Part shown: positions 1 through 64,000 of the stretch, piece after piece
Layout: every line of letters starts with the position of its first letter
Position numbering within the stretch: position 1 is the first letter of the stretch
Assembly: GCA_905221615.1 (NCBI GenBank)
Contig: CAJNDT010005874.1
Coordinates: 81,001-145,000, forward strand
Reading direction: 5' to 3'
Length of the DNA: 64,000 nucleotides
Source of the DNA: Symbiodinium sp. CCMP2592
Taxonomy: Eukaryota; Sar; Dinophyceae; Suessiales; Symbiodiniaceae
Made by a program: the position numbers and the translations under genes
The notes under the pieces: model-generated
The model's input: the letters and a program-made list of their open reading frames with translations, nothing else
Database searches by the model: none
What the model was told of the DNA's origin: nothing

Positions 1-1
1 C

Positions 2-49
2 TTATAAGCAGAAAACCTGCTTATAACCATAAGCAGGCGGACTGCTTAT
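2..49. repeat. two tandem hairpins with the same stem
   Basis: Bases 2-11 and 17-26 form a perfect 10-bp stem (TTATAAGCAG / CTGCTTATAA) around the 5-base loop AAAAC. Bases 29-36 and 42-49 form an 8-bp stem of the same sequence around a different 5-base loop, GCGGA. Keeping the stem while the loop changes suggests a structured end of a mobile element or a repeated protein- or RNA-binding site. No gene is attached to it here. Confidence 0.75.
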
Positions 50-134
50 CAGCATAACATAAGATAGATTAGACAGTAATCTGGTTTAAGTAGACCCTGA
101 ACCCAAAAGAACAGCCACTGCGTGAGGTTGTCCG

Positions 135-350
135 GGCACATCAGCTGTGGCGGAAACCAAAAAACCAAAGAAACCAAAAAGCCAAAGACACCAAAAAAAC
201 AAAGATTTCCGCACTAGTTTGAAGGATTCCGACTAGTGCGGGAATCATTGTTTTGTTTTTTTTGTTGTTTTTTGGTTTGTTTTATTTGTTTTTTGTTCAT
301 ATTTTTTTGGTTTGTTTGTTTTTTTTTGTTTATTTTTTTGGTTTTGTTGA
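135..350. repeat. A-rich / T-rich foldback with ACTAGTGCGG arms
   Basis: An A-rich, CCAAA-repeating left half (about 155-206) faces a T-rich, GGTTT/TTTTG-repeating right half (about 247-345). Between them bases 209-218 (CCGCACTAGT) and 232-241 (ACTAGTGCGG) form a perfect 10-bp stem. The unit could fold into one long imperfect hairpin and resembles a foldback or MITE-like element. No coding capacity is evident. Confidence 0.5.
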
Positions 351-689
351 AGGTTTAGGGTGTCGGGTGTGAGGCTTGTGCTAGTGTAACTACGGCTTGC
401 AGGACTTCCAGAGGTCCAGAGGGCTTCCGAAGCATACAAAGCAACCCTGAACGACAAGTACCGAACAAGTAGTGCAATAATTGCAAAACATTGGGTGTGC
501 CCAAGCGCAGGCCCCATGACACTCCCTTTTCAAACGATATGGGGGACACTCTTTGTGATTGAAGGTTTTGTAGGGCATCATCACCAGAAAAGATCCAGGG
601 CTGAAGGGGGCACCCCTTGTAATGCTTTTCCAGAGCACCCGCACCCAAAGAGACAATGGCGAACCCTCGTTTGCAACAGTTCGGGATTA

Positions 690-960
690 TCAGTCCTCTT
701 CCGAAGACACAGATACTCCGCCAATGGAGCAGGACGTACAACCAAACAGTCTTCGGGACCAAGGCTTGCGACTTGTCTGCTTGGAATAGAATAGCACTCG
801 GACTAAATCTCTGAGGGACCAGGGCTTGCGAACTGAATACTTGAAGAATTCGGACCACATATTGGAGGAAAATGGCGGACTGAATATCTGAGGGACCAGG
901 GCGTGCCGAGTGTCTAGTTGAAGAATCCGGACCACATGGGGGACACTCCTTGCGATTCGA
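690..960. repeat. diverged tandem repeat of roughly 75 bp
   Basis: The block CTGAGGGACCAGGGC, followed by ACTTGAAGAAT and CGGACCACAT, recurs at about 812-860 and 885-937, with an older copy starting near 748 (TTCGGGACCAAGGC). Further upstream, the stretch around 538-575 (GGGGGACACTCTTTGTGATT) resembles 936-960 (GGGGGACACTCCTTGCGATT). Antisense reading frames are open across the repeats but give only repetitive peptides, so I read this as non-coding tandem repeat. Confidence 0.55.
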
Positions 961-2640
961 GGTTTTTCTTGAGCGTCATCGACAAAGAAGATGAGGGGAT
1001 GAGAGGCACACCCGTTGCGATGGACAAACGGTGATAGTCGCTCCAAGCCACTGGAATGTTCTACCTATATGAAGGGCCTGGAAAGACCCACCTCCTTTTG
1101 CGTAACTCGATATGCTCATGGTGCCAGTTGAAGCTGCGGGTAAACGAATCAATGTACAGTATTACCATGACAAAAACTCAGACGAACACCAGACATAGAG
1201 ACCGAGTGTTTCGCGACGGCTTTGCGCACGTCACTGACGATATTTCCTGGACCCACTAGGAGGAGCAAATCTGGCTGGCATGTGCCGGCGCGAGAATGCC
1301 AGCACACCAAGCAAATTTGCCAATTGTACGCTCGGGTGATTCGCAGCGCTGGTCTGCAATAGGTTCACGTGACGAGTCGCCCCACCCTGCTTTCCTGGCC
1401 TTTCCCAAGTAGTTTCTTAGGGGAAGTGTCCAAGAATGGTTGGATCGAAGTTCGCAGACTGCAGTACACTCCAAACAAGACAGTGAATCCAAGTTCGACG
1501 CTGATCTCATGTTCCAGGGCCCTAGAAGCATCCAGCAAGCCTGAAGCACAACGTGCGAAGACCTTTCGCTTGACTTCCCAACCCCAAAAGCTTCGGGTTG
1601 CGATTTTGAGCAATGTTCATAGCTTGGCTCGGCTTAGATGCCTTAACAGCATCTGTTGGCTGAAAATTCTACCACCTGGCTCCTGGCCCTGTAAATGGGT
1701 CCAAAGGGGATTAAGACGATGGTAAACTGTAGCTTCCTGTCGGAAACTCTGACCGTTTCGGCCGGGGCCGAAGCGACTTCTTTTCAACTCCCTACACTAG
1801 ACAGCTCGAAAATAAAGACTTTCAGACTCCCTAGCAGGTTCATAATGTAGCTTCAATCCGTTTATGCAGCCTTGTCTAAGAGCTGAAAACCTGCAGCAAA
1901 CCAATAGCAATGTTAATACTCATGACCCATGACAGCAACACAGGCATTGCCGTTGTCATCGTTGCTCATGTCATGGGTTCGGGACATTAAGGTGTCTGTT
2001 GGGCGGTGGGAAGAACAGGGACGGCAGAGCACGTGTAGATGGGCTAAACTCCGCAATCTTGTGCTCAATCTGTCAGAGGTCGGTAAGAACTGGCGCGGCT
2101 ACAAGCTGGTGGCAGCCTGGCCAAAGGGCGCGGTCGGGAACTCGGCGGCAAATCCCAATTTCGTTTCAGGGCTTGGCAGGATTAGTTCTGCCCACACTTC
2201 GAAAACTCACGCTTGAGGTCAGCAACCAGATTTGCACGGACTTTGACGACCAGCTGTTCAGCGCACAGACTCAGCGGGGCTGGGGATTCCAATCTTGTCT
2301 ACATTCTGCCTCCCACCCCCACTACTTACACTCCGGCTGCTGCTGTGGTTCACTGCTTAGACGCGTGCTGCTACTGCTGCTGCTCTTGCGATCACCATCT
2401 GTATCGCCGGGACTTCTACCCTGGCCGTTTCCACTGCTTGTGTTGATTGTGGTGTTTCTCCCTCACCTTTGAAGCGCAGCCGCGGGAGATGAGGTCCGCC
2501 GCTGTCCCAAGCAAAGCTGCAAGCACTGCGGCAGGCGATGTGGTCCAGCCTTGGAGCAGTGTTCGCCCTCTCATGCGCATCCGGCGGAATTCGAGAATTT
2601 GAGCGCTGACGGACGGACGAACGGATAGCCTTCAAAATCG
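961..2640. other. no gene recognised
   Basis: Mixed-composition sequence with short overlapping open frames on both strands. None has a motif I recognise and none links convincingly by splice signals to a neighbour. A short CTG/GCT-rich patch at about 2335-2395 makes a Leu/Cys-rich open frame that I do not consider coding. Confidence 0.4.
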
Positions 2641-2667
2641 GGATTGCACCTCTGGCTCTTCGGCCGC

Positions 2668-2905
2668 GATGTCAGCGCGGGAGGCCGCGAAGCTGGTTTT
2701 GCTTCGTCCGGGCGACGTCTACTTCTTCAGCGGGGGGACCGCGCACACGGCCATGGCCACAGCAGGGCCTCAGGGCGGCGCGGGGTCGCGGGGTCGTGCG
2801 CCTGCCGCTCGAGGCTCTCTGCGTGTCCGAGGGCATGGGTCTCAGCAGCTACGAGTCCATTGTGACCTTGCATCCAGCCGGCATCCCAGGGGTACCACTA
2901 TGCCT
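2668..2905 (+). pseudogene. cupin/JmjC-like exon fragment with a frameshift
   Basis: The translation contains KLVLLRPGDVYFFSGGTAHTA. A glycine-rich PGD-V turn followed by a strand ending in GTAH resembles the C-terminal metal-binding half of cupin/JmjC-type folds, where that His would be a metal ligand. After a GC-rich stretch (about 2770-2800) the reading moves to another frame, which continues with MGLSSYESIVTLHP (about 2833-2877), a plausible next strand. The upstream HxD/E motif needed for metal binding is not visible, so this is either one exon of a split gene or a broken copy. A further acidic exon-like piece (VDEFEEILEEALLGDLWG) lies at about 3085-3142. Cupin assignment is an inference from a short motif. 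Confidence 0.3.
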
Positions 2906-3220
2906 CGCATGCCTCGCTGTGCCTTCCATCGACGTGTCGCATCTCCCCTTTTTTGCTGAGCTCCACAGCGGCCTCTGCATGCAGACCTGCGATCGCAGCA
3001 GCCCATGCTGGCAACTGGCTCAGCATAAGAAAGAGCAACAGCCTTCACGCCTTCGCATCTGGCGGGAGGCTGGAAGGCGCCATGCCAGTCGACGAGTTCG
3101 AGGAGATCCTGGAAGAGGCGTTGCTTGGAGATCTTTGGGGGTCCCACTGACTGGGACCTCAGAGGTGGCAGAGCAGCTGGAAAGCGCCGCCAGCCAGCTA
3201 ATGCAGGTCCCGTGTGCATA

Positions 3221-6200
3221 GTCATGGAGAATCGTAAAGCCGACCCCGTTTGCAAAGGGTGGCCCCAGTGACGATGCAGAGGCCCCTGCAGTAAGCCTCG
3301 CATACGACTGCCTTCTGCGGCAGAGAGGGCATGCATGGCTCTTGCGAGGCGAAGCAGCCCAGGCAGCCCAAGCCCCCGTTTGCCTGCCTGTTTGGCTGTT
3401 TGGGTTGGGTCGTGTCTGCGCTGAAGTCACCCCTTCCGCCCCTCCTTGCCAGGCAGCTTTGGCGCACATTACGGCAGGAGCTGCTTGCAGACCAGGCTGT
3501 TTAGCACATGCTTCAAGGGTATGGATTCAGAGATTCGGTTCTGAGAGCTTGGATTGCACGACACACAGAGGCGACGATGCGTCTGCTGCAAGAACACTGG
3601 GCCGCCACGGTTGCACAGTGCTTGGCCAGGAGAGACATTCAGAGAAAGATGGTCTTGAGTCTCCTTTCGTCTTTCGTGCGTCGCATTTGGAATAGGAGCC
3701 GATTCCTTCGACAGCAATGCTCAGCTACAGTGCGTCGGGCACAGCGGCGCCTGCAGCAAGGTCGAGGTCCACGGTGAACTCGGTGCGGTGCCTATACGGA
3801 GCTATCATGTTCGTGTTGGCAGGCTTCGCTGCGAGGGAGGAGCAGGGATCTTGGTGTCGCATGGTGGACGCATCGTGGACGCATGTGGACGCTTGCCAGT
3901 TCCCGGAGCTCGAGCCCACAGGGCGACCGTGCCGCCAGCACCCCAGCCGCCGGCGGCATGAGAGCTTCCGGGACTGGCACTGGTGCGACAGGTGCGCAAG
4001 CGCTCCCGAAGCCCACTTCGCCAGGGCACAGTGTCGAACTGAAGATGCATTGAGAACTAGTTTTGCAAGCGCTCCTCTGTGCAAAGCATGGGGAGGCGCT
4101 CAAAACGTGATGCTGCTGTGATTGCGGCGCAATGGGTCGCATGACATTTTGCGGGAGTCGTTCGGACTCGGAAAGTGCTTCGATGCAATCCTGGGATTAT
4201 GTCGCCGAACCTCCGAAGTGCCGAGCAAACACCTGCAACACCGTAACAAGCCTTAACTTCGAATCCGGACTTCCGCGATATGCGTTAAGGCATAGATCGC
4301 ACTCACTGTTACACAAGTTGAGGGACCGCCCTGTGCTCAACTTCCAGGAGTACACCCCTGTACGAACGGAACCAAGACCTTACCTTTGCAACAAGCCCCC
4401 AGGTTTGAAGTAAGACTCAAGAAGGGGGCATAGGACCGCCTCAGAAAAGACTGCCTGAGTGCATCGAAAAGGCTGGACGTGCCTTGTCTTGCAGACGCAA
4501 AACTGAATCTCAATTTGCCCGCCCGCCCCGTTTCCCCCCTTCGTCCAGGTCCCGGCCTCGATTGGCGCCACCGAAGGTTCCGCAGCGGGCGGAGGCACCG
4601 CCGCATAGGAGTGACTGAGCCGGCGCTCGCGATCTCTCTTCCCACTGTCTCTTTCGCTGTCTCTGTGGGATGCCTCTACCGTAACACCTCACTTCCGGGC
4701 CCAGACCAAGCCTCCGACTTGTCGGCTCCTCGGGGTATGCGGCCAGAGGCATCATGCCAGCAGTGGGAGAAATCGGCTATCAATGTCATGTTCAGACAAA
4801 TTCAGACGCGCTTGCTGGCTTCTGAGGGCACTACCTTGACACCAAGGGCCAGTTGCAGGCAGTTCTATGGAACATGCCTGCCTACCTTCTCGATGTTTGA
4901 CGTACTGCTTTCCGCTTCAAATCATATCTGTCCTGGCTTCCCTTACATTCAACAGATGAGTTCAGGGGCCTTTCTCGTCGCAGCAGATGGCACTGTGGCA
5001 GCTGGCCTGCAGTTGGCGTTGAGTCTGGCCCGCCTCATGCGAGAGACACGCTGAGGGCTCCCCCAGCTATCCCTCGCTTTTGGGCTTTAAGAGGATCTTT
5101 ATTGTGGCTAGAGTCGGCTAGAGACTAAGATGCACGATATTCAGCTTCTGTGCCAAACCCCGGCTTGATCTCGAGTTAGGCACGACCACGACATGTTGCC
5201 AAAGACTCTGCGACTTCGACGTAGCACCGACACCGACTTCTTCACAATTCCTGAGCCTTGGGCCTCAGACAATCCGTCTTGGACTCTGGCGATGTTTTCA
5301 GTGGCCCGCGAGGTTCTTCCCAGCTCCTTTGACTCCCTTCAAGTCGCTGCCAGCCGTGCCTGCGAAGGACGGGCCCTGAAGCTTCGCCAAGCGGCCAAAC
5401 ACGGTTTCTAAAGTGAGCCAGTCCGTGTGTCCGCAGGAGGCGCCTCCAGCAAGGCGCGGGGCTTCACTTGATCAGAGCTCCTCTGAGAGCTTTGAGCGGC
5501 AGGCAAGTGCCACAAATCAAGGCCCAGGCTGGGTTTTAAAGGAGGCTTCTTTGGGCGGCTTAGGGCTCGCCTTCTTGGGGACTCCCTTGCCTCTGTGGCA
5601 GGCGGATCTCAGCCATCTGGTGCCTGCCCTGGCTGCATGCTAGGTCCTAGGTCCGTCTATAGGTTTGCTAGGTGAGGGCTGGGCAAAGGTTCTGGGAGTT
5701 TCGATGTGCGGTTGAGTCCCTGGCCTTCCAGGGACCCCTGGCGTCACTCTTCGCAAACGCCACGGCTGCAGCGCATGTCGGGGTCCTGCTTGCGAAATTC
5801 GACAGAGCTCTGGAGAAAACGAGCCATGCTCAAGGCAAGTGCGCAGCAGCAGGCGATGGTGCGAATCACAGACACAAGCGTTGCAGACTGGAATGCTGAG
5901 GCTGCAACCTCTTCTGCAATCTTTGTTGAAGCTAAGGCGGTCGGGAAGAAGGGAGACAAGGCCGTCCTTCCTGGATGACCGTCTCCACTTTTCCCTTCTC
6001 TCCTGCTCTCCTTCTGTACGATCTCATGCCTGATGCTTCATCAGGGCAAGGGTAAGCACGTCGAGGAAGGCCGCGAATTGGTGATTCTGCAAGTCGTAAC
6101 ACTTGTGATTGCATAGCAGCGATAGCCTCCGTCATGCATGGGCTTCAGGCTGTCACTGAAGAGTCCTAAGAGAGTCCCAAGACGGGTTAGATGCCGGCAC

Positions 6201-6500
6201 TCTCTGACAAGTTGAGCCTATCCCAGAGGTGAGCACTCGCAGGGCAACTCCAAAAAAGGGCGGGGTAAGGCCAAGGAGAAAGCGCAGGCCGATCTCTGTC
6301 TCTTTGCTGACAGAAGCCTGCAAAAGCACGCATGGCCTCAGGAGGCCGACGCGAACGGCTGGGTCTGGCCCGAAACCCAGCAGTCCCCGATAATTAGCAC
6401 TTTGTGGTCGTTGCGGTCGTGCTGAGGTCCGCCGAGCATGGATGGAGCAGTGATAAGGTGCCTTTCTAGCGTCTAGAGCGACGCACGGGTTATGTGCATG
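3221..6500. other. no gene recognised; short unassigned open frames
   Basis: Open frames such as 3508-3777 (+, basic and helical, 89 codons) and 5193-5411 (+, 72 codons) have start and stop codons but no motif I know and no supporting neighbours. A short TGGACGCATG direct repeat lies at about 3866-3892. I see no repeat element or RNA gene in this stretch. Confidence 0.35.
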
Positions 6501-6522
6501 GGTACATTTCTTTCTTTCTGGC

Positions 6523-6598
6523 AGTGGTGGGATTGGTCCTGGAACGGCCACGGCTGGTCCGAGAACGGCGACGGCTGGGAGAACGGCAAGCAAGCAGG
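6523..6598 (+). CDS. Trp/Gly/Asn-rich exon-like segment
   Basis: Following a pyrimidine tract and CTGGCAG, the frame reads WWDWSWNGHGWSENGDGWEN, a Trp-Gly repeat. The pyrimidine tract plus AG is a plausible 3' splice site. Short Trp/Gly repeats of this kind are low-complexity and have no assigned function. It could belong with the exon-like pieces at 6890-7060 and 7683-7770 on the same strand, but I could not verify phase across them. Confidence 0.3.
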
Positions 6599-6891
6599 CG
6601 CACCACGTGCTTTGGAGAGTGTAAGTACTTTTTGAGTTGAGAACTGCGTAATCGGGGGGCAGATTTGGAGTGGGTGCAATGTCAGGCGACTGGTCCGGAG
6701 ACGCACAAAACGCGCCTCACAAGGAGAAGGGAGAGAAGGTCACTGCAGTCCAGGCCTGTGCTGCTTGTGCTGCTGCTGCGTGGAGAGTTGGGGCACAGCC
6801 ACGGCAGCCTGGGCCTGGGCAAAAGAGCTCTAACTCCGGGAAGGATCCCCGCCGGGATCAGGTTTTAACGGGTTTTGAAGGGGCGCATAGG

Positions 6892-7056
6892 GGCTGCTGA
6901 ACTCGTCGTCGTGCTGGATGCTCTGATGCCCGATATCCGAAGTTGGGAGCCCGCCTTGGAGTCCCAAGCAGTTATCGTGGAAGAGACGGCGGGTCCTGGA
7001 TGCACAAGTCAAGAGTCAGGTGCCTGGGAGGCTGCGAAATGCTCGTGATGAAAGTG
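6892..7056 (+). CDS. acidic exon-like segment, unknown
   Basis: One frame reads ELVVVLDALMPDIRSWEPAL followed by an acidic, Glu-rich stretch, ending at a stop just downstream. It has the look of a helical exon with Leu/Val heptads and then a disordered acidic part. No family recognised. Evidence is composition only. Confidence 0.2.
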
Positions 7057-7544
7057 CTGACCACCGTCACGATGCCGTCGAATCTCCGCCCTGCGTGTTT
7101 CATCAACGGCTTCAAGCTGGCCTTGACTAGAAGTTGCGTTTCAGCCGTCACCCAAGGGCCTGAATCCGCTGGCGCTAGATATTTCGGCGTGTGAGGCAGC
7201 ATTCGGCAACCTCAAGTGGGGTCCGCCCTTTCAGGCAAGAAGCACGAACGTGGTTGGGTGAGCTGCGGCACGGCACCCAGCCCAAACAGCCTAAACGAAC
7301 TCGCACCTGGGAGGATGACGACCTTTTCCCGGAGGTGCGGGAGTTTCACGTCCATCAGGGCCTCCGGATTCTGAGCCAACATGGGCTCAGGGCTCATTGG
7401 GCATGCAAACATTGCAGCAGGAGCCCATTCGCCGCGTTCTGGACGAGGGCATTGTTTGGGAGGCCAGTGCAGGGTCCCAGTCGGCTCCGCCGCCGGTAGA
7501 AGGCTTGCTCGAGGTCACTGTTAGTGGAGCGGAGGATACTTGAA

Positions 7545-7614
7545 GATGGATGGACGGATGGATGGATGGGTGCATGGATGGATGGATGCATGGATGGATG
7601 GATGGATGGATGGA
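7545..7614. repeat. (GGAT)n microsatellite
   Basis: Imperfect GGAT/GATG tetranucleotide repeat of about 17 units, with one interruption (GGGTGCAT) and one GACG variant. The open frames through it on both strands are simple products of the 4-base repeat. Confidence 0.9.
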
Positions 7615-7682
7615 GAAACAAGCAGACATACAGACAAACAAATGTTGCATACTTTTCCAGCATCTGTGTTTTGATGTCCAAG

Positions 7683-7770
7683 GAGCGCTGGATCTCGCCA
7701 CTGGCCGTGCGCTTCTCTCAGGGCAAGATCCACCCCTTCTTCCACGAGCGGGGGCCGATCTCTGAGGCGG
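7683..7770 (+). CDS. exon with RFSQGKI motif
   Basis: After AG at 7681-7682 the frame reads [20 protein letters not shown] and continues HERGPISEA up to a GTTCTA donor. The pattern I-S-x-x-x-V-R-F-S-Q-x-x-I-x-x-x-F followed by a Gly matches, from memory, an exon found in many multicopy dinoflagellate genes; its function is unknown to me. The expected partner exon (a YSLDNRR-type motif) is not visible downstream, so this may be an orphan exon or gene relic. Confidence 0.4.
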
Positions 7771-8314
7771 GTTCTACACTTGAGACCCACGAAGGAACCT
7801 GTTACAGACAGACACACACACACACACATACATCTATGCAATCCTCCCTCTGGTTGAAATCGATGTCAATTCCCATTGATAGAGGTAAAGATTTGCAGCC
7901 GCTAGGCAGTTAAACAGTTAAACAATAATTTCATCCAGGTTCTAGGCTTAGCCTGGCTGCCATACAAGAGAAACGCAAAAAGTGCAGGTACGTTCTCAGG
8001 ACATCTCCCGAGAATATCAGCATGTGCAAAGGCCCTCTTCGTTGGGATGGCGACCACTGCACATTTTCAGCCCCCCTGTTTTTTCTGCTGCTGGCAGTTC
8101 CCTCGGTAACAAACAGGGTTTCTCAAACACAAACAGCCACTCGGACGTGAAGGTGTGAGATTGAAAGTCAAAAAGGCAAAACTGAATCATGCAGCTGCTA
8201 CTGGGTGAACCTTTATGGACCCATGTCTTGGTCCTGATCTTGGTCTGGCGGTGTATTTTTGTAATCGCATTGTGTAACGACTGATGGGTTGATCAAAATT
8301 CGGAGATTGATTCC

Positions 8315-9049
8315 CTAAATTGTACATGTTCCCCATCTTGCTGCAGTTGGAAAGTGTGGTGGCCTGTATTTGTGCGTCACCTCCTTCATCTTGTGGGCTA
8401 TGAACTTTCTCGCCACATCAGCGGTATCAGAGCCTAGGACAGTCACTTCCATGTGCGAAGGCGCCAGTGCGCGAGTGGGTTGCATCAGGAAATCGCTGGG
8501 GATGACGACCTGAAGTCGGACGGGCCGATTGTCGTAGTACAGCCCAGCCATGTCCGAAGTTCGTTTGGACATGATGAAACTCACGGGCTACAGCTGAGTG
8601 GCACGAAAGCATCGAAAGGCTGCAGAGCTTATGAATTCCACAAGCAGAATGACCTGTCCAATAACACAACATGATGTGCTCACGCAGCTGTTTTTTCATG
8701 ACTGTGGAGATGATTCTCCAACAATAAGAAAGATCGGTCTTCGGGTATGAGGGGGTATTAACAGACGGTACAGGGGAAAGATCTCCTGTCCTTGTCGCAA
8801 ACGAATAGCCATTGGAGGGGCGGGACGATGATTCCCGTCCGGTACAAAATGTGCTCGGAAATCATTTGTACTCCGGACTGTGATGTCCAAGCAATGGTGA
8901 CCCTCATATGAAACGATGCGATCGATGGCCACGTAGACAAAGCATCGAACCATGCTTCCCGGCAATGGGATTCCAGCATCGTCAGCGGTACGCTTCATTG
9001 TCTGTGCAACGTAGTTCCACCGAACCAGAACCACAAGGTTTAGATCCAC
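8315..9049 (-). CDS. two unassigned antisense open frames
   Basis: Frames at 9049-8696 (117 codons) and 8584-8315 (89 codons) run in the same direction with ordinary amino-acid composition. The first has I/V-rich strands around RIVSYEGHHCLDITV; the second contains PVRLQVVIPSDF. They are separated by stop codons over about 110 bp, which an intron could remove. No family recognised; both could be chance frames. Confidence 0.2.
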
Positions 9050-9074
9050 AGTGCTTTTTCAACACAATTCACTT

Positions 9075-9385
9075 TGAAAAGCCTTTAACGACAAAAATGT
9101 TTAAAAGACAAAAACAAGTTTTAAAGACAAAAAACTTTTAAAGACAAAAAATTAAAATACAAAAAACATTTAGACAAAAATTAATAATAGACAAAACTTT
9201 TTGGAAGGCTATATATTTTTTTTTGAAAAGACAAAAAACTTTAAAAGACAGAAAACTTTAAAAGAAAAAACGAAAAAATACAAAAAATAAAAGACAAAAA
9301 ACTTTAAACTGCAAATTGTTAAAATACAAAAAACAAATACAAGAACAAAATGTTAAACTACAAAAAAACTTTCTGTTTAACATTT
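9075..9385. repeat. AT-rich degenerate repeat (TTTAAAAGACAAAAAAC)
   Basis: At least ten imperfect copies of a unit close to TTTAAAAGACAAAAAAC, spaced mostly 17-22 bases apart, with several units losing the GAC. Strongly AT-rich compared with the GC-rich flanks. No open frame of interest. Confidence 0.7.
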
Positions 9386-9409
9386 TTAGTTCTTTCCAGG
9401 AAGGCGGGG

Positions 9410-9515
9410 ATGAAGAAGACCTGGCACAGGGTTTAAAGTTTCAGGGTCTTGAGGGTTTGGGGTTGGAAGGCAGAGTGCCATAGTATTAGGGTTTGAGGGT
9501 AATGAGAGGGTTAGT
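9410..9515. repeat. degenerate telomere-like TTTAGGG tract
   Basis: Repeated variants of GGGTTTGAGGG, TTAGGGTTTGAGGG and GAGGGTTAG resemble decayed TTTAGGG, the telomere repeat type reported for dinoflagellates. It lies just upstream of the copia-type element. Confidence 0.4.
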
Positions 9516-9762
9516 GTGAAGCACAAAGTCGATGATTGCACAACTACTCGCAGTGCTGTTGTTTCTGATTCCAGAGCTTCACATTAGGTGCCTGTCCCCG
9601 ACGCCCGACTCTGCAGGCAACATCGCGACGCAGGCTTTTGGTCCGAGTCATGGAAAAGACTCGCAACGACGAGGCTGGTCCGAGTGTTTTGCATTAGGTT
9701 TCTTAGCGTCTTAGATTGGTAGCGGAGCCTGTGTGCTCCTGTAGCTGTAGATCCTGACCTCC

Positions 9763-12290
9763 ATGGCGACCGGTGCAACTGGACCGCCCCCGGGTTTCGA
9801 GGGCACCGATGGTGAAGGTTCTGTCGAGCCACCTGAAGTACCACCGACCCCCTTTCTTGGTCGGCGAGGGGATCGAGACTCCGCGGACGATCGTCAAGTT
9901 TCTGAGTCGGACAGTGGATCGCGCGGCCGTCGAGCCGAGCAAGCAGCTGAGGCTGGGGATCAGCATCAGCCTGGGAGCTCCACTCAGCCTGAGTGGAATG
10001 TGGGAGTGAAGCAATGCACCATGACTGGAACACCGGCGATGCTGTGGGCAATGCGTACGAGTCTGAGCAGGGCCCACGTGCAGGACCCGCTTCTACCGGG
10101 AGAAGATCGAGCTGGAGTGCTTCTACTAGTGATCCCTGGCACAACGGGGAGCCTGATCCTTGGCAACAGCGAGACGATGGGCTGTTGACGAGATGGAATG
10201 ATGGCCACGGCGGCGGCCGTTGGCCGCACTCTGCCGAGGCGAGCAGCTGGGACAACGACCGCTACAAGGACGTCGGCGATCGCCGTTGGAACACCAACTG
10301 GAGCGGCGAGCGGGGATGGCGCGATGATCGAGCACGAGACGGCGACCAAGGAGACCGTTGGGACGGTCACCGGGCAGATGGTCGAGACCTCTTCGGGCGA
10401 GTACGCGATCAGGGAGACCTACGAGCCATCCCAGGCGATGAGTGGCAGAGGCGCGATCAAGGAGGACAATGGGGGCACGATCAAGTGATCCATCGCCGTG
10501 CTCCCTGGGCAGATGGTCGAGATACCCTCGGGCGACAACGCGATCATGGAGACCGACACGGCGGATGGGACGAGGGCAAGCGCCCAGATGACCCGGATCG
10601 TGGTTGGGAGTCTGGAGGGAACGTCTTTCGGCCAGGCTGGTACAACGACGACTACAACGTCAAGCGAGGCTTCGGGCGAGCGTCCGAAAAGTTGTCGGTG
10701 CCTGCGTTCACTGCCGAGGAATCCGAGGACCTAGGTGGCAGCGCGAGGGTATCTACGACAGGTCGCCGCCTGGCGGCAGATGACTTACCTTCCTGCAAAT
10801 CAGCAAGGCCTGGTTTTATACCAGGCTTTGGGAGGCAAGGCTTGGATTGCGGCCGAGGAGCTTTCAGTCCATCGTCTTGGCGAGGACGACGGGATAGAGT
10901 ACCTCATCTCGTGGATAACTGCGAGGTTCCTGGACTTGGAGGTTGCTCGCATAGGCAAGGCCTTCAGTGACTACTTCAGGAAGATGAGGCGTCGCCCCGG
11001 GCAAACGATCAGGGAGTACAACTCTGAGTATGATCGCCTTTTCGGGAGACTACGGGAAGTCGGTTGCAACTTACCACAGGAGGCGGCCGCATGGATGTAT
11101 ACCTGGACCGACTTCAGCTGGAGGAAGGCCAGGAGCTCAACATCCTCGCCTCAGTGGGCAACAAGTACGATCGCGGCCAACGCAAACCCTGGGAGGGCTC
11201 GGGCACTCGAGCTAAGCGGACCAACTACGCGCACGTCACCGACTACCTCGGCGACGAGGACACCGACGGCGAGAATGGCGACGAGGACGAGTGCATCCCA
11301 GAAGAAGTGGCAGAGGCATGGGCAACGTGGCAGTCTGCCAAGGAGAAGTACCGGAACCAGAAGGCCGCGAGGGGCTACCAGCCGGAGACAGAGAGACCGC
11401 CGCGCCCGGCGGTCAGCGATGGTGGCTGCGACCATGGTGATGATCGCGACCATGGACGAGAGGCCCGACTCAAGGCCATGAAGGCGAAGAGCTTCTGCAG
11501 TGGCTGCGGAAGAAAGGGGCACTGGCACAAGGACTCCAGTTGCCCGCTCAGTCGTGATGATGGCGGGAACAAGGGAGGCGGAGCTGCCAAACATGTTGCG
11601 ATGACTTCTGCAGTGACCCATGTTCTACCTGCTGGCGTGTATGCATGCCGACATGTTCGTGATGAACTTCTACTTGGCATAACAGATGATACCGCTTGCG
11701 CCCGCACTGTGGCAGGAACTCAATGGGCTCCAGGCCTACACCGACCTTCTTCAGGATCAAGGCCAGCGACCGGAGCTCAGGAAAGAGACGGAAGCCTACA
11801 GGTTCGGCACCGGGAAGATCCACTACAGCTCCTTCTACGTGATCCTGAATTTCGAGCTCGGCGACTCGGTGGTGCAAGTGAGAACATCGATCATCCCAGG
11901 GGACATACCACTACTTCTCTCTCGCACCGTCCTTGGGAAGTTGGGGATGATCTATGATGTAGAGGGCGGGACAGCTGATTTCTCGAAGGTCGGCCTGAAG
12001 TCCTATCGCTTGCTCACCACGCCATCCGGGCATCCGGCGATCCCAATCACCCCGGCAAAGACCTCAGCGCCACACCAGTGCTCCAGATCGAGGATCTCAG
12101 ACTGCAGCCCAAGGCTCCTGTCCCAAAGACCCCGCAACTCACCAGAATCTTTCCTGAGAAGAAGCTTGATCCAGCTGTGAAGGATATGCTCAGGAAAGCA
12201 GGCGAAAGCACCAGACGCCTACTGCATGCTCGCGCGACGATCGCTACAAGAAGCTGGTCGCTAGCCTGAAGGAGCAGACGGCCGAAAAGG
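9763..12290 (+). pseudogene. Ty1/copia-type gag-protease, frameshifted
   Basis: Codes for the N-terminal part of a copia-type polyprotein: a nucleocapsid-like gag and an aspartic protease. The gag begins with a long Arg/Asp/Gly/Trp-rich stretch (9993-10720) and moves to a helical core (10760-11150; KAWIAAEELSVHRLGEDDGI, then FSDYFRKMRRRPGQTIREYN). A CCHC-type knuckle FCSGCGRKGHWHKDSSCP sits at about 11492-11545, followed by a protease active site DTACARTVAGTQW at about 11686-11724. The C-terminal protease region reads LLLSRTVLGKLGM (about 11910-11948) and SGHPAIPI. At least four frame changes (near 10,725, 11,080, 11,715 and 12,050) break it, and it stops at the (AG)n tract with no integrase or RT on this strand. 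The protease Asp-Thr is preserved. Clearly a decayed retroelement; the copia-lineage label rests on family knowledge. Confidence 0.8.
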
Positions 12291-12327
12291 AGGTGGGGCA
12301 CGAGACGGAGATTCCGAGAGAGACAAC

Positions 12328-12457
<130 letters not shown>

Positions 12458-12464
12458 GGTGGGG

Positions 12465-14343
12465 TCATAGGAAACACGAAGGCATCGGGATAGAACGGTT
12501 CGCATGCCAGGCAGAGCAGCAGGCAGCTGGCCCCGCCGAGGTGGGGTGACAGGAAGTAGCATATGGACAGAGCCCATAGTTCGGTGGCGATCTCCTTCTC
12601 GTCGCAATCTTCTCCACATGCCGCTTGGGCATAGATCGCCTGCAGCCACCCTGGCCATAGGCCCGCATGCAGATATCCGAACCCTCGGGCTTCCAGCGGC
12701 CCAACATATCGCTTCGGCGGGAGGGATGGAGTGCAAGTCCGGTGGGGAGCACCGCCCTCTCGCTGTGCTCCGACCAATAGCTCCTAGCCACGATCGGCAC
12801 ACCGGCCTTTGCCAGCAAGCCTGCCATAGCCACCATCGCCTCCGCATAGGTCGCCATCTTCTTCTCCAGAGGTAGTCTGTGGGGTAGCCAGCATAGCTCT
12901 TCAGGGGGTTGAAACCCTCGCTTAGCCAGGCCGGCCTCTCGAAGTAGGCCTTCTCCGAGATGCAGACCTGTGGCTCCTTTATTATCCTTTATCCTCCGGG
13001 TAGCCCCCGTGGTCTTCGTTTTACGCAGGATGGTGGTTAGCCTTCCCTCTCGCACTCCTCCGGGATCATAGCCTGGAGGTCCGACCAACGGAGGATAGCC
13101 CAGACCTTGACTGGCTTAGCTGAGCCCATATCCTCCAGCCAATGCCTTTCGAACTATCCAAGACTTGTTTCCCAGCGCACCAGCATCGCCGCCGGGTAGC
13201 GAGGTGCCCTCTTGGTCCAGGGCGCCTTCCAGGATAGCCTTTCCACCACCGTATCCTTGACCGCCCAGACCAGGCGGCCTGCTGTGGTTCTACTTGCCGG
13301 GTCAAACTCTGCCTCTCCATCCAGCCATAGCCTTGAGGATAGCTTCTGGAACTGTCCTTCCACAGGGCCGTCGCCCCTCGCCAAGATGTAGTCTGCGAGG
13401 TCCACCCGCTCCAGTTCCTGTTGGAACCACCGGGCGTAGCGCACCAGATCGGGGTGGCAATTCTGGGAGCTGCCCACTTCTCGAAGGGCCCAACGACCAT
13501 AGTCCGATGGGATCTCCTGGTACTCGGACCCACGCCAGCGTCCGATTGTCATCAGGGTGTTCGCCGGCGTCGCGGTGTGCTCGCGGATCAGCTTCAGGAG
13601 GATGCCCTTGGTGACCTTGCTGGGGTACTCGACTCCCAGCTCGTCCGCCTTCTTGCGGAGGTCCGGAAGGTTCACAGGGAGTTGATCTTCTTCATGCGGT
13701 CGTGAAGGTCCCCCTCGCCGTTCAATTCCTGTTGCTCGCGGATCACAGCCTTCAGTTCCACCGCAGTCCACTTCGGGTGAACTGTCATCCCCAAGCGCAT
13801 TGCTTCCTCGAGGAGTTGGGGCTTGAGCATCCTGCCCAGCGGTGTTGGCTTCTTGTCGTTCTCGCATCGAGGGCTGCCGCTCATTACCTCATTACCTTGA
13901 GGCGCACGACGCAAAGGGGGGCCGGGAATTTGCTGTTTGTACAGCACGGTCCTTCCGATCCAGAGCAACGGGAAAGAAGGTTCTTCACAGCGATCAACTT
14001 CCCAATAGTCTACCGTTGACTCTAGCCATCTGCGCGAACTGCAACATGTACACTCAGTCATGCGTGCCCTGCCCAAAGTCGCAACCAACATGTCTTTCAT
14101 GATCGTGCTGCCAGTTCTCCAAGTTGAGGGATTATACATTGCTCGTCGGGGTACAACATGTATTCTCATCCATGACGAGGGGGTTTCTAACCAAAAGTCA
14201 CGATCAAGTTCGGTTTGTTCCCACCACGTGTAGAAGGAATCAAGTTGCAACCTGTCTTGACTAGTCAGGACGGGCAAGCTTGGAGAGGAAGGTGCAGAGC
14301 GCCTGGCAAAGGATATGCGAGCAGACTGGGATGCAGAGGTCAT
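12465..14343 (-). pseudogene. inverted middle part of a copia-type polyprotein
   Basis: Read on the - strand from 14,265, the frame gives SFYTWWEQTELDRDFWLETP, then IHVVPRRAMYNPSTW, then LLWIGRTVLYKQ. A helix-turn-helix SAP-like pair follows: LLEEAMRLGMTVHPKWTAVE, and after a -1 change near 13,690 LPVNLPDLRKKADELGVEYP. Next come GRWRGSEYQEIPSDYGRWAL and DLVRYARWFQQEL. From memory, dinoflagellate copia polyproteins carry this segment directly after the protease. The + strand piece ends RIFPEKKLDPAVKDML, so this fragment begins about where the + strand piece stops. Downstream frames (13,088-12,465) are open but unassigned. No integrase or RT found. One frameshift and the inversion make it non-functional. 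Confidence 0.65.
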
Positions 14344-14440
14344 TGGCGAGGCCGTGGCGGACGCGGAGATTCCGGACCCCGACCCGGTGGAGCTGGATAA
14401 GGAGAATGACGGCTCGGAGGGCGATAGTGAAGGCGAGCTA
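14268..14440 (+). CDS. short acidic open frame beside the retroelement
   Basis: A + strand frame reads EEGAERLAKDMRADWDAEVI and then an Asp/Glu/Pro-rich tail ending at TAA (14,440-14,442). It overlaps the start of the inverted retroelement fragment. Composition suggests a disordered acidic peptide or exon end. No homologue recognised. Confidence 0.2.
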
Positions 14441-14714
14441 TAAGGGGTCCCGGTGGAACAACACCGCCCGGCAGTTGCTTAAGAAGAAGGACCCGCCGAG
14501 CCGGAGGGCGAGCAGGCCGGGGACGGGCGGGGCTACCGTTTCTACCCTGGGGGTGCCGGGAGGGTATGACTGCCCGGGCGGGGATAGAAAAGTTGGTGGC
14601 TGGGTGGGCGGGTTTTGCATGACATGGGCTAACTACCTTCCTTCCCAGGGGGGTCCTCGGGGCGGGGAAGAAAGGAGAGAGGAGAGGAGAGAACCACGTT
14701 CTTGCACTTGTGCT

Positions 14715-14825
14715 GTCTTGGTAAAGGGCTAGTGCTTGCGTTTAAAGTGCTAGTGCGGCTACGCTTGCGTAAAGGGCTAGTGCGTGTGGCTGTGCTTGTG
14801 TAAAATTGGCTAGTGCGAGGGCATG
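14715..14825. repeat. tandem repeat around GTAAAGGGCTAGTGC
   Basis: Four to five imperfect copies of (G)TAAAGGGCTAGTGC(GTG)GCT, roughly 20-35 bp apart, with loss of bases in some copies. Confidence 0.6.
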
Positions 14826-14929
14826 CGAGCATGTTGTTGCGTCCATGTTGGCTAGAGTTGCACACAAGCAGCCGCCGCGAATGGTGTGGCTAGCCTGGAG
14901 GTAACGGGCCAGGAAGCTTTTCTGTTAGG

Positions 14930-15080
14930 CTAGGTTTTCCCTTGGTAAAGGCCACCTACGGCTTCCATAACCTGCTTTAAAGCGGGTTGATTGTCAGGTA
15001 CCGGGTTATTGACCAACTTGTGGAAAGTACCTGGTTCTTCAACATAAAACCTGGTTTTATCCTGGAACCTGGTTTCTTCC
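14930..15080. repeat. cluster of AACCTGGTTT / AACCCGGTT half-palindromes
   Basis: Short units such as ACCTGGTT, AACCTGCTTTA, ACCGGGTTATT and AACCTGGTTTTATCCTGG recur about every 15-30 bp. Related units appear at 24,797-24,808 (AAAACCGGGTTT) and 42,010-42,078. They look like pieces of a dispersed AT/CC-GG palindromic repeat. Function unknown. Confidence 0.5.
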
Positions 15081-15324
15081 ATTGCTGCTGGGTCGATTGA
15101 GGGTTGTAGCCGGAATTCGAAGGCACACAACCAGGCTCGAGAGGAGCCTTTGTGGTAGAATGTGGGCGAGGGCCTGCTGAAGCTGGGAGGCCTGGGCCTT
15201 GGAAGGCTTTGAATCATGCCGCTCACGAGTGGTCTGAATTTTCATAGCTGCATATCGCATGCGCAACAATCGTAGCTCCTTTTGGCTTCAGGGCTCGTTT
15301 TGTGATTTCCTCGAGTTTGGGGTC

Positions 15325-15690
15325 ATGGCGGGACCCAAGTTCGATGCGGAAGGCTTGAGAGATGAGTGGGATGCGATTGAAGCCATCCGAATCCGCCTGC
15401 GCTCCGGGAAACCTTTGCTTGATGGTACAATGTCCGAATACTCGATCAACAGATGCAAGGCAAATCGGGATGTCATGATTCCTCTATTGCTTCGCTCTGT
15501 GGCCTCTGATCACAAGCGCCCAGAGGTGGAGCTTCTGAGAGAAGAGATCGAAAATTTGCTGATGATGAATCAGAGAGAGTTTTCGGAGTCGCATATTGAT
15601 GATATGGCATGGGAATTGCGCAAACTTCTTATTTTCATCAAGCGGAAAACCCAGCGACACGAGGTTTCCTTAGCTTCCCGGCTGGATTCA
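15325..15690 (+). CDS. N-terminal helical exon of the giant gene
   Basis: The start ATG at 15,325 opens MAGPKFDAEGLRDEWDAIEA, then IRIRLRSGKPLLDGTMSEYS, then a Leu-rich helix (MIPLLLRSV) and DDMAWELRKLLIFIKRK ending in RHEVSLASRL. Predicted all-helical and soluble, with no signal peptide. From memory this matches the N-terminal exon of the multicopy dinoflagellate family named in the span entry. An ATG at 15,259 in frame would add a hydrophobic leader, but the 15,325 start fits the family better. The 3' end is uncertain, between 15,664 and about 15,715. Confidence 0.5.
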
Positions 15691-16173
15691 GTTTTTTGCC
15701 ATGTATCGTATGCATACGTATGTACATTAGAACCGGCTGTACTAGCTTCAAAGCTGGGCCCTTATAAGCTTCCACATCCCAGGATCCGGATTTCCAGGAT
15801 ATGTGCCTCATCCTGAACCCGGATTTGCAGGCTCGGGCACCGGATTTTTTTCTAAGCCAGGTTCATCTTCAGTGTCTTCGTCGGTGCTCACAGCTTGACT
15901 TGTCTGTGTGTGTGTGTGTGTGTGTGTTACTCTAGCTGTGTGTCAATTCGTAGCTATCTAGAGTCGAGTTCTTAAAGCTTTTTATAAGATTTATATGGGG
16001 CTTGCCAGGGTTTAGCCTAAGATCGTACCGACCCGGTGCTCAGCAGGAGCTTGTCGACGCGCGCCGTCGGCCTGCAGCCGAGGACATTCATGCATGCGTG
16101 CATCACACATATAGAGAGTTGCACGTCTGGGGAATATACATGTGTTTGCAGCATGCATTCATTGTACATCGAG

Positions 16174-17512
16174 GAGTCGCCTGATGATGATGCTGGTGCA
16201 ACAAGTGATCCAGAAAACCCTGACCCCAGACCAAGTGCAGCATCAAATCCGGCAGCTACGACTACAACGCCGACGAGCACAGCTTCGATGACTCCCCCAA
16301 CGGTGGCACCCAATCCACCTACTAGTGATGCTAGTGTAGAAGCGGCTCCAGTGCCGGCCCCAGTGGTTGCAGAGACGGGTCCAGCTCCGATCAGTGCCCC
16401 AGCGTGTGCAGAGACGGGTCCAGCTCCGATCAGTGCCCCAGCGGGTGCAGAGACGGGTCCAGCTCCGATCAGTGCCCCAGCGGTGACCCCCAATCGACCT
16501 GCTAATGCATCAGATTCGGTGCCACTCCCAGCGAGTCCTGCAGCGCAAGCCCACCCGTGACGCCTCCCCCACGAGCTTCGACCAGCATCCCGGTTGCATG
16601 CAGGATAATATTGATTGAGTGGGATTCGTTTTGATCAGCACACGATGGTTGCAAATTCTGCTTCAAAACCCTGATGTGGCAATGATTGGTTTGGTATTCG
16701 GTTTCCATGCTGCATGCTATTCAGGATCTCCTTCCGGGCCGACTCCGGACGAGGACAAAACCCTTGCCCCGGATGAGGTCGAGAATCGCCGACGACAGCT
16801 GTTGAATAAGCAAAGGATTTTGCAGGCACAGTTGAGCTTGCAGACGCTTCTTAGCTCGATCTTCTGCATTTTACGATTGCTCGATGTTTGCGAATGTGAA
16901 TAATTCGATACGAGTGAAAGCACTTCTGCAACATCAGGAATTAGTTTATTGTTCGATCCATTTGCGATTACCGGTTGTGTGTAAGGCTTCGGAATGCAAA
17001 GATGCGGGCCTCTGCGCCCCCAGCTGCTGTGAGCTCTCCGGCTCCTCCGGTGGCCACTCCTGTGGCGACAAGTGACTTATCGAATAATTGTCAGTGTCGC
17101 ATAGTGTCACAGCCTTTGGCTTCAATTAGAACTCCACATTTGGAGTTGGTGGGTGTCCTGTTGCAAACCATATCCCAGGATCCCTGGACTCTGACGAGAC
17201 CCAAGTGATGGACATGTTTGATTGCCCTACCCCAACTGAGCATGCTGTTCCTTGTGACTTGGCCATCGACAAAAGCTTGCCAGCTGATTTCCTTCGTGAT
17301 CAGTATCAGCACGGTGTGGATGCTCATGCAACCCCAACACGACTGTTGTTTGCTGCAGAAACCGAGCCGATTGCTGAAGCCCGATTGCTAAAGCAGCCGA
17401 GCTGCCTGCTGAAGCACCCGAGCCAATCGCTGAAGCACCCGAGCCGAGTGCTGAAACACCCCAGCCGATGGATCCTCTCCATGATGATGAGCCCATTCCG
17501 GATGAGTCGAAG
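16174..17512 (+). CDS. Pro/Ala/Thr-rich exons of the giant gene
   Basis: Four or five short exons of disordered composition. At 16,174-16,482 an exon after CGAG is rich in Pro, Ala and Thr and ends in three 13-residue repeats (AETGPAPISAPAG type). At 16,725-16,825 an exon after TTCAG reads DEDKTLAPDEVENRRRQLLN and ends at a GCACAG (GC-type) donor. Further pieces are 16,986-17,070 (SAPPAAVSSPAPPVATPVAT) and 17,181-17,207 (SLDSDETQ). At 17,356-17,512 the frame gives LPAEAPEPIAEAPEPSAETP, then DPLHDDEPIPDESK after an internal frame change. Phases between these pieces do not all match, so exons are missing or decayed. Likely a flexible linker region. Confidence 0.4.
16369..16485 (+). repeat. three 39-bp tandem coding repeats
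   Basis: Three near-identical 39-bp units beginning GCAGAGACGGGTCCAGC encode AETGPAPISAPA plus C, G or V. The period is a multiple of three, so copy number can change without breaking the frame. Confidence 0.9.
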
Positions 17513-17753
17513 GAGGCATGTTGCAGCCATGCATGCAATATGTTGCTGATCTATCATTGACTAGCTCTGGTATGCTCTTCTACAGGGTATGAGTTCGGCT
17601 TTTGTGAACAGTTTGACAGCCATTCCCATCATTGCTCATCTTTATATGGCTCTGTAGTCATGCCAGTGATGGACTTCACAACCGGGCTGCAATAGGATTT
17701 ATGTTCAGCCCCACATAAATCTGAACTCGATTCTCGCCTCTGTATCTCGGCAG

Positions 17754-18668
17754 GTGCTTTCTCGGCGCGAGCAGCTTGGCCTGCGCAAACGCAAGAAGGA
17801 CGTGAACAAGCTGGCCAAGGCCAAGAAGCCAGCTCCCAAGGAGAAGGTTAAGCGCAAGAAGTCAGGGCTGTGTAAATTGCGCCGAAGCAAGCAGGCCTTG
17901 AAATCCGTGGCTTCCGGCAGTGGGGATCCGATGCCCGACGGTGATACTGAGGCCTGGTGGTCACGAGCAGACCACTGGGTTTGGGATGATGAGATGAACA
18001 ATTATGTGAAGCTCGAGAAGGGTGATGGCTACATTAGTGTCCAGACACCTGAGGATCATGATGATGCTGCTAAGCCTGCTAAGAAGGTCAAGACCAAATG
18101 CAGGGTCAGAGGGAAGACCCCGGAGGCTGAGCCCGAGGAGTTGGAAGAGTGTGCCGCCCCGACCCCGAAGCCGAAAGCAAAGGCGAAGTCCAAAGCAAAA
18201 GCTTCCCCGAAGGCTTCCCCGAAGGCTTCCCCGAAAGGTGCTGCAAAGGCGAAGGCCAAAGCAAAATCCAAGTCGAAGTCCAAAGCAGAAGCTTCCCCAA
18301 AGGCTTCCCCGAAAGGCGTTGCAAAGGCTAGCAAGAAGGGCGGCCGTCGACCCAGGGCATCGTCAGTTGCGGCTTACGATGTTGAGGAGCGCGATGTGGA
18401 GTGGATTTCCGATTGGGTTCGGGAGTCAAATCTCACAGGGTCTCTCGATGAGTTCAAGCTGTCTGTCCGGCCCTTCCTCCCCGACAATTCGTTTGGATAC
18501 CGGTGCAACATCTACTGGACAACGGCTAAGTGCGGTGTGACACTGAGATTCACGGATGAGTCTGGTGAGAAGAAGCAAACCGATCTCGTGACGTTTGGCT
18601 TTGGCAAGACACGCCTAGCAACAGCTGTTGCGATTTCCTGTGCCTGTTCCGTTGCAGTTTGGTTGCAT
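17754..18668 (+). CDS. Lys-rich exon with a GVTLRF-type domain
   Basis: After CTCGGCAG the exon opens VLSRREQLGLRKRKKDVNKL and continues with basic clusters typical of nuclear localisation. A Trp-rich acidic stretch follows (EAWWSRADHWVWDDEM), then long KAKAKSKAKASPKASPK repeats like the tails of linker histones or dinoflagellate basic chromatin proteins. The C-terminal 90 residues form a separate folded module: WISDWVRESNLTGSLDEFKL, YRCNIYWTTAKCGVTLRFTD and VTFGFGKTRLATAVAIS. The last reads like a strand-helix unit seen, from memory, in other copies of this family. Function unknown; nuclear, nucleic-acid-associated is an inference from charge. The true donor is probably just before the TGA at 18,669. 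Confidence 0.55.
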
Positions 18669-18788
18669 TGAGACTAAATAGAGTTCACCTATGCATGTAA
18701 ACATACCACTGTCGAGCTTCTGTCACTTCTACGAAAAGTATCCCAACAGGCCCCGTATGAATTCATAAAAAAAATACCTGATTCCCAG

Positions 18789-18907
18789 GTACAGCACCTC
18801 CAGCAGGAGGAGATCGTGGACCCGGAAAGCGAGGAGATCCTGCCGGTCATCGACTATTGGAAGACAGCCGGCCGTGTTACTTTCGATAACCTGGAGCATG
18901 AAGGGCT
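18789..18907 (+). CDS. acidic exon of the giant gene
   Basis: After TTCCCAG the frame reads VQHLQQEEIVDPESEEILPV and IDYWKTAGRVTFDNLEHEGL. A GTAGGC donor overlaps what would otherwise be the stop TAG (18,909-18,911), so the exon can be spliced on without terminating. It is followed by a 2.3-kb intron. Confidence 0.45.
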
Positions 18908-21247
18908 GTAGGCGATTCCAGTGAAATCAGACTACATCAATTTCGGCACATGGATCCTTGACATGCCAGCATGGCCGAATGCCGGGGCATGACATTCTTG
19001 GTAGCTGTGCGTAGCTCATGCCAGGGTTGTGCATTGCTGTAGGATGAATAGTAGCGCTGTGCTCGCCTCCGAGTTTTGTGGCATCCGCCATTCAACGGCA
19101 CTGAAGATGTTAACCATGCAAAGCATATGTACGACCGGCCCAATGTAGCTGTGTAAAGTTTTGCCGTGATGGTGGGCGATGCAGCATCACTTCGCAGATG
19201 CTCGGTGGTGCAGCGATAAGAGTTGCATCATCGTTTTTCACCGAAACGGTGGATTCATTATCAGACTGCAGTCTTGGAGCATGCCGGGGTCACAGGCATC
19301 GTTGCAAAACCTGCGGATTCGTGTTTGTGTGCACTGACAAGAACAGTCGACGTTGCTGCTAGAAGTCCATGCACGTACTCAATGCATTCACCATCAGCCA
19401 GATATCTCTGAATGCATTAATCCCGCGTTGCCGCATAGATCTAGAAACGATCTCTTCGGCCCGGGTCATCATGGGCCGCAGACGGCGCACGACTCGAAGG
19501 ACGACACACTCTCGACGAAGCAAGCAGCGGAAGCACAGGCTGAACCGTGTGCGAGGCATGTTTGGTGCCCGACATGTTTGCTATTGCCGTCGAAGACAGC
19601 AGTGTAATTGTGCACGAGTTCAATGCTGCATCATGTCGATCACAGCTGTGTTTGCTGTATCATGTGAACACTGCTGTCGGAATTTTCAGGCTCCGACATC
19701 CTGTGCTGAAACAAACGACACTGAAGCCTCATGTGAACTGAAGCCTGTGACTTCAAGTTGATCCTGTAGTGTCATCTAGCACTAAGCCCCCGAACCCACG
19801 AAATCTTTGGCAATCCTTCGACATAATGATCTCCGTCGATCTGCTCGTGCACAACCTGGCCGTGCTGGGCGCACCCCGTGCATTTCGGCGATATGGAATA
19901 TTGCAGAATAAGAGCAGTTGATGCTTCGCAGGGGTTTAGAACGCAGGTTTGGGGGTTTATGGGTTTAGGAGTCTGGGGGTTTAGGGGTTTCGAGCTCTGG
20001 GGCTTGAGGCTTTATAGTGTTTGCTGCGGGGTTTCTATATAATATAGGGGCTTTAAATCTAGCTAGGCCGGGGCTCCCAGTTACGTAGGGGCTCAGGGTC
20101 TATAGGTCCAGGTTGTGGGTTAATTTGGGTGCTAGGGCCAATTTGATTGTTGTGAAGCTTAACTTGGCCTATATGGGTTGAGCGAATCAGTTGGTCTGGT
20201 TGCAGCCTGGGGTTGGGTACTTTGGGAATCGGCTCCTGTGGCTTCTGTGCCTGGCTTGGGACTCGTCGCCTAGATGGCTGGCTGTCTTCACAATAACAGA
20301 CCACAGCTCCGTAACTTGCATATATATATATATATGAGATCATAAAGCTGCTAGTTGTTTCGTATGCCGAATAAGTATCACGACGACTTGTGTACCACCC
20401 GCTGCTAGAACCACTACCGTGCTAGTAGTCCACGCAATACTAGACTGGTACTGTAGTATGCTGCATCACCATACAGTAGTCTAAAAACTGCTGCTGCTGA
20501 TGATCTGGTGCCTCCTCGTGACCTGTTTCTGCTGCTGCTCCTGCTCGTGGTAGCTTAGCCTACTGTCGGTGGCTACCGTAGTGTGAAACGACATACATGT
20601 ACATACGCTCCCTCTCTATATACATACAGGTATACTATGATTGCGATGACTAGCAAATACTGATTTTGTAGCTTCCCAAGACCAACGAGTGCTTTCTGGA
20701 GGTTCTCGGGGTCCACGAACATTCCTTCCACAAACCCCAAGCAAGCCTCGGCCTTACTCAAGCCCTGTGAGCCCGCGGTCTCAACTCAGTAAATTTACAC
20801 TTCCTCAATATAGCCTCGAATTCCGAAGCCCAATCCCTGCCCGGTAGAAAATGACGACAACTTCAACAACAAAGCTGCTTATGTTGCTTGCATGAACTCA
20901 GAATGCTTTAGCAGAGACTTAGGGTGCTATATAGCTTCATGAGTTTGTAAATCTGATCGTACGAGGTATTTACATCTAACTGTGCAGATAAGCCTGATTT
21001 GATTGTTAGGCAACACCTACACATTCTTTATAGACCCTATATACAAAGACCCATAAACCCCTAAATCCTTACAAGCATCAAGCCCCAAACCCTCCCAGGG
21101 ATTCGTGCTGCTGGTCCTCATGGTGATCTGGACCGAAGGTCTGTACGATCTCAGCGAGGCCGGGCAAAGACTTTTCGTGGATGGGTTCGATCTATACGTG
21201 TCTGTGTGTGGGGATCATGGAAGCATCTAGTTGCTGTGTTGCGGCAG
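18908..21247. other. long intron, telomere-like tract inside
   Basis: No exon I can support. A degenerate TTTAGGG-like tract lies at 19,928-20,025 (GGGGGTTTATGGGTTTAGG). A short (TA)n lies at 20,317-20,336, and CCCTAAA-like fragments near 21,043-21,095. Open frames at 19,223-19,760 have no recognisable motif. Confidence 0.4.
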
Positions 21248-21402
21248 GAGTTTGACTGGCTGGAGTTCTTCGCTGGCCATGCCAATGGCGCCCGAGCTGT
21301 GCGGCTCCGTGGGTTTAAAGGGGCAAGGTTCGATTTGAACTACAGGAAGGACACCGGAATGCATAGCAACTACCAGGACATCACCACGCCTTCTGGGTTT
21401 TG
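21248..21402 (+). CDS. exon with methyltransferase motif I-like LEFFAG
   Basis: After GCGGCAG the frame reads EFDWLEFFAGHANGARAVRL, then RGFKGARFDLNYRKD and a conserved TTPSGF near its end. The pattern aromatic-LE-F-F-A-G, followed about 20 residues on by a strand and F-D, resembles motif I and the following acidic residue of DCM-type Rossmann methyltransferases (FAG...E/D). The glycine loop is reduced, since GHANG replaces GIGG. With the later KCSSW and LEQP exons it makes one module. Whether it binds S-adenosylmethionine is not known. Confidence 0.55.
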
Positions 21403-21547
21403 GTTGCTTGCTTTTAAATTTAGAAGCCATCTGTTCGTTCCATGGATGTGTGCACATCCAGTTCTTGCATTCTTGCTGTCCGAGCACGACAGATCGATTG
21501 CACAGAGATTCTGGTGATTGTGAGACCAACAAAGAGAGGGAGGGAGG

Positions 21548-21554
<7 letters not shown>

Positions 21555-21594
<40 letters not shown>

Positions 21595-21620
21595 TGTGTG
21601 TGAGTGTGTGTGTGTGTGTG
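21555..21620. repeat. (AG)n-(GT)n compound microsatellite
   Basis: About 19 AG units pass directly into TG/GT units, inside the intron between the FFAG and KCSSW exons. Confidence 0.95.
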
Positions 21621-22009
21621 AGAGGCCACAAATAGAAAAGGGAGACACACAGACAACCTGCACACACATACACCCAAAGAGACATGCATGTATATCAGTG
21701 CAAAGTGACAATATGCAAACTGATAGAAGAACACAGGTATAATGCACGAGTGCATGCACACCCCGCAGGCACGCCCACACGTCCACCCACGCGCATTGGT
21801 CACGCATGTACGTGCACATGCAGACACACAAATGCGCATGCTTGTGCAGAGCCGGCTGGGAAGGGAGGGGGAGGAGCAGGCAAAGCATCGAAGGCCAAGG
21901 GAAGGTGAGGACAGGAAGGGAAGGCACGATGTAATTGTTGCGAGTTCGGGCATGTTCTCTTATATGGCAGATCGAGCGAGAAGATGCGGTAGAGGCAGAA
22001 AAAAAGAAG

Positions 22010-22063
22010 AAACAGAGAGAGAGAGAGAGATACGCAGAGAGAGAGAGAGAGAGGGTGCGACAG

Positions 22064-22118
<55 letters not shown>

Positions 22119-22150
22119 CACAGAGGGAGAGAGAGGGAGAGAGAGGGAAA
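22010..22150. repeat. (AG)n-rich compound microsatellite
   Basis: Interrupted AG runs with ACAG and GGAG variants. The Arg/Glu-repeat frame through it is not considered coding. Confidence 0.9.
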
Positions 22151-22668
22151 CCGAAGCCGAAACCGTCCTTGACCTCAGGCCGGGCGAAAAAGCCGCGAAA
22201 ACTAAATCAAAACAAAAAAACGCGCGCGAGCGCGCCGAGAGGCGCGCAGAGAGGCCTGAGAGAGGCGAAAGCGATGGAGAGAGGGAGTATGTGTGAGGTT
22301 AGAGCGAGAGCGTGGCAAGGGACGAAGATAGAGCAAGAACGAGCGGCGAAAGGGCTGGAACGGAAATGGGAAGAGAAGGGCACTGCTTTTCAATAAGCTA
22401 TAGGCGACTCGAGGATCACAAGCAAGATGAAAACACTCACTATCATCTATCTCGGGTGGCGGTCGAGGAGAGGAACTCGCGCGCCTCTCTTCTCTAGGCA
22501 CTATATATAATATATTCTATATATCTAGATTCTGTCGAGCCCATCTCTGTCTGCTGTATAGACACCATTATCCGTCTATACCGACTACTAGATACGGAAG
22601 ATATGTATCATATAGATGATCGTCTAGAAATACGCTAGAGATATCGAAGACCTCAGAAACTGTCTTCT

Positions 22669-22785
<117 letters not shown>

Positions 22786-22848
22786 ACTGCATGTATCCTT
22801 ATCTATCCGTCTCTGCAACCAAGTCTCGCGATTGTCTTCATACTGAAG

Positions 22849-22997
22849 TGCCGGGTCCAGAACTTTGCCGTTTGGTTCGGCCTCAAATGCTCGTCTTGGT
22901 GCGGGCTCAACGTTGGGTGTTCGGGGAGATCAGCTTCAGCGAGCATCGGTTTCTCGGAGAAGCCGTCTGTGGCAGAAGGCAACTGCATGCTGGAAAG
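22849..22997 (+). CDS. exon with KCSSW motif
   Basis: The frame reads [34 protein letters not shown] and [12 protein letters not shown]-x-K-C-S-S-W-C is in the position, and of the form, of motif IV (PCQ-type catalytic cysteine loop) of cytosine-5 methyltransferases, although the Pro is replaced by Lys. The exon ends at AG|GACCGG, a GA-type donor, and joins in phase to 23,361 (ER|VTLLCYL). Catalysis is unproven; the family may be a degenerate relative. Confidence 0.55.
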
Positions 22998-23360
22998 GAC
23001 CGGTGGGAGCAACATCACACAGTCAACTAGACACGCGCTGAATATATGTGCCATACATTCCGAGAAACCTGAAGCCTAGCCTGGGAAATCTTCTATGTGT
23101 GCATCACCAACCTGAAGAAGCCTGGTTGTGATTTCCATAGCAGGCAAGCCAGCTGCCACGTTGTATCGAGTATATATATATAGACTATATAGCTAAACTA
23201 TGCATCCTTCTAGACCAAGAAAACATCATAGAGTAGATCAATGCACATGCAAGCTGCACAACCCTGCCCGGAAGCCCCCAGAGGAACCCGATAAACCCAG
23301 GCAGACCCCAATAATCCTCCGAAGCCCTAAATCCTAAATCCCTTAAGATGCCGGCCACAG

Positions 23361-23481
23361 GGTCACTCTGCTGTGCTACCTCATCACCGCCTGCGGTGGC
23401 TGCTGGATTCTGGAACAGCCAAGTGGATCCTTGATGGAGTACTACCCCACTTGGCGGCATCTGTTGGTTGCTTTGTTCCAG
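23361..23481 (+). CDS. exon with LEQP motif
   Basis: After GGCCACAG the frame reads VTLLCYLITACGGCWILEQP, SGSLMEYYPTWRHLL, and VALFQ before a GTTGAT donor. The buried strand followed by L-E-Q-P mirrors motif VI (ENV-type) of DCM methyltransferases, where the Glu contacts the target cytosine. It joins in phase to 23,627. Confidence 0.55.
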
Positions 23482-23626
23482 GTTGATGGAATGGGAGCCG
23501 TAGGTTCCCCAGTCAGGCATACATTTGGTGCAGATCGATTGCTTTGTGTGTTCCCGCATGCGTCACATTCAGGCAAGCCAGCGATTTGTCATGAAATAAA
23601 TTAAAACATGACTCTACTTCTCTGAG

Positions 23627-23850
23627 GTGAGCCGTGTGGGATGGTACATGGGTGCCTACTACGCAAGCAGCCTCAAGCGCCAGTTTGCATATGCCAACTC
23701 ACCTGCTATCCGACGTCTTGACAGCGGCCAGCTGCAAGTGACACGGGCAAGGCTGCAGAGGTCGGACCGGACAATCAAGACCCGTCGTTCCTACACCAAC
23801 AAATCCGGAAAGCTTTGCTATCAAGGGACGAAGGAGCTGAAAGCCACAGA
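23627..23850 (+). CDS. YMGAYY / GTKELKATE exon
   Basis: After TCTGAG the frame reads VSRVGWYMGAYYASSLKRQF, AYANSPAIRRLDSG, then a basic linker and YTNKSGKLCYQGTKELKATE. The exon ends at a GA-type donor (GACGCT) and joins in phase to 24,224, giving KATEKYPVLFG. From memory this is a hallmark exon of the multicopy family. It probably completes the methyltransferase-like fold and adds a basic segment. Confidence 0.6.
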
Positions 23851-23894
23851 GACGCTAGACTACAATACCTATATATGTCTACACTACTGCACAC

Positions 23895-23951
23895 ATACAT
23901 ACACATATGTATATATATATATATATATACATATGTATATAAGTACATATT

Positions 23952-24015
<64 letters not shown>

Positions 24016-24020
24016 CGTGA
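23895..24020. repeat. (TA)n/(CATA)n intronic microsatellite
   Basis: TA and CATA/TGTA alternation over about 125 bp inside the intron between the 23,627 and 24,224 exons. Confidence 0.95.
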
Positions 24021-24223
24021 TCTGAATAAATATATATATGTACACATTATGTCGATGATCGATGATCGGTCGAGGGTTTATACGGTCGAGGGTTTATATC
24101 TATGTAGCTGGCTAATCTAGATCGAGAGATCATCCCCACGGAGGCAGTCATAAACAACGTAGATGTCATTAAACCCGGCCTACAGTAATCCAATTAAGTG
24201 GTTCTATGCTGTGTGCATCTGAG

Positions 24224-24479
24224 GAAATATCCCGTGCTGTTCGGCCTGGCCATTGCGAAGATCTTTGAGGAGCTGAAGGCCTCCGCCAAAGGATGCCCGG
24301 CAACACCGGGTACCCAAGTCCCAGGGGCTTTGACCAGTTTCTTGGGTATCCCTGAAAGTGCGGAGGCGGATCTGTATGAGTTTGCAAGGCTCGGGGCTGC
24401 CTATGAGTATATTAGAGGAGGCAAGAGTCTTCGGATTCCACAGGAATGGCGGGCCTATCTTCCATACACAATTCCCTAG
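24224..24479 (+). CDS. KYPVLFG exon with possible stop
   Basis: After CATCTGAG the frame reads KYPVLFGLAIAKIFEELKAS, AKGCPATPG, then an amphipathic stretch EADLYEFARLGAAYEYIRGG and SLRIPQEWRAYLPYTIP before TAG at 24,477-24,479. Ordinary coding composition and phase agreement with the preceding exon support it. The TAG may end this gene, in which case the exons from 26.4 kb on belong to a neighbour. Confidence 0.55.
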
Positions 24480-26013
24480 CTATTTCTAGGTCATTTCGTG
24501 CAAGCCAGCTGCTGGTGTGGAAAGCGGGTTCTGGCTTTGTTAATATACATATTGCGTTTTAGAAGCGTTTTTAGCTGATTTTACATGATTTACGCACATC
24601 AGCGCTGGAAGAAAGCAGGTTGGCAGGCCTAAACCCGAAACCTTCCCGACCGAACCCGAAACCTTCCCGATGTAACCCGAACTCCTCCCGATGTAACCCG
24701 AATCCTTCCACCCAACCTGCTTTCTGGCAAAGCGTACGGAACCCATACAAACCCCGTAATCTCCCGAACAGAACCCGTAATCCCCCGTACTGCAAAACCG
24801 GGTTTTGGGCCATGCCATTTTGGGTGCATTTTAGACACCAAATTAAAGATCCGAGCGTCCCTGAACCGTGGTTTGCCCACGTGCTGGGCGGAAGGCATCG
24901 ATCCGTCTGAATCCAAAAGGCAGGCCTCGTGAGAAGTTTCCACTCACCGCATCCATGGATCCTGTGGCGGTTAATTACCAATCAGATGTTGTTGTGACTT
25001 TGGAAACCCCGGTGCTCGTCATCAGCAGGCTTCAGTCAGCTTTGTCCGATCGACAGCTCAGAGCTGCCATGTCGGGCAGGTGGAGTTGTGCTACTTTAGC
25101 GCTAGGCGCCCAGGATGTTACGCAAGAGGCCCTGGCAGCAACCCCCGAAAGATCCGAAGCGGAGATCCTACGAGAACTGAAGGCCGGAGACCGTGCCAGT
25201 GCTTTTGTTTCTAGCAATATATCAGCTTACCTAGCTTTCGTGTCTGGTGTGCTGTAAATATAGTGTAGATCGGTCACCGGTTTCCATTATAGAGTCTTTA
25301 AGATCGAAGAGTAGCGAGGCCACACAATCGTGTGGGGTGATAACTTATCCACAGTGTTATAACGAAAACTCGTGTGTGTGTGTGGACGCCTATATATACA
25401 CACATATATATATATATACATATATATACATATAGATGTATACATATAGATGTATAAGCATGTGTGAGTGTGTGCATGTGCGTGTGCACGCAACTAGTCT
25501 ATCTCTCTCTTCCCATATCCATATATATATATATATATAGATCAGAACGTTTACTTTATTGTACATGTGTACAGGCATATATATACATATATATATATAT
25601 ATATATTATTCATATATATGTGTATAGATGATACGTGTGTATATATATATATATATATCTGTATATATAGACTTCTACGTGTGTGTATGTATGTATACAC
25701 ATGTATCACAGTACATATATATTACGCATGTATATATACTATGTGTATCTAAATGCACATGCTGTGCATGTTGAAAGGGAACACACACATAAACGTTTGT
25801 GTATGCATATACACAAAACGTCATGGACGCAACCATGTGCAGGTCTATGTCTGTAACATTGGATATGTATATATATATGTATATGTCGTTAGGTGTGGTA
25901 GACCTACACCCTGCATGATTACACAGACTGGCCATACGCACACACATATACATATGTGTGGAGCAAGAAAGAGAGAGAAGGTGTTCCTGGACTGTGTGCC
26001 GTATATATAAAAA

Positions 26014-26046
<33 letters not shown>

Positions 26047-26414
26047 CATACTTGTGTGCATATAGAGCCTATATATTCAATAAGGAAACATATGTAACAC
26101 AATATGAACCGTTCAGTTTCCATAGTTGTCTCTGTACTTAGTAAGTATCAAGCCCCAACATAGCTCCCCATCAGGCTGCCTGGGAGAACCTGGCATTGCC
26201 CACGCAACCAACCTGACACGGTTTCTAGGGCTAGGGCTCCTCGCGGATATTTATACAGCATGTATATACATATATATATATATATATAGATACATTTAAA
26301 ACACATCACATACTATACTGAACCTGACATAGGGTTACGCGAGGTTTTGACTGGGTATATTCAAACTTTAGCTATAAGAAGGATTCCAAGCAAGCTGTGG
26401 GATTTGATTGACCG
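24480..26414. other. intron or intergenic; repeats and one weak open frame
   Basis: Contains a 21-bp tandem repeat (24,634-24,717) and long (TA)n/(CATA)n stretches at 25,390-25,680, 25,865-25,890, 26,015-26,046 and 26,262-26,288. An open frame at 24,954-25,257 begins MDPVAVNYQSDVVVTLETPV; it has normal composition but no recognised motif. Confidence 0.4.
24634..24717. repeat. 21-bp tandem repeat (AACCCGAA..TTCCCGA)
   Basis: Four imperfect units of AACCCGAAACCTTCCCGATGT. Antisense frames show a matching seven-residue GY-x-GR repeat. Confidence 0.85.
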
Positions 26415-26522
26415 ATGGATAAACGGTTCCTGTCACAGGCGCTACAGGCTGAACTTGCTATCCTGGACAAGAAGCCCATCCGCATGGCCTCCATTTCGAC
26501 TTTGTCTTTGGACTCCCGAGAG
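26415..26522 (+). CDS. helical exon (AILDKKPIRMASISTLSL)
   Basis: The frame MDKRFLSQALQAELAILDKK continues PIRMASISTLSLDSRE to a GCAAGT (GC-type) donor and joins in phase to 26,793. From memory a coiled segment followed by RMAS-x-x-SLSL is typical of this family. A TGA two codons upstream means the 5' splice boundary is unclear, or this exon is damaged at its start. Confidence 0.45.
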
Positions 26523-26792
26523 GCAAGTGGTGGTATCTAGTAATTGGCCAATCAGCCTATAGAGCTACAATTGTGCTGTGACTGAGCTCCTTCTCATCTA
26601 CACAGAAGATCCTCTTAGAATATATCTATGTATGTATATGTTTACATGTAACTTATCCGATGAATCTCATTGCCCAATCCCCAGCAATTATTACGTCCGG
26701 CAATTAAAAGCCCAAATTTGACCCAAGCAATCGTGTACCGTGACTGTACACATATTCGTAACATGCAGTAACGTAGTGTGATGATTATGCAG

Positions 26793-26867
26793 GATGCACA
26801 GCAAGCCCGACCTTCCGAAGACGAGACGCTGCCTGCCCAGTTCGATGAGCCCTTTGAAAATACGCAG
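26793..26867 (+). CDS. 25-codon acidic exon
   Basis: After TTATGCAG the frame reads DAQQARPSEDETLPAQFDEP and ends FENTQ at a GCAAGG donor. Exactly 75 bp, phase 0 at both ends, disordered composition. Confidence 0.5.
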
Positions 26868-26971
26868 GCAAGGTTGCTAGTAAGCTAGTATCACAGGTAA
26901 ACTCTTACATTGCTATCATCTGATCGGCCGATAATGCAGACTTTTCTCTCATAATCATATTTCCCCTGCAG

Positions 26972-27130
26972 GTCGATGAGCCACCGACACCGGTGCCTCC
27001 TCCAGCCATCCCAGCCGTGGCCCCACCGCCTGAGTCGGGAGGTGTGCCGGCAGTGACTGAGCCCAGCCTCCTATCGAAGAGTGAAGAAGAGGATGAGGAG
27101 GAACAGGAGGAAGAGCAGGGCGAGGAGAGG
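26972..27130 (+). CDS. Pro-rich then Glu-rich exon
   Basis: After CCCCTGCAG the frame reads VDEPPTPVPPPAIPAVAPPP, then SLLSKSEEEDEEEQEEEQG. It is phase 0 and ends at a GCACAC (GC-type) donor; alternative ends at 27,139 or 27,142 are possible. Disordered linker with a long acidic run. Confidence 0.5.
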
Positions 27131-27271
27131 GCACACAAGATGACGTATAAGATCATGCACACACTGTTGTCGGGTTTGATGTGAACTATCCTGCTGTGGG
27201 ATCCTGTACATGCATGTCTCTTGCACTCTTGCGTCAAACTGAACGGTCTGTCTCTCCGTGACATTGATCAG

Positions 27272-27376
27272 GATGAGCCACCGGCCGCTGCAGATCCGAC
27301 GGGATATCCTGTGGGCCTCATCAAGAAGAAGAAGGCTAAGCGCCCTCCGACGAGGCGTGCAACTTGTCCGACTTTG
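27272..27376 (+). CDS. basic exon of the giant gene
   Basis: After GATCAG the frame reads DEPPAAADPTGYPVGLIKKK and KAKRPPTRRATCPTL to a GTGAGC donor. Exactly 35 codons, phase 0. The Lys/Arg cluster is a plausible nuclear localisation signal. Confidence 0.5.
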
Positions 27377-27445
27377 GTGAGCTAGGCCACTGCGTCCCAC
27401 TGTAGTGTACTGTACGTTAATATTGCTATACACGAGTTGTCTAAG

Positions 27446-27610
27446 GAGATGCTGAAGAATGCCGCGAAACAGCGCATTCGCCGCATGGTCAGACCGAAGA
27501 CGAAACGTTCAGACCTAATGGTGCCGGCCTGGGTGGCTGACCAATGGCACAAAGGGACTTCTCAGAAGGAGGCCATGGCCGCCCTCCTTCAGGAAGTGAA
27601 CTGGGACAAG
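27446..27610 (+). CDS. KEMLKNAAKQRIRRM exon
   Basis: After CTAAG the frame reads EMLKNAAKQRIRRMVRPKTK, SDLMVPAWVADQWHKG, and EAMAALLQEVNWDK before a GTCGGG donor. Exactly 55 codons, phase 0. Helical and basic; from memory it lies just upstream of the KDQGWY exon in other copies. Confidence 0.55.
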
Positions 27611-27952
27611 GTCGGGCTCCCCTGATAACCCAACTCTGTAGGTATTCTTAACAAATCCTACTAAAACCTTCAAGCCCTATACACGCTATCGCGACCATAA
27701 TAACTTACGGACGGGTATGTATATACATGTACATGCATAACTTGCATATATTAAGTTCTACATATTCTTACTACATGCATATATGTATCTATGATGATAG
27801 GTATTGTTTCCTTATGCTGTTAAAATATTCTATTTCACTCATAAGATGTTAATACTGCTGATGTTGTACATACAGATATGTATGGCTTATGTATTTTGTA
27901 ACTATCGCGAACATCATACGGTTTGCTCTTATGGTGTGTATATATACAATCC

Positions 27953-27983
<31 letters not shown>

Positions 27984-28071
27984 AATATATACATAGATCG
28001 ATATACAACCCAGCATTTAAAGTTTAGTCTGGCAATTAATTTAATGGGTTTGGGCCAGCCGACCCTGGCAG

Positions 28072-28187
28072 ACATCGTTCCTGAACGAGCTCGAGAAAGT
28101 GGTGAAGCGCACCCGCGAGATCGAGGTTGTGAAGGATCAAGGTTGGTACTCGCAGACTGAGCTGAAGACAGATCTCAAGTGGTCTTC
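28072..28187 (+). CDS. KDQGWY / LKWSS exon
   Basis: After CTGGCAG the frame reads TSFLNELEKVVKRTREIEVV and KDQGWYSQTELKTDLKWSS, with a GTCGAG donor two bases into a Ser codon. Joined to 36,049 across the LINE-bearing intron it gives KWSSQRIAAAVAHCEKNP. That phase match over 7.9 kb is the main evidence that the block between is intronic. Confidence 0.65.
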
Positions 28188-28226
28188 GTCGAGCCCTTAC
28201 ATTTACATGGGCTCTAGGGGCTGCAA

Positions 28227-28247
28227 TGTAATGTAACGGCCCGTTTA
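28227..28247 (+). repeat. left terminal inverted repeat
   Basis: The 21 bases starting TGTAATGTAACGG match the reverse complement of 35,975-35,995 at 20 of 21 positions. Each copy contains the palindrome AACGG-N-CCGTT. Confidence 0.8.
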
Positions 28248-28440
28248 ATAGTGGGGTACCCCCCCCCCCCCCGACCAAAAAAAAAAAATTCTATTTAATA
28301 TGGAACCGGTAGCCCCGGACAGGGGTCAGGGGTCGGTCTGAGTGGCAGGGAATTGGGAGGTGCCGGGGTTTGGGGGCTGGCTTGGGTGCAGGGTCTGCGG
28401 TTCTGCGCGACTGCGCGGTCGGGGGTCGGGGGGGTCTGGG

Positions 28441-28976
28441 CCAGCGCCTGAAACCCTGAACCCTGAACCCTAAACCTTAACGAATCCCAAACTCCTAGAC
28501 CCTATAACAAACCCTAAACCCTAAGCCCTAAACCCTTCCAAAGGGGGGTCGGTCCAGATTCGACCCAAAACTTAATTTTTTATACAAACTTTAGTACTGG
28601 AGATGCCTCTTTTGAGCTAGGGTCCAATCCCCGATTCGGCGGTTCACCCTAGCAGCCCCCCCCAATAATCAAGGTATAGTAGAATAGTAGTACAGTAGTA
28701 GTATAATGCTAGTGCAGTAGTACAATAGTAATACAACAGTAGTACAGTGGTAGTAGTACAATAATAGCACAATAGTAGTACAGTAGTAGTACGATTATAG
28801 TACCATAGTACAATAATAGTACAGTAGTAGTACAGTAGTAGTACAATAATAGTGCAGTAGTACAATAGTAATACAACAGTAGTACAGTGGTAGTACAATA
28901 GTAGTACAGTAGTAGTACCACAGTAGTACAGTAGTACAGTAGTAATACAGTAATAGTACAGAAATAGTACCAATAA
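28441..28976 (+). mobile_element. internally deleted LINE copy (ends only)
   Basis: Bases 28,441-28,484 match the LINE 5' end (29,027-29,070) at 40 of 44 positions. Bases 28,485-28,703 match the LINE 3' end (35,481-35,699) at about 214 of 219 positions without gaps. All coding sequence between is missing. The junction falls exactly where the full element has a 13-bp direct repeat, AAACCCTAAAGAA (29,058-29,070 and 35,468-35,480). The copy ends in a long (AGTAGTAC)-type tail to about 28,976. Confidence 0.8.
28678..28976. repeat. AGT/AGTAC repeat tail
   Basis: Degenerate AGT-AGTAC array of about 300 bp with an internal duplication: a stretch starting AGTGCAGTAGTACAATAGTA occurs near 28,711 and again near 28,853. 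A much shorter tail of the same type ends the full LINE (35,676-35,713). Confidence 0.85.
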
Positions 28977-29122
28977 GCAAAGCATAAAGCCAGTGAGTAC
29001 ATTCCCCCAATAAGCAAAGCATAAAGCCAGCGCCTGAAACCCTAAACCCCGAACCCTAAACCCTAAAGAAAGGCGCTTCGGCTGCAAGTGCATGTTTGCA
29101 AGTTGTTTTGTCAGGACCTCCT

Positions 29123-32100
29123 GACCACACCGCCGCACCTAAAGGGTTCGGCCGTATCACTTCGGCTCGTTGCCGCCATGTCGTCCCAGCCTGGTTCAGG
29201 ATCCACACCGCAGGGCTTCGCCACCAATACTCTGGCAACGCAACAGTTTCTGGAGCAGCGTGCTACATATCAAACCGCGGAGTACAAGGCGGTTCAGGGC
29301 GCTTTTTTCGGCCCGCCGCGGGTCAAGCGTACTGCACCCACTCCGGTGCAAAGCGGCTTGACCACACCGCAGGAAGACTCCGTGGCAGATGAGGTTATGA
29401 GGGAGGCTGAGGAGCACGCAGAGCCACCGGAAGAGCGTAATTTGCTTACGCCTTTTTCTCTGCAGGACCAGGCCGCCTTGGAAGTTACCTTAGGCAGCTT
29501 GGGAGTCAACATCAACGACCAAAACGCCGTCCAGGCCTGGGGCCAAAGGCAGCCAACCAACAATGCCGAGATCTTCAACATGGTTCGTGCATACCATGAA
29601 AAAGTGATCCGGCCAGAGTACTACTCTTTGGTTTGCCAGCTGGAAGCGGGCCTGAAGGCAGTAGATGATCGCTGCTTTCAGTCAAAAAGGAGGTCGCATG
29701 GATGGCTTCGGAGAACAGGCTTTTGCAGAAACATGCCTGTGGTCTCCAGCTCTTGACCACAGGATGGCCGAATGCTCTGAAGCCTGCAGAACGAGTGTAT
29801 ATGATCTCGTGGATGGTTTCGCAAGTCCCTTCCTTGGTGACCTTTCTGAAGATGAGGGGCTATGTCTCCGACCACAACGCCTCGGAGCTGGAAAGGCACA
29901 TGAACGTTTTCGCCCAAGAACCGACCACAGTGCCTCAGTCGGAGGGGTTCTATTCCAGCATGACCTTTCTCAGCTTTAAGAGTTGGGACACGCGGTCTGC
30001 TTTTTTGAACCACTACGGTGGAAGTTCCGGGGTGCCAGTCTATAAGGACGAGAGCACCCCCATTCACAACAAGCATCTGAAGGTGGCACCTTGCAGTCCG
30101 CAGTGGCAGCGCAAGCTAGAGGCGCCGTTGCGTGTTATTTTAAATTGTGTGAACAAACACCCGGAACACAACGCCTCCTCCCGTCTCACCATTTTGTGGA
30201 AGACCCTCACGATTCTGGCTCCTCAGCAAGACGCTGAATTTCACGAGGACCAGACCGCCTGGGCAAGGCTTCACTATGGCCAGGAGGCAGGCGAGTTTGT
30301 TTGCAGGCTTGAGGTTGTTCCGGCTCTCCTCACAATTTTGAATGGCCCACCTTCGGAGTCCGATTCCAAGACCACATCGCTTTGGGAAGAGCAGTGGTAC
30401 CAAACGATGTGGGGGAATCATGCTGAGCTCGATCGAATGGATGCCGAAGCCTTTTCGAGTGCCAAAAAGGATGCAGTCCTTTCTGGAAAGGGCCTTCAGA
30501 AAGGAAAGGGCTAAAGGCACTGGTCTTCGGCCGCGGTGCATACTAGTGCTTACTCTCCGTATCCATTCGAGCTGCATTTTCAAGTTGTGGAAGCGGTCTA
30601 TTTTTCATGGGATGAGTTCTGTGATAAGTACAGAAAAGAAGACCGCAAGGTGGGTGACTACGAAGTGGCCACTGTACAGGGCCGCCCACCAGTGGGGATA
30701 GGGGCTGAGCTCCGATCCGACCACACCGCCACGGACTTTGCAAGTTTCGGCGCCACGCCAGCGGCTTCCACAGCCACGCCGGCGCAAGCCCCAGCCCCGA
30801 CCACACCGCAGACAAAGGGTGGGAAGGGTAAAGGATCCTGAAGTTTTGGTTCCCGAATTTTCGTGGCCCCGCTCGGCCCACAACGCCTTTGCCTGCAGGC
30901 TTTTGGGTTGAGCTTTCCCGACAAGGAGCTTGCAGCACCTTTTGAAATTTTTGAGTGCTCGCCCTTGTCCTGCAATCGGGCTTCGTGGTACTTTGGGAAA
31001 ATCCCGGAGGACCACACCGCCCCTCTCTCCGAATTTGCATGTTTCTCAGGTCTCGATTACAACGCCCTAGGCTCACCCGATAGCCCAAATCAGCTTACTT
31101 CCAAAAAGCGAAATAAGCTTATGCATATAGTCAACGGTAACACTGTCCTTTCACTAGCAGATCTTATCCCGAGCAACAGAACCACAATCTCGATAGCAAA
31201 GCTTCTGGAACAGAGACCTCAGGAATCCCAGTCGCAAGCGCAAGGTTACAGTAGAAGTTTCTTGCTGCAGTGCCGACAGACAAAAGAAGAAGGGTCGTGT
31301 CCGTACGTACCGATCACAACGCAAGCTTTCACCCCCAACAAGCCCAAGCCCTCCCGAACAGGTAGGCGAATTAAAATCAGAACGCGCGATGGAGTAGTTG
31401 TGATTTCTAAGAAACCACGACCACACCGCCTAAATTCAGTAATTCAGCTCCCAATTAATTCACACACACGCCGAAAACCGCCTCCACGAGGCGCGCCGGG
31501 ACCTCCCCCAGGGAGGGACGAAGAGTTTAACCCGAACAAGACGCGGGCACAAACCTCCGAGCGGGGTCCGGGACGCGCGGTGCGCCGCAGGGCGTATCGC
31601 CGCTGGATGCGAGGAGGTACAAAGGTACAGGTGAAGGAGCCGGGCCCTCCCCACCTTGCCCCGTCTCAGCCCCAACACGCCGCCCTTACCAGGGCCCAAT
31701 GGTTCAAGCAAAACATTCACTGGCAGGACCAGTTGAAAAGAAATAAAAAGAAAAAGTCGGTCAAGCATCCGACCACACCGCCTCTCCCGTATGATAGTAA
31801 GATAAAGGTAGGTTCGATCAATGTTCAGGGTTTCGCGGACACCCTAAAGCTTAAGAACGCCATTCTTATGATGCAGGAGCATAAGCTTGATGTTCTTATG
31901 TTATCCGAAACTAAAACCACGTCTTACTATTCGTATCAGTCAGAAAAGCATTTGGTGATACTTTCGGGCAACACAAAGGACAGGTATGCAGGAGTGGGTG
32001 CAATCATTGCGCCGCATCTTCGACCACACCTTTTAGATGTGTTGCAGGTTTCTACTAGATTGCTTCATTTGACTTTTCGGAAAAAGGGCGGTAACATTCA

Positions 32101-35100
32101 CATTGTAGGAGCATATGCCCCACACTCAGGACTGGAATATGAAGAGGTACGGGTCCCATTTTGGGATAGCCTCGAGGAACACATTGCCAAAATTCCCCAA
32201 CCCGAACCGGTCTATCTAGTAGGCGATTTCAATGTTAGGTTTCAGGCCCAACATGCTAATGATGAAGGCGTCACAGGTCCATTTACGTACGGTAAAGGTT
32301 CTAGGTTCATTGACCACAACGCGCAGTCCAACAGATCGCTGTGTGTTCGAACCATGCAACTTCTAGGTATGGTGGAGGCGGCCTCTTGGATCACGCCTAA
32401 CCCCATCCATCACATCACCTACAAAGATAAAGCAGCTCCACCCCCGGACTGGTCACAGTTTGTATTGGACCCTCTCCCCATGCAACAGATATACACCATG
32501 CTGCACCGTAAACTGGACCCTGACAAGGATCTTGCTCTTTCCACGGCAGCTACGGTAAGATCTTTTCTGGATCTCCCGGACCTACTTCCCCCACCCAAGA
32601 CAACACCGCAGATTGACCCGCTTCGTTTTCAGAGGTTGGATCATTTGTTCGTTCGAAAACAATGGCTTAATTCTGTACACCAATGCAGATCCAAGCTATA
32701 CACGGGTTTTCCCACGGATCACTACCTGGTGGTTTCGGAGATTAAGGTTCGCCTAGCAGCCAAACCACAACGCCCCCCTCGCACCCCAAAGCTTGAGCTA
32801 CACAATCCTACAGAACAGGAAAAACAGGAGTTTAACGCCATCTTCGGAGAACTTATACAGGAAAACCCCCCAGAACGAAACCTTCCCCCTCCAGACCACA
32901 CCGCTCCAATACACTACTTTACGGATGGATCAGGTTCTTCGGGTAGATGTTCTAAACACACCTCAGCCGGATGGGGTTGGTGTAGGCGTACTTCAGAAGG
33001 ATGGGAAGATGCTTACGGACCTGTAATCACAGACCCCGATCACAACGCGTATAGGGGAGCAGGCGTAGGCTCAAATAACACTGGGGAGGTATCAGCTATC
33101 GTGGAGGCTTTGCTCCACGCCCACCAACACTCGTATCACAACGTTCATATCCACACCGACAGCCAATGGTCCAAGAACGTCATCACAGGCAAGTGGCGGG
33201 CGCAACGCAACAAAACGCTTGTGAACATGGCGAAACACCTTTGCAAAATCGCGCCCATGCGTGTCACCTTCCATTGGATCAGAGCGCACAAAGGCAACGA
33301 AGGCAACGAGAGAGCGGATAAGCTCTCTAATCAGGGACGCAAGGCTAAGGACCGTCAAGGCACCACAGCGCAGCAACCAGAAGTCACCACCACCACAACG
33401 CCAATCCGGGAGGACGCTTTTACAGAGGTCCTAAAAGAAGCGGCTGCGCAAACCTTTGCAAACGAAACGCGCAGACGACGCACGCCGTGGATCACGGAAT
33501 CTACCCTCAACCTTCTACAGGACGCACGTGCTGCGGAAGCGCAGGGAGACCACAACGCAAAGCACAAGCGCAACGTTGCCAAACGATCCGCAAGAAAAGA
33601 CAAAGTTAAGTGGGTTCACGATCAATTAGTGGAGGACCCAAGCGCAGAACACAGAGGATTATGGAGCACAGTCCGTCGCCAGAAGGCAGGCTTTAGAGGC
33701 AAAAAATCTCACCTTGTGGTGGATAATAAACCAGTCCCCTGGAGCAAGACTCACCAAGCCTTTCGAGACCATCTGCAGAATACCCAATGGGCGGCACACG
33801 AGGACGCCACAGAAAGATCAAAAGCCTTAAATTCAAAACGCGCACTACGCCCTCCTTCACCTGACGAGTCTCCCTTCTTACTTGAGGACCTCCAATCAGC
33901 GATCAACAAGCTCAGGAAGCGCAAGGCACCAGGACCAGACCAAACCGCCAACGAACTCTTTCTTCTCTTAGACGATGAGAATCAAAAACTACTTCTAGAA
34001 TTTTACAACAAGATATGGGACGAGGAAGTTCCAGAAGAATGGAAAGAGGCCATAGTGGTTTCAATCTACAAAGGCAAAGGCAAGGACACTGACCCTGCCA
34101 ATTATCGCCCCATCTCACTTCTCAACACAATCTACAAAATCTTCGCCGCAATGTTGCAAACCAGACTTGCCACAACTCACGAGAAGAACTTGCGCAGTAC
34201 ACAGTATGGTTTCAGATCACACCGCGGAACGCAACAACCACTATTTGTTTTGAGACGATCAATGGAATGGGCGGAAATGACCAACAATCCCTTATATTAC
34301 CTTTTTCTGGATTGGAAACAAGCATTCGACTCACTTGACCACAACGCCATGTTGATTGCTTTGCAGCGCTTCGGGTTGCCCAACAAATCTCTAGCAGTAA
34401 TCTCCTCGATTTATAAGGATCCCACCTTTATCACCAAAGGAATTGACGACCACAACGCCAAAGGTAAGGTAGGAGCGGGAATTCGGCAGGGATGCCCCCT
34501 CAGCCCGTATTTGTTCATCATGGTACTTACAGTAATTTTGGAAGATGTTGATTGGGATCTGGCAAGTAGAGGAATAGCTAGGAATACTTGGTCGGCCACC
34601 CGCCCCACCTCAGATCTAGAGTATGCGGACGATACGCTTCTTATCGCCAGGACCACAACGCAACTCTCAGAAATCTTGCACTCGCTGGAAAGATGTTCTA
34701 GGCTCCATGGGATGCATTTGAATAAAGAAAAAACAGAACTTCTCGTGGATCCTCGAAGACCACAACCCAAACTTACTTTCGAAAACGGCGAAACAGTTCC
34801 GACCACAACGCAAATTAAGTACTTAGGATCGATGATAGCCTGGGAAAAACCTTTTGAAGCCGCATTTAGACATAGAGCAGCGGTAGCAGAAACCAGCTAC
34901 AAGAAACTCCGGCTTGTTTGGAACAGCTCCTTGCCTCGTAAGACCAAACTCCGCATATTCCAGTCTGTCTTTATCCCCACCTTAACCTACGGCCTCGACA
35001 CTCTCACCCTCACAGACAAGCAAATAGACAGAGTAGATGCCTACTACTTCCGATTCCTGCGACGAGTGGTTAATATCAAAGCATCATACTACTCCAGAAT

Positions 35101-35315
35101 CTCTAACCAAACAGTTTGGAGAACAGCCAACAACCCGAGAAAACCCTCAAGCTTCCTCCACAACGCCCAGCTTAAGCTCCTGCAGACACTCTACGCTAGC
35201 GACATTTCAGATCCATTCCACAATGTAGTGTTTACCGCTGCTTACAAGGATAGAATAGTCGTTACCGGCAGACGTAGAGGGATGAAAATGCCTTATTGGA
35301 TCGAGATCACAACGC
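29123..35315 (+). repeat. dispersed sense-strand 11-mer GAYCACAMCGC, 19 exact copies
   Basis: Exact copies begin at 29,123, 29,360, 29,870, 30,719, 30,799, 31,010, 31,312, 31,419, 31,771, 32,312, 32,894, 33,038, 33,548, 34,215, 34,337, 34,448, 34,651, 34,801 and 35,305. One- or two-base variants begin at about 29,517, 29,923, 30,164, 30,248, 30,370, 30,876, 32,599, 32,763, 33,391, 33,938 and 34,758. Nine exact copies read as D-H-(T/N)-A, seven as x-T-T-(P/T/S), two as P-H-R or S-H-R, and one is in the untranslated leader. I found none in the antisense direction within the element. Confidence 0.85.
29178..30841 (+). pseudogene. LINE ORF1 (gag-like), one frameshift and one stop
   Basis: The start ATG at 29,178 follows GCCGCC. 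The first part (to about 29,684) is polar and Glu-rich. Near 29,682-29,687 (TCAAAAAGG) the sense moves by -1, consistent with loss of one base, and continues VKKEVAWMASENRLLQKHAC, ERVYMISWMVSQVPSLVTFL, YSSMTFLSFKSWDTRSAFLN and LKVAPCSPQWQRKLEAPLRV. TAA at 30,512-30,514 interrupts, but the same frame resumes (YPFELHFQVVEAVYFSWDEF) with a Pro/Thr/Ala tail ending GGKGKG at TGA 30,839-30,841. Rejoined length would be about 550 residues. There is no CCHC knuckle, unlike many LINE ORF1 proteins. The likely role is RNA binding in the RNP, inferred only from position. Confidence 0.65.
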
Positions 35316-35461
35316 AAAGGCATTTTAAGAACCATTGGACCCAAAACCCTGGTAAAGGAATTCTAGGACCACACCTGGTATATGCCTCCATTAATCGAGA
35401 CCTGAAGAGTTCCTTTGAGCGAGCGCCGAAGCGCGCTGCGGAAAAGCGCGCAGGGCACTAG
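30863..35461 (+). CDS. LINE ORF2: AP endonuclease, RNase H, reverse transcriptase
   Basis: A 1532-codon open frame. Residues 1-310 are a basic, Pro-rich extension. An exonuclease-endonuclease-phosphatase domain (about 315-625) has N320 in SINVQG, E349 in SETKT, D455/N457 in GDFNV and D619/H620 in TDHYL. RNase H (about 683-830) has D688, E742, D766 and D819, with WIRAHKGN. Reverse transcriptase (about 990-1290) has KAPGPD, D1150 in FLDWKQAFDS, RQGCPLSPYLF and Y-A-D1256-D1257. All catalytic residues are present, so the protein looks functional for target-primed reverse transcription. The open frame begins at a GTG; the first ATG is at 31,121 (codon 87). It lies in the same frame as the end of ORF1, separated by one TGA. 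RNase H before RT is unusual; most LINEs with RNase H carry it after RT. Confidence 0.95.
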   Translation: MAPLGPQRLCLQAFGLSFPDKELAAPFEIFECSPLSCNRASWYFGKIPEDHTAPLSEFACFSGLDYNALGSPDSPNQLTSKKRNKLMHIVNGNTVLSLADLIPSNRTTISIAKLLEQRPQESQSQAQGYSRSFLLQCRQTKEEGSCPYVPITTQAFTPNKPKPSRTGRRIKIRTRDGVVVISKKPRPHRLNSVIQLPINSHTRRKPPPRGAPGPPPGRDEEFNPNKTRAQTSERGPGRAVRRRAYRRWMRGGTKVQVKEPGPPHLAPSQPQHAALTRAQWFKQNIHWQDQLKRNKKKKSVKHPTTPPLPYDSKIKVGSINVQGFADTLKLKNAILMMQEHKLDVLMLSETKTTSYYSYQSEKHLVILSGNTKDRYAGVGAIIAPHLRPHLLDVLQVSTRLLHLTFRKKGGNIHIVGAYAPHSGLEYEEVRVPFWDSLEEHIAKIPQPEPVYLVGDFNVRFQAQHANDEGVTGPFTYGKGSRFIDHNAQSNRSLCVRTMQLLGMVEAASWITPNPIHHITYKDKAAPPPDWSQFVLDPLPMQQIYTMLHRKLDPDKDLALSTAATVRSFLDLPDLLPPPKTTPQIDPLRFQRLDHLFVRKQWLNSVHQCRSKLYTGFPTDHYLVVSEIKVRLAAKPQRPPRTPKLELHNPTEQEKQEFNAIFGELIQENPPERNLPPPDHTAPIHYFTDGSGSSGRCSKHTSAGWGWCRRTSEGWEDAYGPVITDPDHNAYRGAGVGSNNTGEVSAIVEALLHAHQHSYHNVHIHTDSQWSKNVITGKWRAQRNKTLVNMAKHLCKIAPMRVTFHWIRAHKGNEGNERADKLSNQGRKAKDRQGTTAQQPEVTTTTTPIREDAFTEVLKEAAAQTFANETRRRRTPWITESTLNLLQDARAAEAQGDHNAKHKRNVAKRSARKDKVKWVHDQLVEDPSAEHRGLWSTVRRQKAGFRGKKSHLVVDNKPVPWSKTHQAFRDHLQNTQWAAHEDATERSKALNSKRALRPPSPDESPFLLEDLQSAINKLRKRKAPGPDQTANELFLLLDDENQKLLLEFYNKIWDEEVPEEWKEAIVVSIYKGKGKDTDPANYRPISLLNTIYKIFAAMLQTRLATTHEKNLRSTQYGFRSHRGTQQPLFVLRRSMEWAEMTNNPLYYLFLDWKQAFDSLDHNAMLIALQRFGLPNKSLAVISSIYKDPTFITKGIDDHNAKGKVGAGIRQGCPLSPYLFIMVLTVILEDVDWDLASRGIARNTWSATRPTSDLEYADDTLLIARTTTQLSEILHSLERCSRLHGMHLNKEKTELLVDPRRPQPKLTFENGETVPTTTQIKYLGSMIAWEKPFEAAFRHRAAVAETSYKKLRLVWNSSLPRKTKLRIFQSVFIPTLTYGLDTLTLTDKQIDRVDAYYFRFLRRVVNIKASYYSRISNQTVWRTANNPRKPSSFLHNAQLKLLQTLYASDISDPFHNVVFTAAYKDRIVVTGRRRGMKMPYWIEITTQRHFKNHWTQNPGKGILGPHLVYASINRDLKSSFERAPKRAAEKRAGH

Positions 35462-35480
35462 CAAAAAAAACCCTAAAGAA

Positions 35481-35713
35481 TCCTACACTCCTAAACCCTA
35501 TAACAAACCCTGAACCCTAAGCCCTAAACCCTTCCAAAGGGGGGTCGGTCCAGATTCGACCCAAAACTTAATTTTTTATACAAACTTTAGTACTGGAGAG
35601 GCCTCTTTTGAGCTAGGGTCCAATCCCCGATTCGGCGGTTCACCCTAGCAGCCCCCCCCAATAATCAAGGTATAGTAGAATAGTAGTACAGTAGTAGTAC
35701 AGTAGTAGTACAG
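35481..35713 (+). repeat. LINE 3' end, direct repeat of 28,485-28,703
   Basis: The 219-bp ungapped match to the deleted copy includes CCCTAAGCCCTAAACCCTTC, a GGGGGGTCGGTCC box and a C8 run. The AGT-AGTAC tail follows. Confidence 0.9.
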
Positions 35714-35974
35714 ATTTTCATTCCTGACGCCCCAATAAGCGAAACAATTCTGCAAGAGATTTCCGGGCTTCAGGGCCAGGGTTTTAGGGTTGGGTGGGGG
35801 TTTGGGTGGGGGTTTAGGTCGTGGCTGCCTTAAGATTGACCATCAGCAAATAGCACAGCCCCGCCACCAAAAAATCACCCCAGCCAAAAAAAACGCATTA
35901 ATTAGAACAAGCCAATTTTTTTGTCAGATTCGGAATTAGCCCCGGAGCCGACGCATTAAAAGAGCCCATATTCC

Positions 35975-35995
35975 TAAACGGACCGTTACATTACA
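35975..35995 (-). repeat. right terminal inverted repeat
   Basis: Reverse complement of the left repeat with one mismatch. It begins 260 bp after the LINE tail, beyond a GGGTTTAGG-like stretch (35,775-35,820) and A-rich sequence. Confidence 0.8.
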
Positions 35996-36048
35996 CGGAA
36001 CACTTATGGACAATACCTTCATGGGGTTTGTGGGGTCCGATGATCAAG

Positions 36049-36105
36049 GCAAAGGATCGCCGCCGCAGTGGCCCATTGCGAGAAGAACCCGTCCCTCTTG
36101 ATAAG
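36049..36105 (+). CDS. exon after the LINE intron (CEKNPSLLIR)
   Basis: After ATCAAG the frame (one base, then codons) reads QRIAAAVAHCEKNPSLLIR to a GCACAC GC-type donor and joins in phase to 36,183 (IRRNVYDGV). The G-x-x-x-x-CE-NP-LIR pattern matches, from memory, the exon that normally follows LKWS in this family. Confidence 0.6.
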
Positions 36106-36182
36106 GCACACATCTACTGTTCTTGCGTGCAATCACCGATGAACTGTCCTGATCCATCCCACTTATATACCTGTGGCTGCAG

Positions 36183-36282
36183 GAGGAACGTCTACGACGG
36201 CGTCCTGGAGTACTGGGTGACGGTCAGGGAAACGGGCCGGCATGTCGAGAACCTGAAGGAGGAGGAGATTCAGAGGAGCAGG
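36183..36282 (+). CDS. EYWV exon
   Basis: After GGCTGCAG the frame reads RNVYDGVLEYWVTVRETGRH and VENLKEEEIQRSR. From memory, YDG-x-x-EYWV-x-V is the most recognisable motif of the family. The 3' boundary is uncertain; the open frame continues to TGA at 36,313. Confidence 0.55.
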
Positions 36283-36447
36283 AGTGAAGCCCCTCCACTG
36301 CAGACTCCTTCATGAGCTCTATTTTGCTGCATAGTAACTTGAAGAAAAACTGACTTCAGTACTTGATCGGTCGACACTCATGCAATTCCTCAAGCTAGAA
36401 TTTCAAGAAAGATCTGTGAACTTTCATGTGTACACGATACTACCGAG

Positions 36448-36565
36448 GCTGCCAACCCCGTGGAACTGCCCAAGGATGCTTTCGCTGGCTTCGACAACAT
36501 GACCAAGCGGGTTCTCCCGGAGCCGGCAGGACCTGATGGGAGTGGAGATGCCAAGAAGTCTGAGG
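36448..36565 (+). CDS. DAFAGFDNMTKRVLPEP exon
   Basis: After ACCGAG the frame reads AANPVELPKDAFAGFDNMTK and RVLPEPAGPDGSGDAKKSE up to a GTGAGG donor. Soluble and mildly basic. Phase with the flanking exons could not be confirmed. Confidence 0.4.
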
Positions 36566-36652
36566 GTGAGGCCTGCATGCTATTTGCAAACCAAGATGTC
36601 ACCCCTATAGACAGTGCTGCTGTATGATTCCGTTCCGCCCTGATGCCCTCAG

Positions 36653-36765
36653 CAAAAAGCCATCTTCTGGAAATTCATGGAGGGCCTCCTGAGCAAGAGT
36701 TCCAAACTCCGGGCCTTGGTCAAGGATTTGACCAAAAATTATTCCAAGGCCACGGAGATGACTGA
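36653..36765 (+). CDS. helical exon (KAIFWKFMEGLLSKSSKL)
   Basis: After CCCTCAG the frame reads QKAIFWKFMEGLLSKSSKLR and ALVKDLTKNYSKATEMTE up to a GTTCGA donor. Amphipathic helix composition. Confidence 0.4.
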
Positions 36766-36834
36766 GTTCGAACCCCAGTGTGACTAGCGTGCCTTTCTGT
36801 TGTACCTGTGGCTAAACTAATTTGCTCAATCAAG

Positions 36835-36970
36835 ATGTGGCCTTGAACAGCGAAGCTCGCGCTTCCAGGCATGTCAAGGCCTTGGAGGATGGCATCACGA
36901 AATTGGAGAAGGAGCATGACAAGCTCAACTTGCATTGGGCACAAGCGGAGATTAGTGGCTTCAACTCAGA
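36835..36970 (+). CDS. helical exon (ASRHVKALEDGITKLE)
   Basis: The frame reads LNSEARASRHVKALEDGITK, LEKEHDKLNLHWAQAEISGF and N before a GACCGG GA-type donor, the same hexamer as at 22,998. Coiled-coil-like heptads. From memory a related helical tail ends many copies of this family. Confidence 0.45.
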
Positions 36971-37057
36971 GACCGGGCCTTATTGGGGTTCATTCTCGTG
37001 CTCGGGGCCATGATGTTGGGGTTTGCGGGATTGCGAGTGCAGTGCTTGCAAGCTTAG

Positions 37058-37133
37058 ATGGTGGAAGACGGCCGAGCCATTGATGAAGAACGCCACCTAT
37101 GTGCCCATCCCTGAGATCACCGGAAGTGTCTAA
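37058..37133 (+). CDS. possible last exon (PIPEITGSV)
   Basis: After TTAG the frame reads WWKTAEPLMKNATYVPIPEI and TGSV before TAA. The preceding 37,000 region can encode a hydrophobic helix (ILVLGAMMLGFAGL) in another frame, which could be a membrane segment on a separate exon. Weak support. Confidence 0.25.
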
Positions 37134-38912
37134 GTCATGGGTCCGTTTATGTGATTACGCTGTTATTTGGTTTCGAATTATGTAGTTTGTGGGCTTGTAT
37201 GTTACTTGTCGAAGCTAGGTATATATGTGTATATATGGAAGGCTATTCATGTCTTTCATTTAGGTTTTGTGTGTGTGTATATACATGCATGTATACACAC
37301 ATAAAGGCCCTGCAAGTTGCCATAGACATTACAATAAGGTTTTGGGCTTTGGGGATTGGGTTTGGAGAGTGCAATTTCCTGGGCACAGTGCTACGATGTT
37401 ACCTGGTTCCATACCTGCATACTACCGCCTCAGGTCTAGCCGAGCCACAGCCGGCGATCTTCGTGCGAGGACCGTCAATGAAAAACCCAGATGCTCCAAC
37501 AAGCCCAAAACTACAAGCTCCCAAACCCTCTAAACCCAGTAAGACCCTTATATACACCAATCCCATATATGGTAAGTACATATGTGTATATCCATATGTA
37601 TATGTATAGAGCACATGCCCAAAAAAAAGCCCTCAATATTACGATACATATATAGACTTTAATATAATTACAAACATACCCCTAACCCTCGAAAACCCCC
37701 AAAAGCCCTATATGCAAAACAAAACCATGCAGGAATGCGAAGAAACACATGGAGAAGGATGGGAAAGCTGCTCCTGAAGTGGCTGCTGCCAAGTGGCTGT
37801 GGCCAAGGCCAAGGCAAAAGAGGCGCCGGCGAAGCGCAGGAGGAGATCCTGATGTTTTATCGGGACGGATCACTCGTCTGCTACACAGCAGGCACTGTGC
37901 GATCGATGTTTCCACTAGATTCGTCGGTAGCCCTTGGATGTAGCGAGGTTCATGTTTCACACTGATCGTGCCTCTGCCTGAGCTCTTCCACTTGTGTTGT
38001 TTCGCACACTCTAATTTATGTATGTGCAGAAGTGCTTGGTTGAACCCCGTAAGCTCCTAGCTGCTTGACGTCGAAGAGCCTGGTGTGGCTTATGCGCCGC
38101 ATATACCACAATCTGTCTTTGCAGTTTTATACACCCTACGGTTATAGTGGCTTCATATCTGTACAGACCCATAATCGCAGCTAATATGTTATACCATATA
38201 CAAGATAAAAAGGTCTTGTTGTGTGTTTTGGGGTCAAAGACAGCAGCCAAGGGCCGGGTGCATGGTCGTGTGCGCAATCTCGTTTTCTTGTTCGGCTTTC
38301 TAGAAGTCGAGTGAACTCTCAGTTCGAAGCTAGCTATGCTCACGGGCCGGGGAAAGGCTCTTTGTGCGCACTCCGAAAGAAAACCAATAGCTCTGCCTGC
38401 ATGCATGCGGTGAATGCCAAATCCCGAATAAGCTAACCCGAAATGAAACCCGATCCCCAAATAATGCTAAGAAGGATTCAGCCCATCATGTTCGAGCAAA
38501 TTTTCAAATCCACCAACAGAAAACCCCGCGATGCATGCCAGGTGCTGCAGGCCCAGCTTTGCGAAGATGGATCCAGGACATCGGTGATGGGGCCCCCGAC
38601 CTAGCCGGGCTTCACTCGGAATTGCTACTTGATGCTGTGGGCTTGATTTGTCTGGACCCGGCTTGTTGTGGCATGCTTCCGTGGCTCAGACTTTTGCAAG
38701 TGCCGGCTAGAATGTAGATTTCAGAGAGGTTTCGTCCGATGGCGTGCTCGGTGTCTTACGAAGATGCAGATGACGAGCTGTGGGATTTGCTAACGTGTCA
38801 TAGAAGTGCCACTGGTTTGCAATCTCGGCTGAACAATGCTTTCACCCCAGCCCAGAAGCAAACAGATTTCTGCACATAAGCATCCCAGGAAAAAGATGGT
38901 CCGTTTCCATGG
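37134..38912. other. unassigned; possible Ala/Lys-rich exon
   Basis: Around 37,733-37,850 (after ATGCAG) the frame reads KKHMEKDGKAAPEVAAAK. A neighbouring frame then gives AKAKAKEAPAKRRRR, as if one base were lost. CCCTAAC-like and short TA/CATA tracts occur at 37,205-37,300 and 37,556-37,712. Nothing else supported. Confidence 0.35.
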
Positions 38913-39399
38913 ATGAGCCCGGCATCTACCTCGAATCGAAGTGGCTGTCAGCAAGAGCAGTATTCTCGGCTCGGTGCTGATAACAAAGTGCCCTGCAATA
39001 CTGTAGCTTCCACCCTATTCCGCAGAACTCAATCTTCTTGGAAAGATGCAGACCTCCCTGAAGAAGTGCTCATCCTTCCTACAATCAGGGACGTACTTAA
39101 GCGAGTTGATGCTCATGACAAAGTCTGTTGGAGGTTACCCGTCCGTGCTCGAACAGCCGGAGGTGTTCTTCGTCATGCGATCAAAACCATAGACTCTTTG
39201 CAGACCAGATTGTCGCCAATGCTGTTCAAGATTGGAATGACCCATGATGCAGTTAGGCGATGGGAGTGTCCGGAATACGGCTATGTGCACGAGAGGGATC
39301 ATTGGGAAGGCATGGTAGTATTATTTCTATGCCCCGAGAAATTCTCCCCAGCAATGCTGGAAGCTGCGCTCATAGAGAAATACAGCAGTTCCCTGGCCG
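38913..39399 (+). CDS. GIY-YIG-like nuclease family protein, exon 1
   Basis: The frame reads LPEEVLILPTIRDVLKRVDA, CWRLPVRARTAGGVLRHAIK, LSPMLFKIGMTHDAVRRWEC, WEGMVVLFLCPEKF and LEAALIEKYSSSLA. FKIGMT followed by an Arg at about nine residues, a W-x-x-M-x-V-L strand and a helix with L-E-x-x-L-I resembles the KIGxT/R/E pattern of GIY-YIG domains of the T5orf172/MUG113 type. A GTGTTG donor after one codon base joins in phase to 39,506 (LAGVPGCRN), supplying the usual final Asn. The ATG at 38,913 is a guess; the frame is open further upstream. From memory the family is multicopy in Symbiodiniaceae. Nuclease activity is inferred only. Confidence 0.5.
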
Positions 39400-39505
39400 G
39401 TGTTGAGAACCATGCTCTATCAATCCCGCTAACCAACCCATATGCCTATATCCTTTTACACCTGCGGCTATTATTATGATTTCTCGTGATTTCCAACCAG
39501 CCAAG

Positions 39506-39627
39506 GTGTGCCTGGATGTCGAAACATTCGGCTCGGCGGAGACAACCTGAGCAAAGATGATGCATTGCCGGCTGTACACATGACATATGTTGTGTACCGG
39601 AGCTTGAAGCACAAGCCATGTGACACG
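39506..39627 (+). CDS. GIY-YIG-like protein, exon 2
   Basis: After GCCAAG the frame (two bases, then codons) reads VPGCRNIRLGGDNLSKDDAL and PAVHMTYVVYRSLKHKPCDT up to a GTGAGC donor. The C-R-N-I-x-x-G-G turn is the expected end of the GIY-YIG-like fold. No stop codon precedes the donor, so at least one more exon is expected but not identified. Confidence 0.5.
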
Positions 39628-40007
39628 GTGAGCATGTGAACTTCTTGCTGCACAATTCAATCGCAATCCACATATGCACTGGATCATGCAAGCAGCTGAA
39701 ATCGAAGCTGCTTGAGCAATGCTTTAATTAGAAAAGTACGGGACGGCCACGTGATTCCATGGAGGTTTCCCGATCAATGGAAAAGACGAGTCTGCCTCGA
39801 TGCGATTCTGCTCATGTGTGCCGTCGTGTCTAGACACATCAGGCAAGACATCTGTGAGTGTAAAACACTAGCTTGTTTGTGCTTGTGTAGTTCAGATCGA
39901 CTGTTTGTCTATGATGAGTCACTGTCTGGAATTTCGTTATTGACGTTCGATCTGTTGCATGCACTGCATGACTGCACCCAAACCCACGCCGCACGTGCTG
40001 TGCCGAG

Positions 40008-41753
40008 GCCCCGGTCACCTCTGCGATTCGAGCTGCCCGTGCGGTGCTTGAAGAAGTGCCAGAGGCTGTGGGCTCCAGCATCAGGATTATGGCTGGGTGC
40101 AAAGAAAACAACAGCGAGCGTGACGCCCACAGAGTTGCCAGACGGTGCCGGCTGACGCTACCCATCAGGATTACTGAAGTCATGCTTCATGGATGGCCAG
40201 TTCCCTTGATTTTGCTCAGTGCATGGCTCACGTTTTTGCTGGGTCGGAACCTCCTGCATACACTGTCTGGGCTAACCCACCCCGACCTCACAAGGTGTCA
40301 CTCGACCTGGAAGTGTTTCTGGTCCCGATATCAGAAGATCCACCCGCACCATGATATATTCCGCAGAGCAGCTGCAGGAGAGGTTGATTTGTCAAGGACG
40401 GTTGGCCTGATTTTGCATGGGGATGAGGGCCGCACGAAGAAGAAGTCGGCCATCCTTGTAGTGTCATGTCACTCGATACTAGGTTATGGCAGCAATGCAG
40501 CAGCAGATGCACACCCCGAGCCATTCTGCAAACAGTACCTCAACCTGACTCGCCACACCTTATCTACCCGCTGGATTCTCGGCTGCCTTCCTAAAACCTA
40601 CTACGAGTGTGACGACGGTGATCGGTTCTTCCAGGATTACCTCGATGTTTTCGTGCAGGACTTTGGAGTTCTCCAAATTTACGAGAAAGGCATCAAAGCA
40701 GTGACTGGTGAAGTATATCATTTCGTGATATTGAATGTCATCGGGGATTGGCCTTGGTTGACAAAGGCCTTCGGACTACTGCGAAATTTCCAGAACTGCT
40801 CCAAGCAGGAGTCTTCGAAGTCCGCGCCGAAGGGGATCTGTCATTGCTGCAAGGCCGATATGGAGAATTATCCGTTTGAAGATTTTGTTTCGGCCTCTCC
40901 AGCCTGGCGTGAGACCATCAATCAAGAAAGAGCGTATCGGGGCTCTCCGAGTTTGTGGTCGCTGCCAAAGGATCCTACGGATGAAACCGCATTCCTGGGA
41001 CAAGATATCTTCCACGGCTTTCACTTAGGTGCGGCCAAGCAGTTCCTCGCTTCATGTTTGGTCCTCTTGCATGAAATATTCCCGGGAAGAAGCATACCAG
41101 CACGATTCGAAGCCATGTCTTCTGACTTTCTGTCGTGGTGCAAGCGGCACAAGCAAAACCCTCTGATCAGGAAAATCTCGCGCGAAACAGTTGGCTGGCC
41201 TAGTGCAGCAGACAACCCGACTGCGAGCTGGAGCAAAGGATCCACGTCGACATGTGTTTTGCGCTGGTTTCTTAGTGCGTGTGCTCGGCATGCACATTTG
41301 ATTGACGAGGGATCAATTCTTCAATACGCTTGTCTCGCGGCTCGAGAGATCAATTCCTTTCTCAGCAAGAGCTACAAAGAAGCTGTTTGGATCTGGCATA
41401 CCAAGTCTTTGGAGATTTCCAGGCACGGCTTCAGATTTCTTCGCTACCTCGGCCATTCTGCCCGTCTATCTTACAACAGTGGGCGCCCGCTGTTTTTGAT
41501 GACCCCAAACCTCCACCGGCTTCACCATTTATTTTACATCTTATGGGATCAAGCACAGTTGTCCGAGTGGACCCTCAATATTTGTGTCTTCTGTTGCCAA
41601 ATCGAAGAAGACTATATTGGGCGGCCCAGCCGCACATCGCGGCGGGTCGCCCCTCAGCAAGTAATTCGTAGGACTCTAGAGAGGACACTAGCCGCATCCT
41701 ACGCCAAATTCGTAGAAGCAGGGTATCTGATCCCAAGCCAGTTCCATGCCTGA
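40008..41753 (+). CDS. HGDEGR/EEDYIGR family protein, probable transposase relative
   Basis: A 1.7-kb exon after TGCCGAG, open to TGA at 41,751; the first ATG inside is 40,044 (569 codons). Numbered from that ATG it has HGDEGR (D127) followed by a basic run, KKKSAILVVSCHSILGYGS, a strand ending GDWPWLTKAFG (D235), and a Cys/His cluster ICHCCKAD (about 272-279). It then has DIFHGFHLGAAKQF, PNLHRLHHLFYILWDQAQLS, and near the end IEEDYIGRPSRTSRRV (E521/E522). The spacing D-D-(His-rich)-E over about 400 residues is compatible with a DDE/RNase-H-like transposase, and this architecture recurs, from memory, in very many Symbiodiniaceae proteins. No terminal repeats are seen around it. An upstream first exon is expected. 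Alternative: a cellular family of unrelated fold. Confidence 0.5.
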   Translation, partial: APVTSAIRAARAVLEEVPEAVGSSIRIMAGCKENNSERDAHRVARRCRLTLPIRITEVMLHGWPVPLILLSAWLTFLLGRNLLHTLSGLTHPDLTRCHSTWKCFWSRYQKIHPHHDIFRRAAAGEVDLSRTVGLILHGDEGRTKKKSAILVVSCHSILGYGSNAAADAHPEPFCKQYLNLTRHTLSTRWILGCLPKTYYECDDGDRFFQDYLDVFVQDFGVLQIYEKGIKAVTGEVYHFVILNVIGDWPWLTKAFGLLRNFQNCSKQESSKSAPKGICHCCKADMENYPFEDFVSASPAWRETINQERAYRGSPSLWSLPKDPTDETAFLGQDIFHGFHLGAAKQFLASCLVLLHEIFPGRSIPARFEAMSSDFLSWCKRHKQNPLIRKISRETVGWPSAADNPTASWSKGSTSTCVLRWFLSACARHAHLIDEGSILQYACLAAREINSFLSKSYKEAVWIWHTKSLEISRHGFRFLRYLGHSARLSYNSGRPLFLMTPNLHRLHHLFYILWDQAQLSEWTLNICVFCCQIEEDYIGRPSRTSRRVAPQQVIRRTLERTLAASYAKFVEAGYLIPSQFHA

Positions 41754-42083
41754 TCGATGAAGTATATACTAATATATTAATTGATCTTATTTGACGCGAA
41801 TTTCTACATGGTATGTGGTGCAGTGATAAAAACCAACAGGCAAGAACTTCCATAGGGATGCCCTCTAAGCCCGCTGCGTGTGGTCATCGACCACGACGAA
41901 GGTGTGCATGAAGCCGAAAAAGAGGCACACATCAGAAGTTTGCAGGAGCTTTCAAGTCGAGATTCATGCATCATGTCATTCATGTCTTATGTCTGAATCC
42001 CCGAAAACCCAAAACCCGGTTTCCTCCTACAAAACCTGGTTATTTCCACCAACCTGCTTTATAATGGGTTTTGGAGGGCGTAG

Positions 42084-42084
<1 letters not shown>

Positions 42085-42155
<71 letters not shown>

Positions 42156-42216
42156 CTAGTACTAGTACTAGTACTAGTACTAGTAGTAGTACTAGTAGTA
42201 GTACTAGTAGTAGTAC

Positions 42217-42271
<55 letters not shown>

Positions 42272-42363
42272 TATAGTATAGTATAGTATAGTATAGTATG
42301 GTGTAGTATAGTATAGTATAGTATAGTGTAATGTAGTGTAGTATAGTATAGTATAGTATAGTA
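42085..42363. repeat. (TAG)n passing into (TATAG)n
   Basis: About 60 TAG units with a symmetric interruption of (TAGTAC) units at 42,153-42,218, then a pentanucleotide GTATA array from 42,272. TTG/GGT-rich sequence follows to about 42,470. Confidence 0.95.
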
Positions 42364-43980
42364 GTTGTTGTTGTCGTGGTAGTGGTGGTGGCGGCGGTGG
42401 TGGTGGTGGTGGTGTCGGTGTTGTCGTTGTTGCTTGTGTTGTTTTCGCTGTTGTTGGTGGGGGGTGTTCGTGTTTTGCTGGTGTTCGTGTTGCTCCTGCT
42501 GCTGCTACTAGTGCTGTTGCTGTTGCAGGAGTACTCGTTGAGCGTCTTCGTATTGTAGAATAGCAGTCCAAGATGTCAATACAGTGGAAACACAGTAGCC
42601 GCTCAGTAGCCTCGATGAATCGAGAACTGGCAGGTCGTCCGGGACCCTCGCTCGGAGTGGAAGCTTCCTTGGGCTTGGTGCCGCAGTGAGGCACCAAGCG
42701 TTTAGCGGGGGCTCAAATATGTGCTCTTGTTTGGCCCTGCCCTGTAAACAGGCAGACGGGATTCTTGAAAGTGCGAGATTTGAAGGCAAGGTTATCGCGA
42801 TTTCAGCTGAAGCTGGAAGATCATGTTGCAGGCCACAAGAAAGCGTTGAGGATTTGTTGCGGCTTGGCATGCAGACGTCAGACTAGGTCACACGCACTTA
42901 GACCATGAACGATTCCACTCCGGCACAGAAGCTCAAACGCCTGGATTTCTACAAAGTCGAGAATGCCCTAAGACGACCAGCTGAACCTCCAAGCCGAGGA
43001 AGCATATGGAGGGCTCCCACGGAAACCTCGAGGAGGAACTTCAGAGGCTGTTGTTCATTGTGATGCATGCCCGGTCACAATATAGGTTTCGAGAGTCAGC
43101 GCTGTCTTCTGGCAGCCTCGAGACGAGTTTAGCCACAGCTTTGTGAGTGCAGGGTGAAATTGGCTGCATTTATGTCAGGTTCAGGTGGCCGACATCCAGC
43201 GAAAGTCAGATAGTCCGTCCCACCATGTGCCACAGAGTATCTCGGTTCGATGCCAGCGGACGCAATGCTGCATCAAGTTCATCAAGAAGCACACGATCCC
43301 ACACACACAAACATGGATTCGGATGCTGCGTCAGGATACGTATGTGTCTTTACCGGCTCCAGCTTCCGTGTTGCTTTCGAACTCCACTGCGCTCCAGTAG
43401 CTGTCAACCTGAATCCGACCCTTCGCCTTTGAATCTCTCCGCGTTTTCACATGAATTGCCTGCAAGCGCAGGCTTCGCTGGCACGAGCTTGCCACCTTTT
43501 TCCACGGCCAAGGGCGGGGGGATGCAGATGACATCCTGAACTGGTTGCAGCGTGACAATGTGCAGGCTCCAATAAGTCTTCAGATGAAGAAGACAGGTAT
43601 TCCACGTAGCTTGTTTTTGCGCCCGGTCCTTTCACGGAAGGACTGGATTGCCCACTACTGGTTTCGCGGAGCCACGCCAGACGAGCTGCGGAAAGACAGC
43701 CCAGAACAGTTCCAGGAGGGACACGAGATCACAAGAGTTTCTTGATGCATGGGTCTGCCCAGACCGCGGGAACTCGCTTGGGAGACGGGCTGTCGCTGTA
43801 TGGTAGTTGTATGTCTTATCCACGACTCCTTTCGGTTGTTTCGGGTTTGTCTGTCTAGCTTGGACCAGTCTTTTCCACAATTAATTACACCCGTCCGAGG
43901 CTCTTGATTACTGGGTTGGCAGATTCATGTGTCGTTTTTTCTAGGTTCTCACCTTGCATTTCTACTGTTTGCTTGATGCG
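42364..43980. other. no gene assigned; weak exon-like pieces
   Basis: The frame at 42,905 begins MNDSTPAQKLKRLDFYKVEN, and 43,562-43,744 reads SLFLRPVLSRKDWIAHYWFR and GATPDELRKDSPEQFQEGHE. Both have normal coding composition but no known motif and no proven splice partners. Confidence 0.3.
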
Positions 43981-43981
43981 A

Positions 43982-44004
43982 TTCTCTCTCTCTCTCTCTC
44001 TCTG

Positions 44005-44040
<36 letters not shown>

Positions 44041-44046
44041 TCTCTC
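43982..44046. repeat. (CT)n microsatellite with CTCTGT units
   Basis: About 65 bp of CT with four CTCTGT interruptions. Confidence 0.95.
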
Positions 44047-45683
44047 CTCCTTCCTCTCTTTCATTCGAGTTCGTCTGATGTCTCCCTTCAGTGGTCATAG
44101 AAATATTCAGTTCTCCTTTGTCTCTCTCACAGCCCTACTCTCTCAACTTCGTCCCTCGTATACGGATAGCTGCTACGTGGTCACCCGACGTTCTCTTCGA
44201 ACGATTTCGAAGGTGTTGGCTGATCCCTCCCTCAAGGTGTCTTTCCTGTGTCCAACATCCTTTCTTCGAGATGTCACTTTCAATTGCAAGTTGGGTTTCT
44301 CTTGGAGGCCTGGCGATTGAGGCAAGCCGTGAAGTCACACCGAGCCAGTGCGAGGTCGTGCACGTATCGGTTGAGACACTTACTTGTTTGTCGTCCTGTG
44401 TTCCGGAAAAGGTTTTCATAGGAGCTACTCAGAACTTTGGCCTGGAAGCGTCATCCAGATGCTGCGGTGCACACGGAATCATGCGGACACTGTTGAGGTT
44501 CCAAGCGAGAAGGTCCGTGATTCATGAATCCTCGGTTGACAAATATAGTATACCGTATGGGCGTCTGAAGCCAAATTGCATCAGAGCATGAAGCCGGTCT
44601 ATCCATCAACAGCGGGTTAAATCCCCAGCAACCTGCAATGAATGCTTTGTTTCCGCCGATTTTCCTTTACGCGCCTGCTAAATCCCGTGCGGGGTATGGA
44701 GAGCTGAAGCCTTCATTGGCGCCGCACGTAAAAAGCTTGGGTCTTGTGCCAGCCGGGCCCGTGTAGAAATACCATGATCTACTAGTTACTAGCACACTGC
44801 AGCCACGAACTTGCGACCACATAAATTGACAAAGGCCCGAATGATGGTCTTGATGCAGGCCTGCTTATGCAACCCTGTGAACTCCAAAGCTCGGTTTCAC
44901 ATGTACACGGCACCGCTGTTGACGGTTCCGGACTGCGTTCAAGAGGTTTGGCTTTAAACGGTCGCGTCACATGCATGCATCTCTAATACCCGAGGTAGAG
45001 TCTCCTTTTTGAAACGTCTCCTTTCTCAAACCACGTTTGGCCAGAGCCTGACAGATTTTCCTTCGACTGCTGGCCCCCTCACAGGAGCTTCGTTGCTTAG
45101 CGGAGCTGGTCCTGCAGACCTCTGGGCTGCAGAACATGCGTGAGGCCGGCGCGTTGGCGGCCCTTTGCTGAAATGGAATATACAATCGGGGAACAAGCAC
45201 AGGCGTTTCTTCCATTGCACCAGTATTCACCTGAGTCACTTTAAAACTGTGCAAGCCGCTGCGCTCAGGCATGGGGCCATTGCGAATGTGTAGTTCCAAA
45301 TTGCACGGGTTCGGGGGTCCGTAGTCGCCTCGTGTCGTCGGCGGTGCGAGAGGAGCAAAACCTGCAGGGACGAGATGGTGTTCTTGTCACCGGTACTTCA
45401 GCATCTGAAACTTGACAGAAGACAGCAATTCGGGGAGCCAAGATGGTGGATGTGCTGTGCAGATGACTTTAACGATCAGTCCCTGCAGGGCCGGAACCCA
45501 GATGTGCAGGCCTACCGCGTGTTTTCCGAGACTTGGCTCGAAATCAATGCGGAGCTGGCCAGCACGCCAAAGCTCGGAAACGGTGCTCCTTGTGTCAGGA
45601 GTCATGAACTGAAATCAAGGTGTAGAGCCCATGATCGAGACCAAGTCCTCACTCAACTACTACTACTCCTGCTCCTGCTCCCC

Positions 45684-45724
<41 letters not shown>

Positions 45725-47040
45725 AGCGCTACTGCCACGACGCGACGACGGCGCCCACTACTACCACCACGCAGACGGCTACTTCCAGCACCAGGAACAG
45801 TGCCGCAGCTTACTGGGATTCATAAGGCTACCAGAGCTCCTCTTCTCAATGTCACAGCCTCAAACAAGGACCCGCTGCCTGTGGTGCATCGGCCACTGCT
45901 TGTCTACGCTGGGACTTCACTGCTGTGCCCGCTGATCTCCTACAAGGTGCCCGACTTCATTCCGAAGCGCAGCCCCCCAGATATCCCCACCCTCCGCAGC
46001 CACAACGCAAGAGGCCTCAGTCAGTACTTCGCTGTCCTCAGCAATGTAAGCGAGAGCTGCCCAAAGAAGAAGAAGAAGCGAAAAGTGTGACTGCTAGGGA
46101 AGGATTCTCACCCTTTCCAATTCCACACCTGTTGAACAGAGCCTGTTTCTGCTTGCATGGACGTGTCACAAGAGAGCCGAGGTGATGCAGTGGCAGCTTG
46201 GACTACATATTTCTTGAACAAAAGATCGTCGCACTGCAGATGTTGGGCAGGCATGTGGTCAAGCTACAGGCTCGAAACTGAAGGTTGTGTCCAGCAGGAT
46301 ATTATCCCATCTTCGAAGCAGAAGTTCAAGGCCTCACAGCCTTAGGCATTCGGACAGAGCATTCTGGGGGCGAAAACCGCATCACACCGGAATAAGAAAC
46401 AATACAATGCATTTTTGAGCATTGCCCGTTCAAAAGAGTGCATAGGTCTGCCGAAGGAGACAGGTCCATGCCCAATTTCAAGCTTACTGAGACCTGCGTG
46501 CAGACTGCAATATCCGGTCCGCTAAGCAGTTTGTTCTTGATCGCTGTGGCATCTCTCAAGGCTTGGATTCCATCGGGAGCGCTCCGGAGGGCTGTGCTAC
46601 TGGAGCCTTTGCTGCCTTATCATCCGGGGGAGATGTCAACCTCTGGTCCGAAGCTTGCGCTTGCTTTGTTGCAGACGTTCCCCCTGCCCTTTCCAGTAGT
46701 TGCTGCAATGGTCTCAATAGCCCGAGTCCACGCGTGATTGTCCGTCAAATTGCAACCCGGAAGCTTTCAAAGGGTCGAGCCCCATAACGGAGACTGCCAC
46801 GCAAGCTCAGCAGGAAGCGCCCTCGACGGACTGATGTCGATCCCCGCGACGATGTCTCTGCCCCAAGGTCGGAAAATTGGACTTGCAATGCAACATGCCG
46901 TGTCTTTCGAACTGCTGCAGGTCAAACAGGTTTTCGTTTGAAATCTGCCGCTAAGCCAGGTTTTCAGCCAGACGCTGGTTTTTGTCGTATGTTCCTCCCC
47001 AAGCCAATCGTAGTACAAGTGTCCAGAGATTGAGAGTGCG
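44047..47040. other. no gene recognised
   Basis: Contains a (GCT)n run at 45,686-45,724 that creates poly-Leu frames. A frame at 45,800-46,090 ends CPKKKKKRKV, similar to a classical monopartite nuclear localisation signal, but nothing else supports it as a gene. Other open frames have no recognised motif. Confidence 0.35.
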
Positions 47041-47135
47041 AGAGAGAGGAGGGAGAGAGAGAGAGAGAGAGAGCAAGCAAGGAAGCAAGCAAGCAAGCAA
47101 GAGAGAGAGAGAGAGCGAGAGAGAGAGAGAGAGAG
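47041..47135. repeat. (AG)n / (GCAA)n compound microsatellite
   Basis: AG runs on both sides of six GCAA/GGAA tetranucleotides. Confidence 0.92.
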
Positions 47136-50100
47136 CTCAGCCCGAAAGGGGCCGTACAGAACTTGAGTGGAAAATCGAGCAATCCCACCTCGAAGAGAAA
47201 ATTGACTTACAGCCTATATACAGAGATCTCAACTGAATCTCAAGCTTCATTGCCGCTGAATGGACATTCCTTGAAAGGAAAGGGCTAATCCTCACACTTT
47301 GCCATGGCAGCAGAAGAAGATAAAAAGCTGTCAGCAAGTCGAAATTGAACGGAGAGAACAGTTCAAAGCCGCAGACAACGTGACACACGATGCTGGCAAT
47401 GTGATTCCATCATCCCAACTTCACTTCGCCCTTGTGTTGACGGCTTTTCTGTAGACCGGTTTCGCGGGCCCTGGTTGTGCATTCGCCGATGCGACAGTCC
47501 AGTGTACGATTTGTTCCATCTCTGCGCCCCTCCGGGTGTACGGATGTCTTCGCCATCTCATCGCATCTGAGATCCCTCGCGTACCATATAGATATGTGTC
47601 CAGCGAGACATGTGCGAACCCGCTGGTTCAAGCCACTCTGGTTGACCTGGCCGCAGCACTACAAACTTAATCTGGCAGGTTTTTCAGGTGACCGCGAAGC
47701 TGGAGAAGAATATCGCATGTGGTTCGTTAACTTGCTGAAAATGATTTGACCGGACCTTTACTAAAGGCCCAAGGAGAAGCAGAGACGCAGAGAGTGACAG
47801 AAAGCCGGATGCTTGTGGTAGCTGGTAGCATTGATGACAGCAGGGGCGAGCCACTGGTCTTCGTGCATGGCTTGGGAGTGGGGCTGGCCACAGTCTCAGC
47901 AAGCATCCATGCGCCGCAGGTCAATGGTTTTGATGGTTCGGAGTAGTTTGCTCCTTGAGTCCGTCGGCCTCGTTTCCCGGGACAGAAAGGGCTGTCTAAC
48001 AGATTCAACATGGGCAGGACCCCATCGAGTTACATTGGTTGCATCGGAAACAGTATGACACATTGTAAGTTACATCCTCAGACTTCCACCATCAAAACTT
48101 AAGAGCCCAGGCAATCAAACAGGTCCTTGATGGCCCTTGGTGTGCCTGTTTGTTGTTGAGTCGTAGTGTGTTTGTGCATCGGATCATGCCTTGTTGTCTT
48201 CCTCGAACTCCCTTCGGAACGACCTCGCTCCATCAGCGTTGACCACAGGTGCCCTATTTCCTGTTCATCTACCGTCTGTCCCAGCGGCACAGTGGCACAC
48301 CTGCACAGGGGTTTTATGTCTTCGACACAGCCCGGCCTAGTGCCTCAATATCCGTTTTGTCAGAGATGCTCTGAGCCCTTAAGGCCTTGAGGCTGTCGAC
48401 TTCCGAGAGCCCCGAACGAGCATGAAATCCGTATGGCAAGGCTGACACGAGACGCGGACAGTGTGAGGACCGACAACCCTGCACCAACGTTTCAGGAGAA
48501 AGCTGCCCCTGCGCATCAAGCCTATCAAGCCCCTGCGGCTCTCAGGTGGCGAGCTTTTCGTTCCAGAGCCCCTTGGAGCGTTGCAGGTTTCAGGATGTCG
48601 GCTGAGGCTGGTATGTTTTGGAGGGAAGTCTAGACACCAAGTCTCCCAGATGTTGAAGTACCAGGCCTCAACGGCCTTGCTCGAGGAATCCTGTTGCCCA
48701 AGTCGATGCCTGGTTCCAGGTATTGAGCCGAGACGGAATCCTGCATCCCAAGCAGGAGGTTCCCCAAGCCATCCCAAGCCCTTGCACGTGGAGCAGCTAC
48801 AGTAGTGGTGCGAGACATTCCGAGCGGCGTATCGCAAGGTTTCCTTTCTTGGCCATGGCTCCCTGGGAGTCTGTCCCCTCCGCGCGTGAAGTCGTAGCTC
48901 AGCTCCAGGCCGATGCCACTGGGTTCCGGGCTCCTGGGTTTAGGGTTCGCATGGCGTCCAGCTGTTCAGGTAAACGGAGACGTCTACAAATTTGTGCAGT
49001 TCTCTGAGTCTGGGAACACGGTAAATATCATGCGCCCGTGCAGCCGTACACAAATCTTGAATGATTTCGGAAAATGCCTCATTGAAATTGCTCGTTTGAA
49101 ATACCACGCTTGGCCTTCAAAGCGATTTTTCCGCTTTTGATCCTCTATTCCTATCACTCCCTGAATCACTGATCACCCCTCTATCAATGGTGAAAGCAGC
49201 AATCTGAAGGTCAGGGGTTGCCGACTGCTTCTTTCAACAAGCAGCAACTGGCTAAACGCAAACACATGCTTTGACATGAGGTCATGTAGACTGCTACATC
49301 GATTTATTCATGCGCCGTCGTATAGAGCGTCAGTTCCCCGTCTCTGCCCAGTTGATGAATCAAGGTCTCTGTAGCCCGCTGCAAAACAAAAAGGATTCGA
49401 ATTTGATTTGCAGTGTCCCCGAGAAATCGAATTACACTCACACAACTTACCAGCCCGCTCGGAGAAGCTGCACTGGTGCTCATGTTGGGCCAGTCGCGGT
49501 GCCAGAATGGGTGTGACTTCATACTTCTCGCTCAAAAATAAAGTTCTCAACATCGTTGAAAAGACTTCGGAGGACATGCTTGCGGCACATGGGCACCGTG
49601 CCGCCCACTGGCACGGGCACTCCTTCGGATGTGTCGTCATCGGCTGGGCCTCGGCCTTTGATCCACTCAGAGATGCAATCCGCAGCGCCGACTTTGGATA
49701 ACTCCGGAAACATGGACCTTCAGGAGCTGCATGGAACGGAACTACTGGACTGTTTCGAGTCTATATAGAGTTCAGGTTTTTCCCTCTAGGCCACTGTTGC
49801 GCCCGGCCCCATCGTCGGGCCAGGGAGTGAAAGCGTTAGCGGCTCGATCGTTATATGCAACCGTAGAGTTGATGCCGGGCATGCTAAGCAATGCTAGCTT
49901 GAGGTCATGAAGATGTCGCCGAGTTCTGTGGTCTATGCCACTTTGATACTTGGCCGGCCATGCTTGAAGCTCTGAGCACCAGAGCATTTTCCAGCTTCGT
50001 GGCCTCTCGCGGTAGCTTGAGTAGCGTGCTTGCCTGTGCTTGTGAGGAGGCCCGCCGTGACGGTCCCAACACTCTGTTTCTAGCTTGCTCTTTGAAGGCT

Positions 50101-51715
50101 GGGAGAAGGGGAACGACGTGTTTGCCGTAGTTATACAAAACCCACTCAGTGAGTGGAAGGCATACGTAGGGCAGTGCTAGCCACTTGCAGCTCCACCATC
50201 GTCCGACCAAAGACCACCTGCGTACTCTACGGGGCATCTGAGACTCTCGATTTGGCTGGACCCACGGCCCCCAGGCCTTGCGAACCCCCGGATTGAACCG
50301 CCCATCCGCAAGCATTGCTGCTTGAATGTCCAGCAAGGATGGAGCCCGCACAGTTTTTGGTCATCAAGGCAGAAGCCCTCACAAAGCTGCCCGATGAAGA
50401 ATTGGCTTTGAGACAGGATCCACAATCAGCCAGTCCGTAGCTTCTGATTCAAAGCACGATTGAGAGTTCTTTCGTGAACGTTGAAGCTAGACTCTGACTC
50501 GGCTGCACCAGGTCCAACAGGTGTGGCAGATTGGTCACAGGACTCACACGAACAGGATTTGTTTGCAACTTCGCGCAGACTTTGCATCGTCACACTGAGG
50601 GTTCTTTGGGGCCATGCCGCGTGACTCGGCTTGCAGTGGGTTAATGACCAGCCGCTGCGGGACTGCCAGCATGACGATCGGGTGTTGGAGACCCGACACC
50701 GCTCTCTTGGGCCGAAAGGCTGTGATGCCGGTGGCTCCGTGCTTTGCCGGCTGAGGACTTCCTTTGAGATATTGATCCGCTACTTTGCATTCCGTGGCTC
50801 GGCACGATCTGATATTCAAGCGAGGACACAAAGCGGGCTGCAAGCGACCATGTCCACAGGCGAACTGTTCACGGTGAACCTCCTTTGCCGGAATTTCTTC
50901 TGGGAGCAAAGTTCCATGTGGCCTGAGGACGTGCGCTGTGTTTGTTGGGCTTTGGATGTCCAGCCCGACTTTTGCAGAGGGCATCTTTTTGTAGGTGCTG
51001 TGCTGTACCCGCCTTGCAGGTCGAACTAGAAGTTCCTGCGGCGATTGGGGCTGTTTTGTGATAGCGGCTGCTGCACATACGCGCAATTCACACTAAACTG
51101 TTTTCACAAATAACCGTGACACCCCGGCAGGCACGGAAGCAACCGGAAATTGCCAAACTCTCGTCTTATTTTGCAACGGCAACCCGCAAGCAGGATTGTA
51201 TGATAACCGGAGCTCGCAAAACTTGAGTCCAGGAGCGCGTTTATCTTGAAAGCCTCGGCACGGCTTCAAGCTCCAAGCTTCGTCTGTGCCCCATAGGCAG
51301 ATATTGCAGATACTCTCAAGTTAACTCCAGAACTCGCAAATCCTGGCAGTGTCCGAAATGGCAGGATCTCAAAGTGCCGACGATTGTGACCCTCGGAGCG
51401 GACGACCACATCGCGGGGCGCACAGCCATAGCCGTGGTTGAACTGTGCCGAGAGGTTTTGTTTTGGGCATTAGTCAAACCGGCTTGGCAATTGACGGGAG
51501 CCTTCGATTCAGGGAGAACTCACGTCATTGTCTTTCCCTCATTACAGGGTCAAGGAGGAGAGGTAGCCGCGTAGCAGCACGACGTTGGCTTCCAATCTGC
51601 AAGTGCCTTCAGACTCAGAGATATTGTAGGGAAAGTAAAACAAACGAGCTGCTCACTTCTTGTATCTTCTTTTCAACGAACTCGTTGCGGTTTCTATTTC
51701 TGATCGACTGTAAAG
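47136..51715. other. no gene recognised
   Basis: Many short open frames on both strands, none above about 180 codons and none with a motif I know. The frame at 50,631-51,029 (+, 132 codons, ending SSMWPEDVRCVCWALDVQPD and downstream) has the best composition but is unassigned. No repeats of note. Confidence 0.35.
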
Positions 51716-52336
51716 ATGTCCCGAGTGATGCGTGTCATGTCGTATTTCACGGAGTACAACACGAAGGCGACGGTCATCACGGCCATCAGTCTTGCGCTCC
51801 TCTCCCTTGTCGGTGTTGTGATTATCCTGCTCATCACCATGCCCGGCAGAGCCAGTTTGCCGAGCTTAATCGTGACGGTGATGCTGTGCTCAGCTCTCCT
51901 CCTGGGGATCATTGCGACAGCATGTGGCCGAACGGGAGGAGATCGCAGTACCAAGATGCCGAAGGAATGTAGCTGCATGTGGGCCAGTTGCGAGTTCAGT
52001 GTGCTGTCGACGCAGCCTTTGCAATACCGGCATGTGCAGATCAGAAACAAAGAGGGCACAGTTGAATGGCTGGCGACGACCGAAGTCTCCGGCACAGACA
52101 CTGCAATCAGCACTGCAGAGATGGAGAAAACCTGCCCGTGCTGCTTAGACGACTTTCAGCCAGACAGCCAGGTAGCAATCCTTCCATGCCGGCATGTTTT
52201 TCATGAGAGGTGCATTGCTCGTTGGTCGATGGCCTCTGCAAAGAAGGGCGCATTGTGCCCAAAATGCCGTGAGAGATTTAACAGCCCAGGTGAATCCGCA
52301 GTACCGGCAAGCCAGTTGGGCTTGTCTTCTGTCTAG
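51716..52336 (+). CDS. two-transmembrane RING-H2 finger protein, probable E3 ubiquitin ligase
   Basis: A complete 206-codon frame without introns. Two hydrophobic segments at residues 18-42 (TAISLALLSLVGVVIILLIT) and 50-70 (SLIVTVMLCSALLLGIIATA) are separated by a short MPGRASLP loop, so both ends should face the same side. A RING-H2 finger at 140-184 has C140 and C143 (CPCC), C158, H160, H163 and C166 (CRHVFHERC), then C181 and C184 (CPKC). All eight zinc ligands are present in the C3H2C3 order. Proteins of this shape usually act as membrane-anchored E3 ligases that recruit an E2 to ubiquitinate membrane or nearby substrates. The tail after the RING is short and Ser/Pro-rich. ATG 51,716 is the first in frame after upstream stops. 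No neighbour suggests a substrate. Confidence 0.85.
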   Translation: MSRVMRVMSYFTEYNTKATVITAISLALLSLVGVVIILLITMPGRASLPSLIVTVMLCSALLLGIIATACGRTGGDRSTKMPKECSCMWASCEFSVLSTQPLQYRHVQIRNKEGTVEWLATTEVSGTDTAISTAEMEKTCPCCLDDFQPDSQVAILPCRHVFHERCIARWSMASAKKGALCPKCRERFNSPGESAVPASQLGLSSV

Positions 52337-54729
52337 TTAACTTTTTACTTGTGACTGCGAGCCTTGCAACTTGATTGCGATGCCTAAGTGCTCGCAGACA
52401 GCCCGGGTTTCAAAATGTTACATATACCTACATTGCCAGCTGTAATTTTTCTCGAGTTGCGGGCACAAGCAACGGCAAAGTCACCTTACTTGATTTGCAC
52501 TCATGGGCATGTGCCCTCACGCTGAGTTGAAAGTGGCAGCCACGTCTTCGCGTTGCGACATTCCCAAGGACATGGTAGGCCACGCGAGGGTCCCGCGAAA
52601 GTTTTGTTTCATCACCGCATATGTATAGATGTGAACAGGCTGTCCGGTGCTGCAAAGGCACCGAAGGCTTTTCCACTGCCGAGGAAGCTCTCGCAGCAAA
52701 CCATTGCGCCTGCCAGACAAAAAGCAAGTGGTCGGCTGCCACAAGGTTGGCTGGAGGACCACTCCTCCCTGACCTAATATACTGGGATGAGGGAGTTACA
52801 TCGATGTCTGGGGGTTTATATTTCCCCCCTGTTCCGGCGCACCCAGTAGGAATCCAATGGTACATGTGTTTTCTGTCAAAATTTTCAGCCTTCCAGCTGA
52901 GATAATGTACTCAGTTAGAGATCTTCGGTCATGGACCCTTGGAGAAACCAACAGCAACGAAATATGTAGCTACTGAAGCAGTTGGTGGGGGACCCCCCCA
53001 CGTAATTACATTAGTTGTTGGGGGCGGTGGCTAGAGGCAATTGATTCCATCGGGGGGTTCGAGACACAAGCATAGGTAGCAAGCATGCGAGAGAAGGCGG
53101 AGCGTACGTGCTAGTTTAGAAGTTCAAAGTGAAATTGAGATGCACTTCTGTAAGGATCCTCCAATTCAGCTATATGTAGCCATACATAGCCCAAACAACT
53201 CAGTAAGCTGTGCTAGGAAGTTTTCCGAGTGTGGAAACCATGCATGCGTGACGTACAGTAGGGCCCATACTGCCTCCAGCGTTCTGGCATTCGACACTGT
53301 TGCCCTGCTTCGGCCTGAACTCGAGGTTCCATCAACCACTCGGTCTTGAAGTTCCCGGGTAGTGCATGGCATGCTACCATGTGCGCTTGGCGGATCCTCA
53401 TTTGTCCGTGCATACAGATTTGAGTACTGCGTTCGAACACCGCTGCCATCCGTTTCCCAGCCAAAAACCTGACAGAAGCCTGCTGCCAGCATTTGCCGCT
53501 TAGGTCCAATCCACTTTCGTCAGGCGCCTCTTGGAGCACGAGAGATCTGCACGGAAGCTCCAGCGGCGTGCTTTTGACTGCACTGGCGGTTTTCCGTGCT
53601 ACATGTAAGCCGAACTCTGTGTTTCGCATGAAGCAGCTGCGGATCGCCCAATAACATAGCAGAGAATGGTGTCAGCGACTTCGCACAGGCCGGTAGCTGC
53701 TGTTTCTGTTTACTTCTGTGACGAAGGGTTTTGGCAAGCTGTACGGATCCAACGTCGACCTGCTTGCTCAGGCATCGGATCCAAGCAGAAGCGGATTCCA
53801 ACTTCAGGCCATCTTGCTGTCACCCTTTGATTGTTTTTGCAGTTTGGGAGTTGTCGTGGTGCTTCTGTTAGACAGCTTCTGGCTTGGACCTCTCCAGCTG
53901 TCGCCGTGTTTAACCCACTGGAGAAACCTGCACGACGTGCCTCCACACAACATTGACTCGTGTTGTAGAAGATTAGTTAATGGCAGCACCGGTTATCGTC
54001 CCCCTTCGTCATCATCAGCTCGGCAGGAATTTTTGCCACAGGCTCCACCACATCACCCCTCGTGTTACAGACAAAAACCTTCCACTCCTCTGGGCGGGTG
54101 GCAACAACCAACAGCACCAACCTAAGAATCAAAGCAATCAGAAGCACCACACGAGGCACCAGCAACGACCACCCCGACACCAACACCAACAGCGAGGAGG
54201 ACAACCAAAGACTTAAGGTCTTCGACAACGACCAATCGCTAGTACCAAACAGGCCAGCAACAGCAACTGCACGAGCCAACAGTGAATGATAGCAACGGCA
54301 GCAACACAAGCAGCAAAACAGTATTTATGCAGTGGGTAGCAGCGACCAGAATTTCAGCTGCCAATCTCCGGACCAGTCGCCGAGAATAGCAACGATGGAC
54401 AAGTCAATAAGCAGTGTTAGTCCGACGAGATAACTGTTCATGATTCCGTTCTGATGGGTTGTTGCGGAAATGATTTCAGGAAGGGCAACCGCAAAAATCA
54501 GGAGCAGAAGCAGCGGCCGCAGCTGAAGCGGCAATATTAGTATATAGCAACCAAAACAGCAGCAACAGCAACAGCAAGTCAGTAACAATCACCAGAACGA
54601 CAATAACATCATCCTCATCATCAACAACCTGTACAACAATAACAATAAGCATCCACGACAAGAGTCATACAAGCAGGCAGTGTCAAAACAACTAGCCAAT
54701 CCACGAAACCAAAAACAACGACGGTGACG
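52337..54729. other. no gene recognised
   Basis: Short open frames only. A hydrophobic frame at 53,718-54,125 (LGVVVVLLLDSFWLGPLQL) has no other support. From about 54,100 the sequence drifts into CAA/AAC/AGC-rich low-complexity DNA. Confidence 0.35.
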
Positions 54730-54794
54730 AAACCACCACCGCCGTCGCCGCCGCCGCCAGCACCACCACCAGCAGCACCAACACCACCACCACC

Positions 54795-54826
<32 letters not shown>

Positions 54827-55014
54827 CAACAGCACCACCGGCAACAGCAGCAGCAACAGCAGCAAGCAGCAGCAACAGCAACCAAACAGCAGCAACAGCA
54901 GCAGCAGCAGCAGCAGCGGCAACAACAACCACAACCACCAGCACCCCGACACCAGCCCCAGCACCACCTTCGCCACCACCACCACCGCCACCACCACTGC
55001 CACCGCCACCGCCA

Positions 55015-55046
<32 letters not shown>

Positions 55047-55325
55047 GCCACCGCCATCGCCACGACCACAACAACAACACCAGCAGCCACGATGGCAGCA
55101 GCAACAACAACAACAGCGACAGAGCAGCATCAGCAGCGGCAGCGGCAGCAGCGCCAACAAGAACAACAACGGCATCATCATCAACAACGTCAACATCAAC
55201 AACAGCAACAGCAACAGCGCCAAGAACATCAACAATACCATCACCCCCAAGAAAAACGGCAACAACTGCAGCAGCAGCCGCAGCGCTAGCGGCAGCGGCA
55301 GCGGCGCAGGCAGCAAGGCAAACAA
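54730..55325. repeat. long CCA/CCG/CAA/CAG low-complexity tract
   Basis: About 600 bp of CCN and CAN triplets with long open frames on both strands (poly-Pro/Thr/Ser or Gln/His on +; poly-Gly/Val/Cys on -). The frames are explained by the triplet repeat and the absence of T in the + strand. No domain flanks it. Confidence 0.85.
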
Positions 55326-58300
55326 CAGGATTTTCCGATCACCAACCTTGGCGCTCTCAGCAGTTGTGAAAGCAGCAGAGACTTACTACATTTAGCAACA
55401 ACTAAACTACGATCACGGCAGCAAACCCCCAATGCCCAATGTAGCAGCAAAAGACATTCGTGCAGCAACGTAATGGTACTCGTAGTGATGCTGCTGACCA
55501 TGGCCTTCAGAACGTCGACGACAGATTCGGCGAATGAGGACATCCAACCTTCGCTTGCCCAAGGCTCTTCCACGGACGTGCGTGTGGACACCCTTCAACA
55601 GGCAGCTTCCTCAAACAAGTCCGGGACTCGGCGGACTCGGCTTGTGGGCCAGCATTGCCTCCTTAATTGCAGGGACAGAAGAATATTGCCTCAGATTCTC
55701 ATTGTTTGCGGTGAGATTTCGTCCGCGACAGCCTCAAGGCTCCGAACATTCCGGCGCAGGAAGGACTTGCTCAAAAACGCGTCAGTCCCACTCTTGAACT
55801 TGGAAGCTTCTGCCCTGGATCCTGAGCCTGACTGAACCATATCCATTTTCGTGTGCTCCTTTCTGCGGAAGCACCTAGGTCGCAAGGGTCCGAGTCTTTG
55901 GAGATCCTCTGGTGCGAGGCCCCTGCTCGTCTGTCTTTTCGTATACTTTTGGAGGGCGTCTTGGGGGTGAGTATACTTCTGGGAGGGAAACGGAAGGGTC
56001 GGAAACAGGATGACGCTACGTCGCTATGTGTTCTCGCCATGCCCGGCAGTGCTACAATGTGCTGCATTCCCTTCGACTGTGCGGGACAACAGGTGAAGCA
56101 GCACGTTGCCCATAAGCCTGCCCCTACATTGCACGAAACGGGTTTACTACTGCAATCTTGTGCACCTCATCGCAGTGAGATGGGGCTTGAGAGCCAGCGG
56201 GACTACCTCACATGATTTCTCAACGCGATGTCCGAAAGAGATCGAGAGAGGAAACAGCACCGGACCTGCCTTGTCGAAATTCACTCCTCCGCCCCGGGCG
56301 GGATAGCCTTCACTCTGGCACACACGAGGATCATTGCAGTGACACCCACCTCCTTTTTCCTTTGTGGTTTGGGTGGTAGGTTCAGCTCGGGTGCGACCCA
56401 CGTCTGCAACCTGCGCCAACCATTATTCAAACAATCATGCAAAGCATGACGACATGCGCCTTGGTGCGCTTGTTTGTGGCATTTGAATTTCTTTGCGTGA
56501 CATGGCCAATTCGTGGGGGCCTGGACGACTCTAGTGACTGGTCTCACCGCCACTCGTACCCCTACTGTCGGAGCATCGCAACACTCGTGACAAATGGCTG
56601 CAAGCATACTTTTGTTTTTCTAGCTGCTAGCTGGGGATACTATGGGGTTGTGGGGGAAGGGGCTTCATCATTCATCCGAATCCAGAACCTCTACTGTGCT
56701 GGTACACGAGGCTTCTCCTCTCAAAGTGCGAGTCAATCGAACCACGACGGCAGATTCTGGAGAACCCAGAAGTCAACTGACGTTGCGGGCTATTGAGCTG
56801 TTCATATAATTACCTGGTGGTTGGTGTGAGGGGTACAGGTTTCAGGTTCACCTACGATATCTTGGTTTGGAGGCGAGCAAGGGCAGCTGGTATGATTGCG
56901 GATGGAATTCATGGTTGGCAGGGCACGTCAGACCAAGCAACAGAAGCCATGGTGGCTCACGCAGGCCTTCTTTCATGGCCAAATTTTGGGAGACTGGCGC
57001 GCGGGCTCCCGGACATCCGTGGGTCCATGTCAGCATTGCAGTGGGTAGATGGGTAGATCTTGGGGATTAGATCATCGCGTTTGTTCGAGATCAGTTCGAC
57101 CCGAATGAGAAAGCAGGAGGTTGTTTTGTGTTTTGGGCTTAGCTCGGATTTAGTTAGGTCATGTATCTTCATGGCTTTGTGTCAGTCTACGTACTTGGGC
57201 ATCAGTGTCAACAGACCCACATATCAATGATATCTTTTGCAATATGTCCAGCGAGCACCGCGAGAGCCCAGGTGCGAATGTGCGGTTATTCCATCGCATG
57301 CGCTCCCTGGTGCGCGCGGAGGGATGAGGCCAGTTGAGGGTTTGCTTGTTTGCAGTTTTTCTTCCGGCAGATTTCTATGTGCATAACCGACAAATAGAGA
57401 AAGACAGACAGAAACGAACAGATAGATATATGCAATATGTATCTATGTATATATACACAGTATACACACATAAATGTATATCTCTCTTTATTCAAACATT
57501 GAAGTACATGAGCAGGACCCGCTCACCGTTATAATTTCAAGCTCTTGGGATCTCGAGTTCTGAGCACAGAGTCCATCCTTTCACTCCCACCCCTTCCTCT
57601 CAGGTACCTTTCTCTCCTTTCTCCTTTCTCCATCCTCGTCTCCCTGGCTTTCCCTTCCCCCCTGCGCGGACTCCCATTCCTATAATGGAAAGCCGGCAAC
57701 TTGCAATAAGCTTCAACCCGAGAACGCAGCCCTTCCCCCACCATCCATCTTCCCGAAATTTTCTGCCTGCCCCTTTCCTCCTGCACCTTCGTGATCTTTC
57801 AGCTCCCCAAACTTGTCACACACCTCAACCAGCTCGAGGATCGAGGCATCGGAAGTCAGCTTTTTGAAAGTCTCACTGCAGGATGAGCTGTGCGTGCGGG
57901 AAGCAGCACTCTGGCAGGCTTGACACATGTCGTCCACATGTCGTGATAACCTGCACTGACGCTTACACGTATGAGATGTGGTAAGTCTCCGGGCTCGTGA
58001 TATTACTTCAGTCAGTTCTTCCTCACTGACTCTGCAACTTGTCGGTCATGTCGGCAGGCTGCATGTTAAAAGGCCAATGATGCCGGAATAGACATGTGCA
58101 GCAGAGTCAGTATAACGACATCTGTAATATCCTATGACGGTCCCATTGCCACTGCATAGTCACTGCAGGCGGGCATGTCCTATATTTCGACGTCGAAGTA
58201 CGGTGTTCACATCCGTCCAGTAGCATTGTGCTGCCAATGGTTGGGCCATGCTTGTTGGGTATTGCTTTCCTCTGGCTGATTCAGTTCCTTGGCCTTACAG

Positions 58301-61300
58301 CCTTTTTGTGTGTTTGAGTGCAATCTTGTTTTACGCTGCGCGGAGAGTTTCGTGCTGTGCTCCCTGAAACCCCCAGTGTTTATTCCTGCCGTTTCCACTC
58401 GTTTCAGGCCTGGCCAGCTCCCCCTGAATCACAATGCGCAGTTGCGGCTTTGTGTTTCAGTGCACGTTTGCACTTTGCGGGAAGAGTGTCGCGCCACGTG
58501 CAGATTTCACATGTCGGGCTGTGCTTTCAAAACGGGGTATGTCATCCAGCTGAACCTTCTCCCTATCCTCAGAAGCCGCGACATGCAAGACGCGGCATGC
58601 CTACAGCGCCAGGACTCGGCAATGCGATGCAGACCTGTCGTGAGGAGGCATAGACTCTATTGAATATGGTAGCGGGTCTAGAGTCCGCTTCGAAGTCACC
58701 AAGGTGTCCAATAGGTTCCATGTTTGGGTGTGTTTGTGTCCTCGAGATGAAGCCATCGTCACCTAGAGAGCCTTACCCGAAAAGCATGTCGGTTTCCAAT
58801 TTCTGCTGCTGGTGTTGTTGTCGTCGTTGCTGCTATTGCTGTTGGTGCTTTGCCTCTGACGTTGCAAGCGGCTAGCAGTCATGGGTCTCATTTTCAGCAG
58901 TCGTTCAGCATCCCCACGGCGTCTATAACCTCCCGCAAACACAGCATGGGCATGTCCTGAAATGTGCGGATGCCGAGGTGTTCTCCAGAGCGGTCTGTTT
59001 AGGTGGTGGTGTCGTCAACCGCCGAGAGTCGGCTCCCTTTGATTTTGAGCTGCTGGGATTTTAGGTGCCGTTTGAAACTGGCAGCACGGTCGTTTGAGTC
59101 GGGTGACGCTTGAGGCGTGAGTGCACGAGGTCTAGCGAGGTCGGATGGCAGACATAAGAAGCAATCGCAGCATTTGATTTGCTGGGGCAGATCGAAAAAC
59201 TAACCTCCCTTGAGGTGCTGCAGGCAAATATGTAGACTTGAGGCCGCAACAGCTGGCGTCACCCGGTCGCAATCGACTACGGTGCAGATCACCGCAGGGG
59301 CATTGTCCGGGCTGGACGTTGCTGCATTCTCCTGTTTCGCCTCTTGGGAATGTTTCTACTTCCTTGCCTTGCTGCAAGTTTCTTGCCACATCGTCCAGCA
59401 AGCACCGTCGTTTCATACGAGTAGGAACTGGCTTACAGGACGATTTCCACATTTTGCTAGGAGGGACAAGGACATATCAATGTGAGGTCAATGCGGGCAT
59501 GCCCGAAAGCAAAAATCGTTTCTCCGACTGTAGTCCTGTCACCCGTCATCACTCTCAGCTGCTTTCTGGACGTTGCTGGATTGCTCCTTGCATTTGGCGA
59601 GTTGCAATTCGAAGACGGGTCTACCAGATTCGGCGCCGAAGCAAAAGGTCGAGTGGGGCTGATGCCAAACTAATTACAGTATCTGCATCCTACTGAAATA
59701 ATTGTTTCTCGATCCATTGGCCCGCATCTCAGTGATAGGCATATCCAGATAGCCGGGCGTTATCCCAAAAAACCTTGGGCGGTTGCACGCTTCCAAGTAG
59801 GAGCAGGAGTAGAAGCAGCAGCTGCCATTAGTCGTCGACGTAGTGGCAGTAGGAATGATATTGAATAATAGTGGAGAAGCAGAAATAAGACAACGATGGT
59901 AGAAACGGTGGTGACAACAGACAGGCAGTCTGTGAACGAACTAAATTAAACAGTTGCATAATTATTGTAGAATCATCCATTGCTGGGTCCATGCTAAAAG
60001 TTTTGCGAAACGCATTGAAGCCGGCAAGATTTTTTTGGGTACCAAAATGTACCAAAAATGATATTGGTGAGTGGGCTCAACTTCGCAATTCGACTCCGCA
60101 TGGGCTGTACGCGCTCCGAATGGCGTGTCTCAGAAAAGTCCAACACCTCGCTCAGATTCCAGAACTCTTTAGCAGTCGTCTCGGGCCAAGGGTGCGGTGG
60201 GAGGGAGGTGGATAATTTCGGGAGGACTTCAGGAGCGGAGACACTGATTGCCTTGGATGCTGCGCCAATCCGGAAGCGCCCCAGGATCCATGGGTAGACA
60301 TTCGATCAGTCTAATCCAGCTCAATCTCCTGCTTCGACTGCCAGGTTCAATGAGGCAATAGCCCTACTAAGAAAGGAGGGCCTTGGGCTCGGACGGATTG
60401 AGCTTCGTGTCCAGATGTTCAGTCATGTTCTTTCCAATGATAAGACAAGCCATCGTTGGTTAAAGTCGGTGATCGTGTGCGGGTGGGCGGGGCCATGTTC
60501 TTCTTTTCTGTTAGGGCTGACTTTGCAAGCGAATCTCTGCATCACTGCCCAGAACGTCAGGGCTGCGTAACTACCCTGACTTACTCACGTGCTAAGAGCT
60601 GTGAATTAAGTGAGTCTGTGTGCATTGCATGTGCTGTTCAAATTAACACTTGGAATTTAATTACGGCATGTTCCGAAATCTTGTCATCGTGTGTGCTTCA
60701 GAGGTCCTGTGTTCAAGTGTTCGTTTCCTGGTGTGTGTGTGTGTTTTGTTTTTGTTTTTCTTGTTTGCCTGTTTCAGTGCTATAGCTATGTGCTTACATG
60801 AGCGTATTACTTGTGCAGAGTAGACTGCAGTGTTGATCCCTCCCAACTTATGCGGTTATGCCTAATGTTGGTCTACACGGAGAGGGAGTAGGCAGCCGGT
60901 GAGAATCTAAGGCCCTGCTATCCTGGAATCCCGCATCAAGGCGAGTTTCGTTTGTGGGCTGTTTGTGGGTGCTGTCATTTGTGGTAGGTGAGGCTACTCC
61001 GGAACTTTGCATGTTTGGTACTGCAAAAGCCAGGCCCGGCATGCCATGTTAGATGTTCGTAAGTACAGCTCAGAAATTTTTGCTGTAGAGATGCAACCAA
61101 CTGATTGTGCAATTAGTTAAATTCTGCCGACGCAAGACTGCTCCCAAACCAGTTAAGATTCAAAACACAAGACACGGGTTTCAGTGGGACTCTGCGCAGC
61201 TACGCTCTTGCTCTGCGTTTCGGCAGGCTGGTTGATGCTTGCATAGTTGATGGTGGCATTGGCCAGCCCATCAATCCGGCATTGACGCTCTGTCGTCTTG

Positions 61301-63690
61301 GCGTCCTTCATTTGGCTCGTTCGGATCTTGGTCTCTTTGTCTCTGTCTCACGTCGCTGTCGCCGGTTTGGTCCCTGTTTGTTGGTCGCTCGCTGTCTCTG
61401 TTTGTTGGCGTACTCTGTTTGTTGGCCACCCTGTCCATCACTTCATCACTCTTTGGAGTATCTGGTTATGGCTGAACATGTTCGGGTGCAGAAGAATCAG
61501 ATGTCTTTCCACTTTGTATTGGCGGTCATTGTCAAATCCGCCCTGTTGCAGCCATATACTATCAGATCCACTTGCTTTCCGTGCATTTCGAAGAACCGCG
61601 AAGTCTTCGCTGCTTGACTACGTGGAGGCTGTGTGTATCCAGCATGCCGTTGATACGTTGCAAAGTTCCCAACTCATGTTTCTACATACATAAATACTAC
61701 TGGGATATTCTAGTTCCGACGTGGCAGGGGCAGCCACCAGCCCGGAATGAAGAGTTTTGTCACAGATCCCGGCGCCGATCCTCTTGCGGTAGAAGCTTCG
61801 ACAAAGCTCAAAAGCCTGGCCTGCTGTGCGAGCGCCGGAAGATGTATTGGCACTTCCATCCCTTCCTCACGCAAAATTTCCCTGTAGAATATCCCCGTTC
61901 ACGGGAAACTCAATGCTCACGCAACCAAAACCCAAGCCCACAGCGTTTGCCCAAGCCCGAAGCTCCAAGCCGCAAGCACCACAGCCTTTGTCAGCTGGGC
62001 GGTTGGGGACAATGAACAGCAGGTTTTTGTAGCTCGGTTGGGTGCTTGGGGTAATCATGTGTAATATGAGAAAGTTTATAGACATGGGATCGGACTCCCT
62101 AGCTGAGTGTCACTAATCCGCAGCTTAAGTCCTCAGGATCATGGCGTCCGGCAGTTTAAGCGCCACACCGCAGTGCGAAATCCCGGCGAACTATGTTAAT
62201 GTGGGAGGCAGGGCTTGCAGGCTCTTCACTGATGGCGAGAGTATAGTGTATAGTGGCTAGCATCAGCATTGGCTTAACGAGCTCGTAGCTGAGGCCCGAT
62301 TAGTTTCGGATGCTTGCTCACAGCTGGCACCCTGAATTTCGAGATGTTGGAAGACCGCCCTGGCCCATCCATCGGCCCGTTCATCGTTACAGTCTTGGTG
62401 CTCGTAATGTCGACCTGCCCGAACTGGCCAATATGTGAACTTCTTCAAATCGGTTAGCAACCACGGCAGCTGATTGCACCAACCTTAGTGTCATGCGCCG
62501 GACACCGGGGTTGACCTACGTCTGCAGTTTTCGATCTTGTGGTCTTTAACAGTTTTGACATACACCGCAAATGCTGCAAAGCAATTTTTTTGTCTGGTTC
62601 CTGCTGCTTCATGTCTAGCGTAGCATGCCTCTGCCTTGACGATGCCCAAATCCGAGTAAACTTGAATAGTGTCTTCGAAGTCCATTCAAGCATCTCGTGA
62701 CCATTGCCATAATTAGCCCGAACAAGCCTGTGAGCTTGCATTTCCTGCAATCCCTGCCAGCAGGCTTGCATGTTCACCCCACGTTGTACAAGACCGTTGA
62801 GGACTTAGTTGCTTGGGGGTTTTGGCTGCTTAGGGGGCGGTCTCCGAGAGCATCCCAAAACACATCCCGTACTTAGTGACCGCTTGTCATGTAACAGTCG
62901 TTTTCTGCAGCGATGTCATGTCCTGTCCTTGTGTTTTCTCGCAGAACTTCCCGGGGAAAAGATCCGATAGCCCGATCCAGGTTGTAGCGTTTCAATATGT
63001 GCTCTTCGCCGGAAACTACGGCATGGCCTGCAAGATTTCGTCCGTCCAGTCGAGTATGACACGGGGGCGATCCAAAGCCGGTTCTAAGTTGCACAGAGGG
63101 ATTCTTAGAGGATGTCCTCGGCACTGTGCCGGCGACATTGGGGCAACCTCCTCGCGTGCTCCCACCCATAGCGCTTACATTGACGAATCCGCAGCAGACA
63201 CCATACCAAGAGCCAAAAGCGGGTGCTCAATTTCCTCAGTTGCACATTGGCCTTACGAGGCTCAGGCCTGCGCCTGACAGCCTGGTTTCCGGAGCTGTTT
63301 GGCAGGATGTTGGATATTTGCCGTGAACTCTTACTTTTGCTATATTAGCAGTACATACCACCTATTGCTGACTTATTAACTACCACTACAATGCAACTGC
63401 TGCTAGCTGCCACGGCGGCTCCTGCTACTAACTGCTGCTCCTACTGCTGCTAGCTGCTACCACTACGCTACAAATACTACCAACTACCACTGCGATCACG
63501 ATTACTACTCTTACTCCTCCTGCTGCTGCTACTACAACTACTACGAATGATAGTACACATAAAGACTAACAATTGACAGTAGTAACAATCCGCCCCCCCA
63601 CCCCATGTATTGAACACCCCACCAAAAACACTTCGGGGTCAATCCTCACGAAGTCATCCCTGCCCTTTTGCAACCTAGTTTGCATTAGGG
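55326..63690. other. no gene recognised
   Basis: Unassigned sequence with many short frames. The frame at 55,473-55,835 (+) and those at 58,289-58,663 (+) and 59,238-59,696 (+) are the longest but have no motif. Short TGCTG and CTACTA triplet patches lie at 58,806-58,850 and 63,400-63,545. CATA/TATA-rich sequence lies at 57,424-57,480. No RNA gene or mobile element seen. Confidence 0.35.
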
Positions 63691-63696
63691 GGTTGT

Positions 63697-63975
63697 CGCA
63701 GGAACAAAAGCAGGAGCAGGAGCAAGAGTAGGAGCAACAGCAAGAGCAGGTTCAAAACCAAAAGCAATAACAGGAGAGGACTAAGAGCAAGTGCAAGAGG
63801 TCAAGCCAGAGCAAGACTTGGAGTAAGAGCAACAGCAACAGAGAAAAAGAGTAGGAGGAAGGGCAAGAGCAGGAGCGAGAGCCGGAGCAAGAGCCAGAGC
63901 AGGGGCAAGAGCAAAAGCAAGAGCAGCAGCAGGAGCAGGAGCGAGAGCAAGAGACGCAGCAGAAGCAGGAGCAAG
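63697..63975. repeat. (GAGCAA/GAGCAG)n hexanucleotide-like repeat
   Basis: AGCAAGAGCAGGAGC-type repeat with period near 6 and many single-base variants, running almost to the window end. The antisense frame (LALAPAPAAALA) is a repeat product. Confidence 0.85.
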
Positions 63976-64000
63976 ATCAAAACCCCTCAAAAAGTTACAG

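Follow-up and report, generated by a model that had tools for sequence, protein, structure and literature searches.

Single-stranded RNA viruses possess multiple dispersed packaging signals, which are degenerate, lie on the sense strand across coding sequence, and are read by the virus's own RNA-coating protein. In the Neisseriaceae and Pasteurellaceae, DNA uptake sequences serve as a self-label; these are short words overrepresented in coding sequence that occur in related dialects. CAR-E elements are located in coding regions. To our knowledge, a dispersed RNA word for ORF1p has not been described for L1. In the available text of PMC5940361, human LINE-1 ORF1p comprises a coiled coil, an RRM, and a CTD, trimerizes, and packages L1 RNA. 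In that of PMC5890265, SymbioLINE and SymbioLINE-Dnmt of Symbiodinium are described as LINEs with an ORF1 upstream of a reverse transcriptase (RT)-bearing ORF2 and with intronless genes. A figure legend in the latter paper names Exo_endo_phos, RVT_1, and RNase_H for LINE and DIRS elements together, and the same text makes no mention of a repeated word for SymbioLINE.

Here, we analyze a 64,000-nucleotide stretch of Symbiodinium sp. CCMP2592 DNA (the window), for which the original prediction, made from the letters alone, was an 11-base motif, GAYCACAMCGC, overlaid on the proteins of a LINE as a nucleotide-level code.

The element and its reading frames

The principal features of the element are as follows.

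29071..35469, + strand: LINE (non-LTR retrotransposon), ~6.4 kb, from a CCCTAAA tract to a short A-run directly after the ORF2 stop
29178..30841, + strand: ORF1 region (predicted RRM protein), broken in this copy by a single frame change and a single in-frame stop
29702..30514, + strand: ORF1 piece P0003, with a predicted RRM fold (model residues ~12 to 134)
30863..35461, + strand: ORF2, intact, 1532 aa, with 14 exact motif copies

The element ends (plus or minus a few bases) were taken from the alignment to L032, a copy of 98% DNA identity that has CCCTAAA arrays on both sides and an open ORF1 of 554 aa. By Pfam, the domains of ORF2 are, in order, an endonuclease (EN; PF03372, aa 318-601), an RNase H (PF00075, aa 685-825), and an RT (PF00078, aa 1076-1323). 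With PF00078 and PF03372 in a single 1532-aa ORF and no LTRs, the element is an APE-type non-LTR retrotransposon. A 246-bp repeat on both sides of the window copy (28472-28717 and 35468-35713) was rejected as an LTR, as it is absent from the 10 kb of L032, itself flanked by CCCTAAA arrays. Neither Rfam (at the gathering threshold) nor ARAGORN gave a match within the 64-kb window. No relatives were found in the viral contigs scanned, and a search of genome contigs returned one relative of 31% identity (L001) in a bacterial MAG, which is probably a contaminant and lacks the word. Four ORF1 homologues carry Symbiodinium names.

ORF1 is predicted to contain an RRM fold, as L1-type ORF1 proteins do. 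In P0119, a helix (70-113) is predicted before the RRM, and Foldseek ranked the human L1 ORF1p trimer second (E 0.033). Pfam found no family in P0002, P0003, or P0119, and a DNMT domain was not found, which sets the element apart from SymbioLINE-Dnmt.

Counts, strand, and spacing of the word

The window contains GAYCACAMCGC as an exact match 19 times, always on the + strand and only between 29123 and 35315. Dinucleotide shuffles of the window (n = 100) gave a mean of 0.10 and a maximum of 1. With up to one mismatch, 30 copies were counted in the element (region 29061-35465), namely, the 19 exact copies and 11 with one mismatch; with up to two mismatches, 41 sense copies stand against 1 antisense copy. 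By codon frame, the exact copies read as DH[NT]A nine times, xTTx seven times, and PHR/SHR twice, with one in the leader. ORF2 holds 14 of them (7 DH[NT]A, 5 xTT[TP]x, and 2 PHR/SHR), and the five outside it are the leader copy at 29123, TTP at 29360 and 30799, and DH[NT]A at 29870 and 30719. The original prediction had given the same 19 copies in one orientation, roughly a dozen near-copies, a chance expectation well below one, and the same tally of frames, and its figures hold. The individual sites are listed below.

29123..29133, + strand: exact match, leader upstream of ORF1
29360..29370, + strand: exact match, ORF1, TTP frame
29870..29880, + strand: exact match, ORF1, DHNA
30719..30729, + strand: exact match, 3' part of ORF1, DHTA
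30799..30809, + strand: exact match, 3' part of ORF1, TTP; missing from L032
31010..31020, + strand: exact match, ORF2, DHTA
31312..31322, + strand: exact match, ORF2, ITTQ
31419..31429, + strand: exact match, ORF2, PHR frame
31771..31781, + strand: exact match, ORF2, TTPP
32312..32322, + strand: exact match, EN, DHNA
32599..32609, + strand: one-mismatch copy, exact in L032
32894..32904, + strand: exact match, directly before RNase H, DHTA
33038..33048, + strand: exact match, RNase H, DHNA
33548..33558, + strand: exact match, ORF2, DHNA
34215..34225, + strand: exact match, RT, GFRSHRG
34337..34347, + strand: exact match, RT, FDSLDHNAM; relatives alternate N/T here
34448..34458, + strand: exact match, RT, DHNA
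34651..34661, + strand: exact match, RT, RTTTQ
34801..34811, + strand: exact match, RT, PTTTQ
35305..35315, + strand: exact match, C-terminal part of ORF2, EITTQ

As a side observation on the leader, in P0139, the ORF1 of a relative, the corresponding LLTTP precedes the MSTP start.

Copies with up to one mismatch show a more regular spacing than random placement gives (CV of 0.63 versus 0.95, nominal P 0.003); for the exact copies alone, P is 0.075. RNA accessibility of the motif sites in the element showed no significant departure. Pairing of the word with an antisense copy inside ORF2 is ruled out, there being no antisense copy in ORF2 at one mismatch. Two further resemblances were considered for the word, namely, a presumed partial complementarity to the anticodon arm of tRNA-His and an 8-mer that we assume to be shared with small-subunit rRNA; both are putative.

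These positions bear on another idea, in which the RT/EN protein (ORF2p), and not ORF1p, lands on the word, or in which the word serves for template jumps or priming. A reader encoded by ORF2 also predicts an element-specific word all along the RNA, as is seen. Against this, no special 3' clustering of motif copies was seen along the element, and the two copies for which both flanks were read sit in CCCTAAA arrays, which are unlike the word and rule it out as an EN target site. We regard a role in ORF2p landing or priming as improbable.

The word is selected as nucleotides

Synonymous shuffling of the ORF2 codons with the protein held fixed (n = 5000) gave a mean of 3.03 and a maximum of 9 copies versus the 14 observed. 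In frame 0, the ORF2 protein (DH[NT]A) accounts for ~2.8 of the 7 copies; in frames 1 and 2, it leads one to expect 0.05 and 0.04 copies, and 2 and 5 are observed. The frame 0 figure is what can be said for a repeated peptide or chance composition as the source of the word. Window and codon shuffles rule out chance or composition, three codon frames together with the codon shuffles rule out a repeated peptide, and the rank of the word among 262144 candidates (see below) points the same way; such an origin is thus extremely improbable.

Conservation between copies was tabulated for nine chosen pairs at gap-free sites. The window and L041 share 71.7% identity outside the motif. At the fixed positions of the motif they agree in 97 of 99 cases, and the 8 substitutions at its two degenerate positions never leave Y/M. 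Against L040, the corresponding values are 88/90 and 7/7. These comparisons cover 11 (L041) and 10 (L040) of the 14 ORF2 sites of the window, gap-free ones only, and they are not independent, since L040 and L041 are 98.6% identical. An older copy, L033, agrees with the window at 60/63 fixed positions over seven sites, with 7/7 changes inside Y/M (tallied by hand; P 7.6e-7 from rounded totals). Codon reading showed that some changes inside motif sites are nonsynonymous (H to Q, N to T), while most motif letters that are free to change silently stay unchanged between copies.

Other pairs gave weaker agreement. Fixed positions agreed at 57/63 for L042/L045, 54/63 for L043/L045, 52/63 each for L038/L049 and L042/L044, and 39/54 for L043/L039 (P 0.13). 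Four of the five include changes at degenerate sites that leave Y/M. Two pairs, L040/L041 (81/81) and L043/L048 (72/72), are nearly identical and say nothing about conservation. Between the window and its 98% copy L032, motif sites are not depleted of substitutions (3 of 102 in 220 of 6462 columns, ~3.5 expected); one of the three deletes a copy, one creates a copy, and one switches Y.

The motif is selected as nucleotides and not as a peptide, and the claim of a nucleotide-level code over protein is upheld by four lines of evidence: the codon shuffles, the conservation between copies, the de novo rediscovery of the word described below, and its sense-only orientation. Both outcomes that the original prediction had named as fatal were looked for. 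Counts in codon-shuffled controls, run on the window ORF2 and on 14 copies as described below, were not similar to those observed, and the copies compared show conserved motif positions instead of free synonymous change.

The same data weigh on recognition of the word by small RNAs or chromatin factors of the host, for silencing or for licensing as self. Dispersed sites on a transcript would fit a guide RNA, and retention of the word by the element speaks more for a benefit (licensing) than for silencing. A silencing target, however, should vanish, whereas 97/99 positions are preserved, and the antisense partner has no copy in ORF2 at one mismatch. Such a reader is in our judgment quite improbable.

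A family trait whose sites turn over

A protein search returned 114 relatives. In a three-frame search for protein-encodable words across 61 ORF2 proteins (that of the window and 60 relatives), GACCACACC ranked first of 262144 9-mers. Expectation maximization (EM) with hidden codons, applied to four subclades separately, gave GACCACA[AC]CGC, GACCACAAC[GT]C, GACCACACCGC, and GACCACACC[GT]C. The seeds were the motif and the top words of each group, and in the third subclade the word was also reached from an unrelated seed; a first EM model, which drifted toward base composition, was replaced. Among 20 ORF1 homologues, the motif word was the best of 40 random EM starts, while a ranking of 9-mers by likelihood put a Gly-Lys tail word first and motif words at 9 and 10. 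For the sister clade, EM often settled on a poly-C word from proline-rich stretches as its best solution, and protein-level dialects there were therefore only suggestive before the DNA was read (see below). EM in distant single proteins also yields other words (e.g., P0202 and P0214); these were left out of the dialect count, and that of P0214 resembles a repeated peptide.

On a tree of 40 full-length proteins, the word occupies 103 distinct site positions with 244 gains or losses, compared with at most 35 positions and 58 gains or losses for 59 letter-permuted motifs on the same tree. Thus, the word is retained while its places turn over. A lost site is replaced within 15 columns only sometimes. 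Sites 484, 678, and 1159 are kept in 25, 25, and 32 of the 40 divergent proteins, with N or T as the third residue in 33, 37, and 37 of 49 rows; these two residues are less frequent there at 726, 896, and 1196, and the sister clade differs.

Turnover is what a mutational or gene-conversion process that seeds the word without selection would also produce. Opposed to this are sites that are fitted to catalytic residues and long kept (484, 678, and 1159), a single orientation, and fixed letters that stay (88/90 and 97/99 against L040 and L041) while degenerate ones vary inside Y/M. We consider seeding of this kind very improbable.

Dialects coexist in one genome

This genome contains at least 34 ORF2 matches, that of the window included, with identity down to 40%; this is a lower bound, as 31 of 5426 candidates were scored. 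Of the 33 matches besides the window, the DNA of 15 was read, plus C109 (L032), with near-identical and partial ones omitted. In 15/15 of these ORF2 copies, the most frequent 9-mer is part of a word of the GAYCACAMCGC type that occurs in sense only, and none of the five dialect patterns tested has an antisense copy in any of them. The subfamily dialects are GACCACAACGC, GACCACACCGC, GGCTACACCGC, and GACTACTCCGC, with GGCTAAACCGC weaker, and are distributed as follows.

L040, L041: GACCACACCGC 6, GACCACAACGC 3-4
L038, L049: GACCACAACGC 7 and 9
L042, L043, L044, L045, L048: GACCACACCGC 7-8
L039: GACCACACCGC 5, GACCATACCGC 3
L035: GGCTACACCGC 8
L036: GGCTACTCCTC 4, GACTACTCCGC 3
L037, L047: GACTACTCCGC 6 (equal counts suggest near-identical copies)
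L046: GGCTAAACCGC 3 (weak)

The count of the fitting pattern exceeded all 300 protein-preserving shuffles in the window and 13 copies (L041 and L048 left out), where the pattern for each copy was picked after the dialect counts had been seen. By an unbiased measure, the best 9-mer, 12 of 14 copies stand above the highest count in 300 shuffles, the exceptions being L035 (10 versus 10) and L036 (6 versus 7). The sequence upstream of ORF2, with ORF1, was read in four elements (three distant ones and one of the window's clade) and holds the matching dialect 8, 5, 6, and 6 times in sense and never in antisense; GAYCACAMCGC itself does not occur upstream of ORF2 in the three distant elements. An earlier count of words at the protein level had given a similar picture of dialects (18 of 61 clade proteins). 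In 14 more distant LINE proteins, 10 of 11 words gave 0.0 to 0.2 matches per protein and the eleventh gave 1.1 (null, 0.72). No clear word was found in the groups P0050/P0052/P0086/P0045 and P0063/P0065/P0187. Taken together, the dialects have a consensus of about GRYYACWMCKC and coexist in one genome.

Genome-wide occurrence and a host reader

Across 1.098 Gb, GAYCACAMCGC occurs 2098 times (998 + 1100) versus 1510 (756 + 754) for the reversed pattern. This excess over the control is mild, and the word is therefore not a general host code; a code of the DNA uptake or Chi type, which the original prediction had raised, does not show the strong enrichment in the host genome that it calls for. 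The first 30 listed hits, which are not a random sample, matched none of the LINE proteins tried when taken as loci, and L034 gave no match to six LINE proteins.

In a genome rich in introns, a host RNA-binding protein could nonetheless read the word for export, stability, or translation of a LINE RNA that has none, a role proposed for the CAR-Es of intronless mammalian mRNAs. The word is sense-only, multicopy, and within the coding sequence of an intronless element. In the accessible text of PMC5890265, typical Symbiodinium genes are very long with short exons, and CAR-Es are mentioned in that of PMC6199362, which also doubts their function. The mild genome-wide excess and the first 30 listed loci stand against this reading, as do the several dialects in one genome, which are not what a single host reader would require. 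We consider a host RNA-binding reader unlikely, though worth weighing.

ORF1 protein as the probable reader

The sense-strand sites of the element are kept at the nucleotide level, as is characteristic of a multisite RNA packaging signal. An 11-nt word dispersed at roughly even spacing between the leader and the 3' end of ORF2 could act on the full-length RNA as a multisite binding signal. The ORF1 protein, with its predicted long helix and RRM, would then coat its own RNA and not others, and this selective coating would provide a sequence-specific cis-preference by which subfamilies are told apart. The nucleotide code itself is shown by the data; with a little more than even confidence, we infer that it is a multisite, subfamily-specific code for RNA recognition and that ORF1p of the same element is its likeliest reader. 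Among the mechanisms first put forward, binding by this protein is favored because of its predicted RRM and the coexistence of subfamilies with their own dialects.

A broader form of this proposal we hold with somewhat less than even confidence. Each LINE subfamily may write a private 11-nt word ~10 to 30 times over both ORFs, with an ORF1 protein that reads only that word; the resulting self-recognition would replace or enforce cis-preference and isolate the subfamily from other subfamilies and from parasites. How LINE proteins select their own RNA is a long-standing question, and the element would offer a dense, heritable self-label with dialects. Swaps of dialects between subfamilies of one genome would make RNA recognition testable, and an RNA recognition rule might be learned from the pairs of word and RRM protein that the family naturally provides. 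The word would also be a second code over both proteins of a cellular retrotransposon, even inside catalytic domains.

Comparison with known systems

The packaging signals of RNA viruses are mostly stem-loops, whereas the word described here is linear, 11 nt long, and carried by a cellular retrotransposon whose subfamilies have their own dialects. DNA uptake sequences work at the DNA level and mark the entire genome of the host on either strand; the present word is concentrated in one transposon family and, within it, on the sense strand. By description, the element resembles SymbioLINE in its kind of host and in having an ORF1 upstream of an RT-bearing ORF2, and its domains would also fit. 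By the available text of PMC5890265, SymbioLINE-Dnmt differs in having a DNMT in ORF1, where the window element has a predicted RRM instead, and in lacking poly-A tails, where the window element ends in a short A-run. Human LINE-1 shares the arrangement of two ORFs and of a long helix ahead of an RRM in ORF1, here as predicted features (PMC5940361, in part); in contrast, ORF2 of the window element has an RNase H between EN and RT. CAR-Es are alike in being elements of naturally intronless RNA and differ in belonging to host genes, without element-specific dialects, and in their doubted function, as far as the accessible text of PMC6199362 goes.

The original prediction knew of no described LINE with this feature. 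Consistent with this, none was found by title and start of abstract among the open-access papers listed. For a mobile element, a word of this kind appears to be new; its likely mechanism would resemble the multisite packaging signals of RNA viruses, and its dialects would resemble those of DNA uptake sequences.

Telomere-type repeats at the insertion site

In the window, CCCTAAA tracts of telomere type flank the non-LTR retrotransposon (LINE; 29071-35469, plus strand) on both sides, at 29040-29070 and 35471-35530. L032, another copy from the same genome, likewise lies between CCCTAAA tracts (1340-1504 and 7912-7960 in L032 coordinates). In both copies, an A-run immediately follows the ORF2 stop codon and the 3' UTR is nearly absent. 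Taken together, these boundaries suggest that the LINE targets telomeric or interstitial telomeric repeats. The 3' flank of the older copy L033 is without a CCCTAAA tract of the kind seen in the window and L032.

The window copy is also enclosed by a longer repeat:

28472-28717 and 35468-35713, direct repeat of 246 bp, 95% identical, flanking the LINE

This repeat was not found in the 10 kb around L032 and is probably a host repeat that contains the telomere-like insertion site of the element. A long AGTAGTAC-type microsatellite is present just 5' of the LINE (28640-29000).

Coding capacity and distant relatives

ORF1 of the window copy is disrupted within 29669-30841 by a frame change and an in-frame stop; it is open in L032, which is 98% identical in DNA. 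Within ORF2 (30863-35461), RNase H is placed between the endonuclease (EN) and reverse transcriptase (RT) domains rather than downstream of RT, and this EN-RNase H-RT order is common to the related proteins P0004, P0057, P0064, and P0214.

A LINE ORF2 that is a 31% relative is encoded at locus L001, on a contig (JAOARK010000509.1) assigned to a bacterial MAG; this contig is thus probably eukaryotic contamination. Upstream of its ORF2 lies a stretch rich in TCAATTGAT. RNase H was not found in P0190, which, like P0198, is an ORF2 protein with 36-41% identity. At the protein level, P0198 and P0190 look like they carry further dialects (subfamily-specific spellings of the 11-nt word), about CCACACAGC and GATCACACC, respectively.
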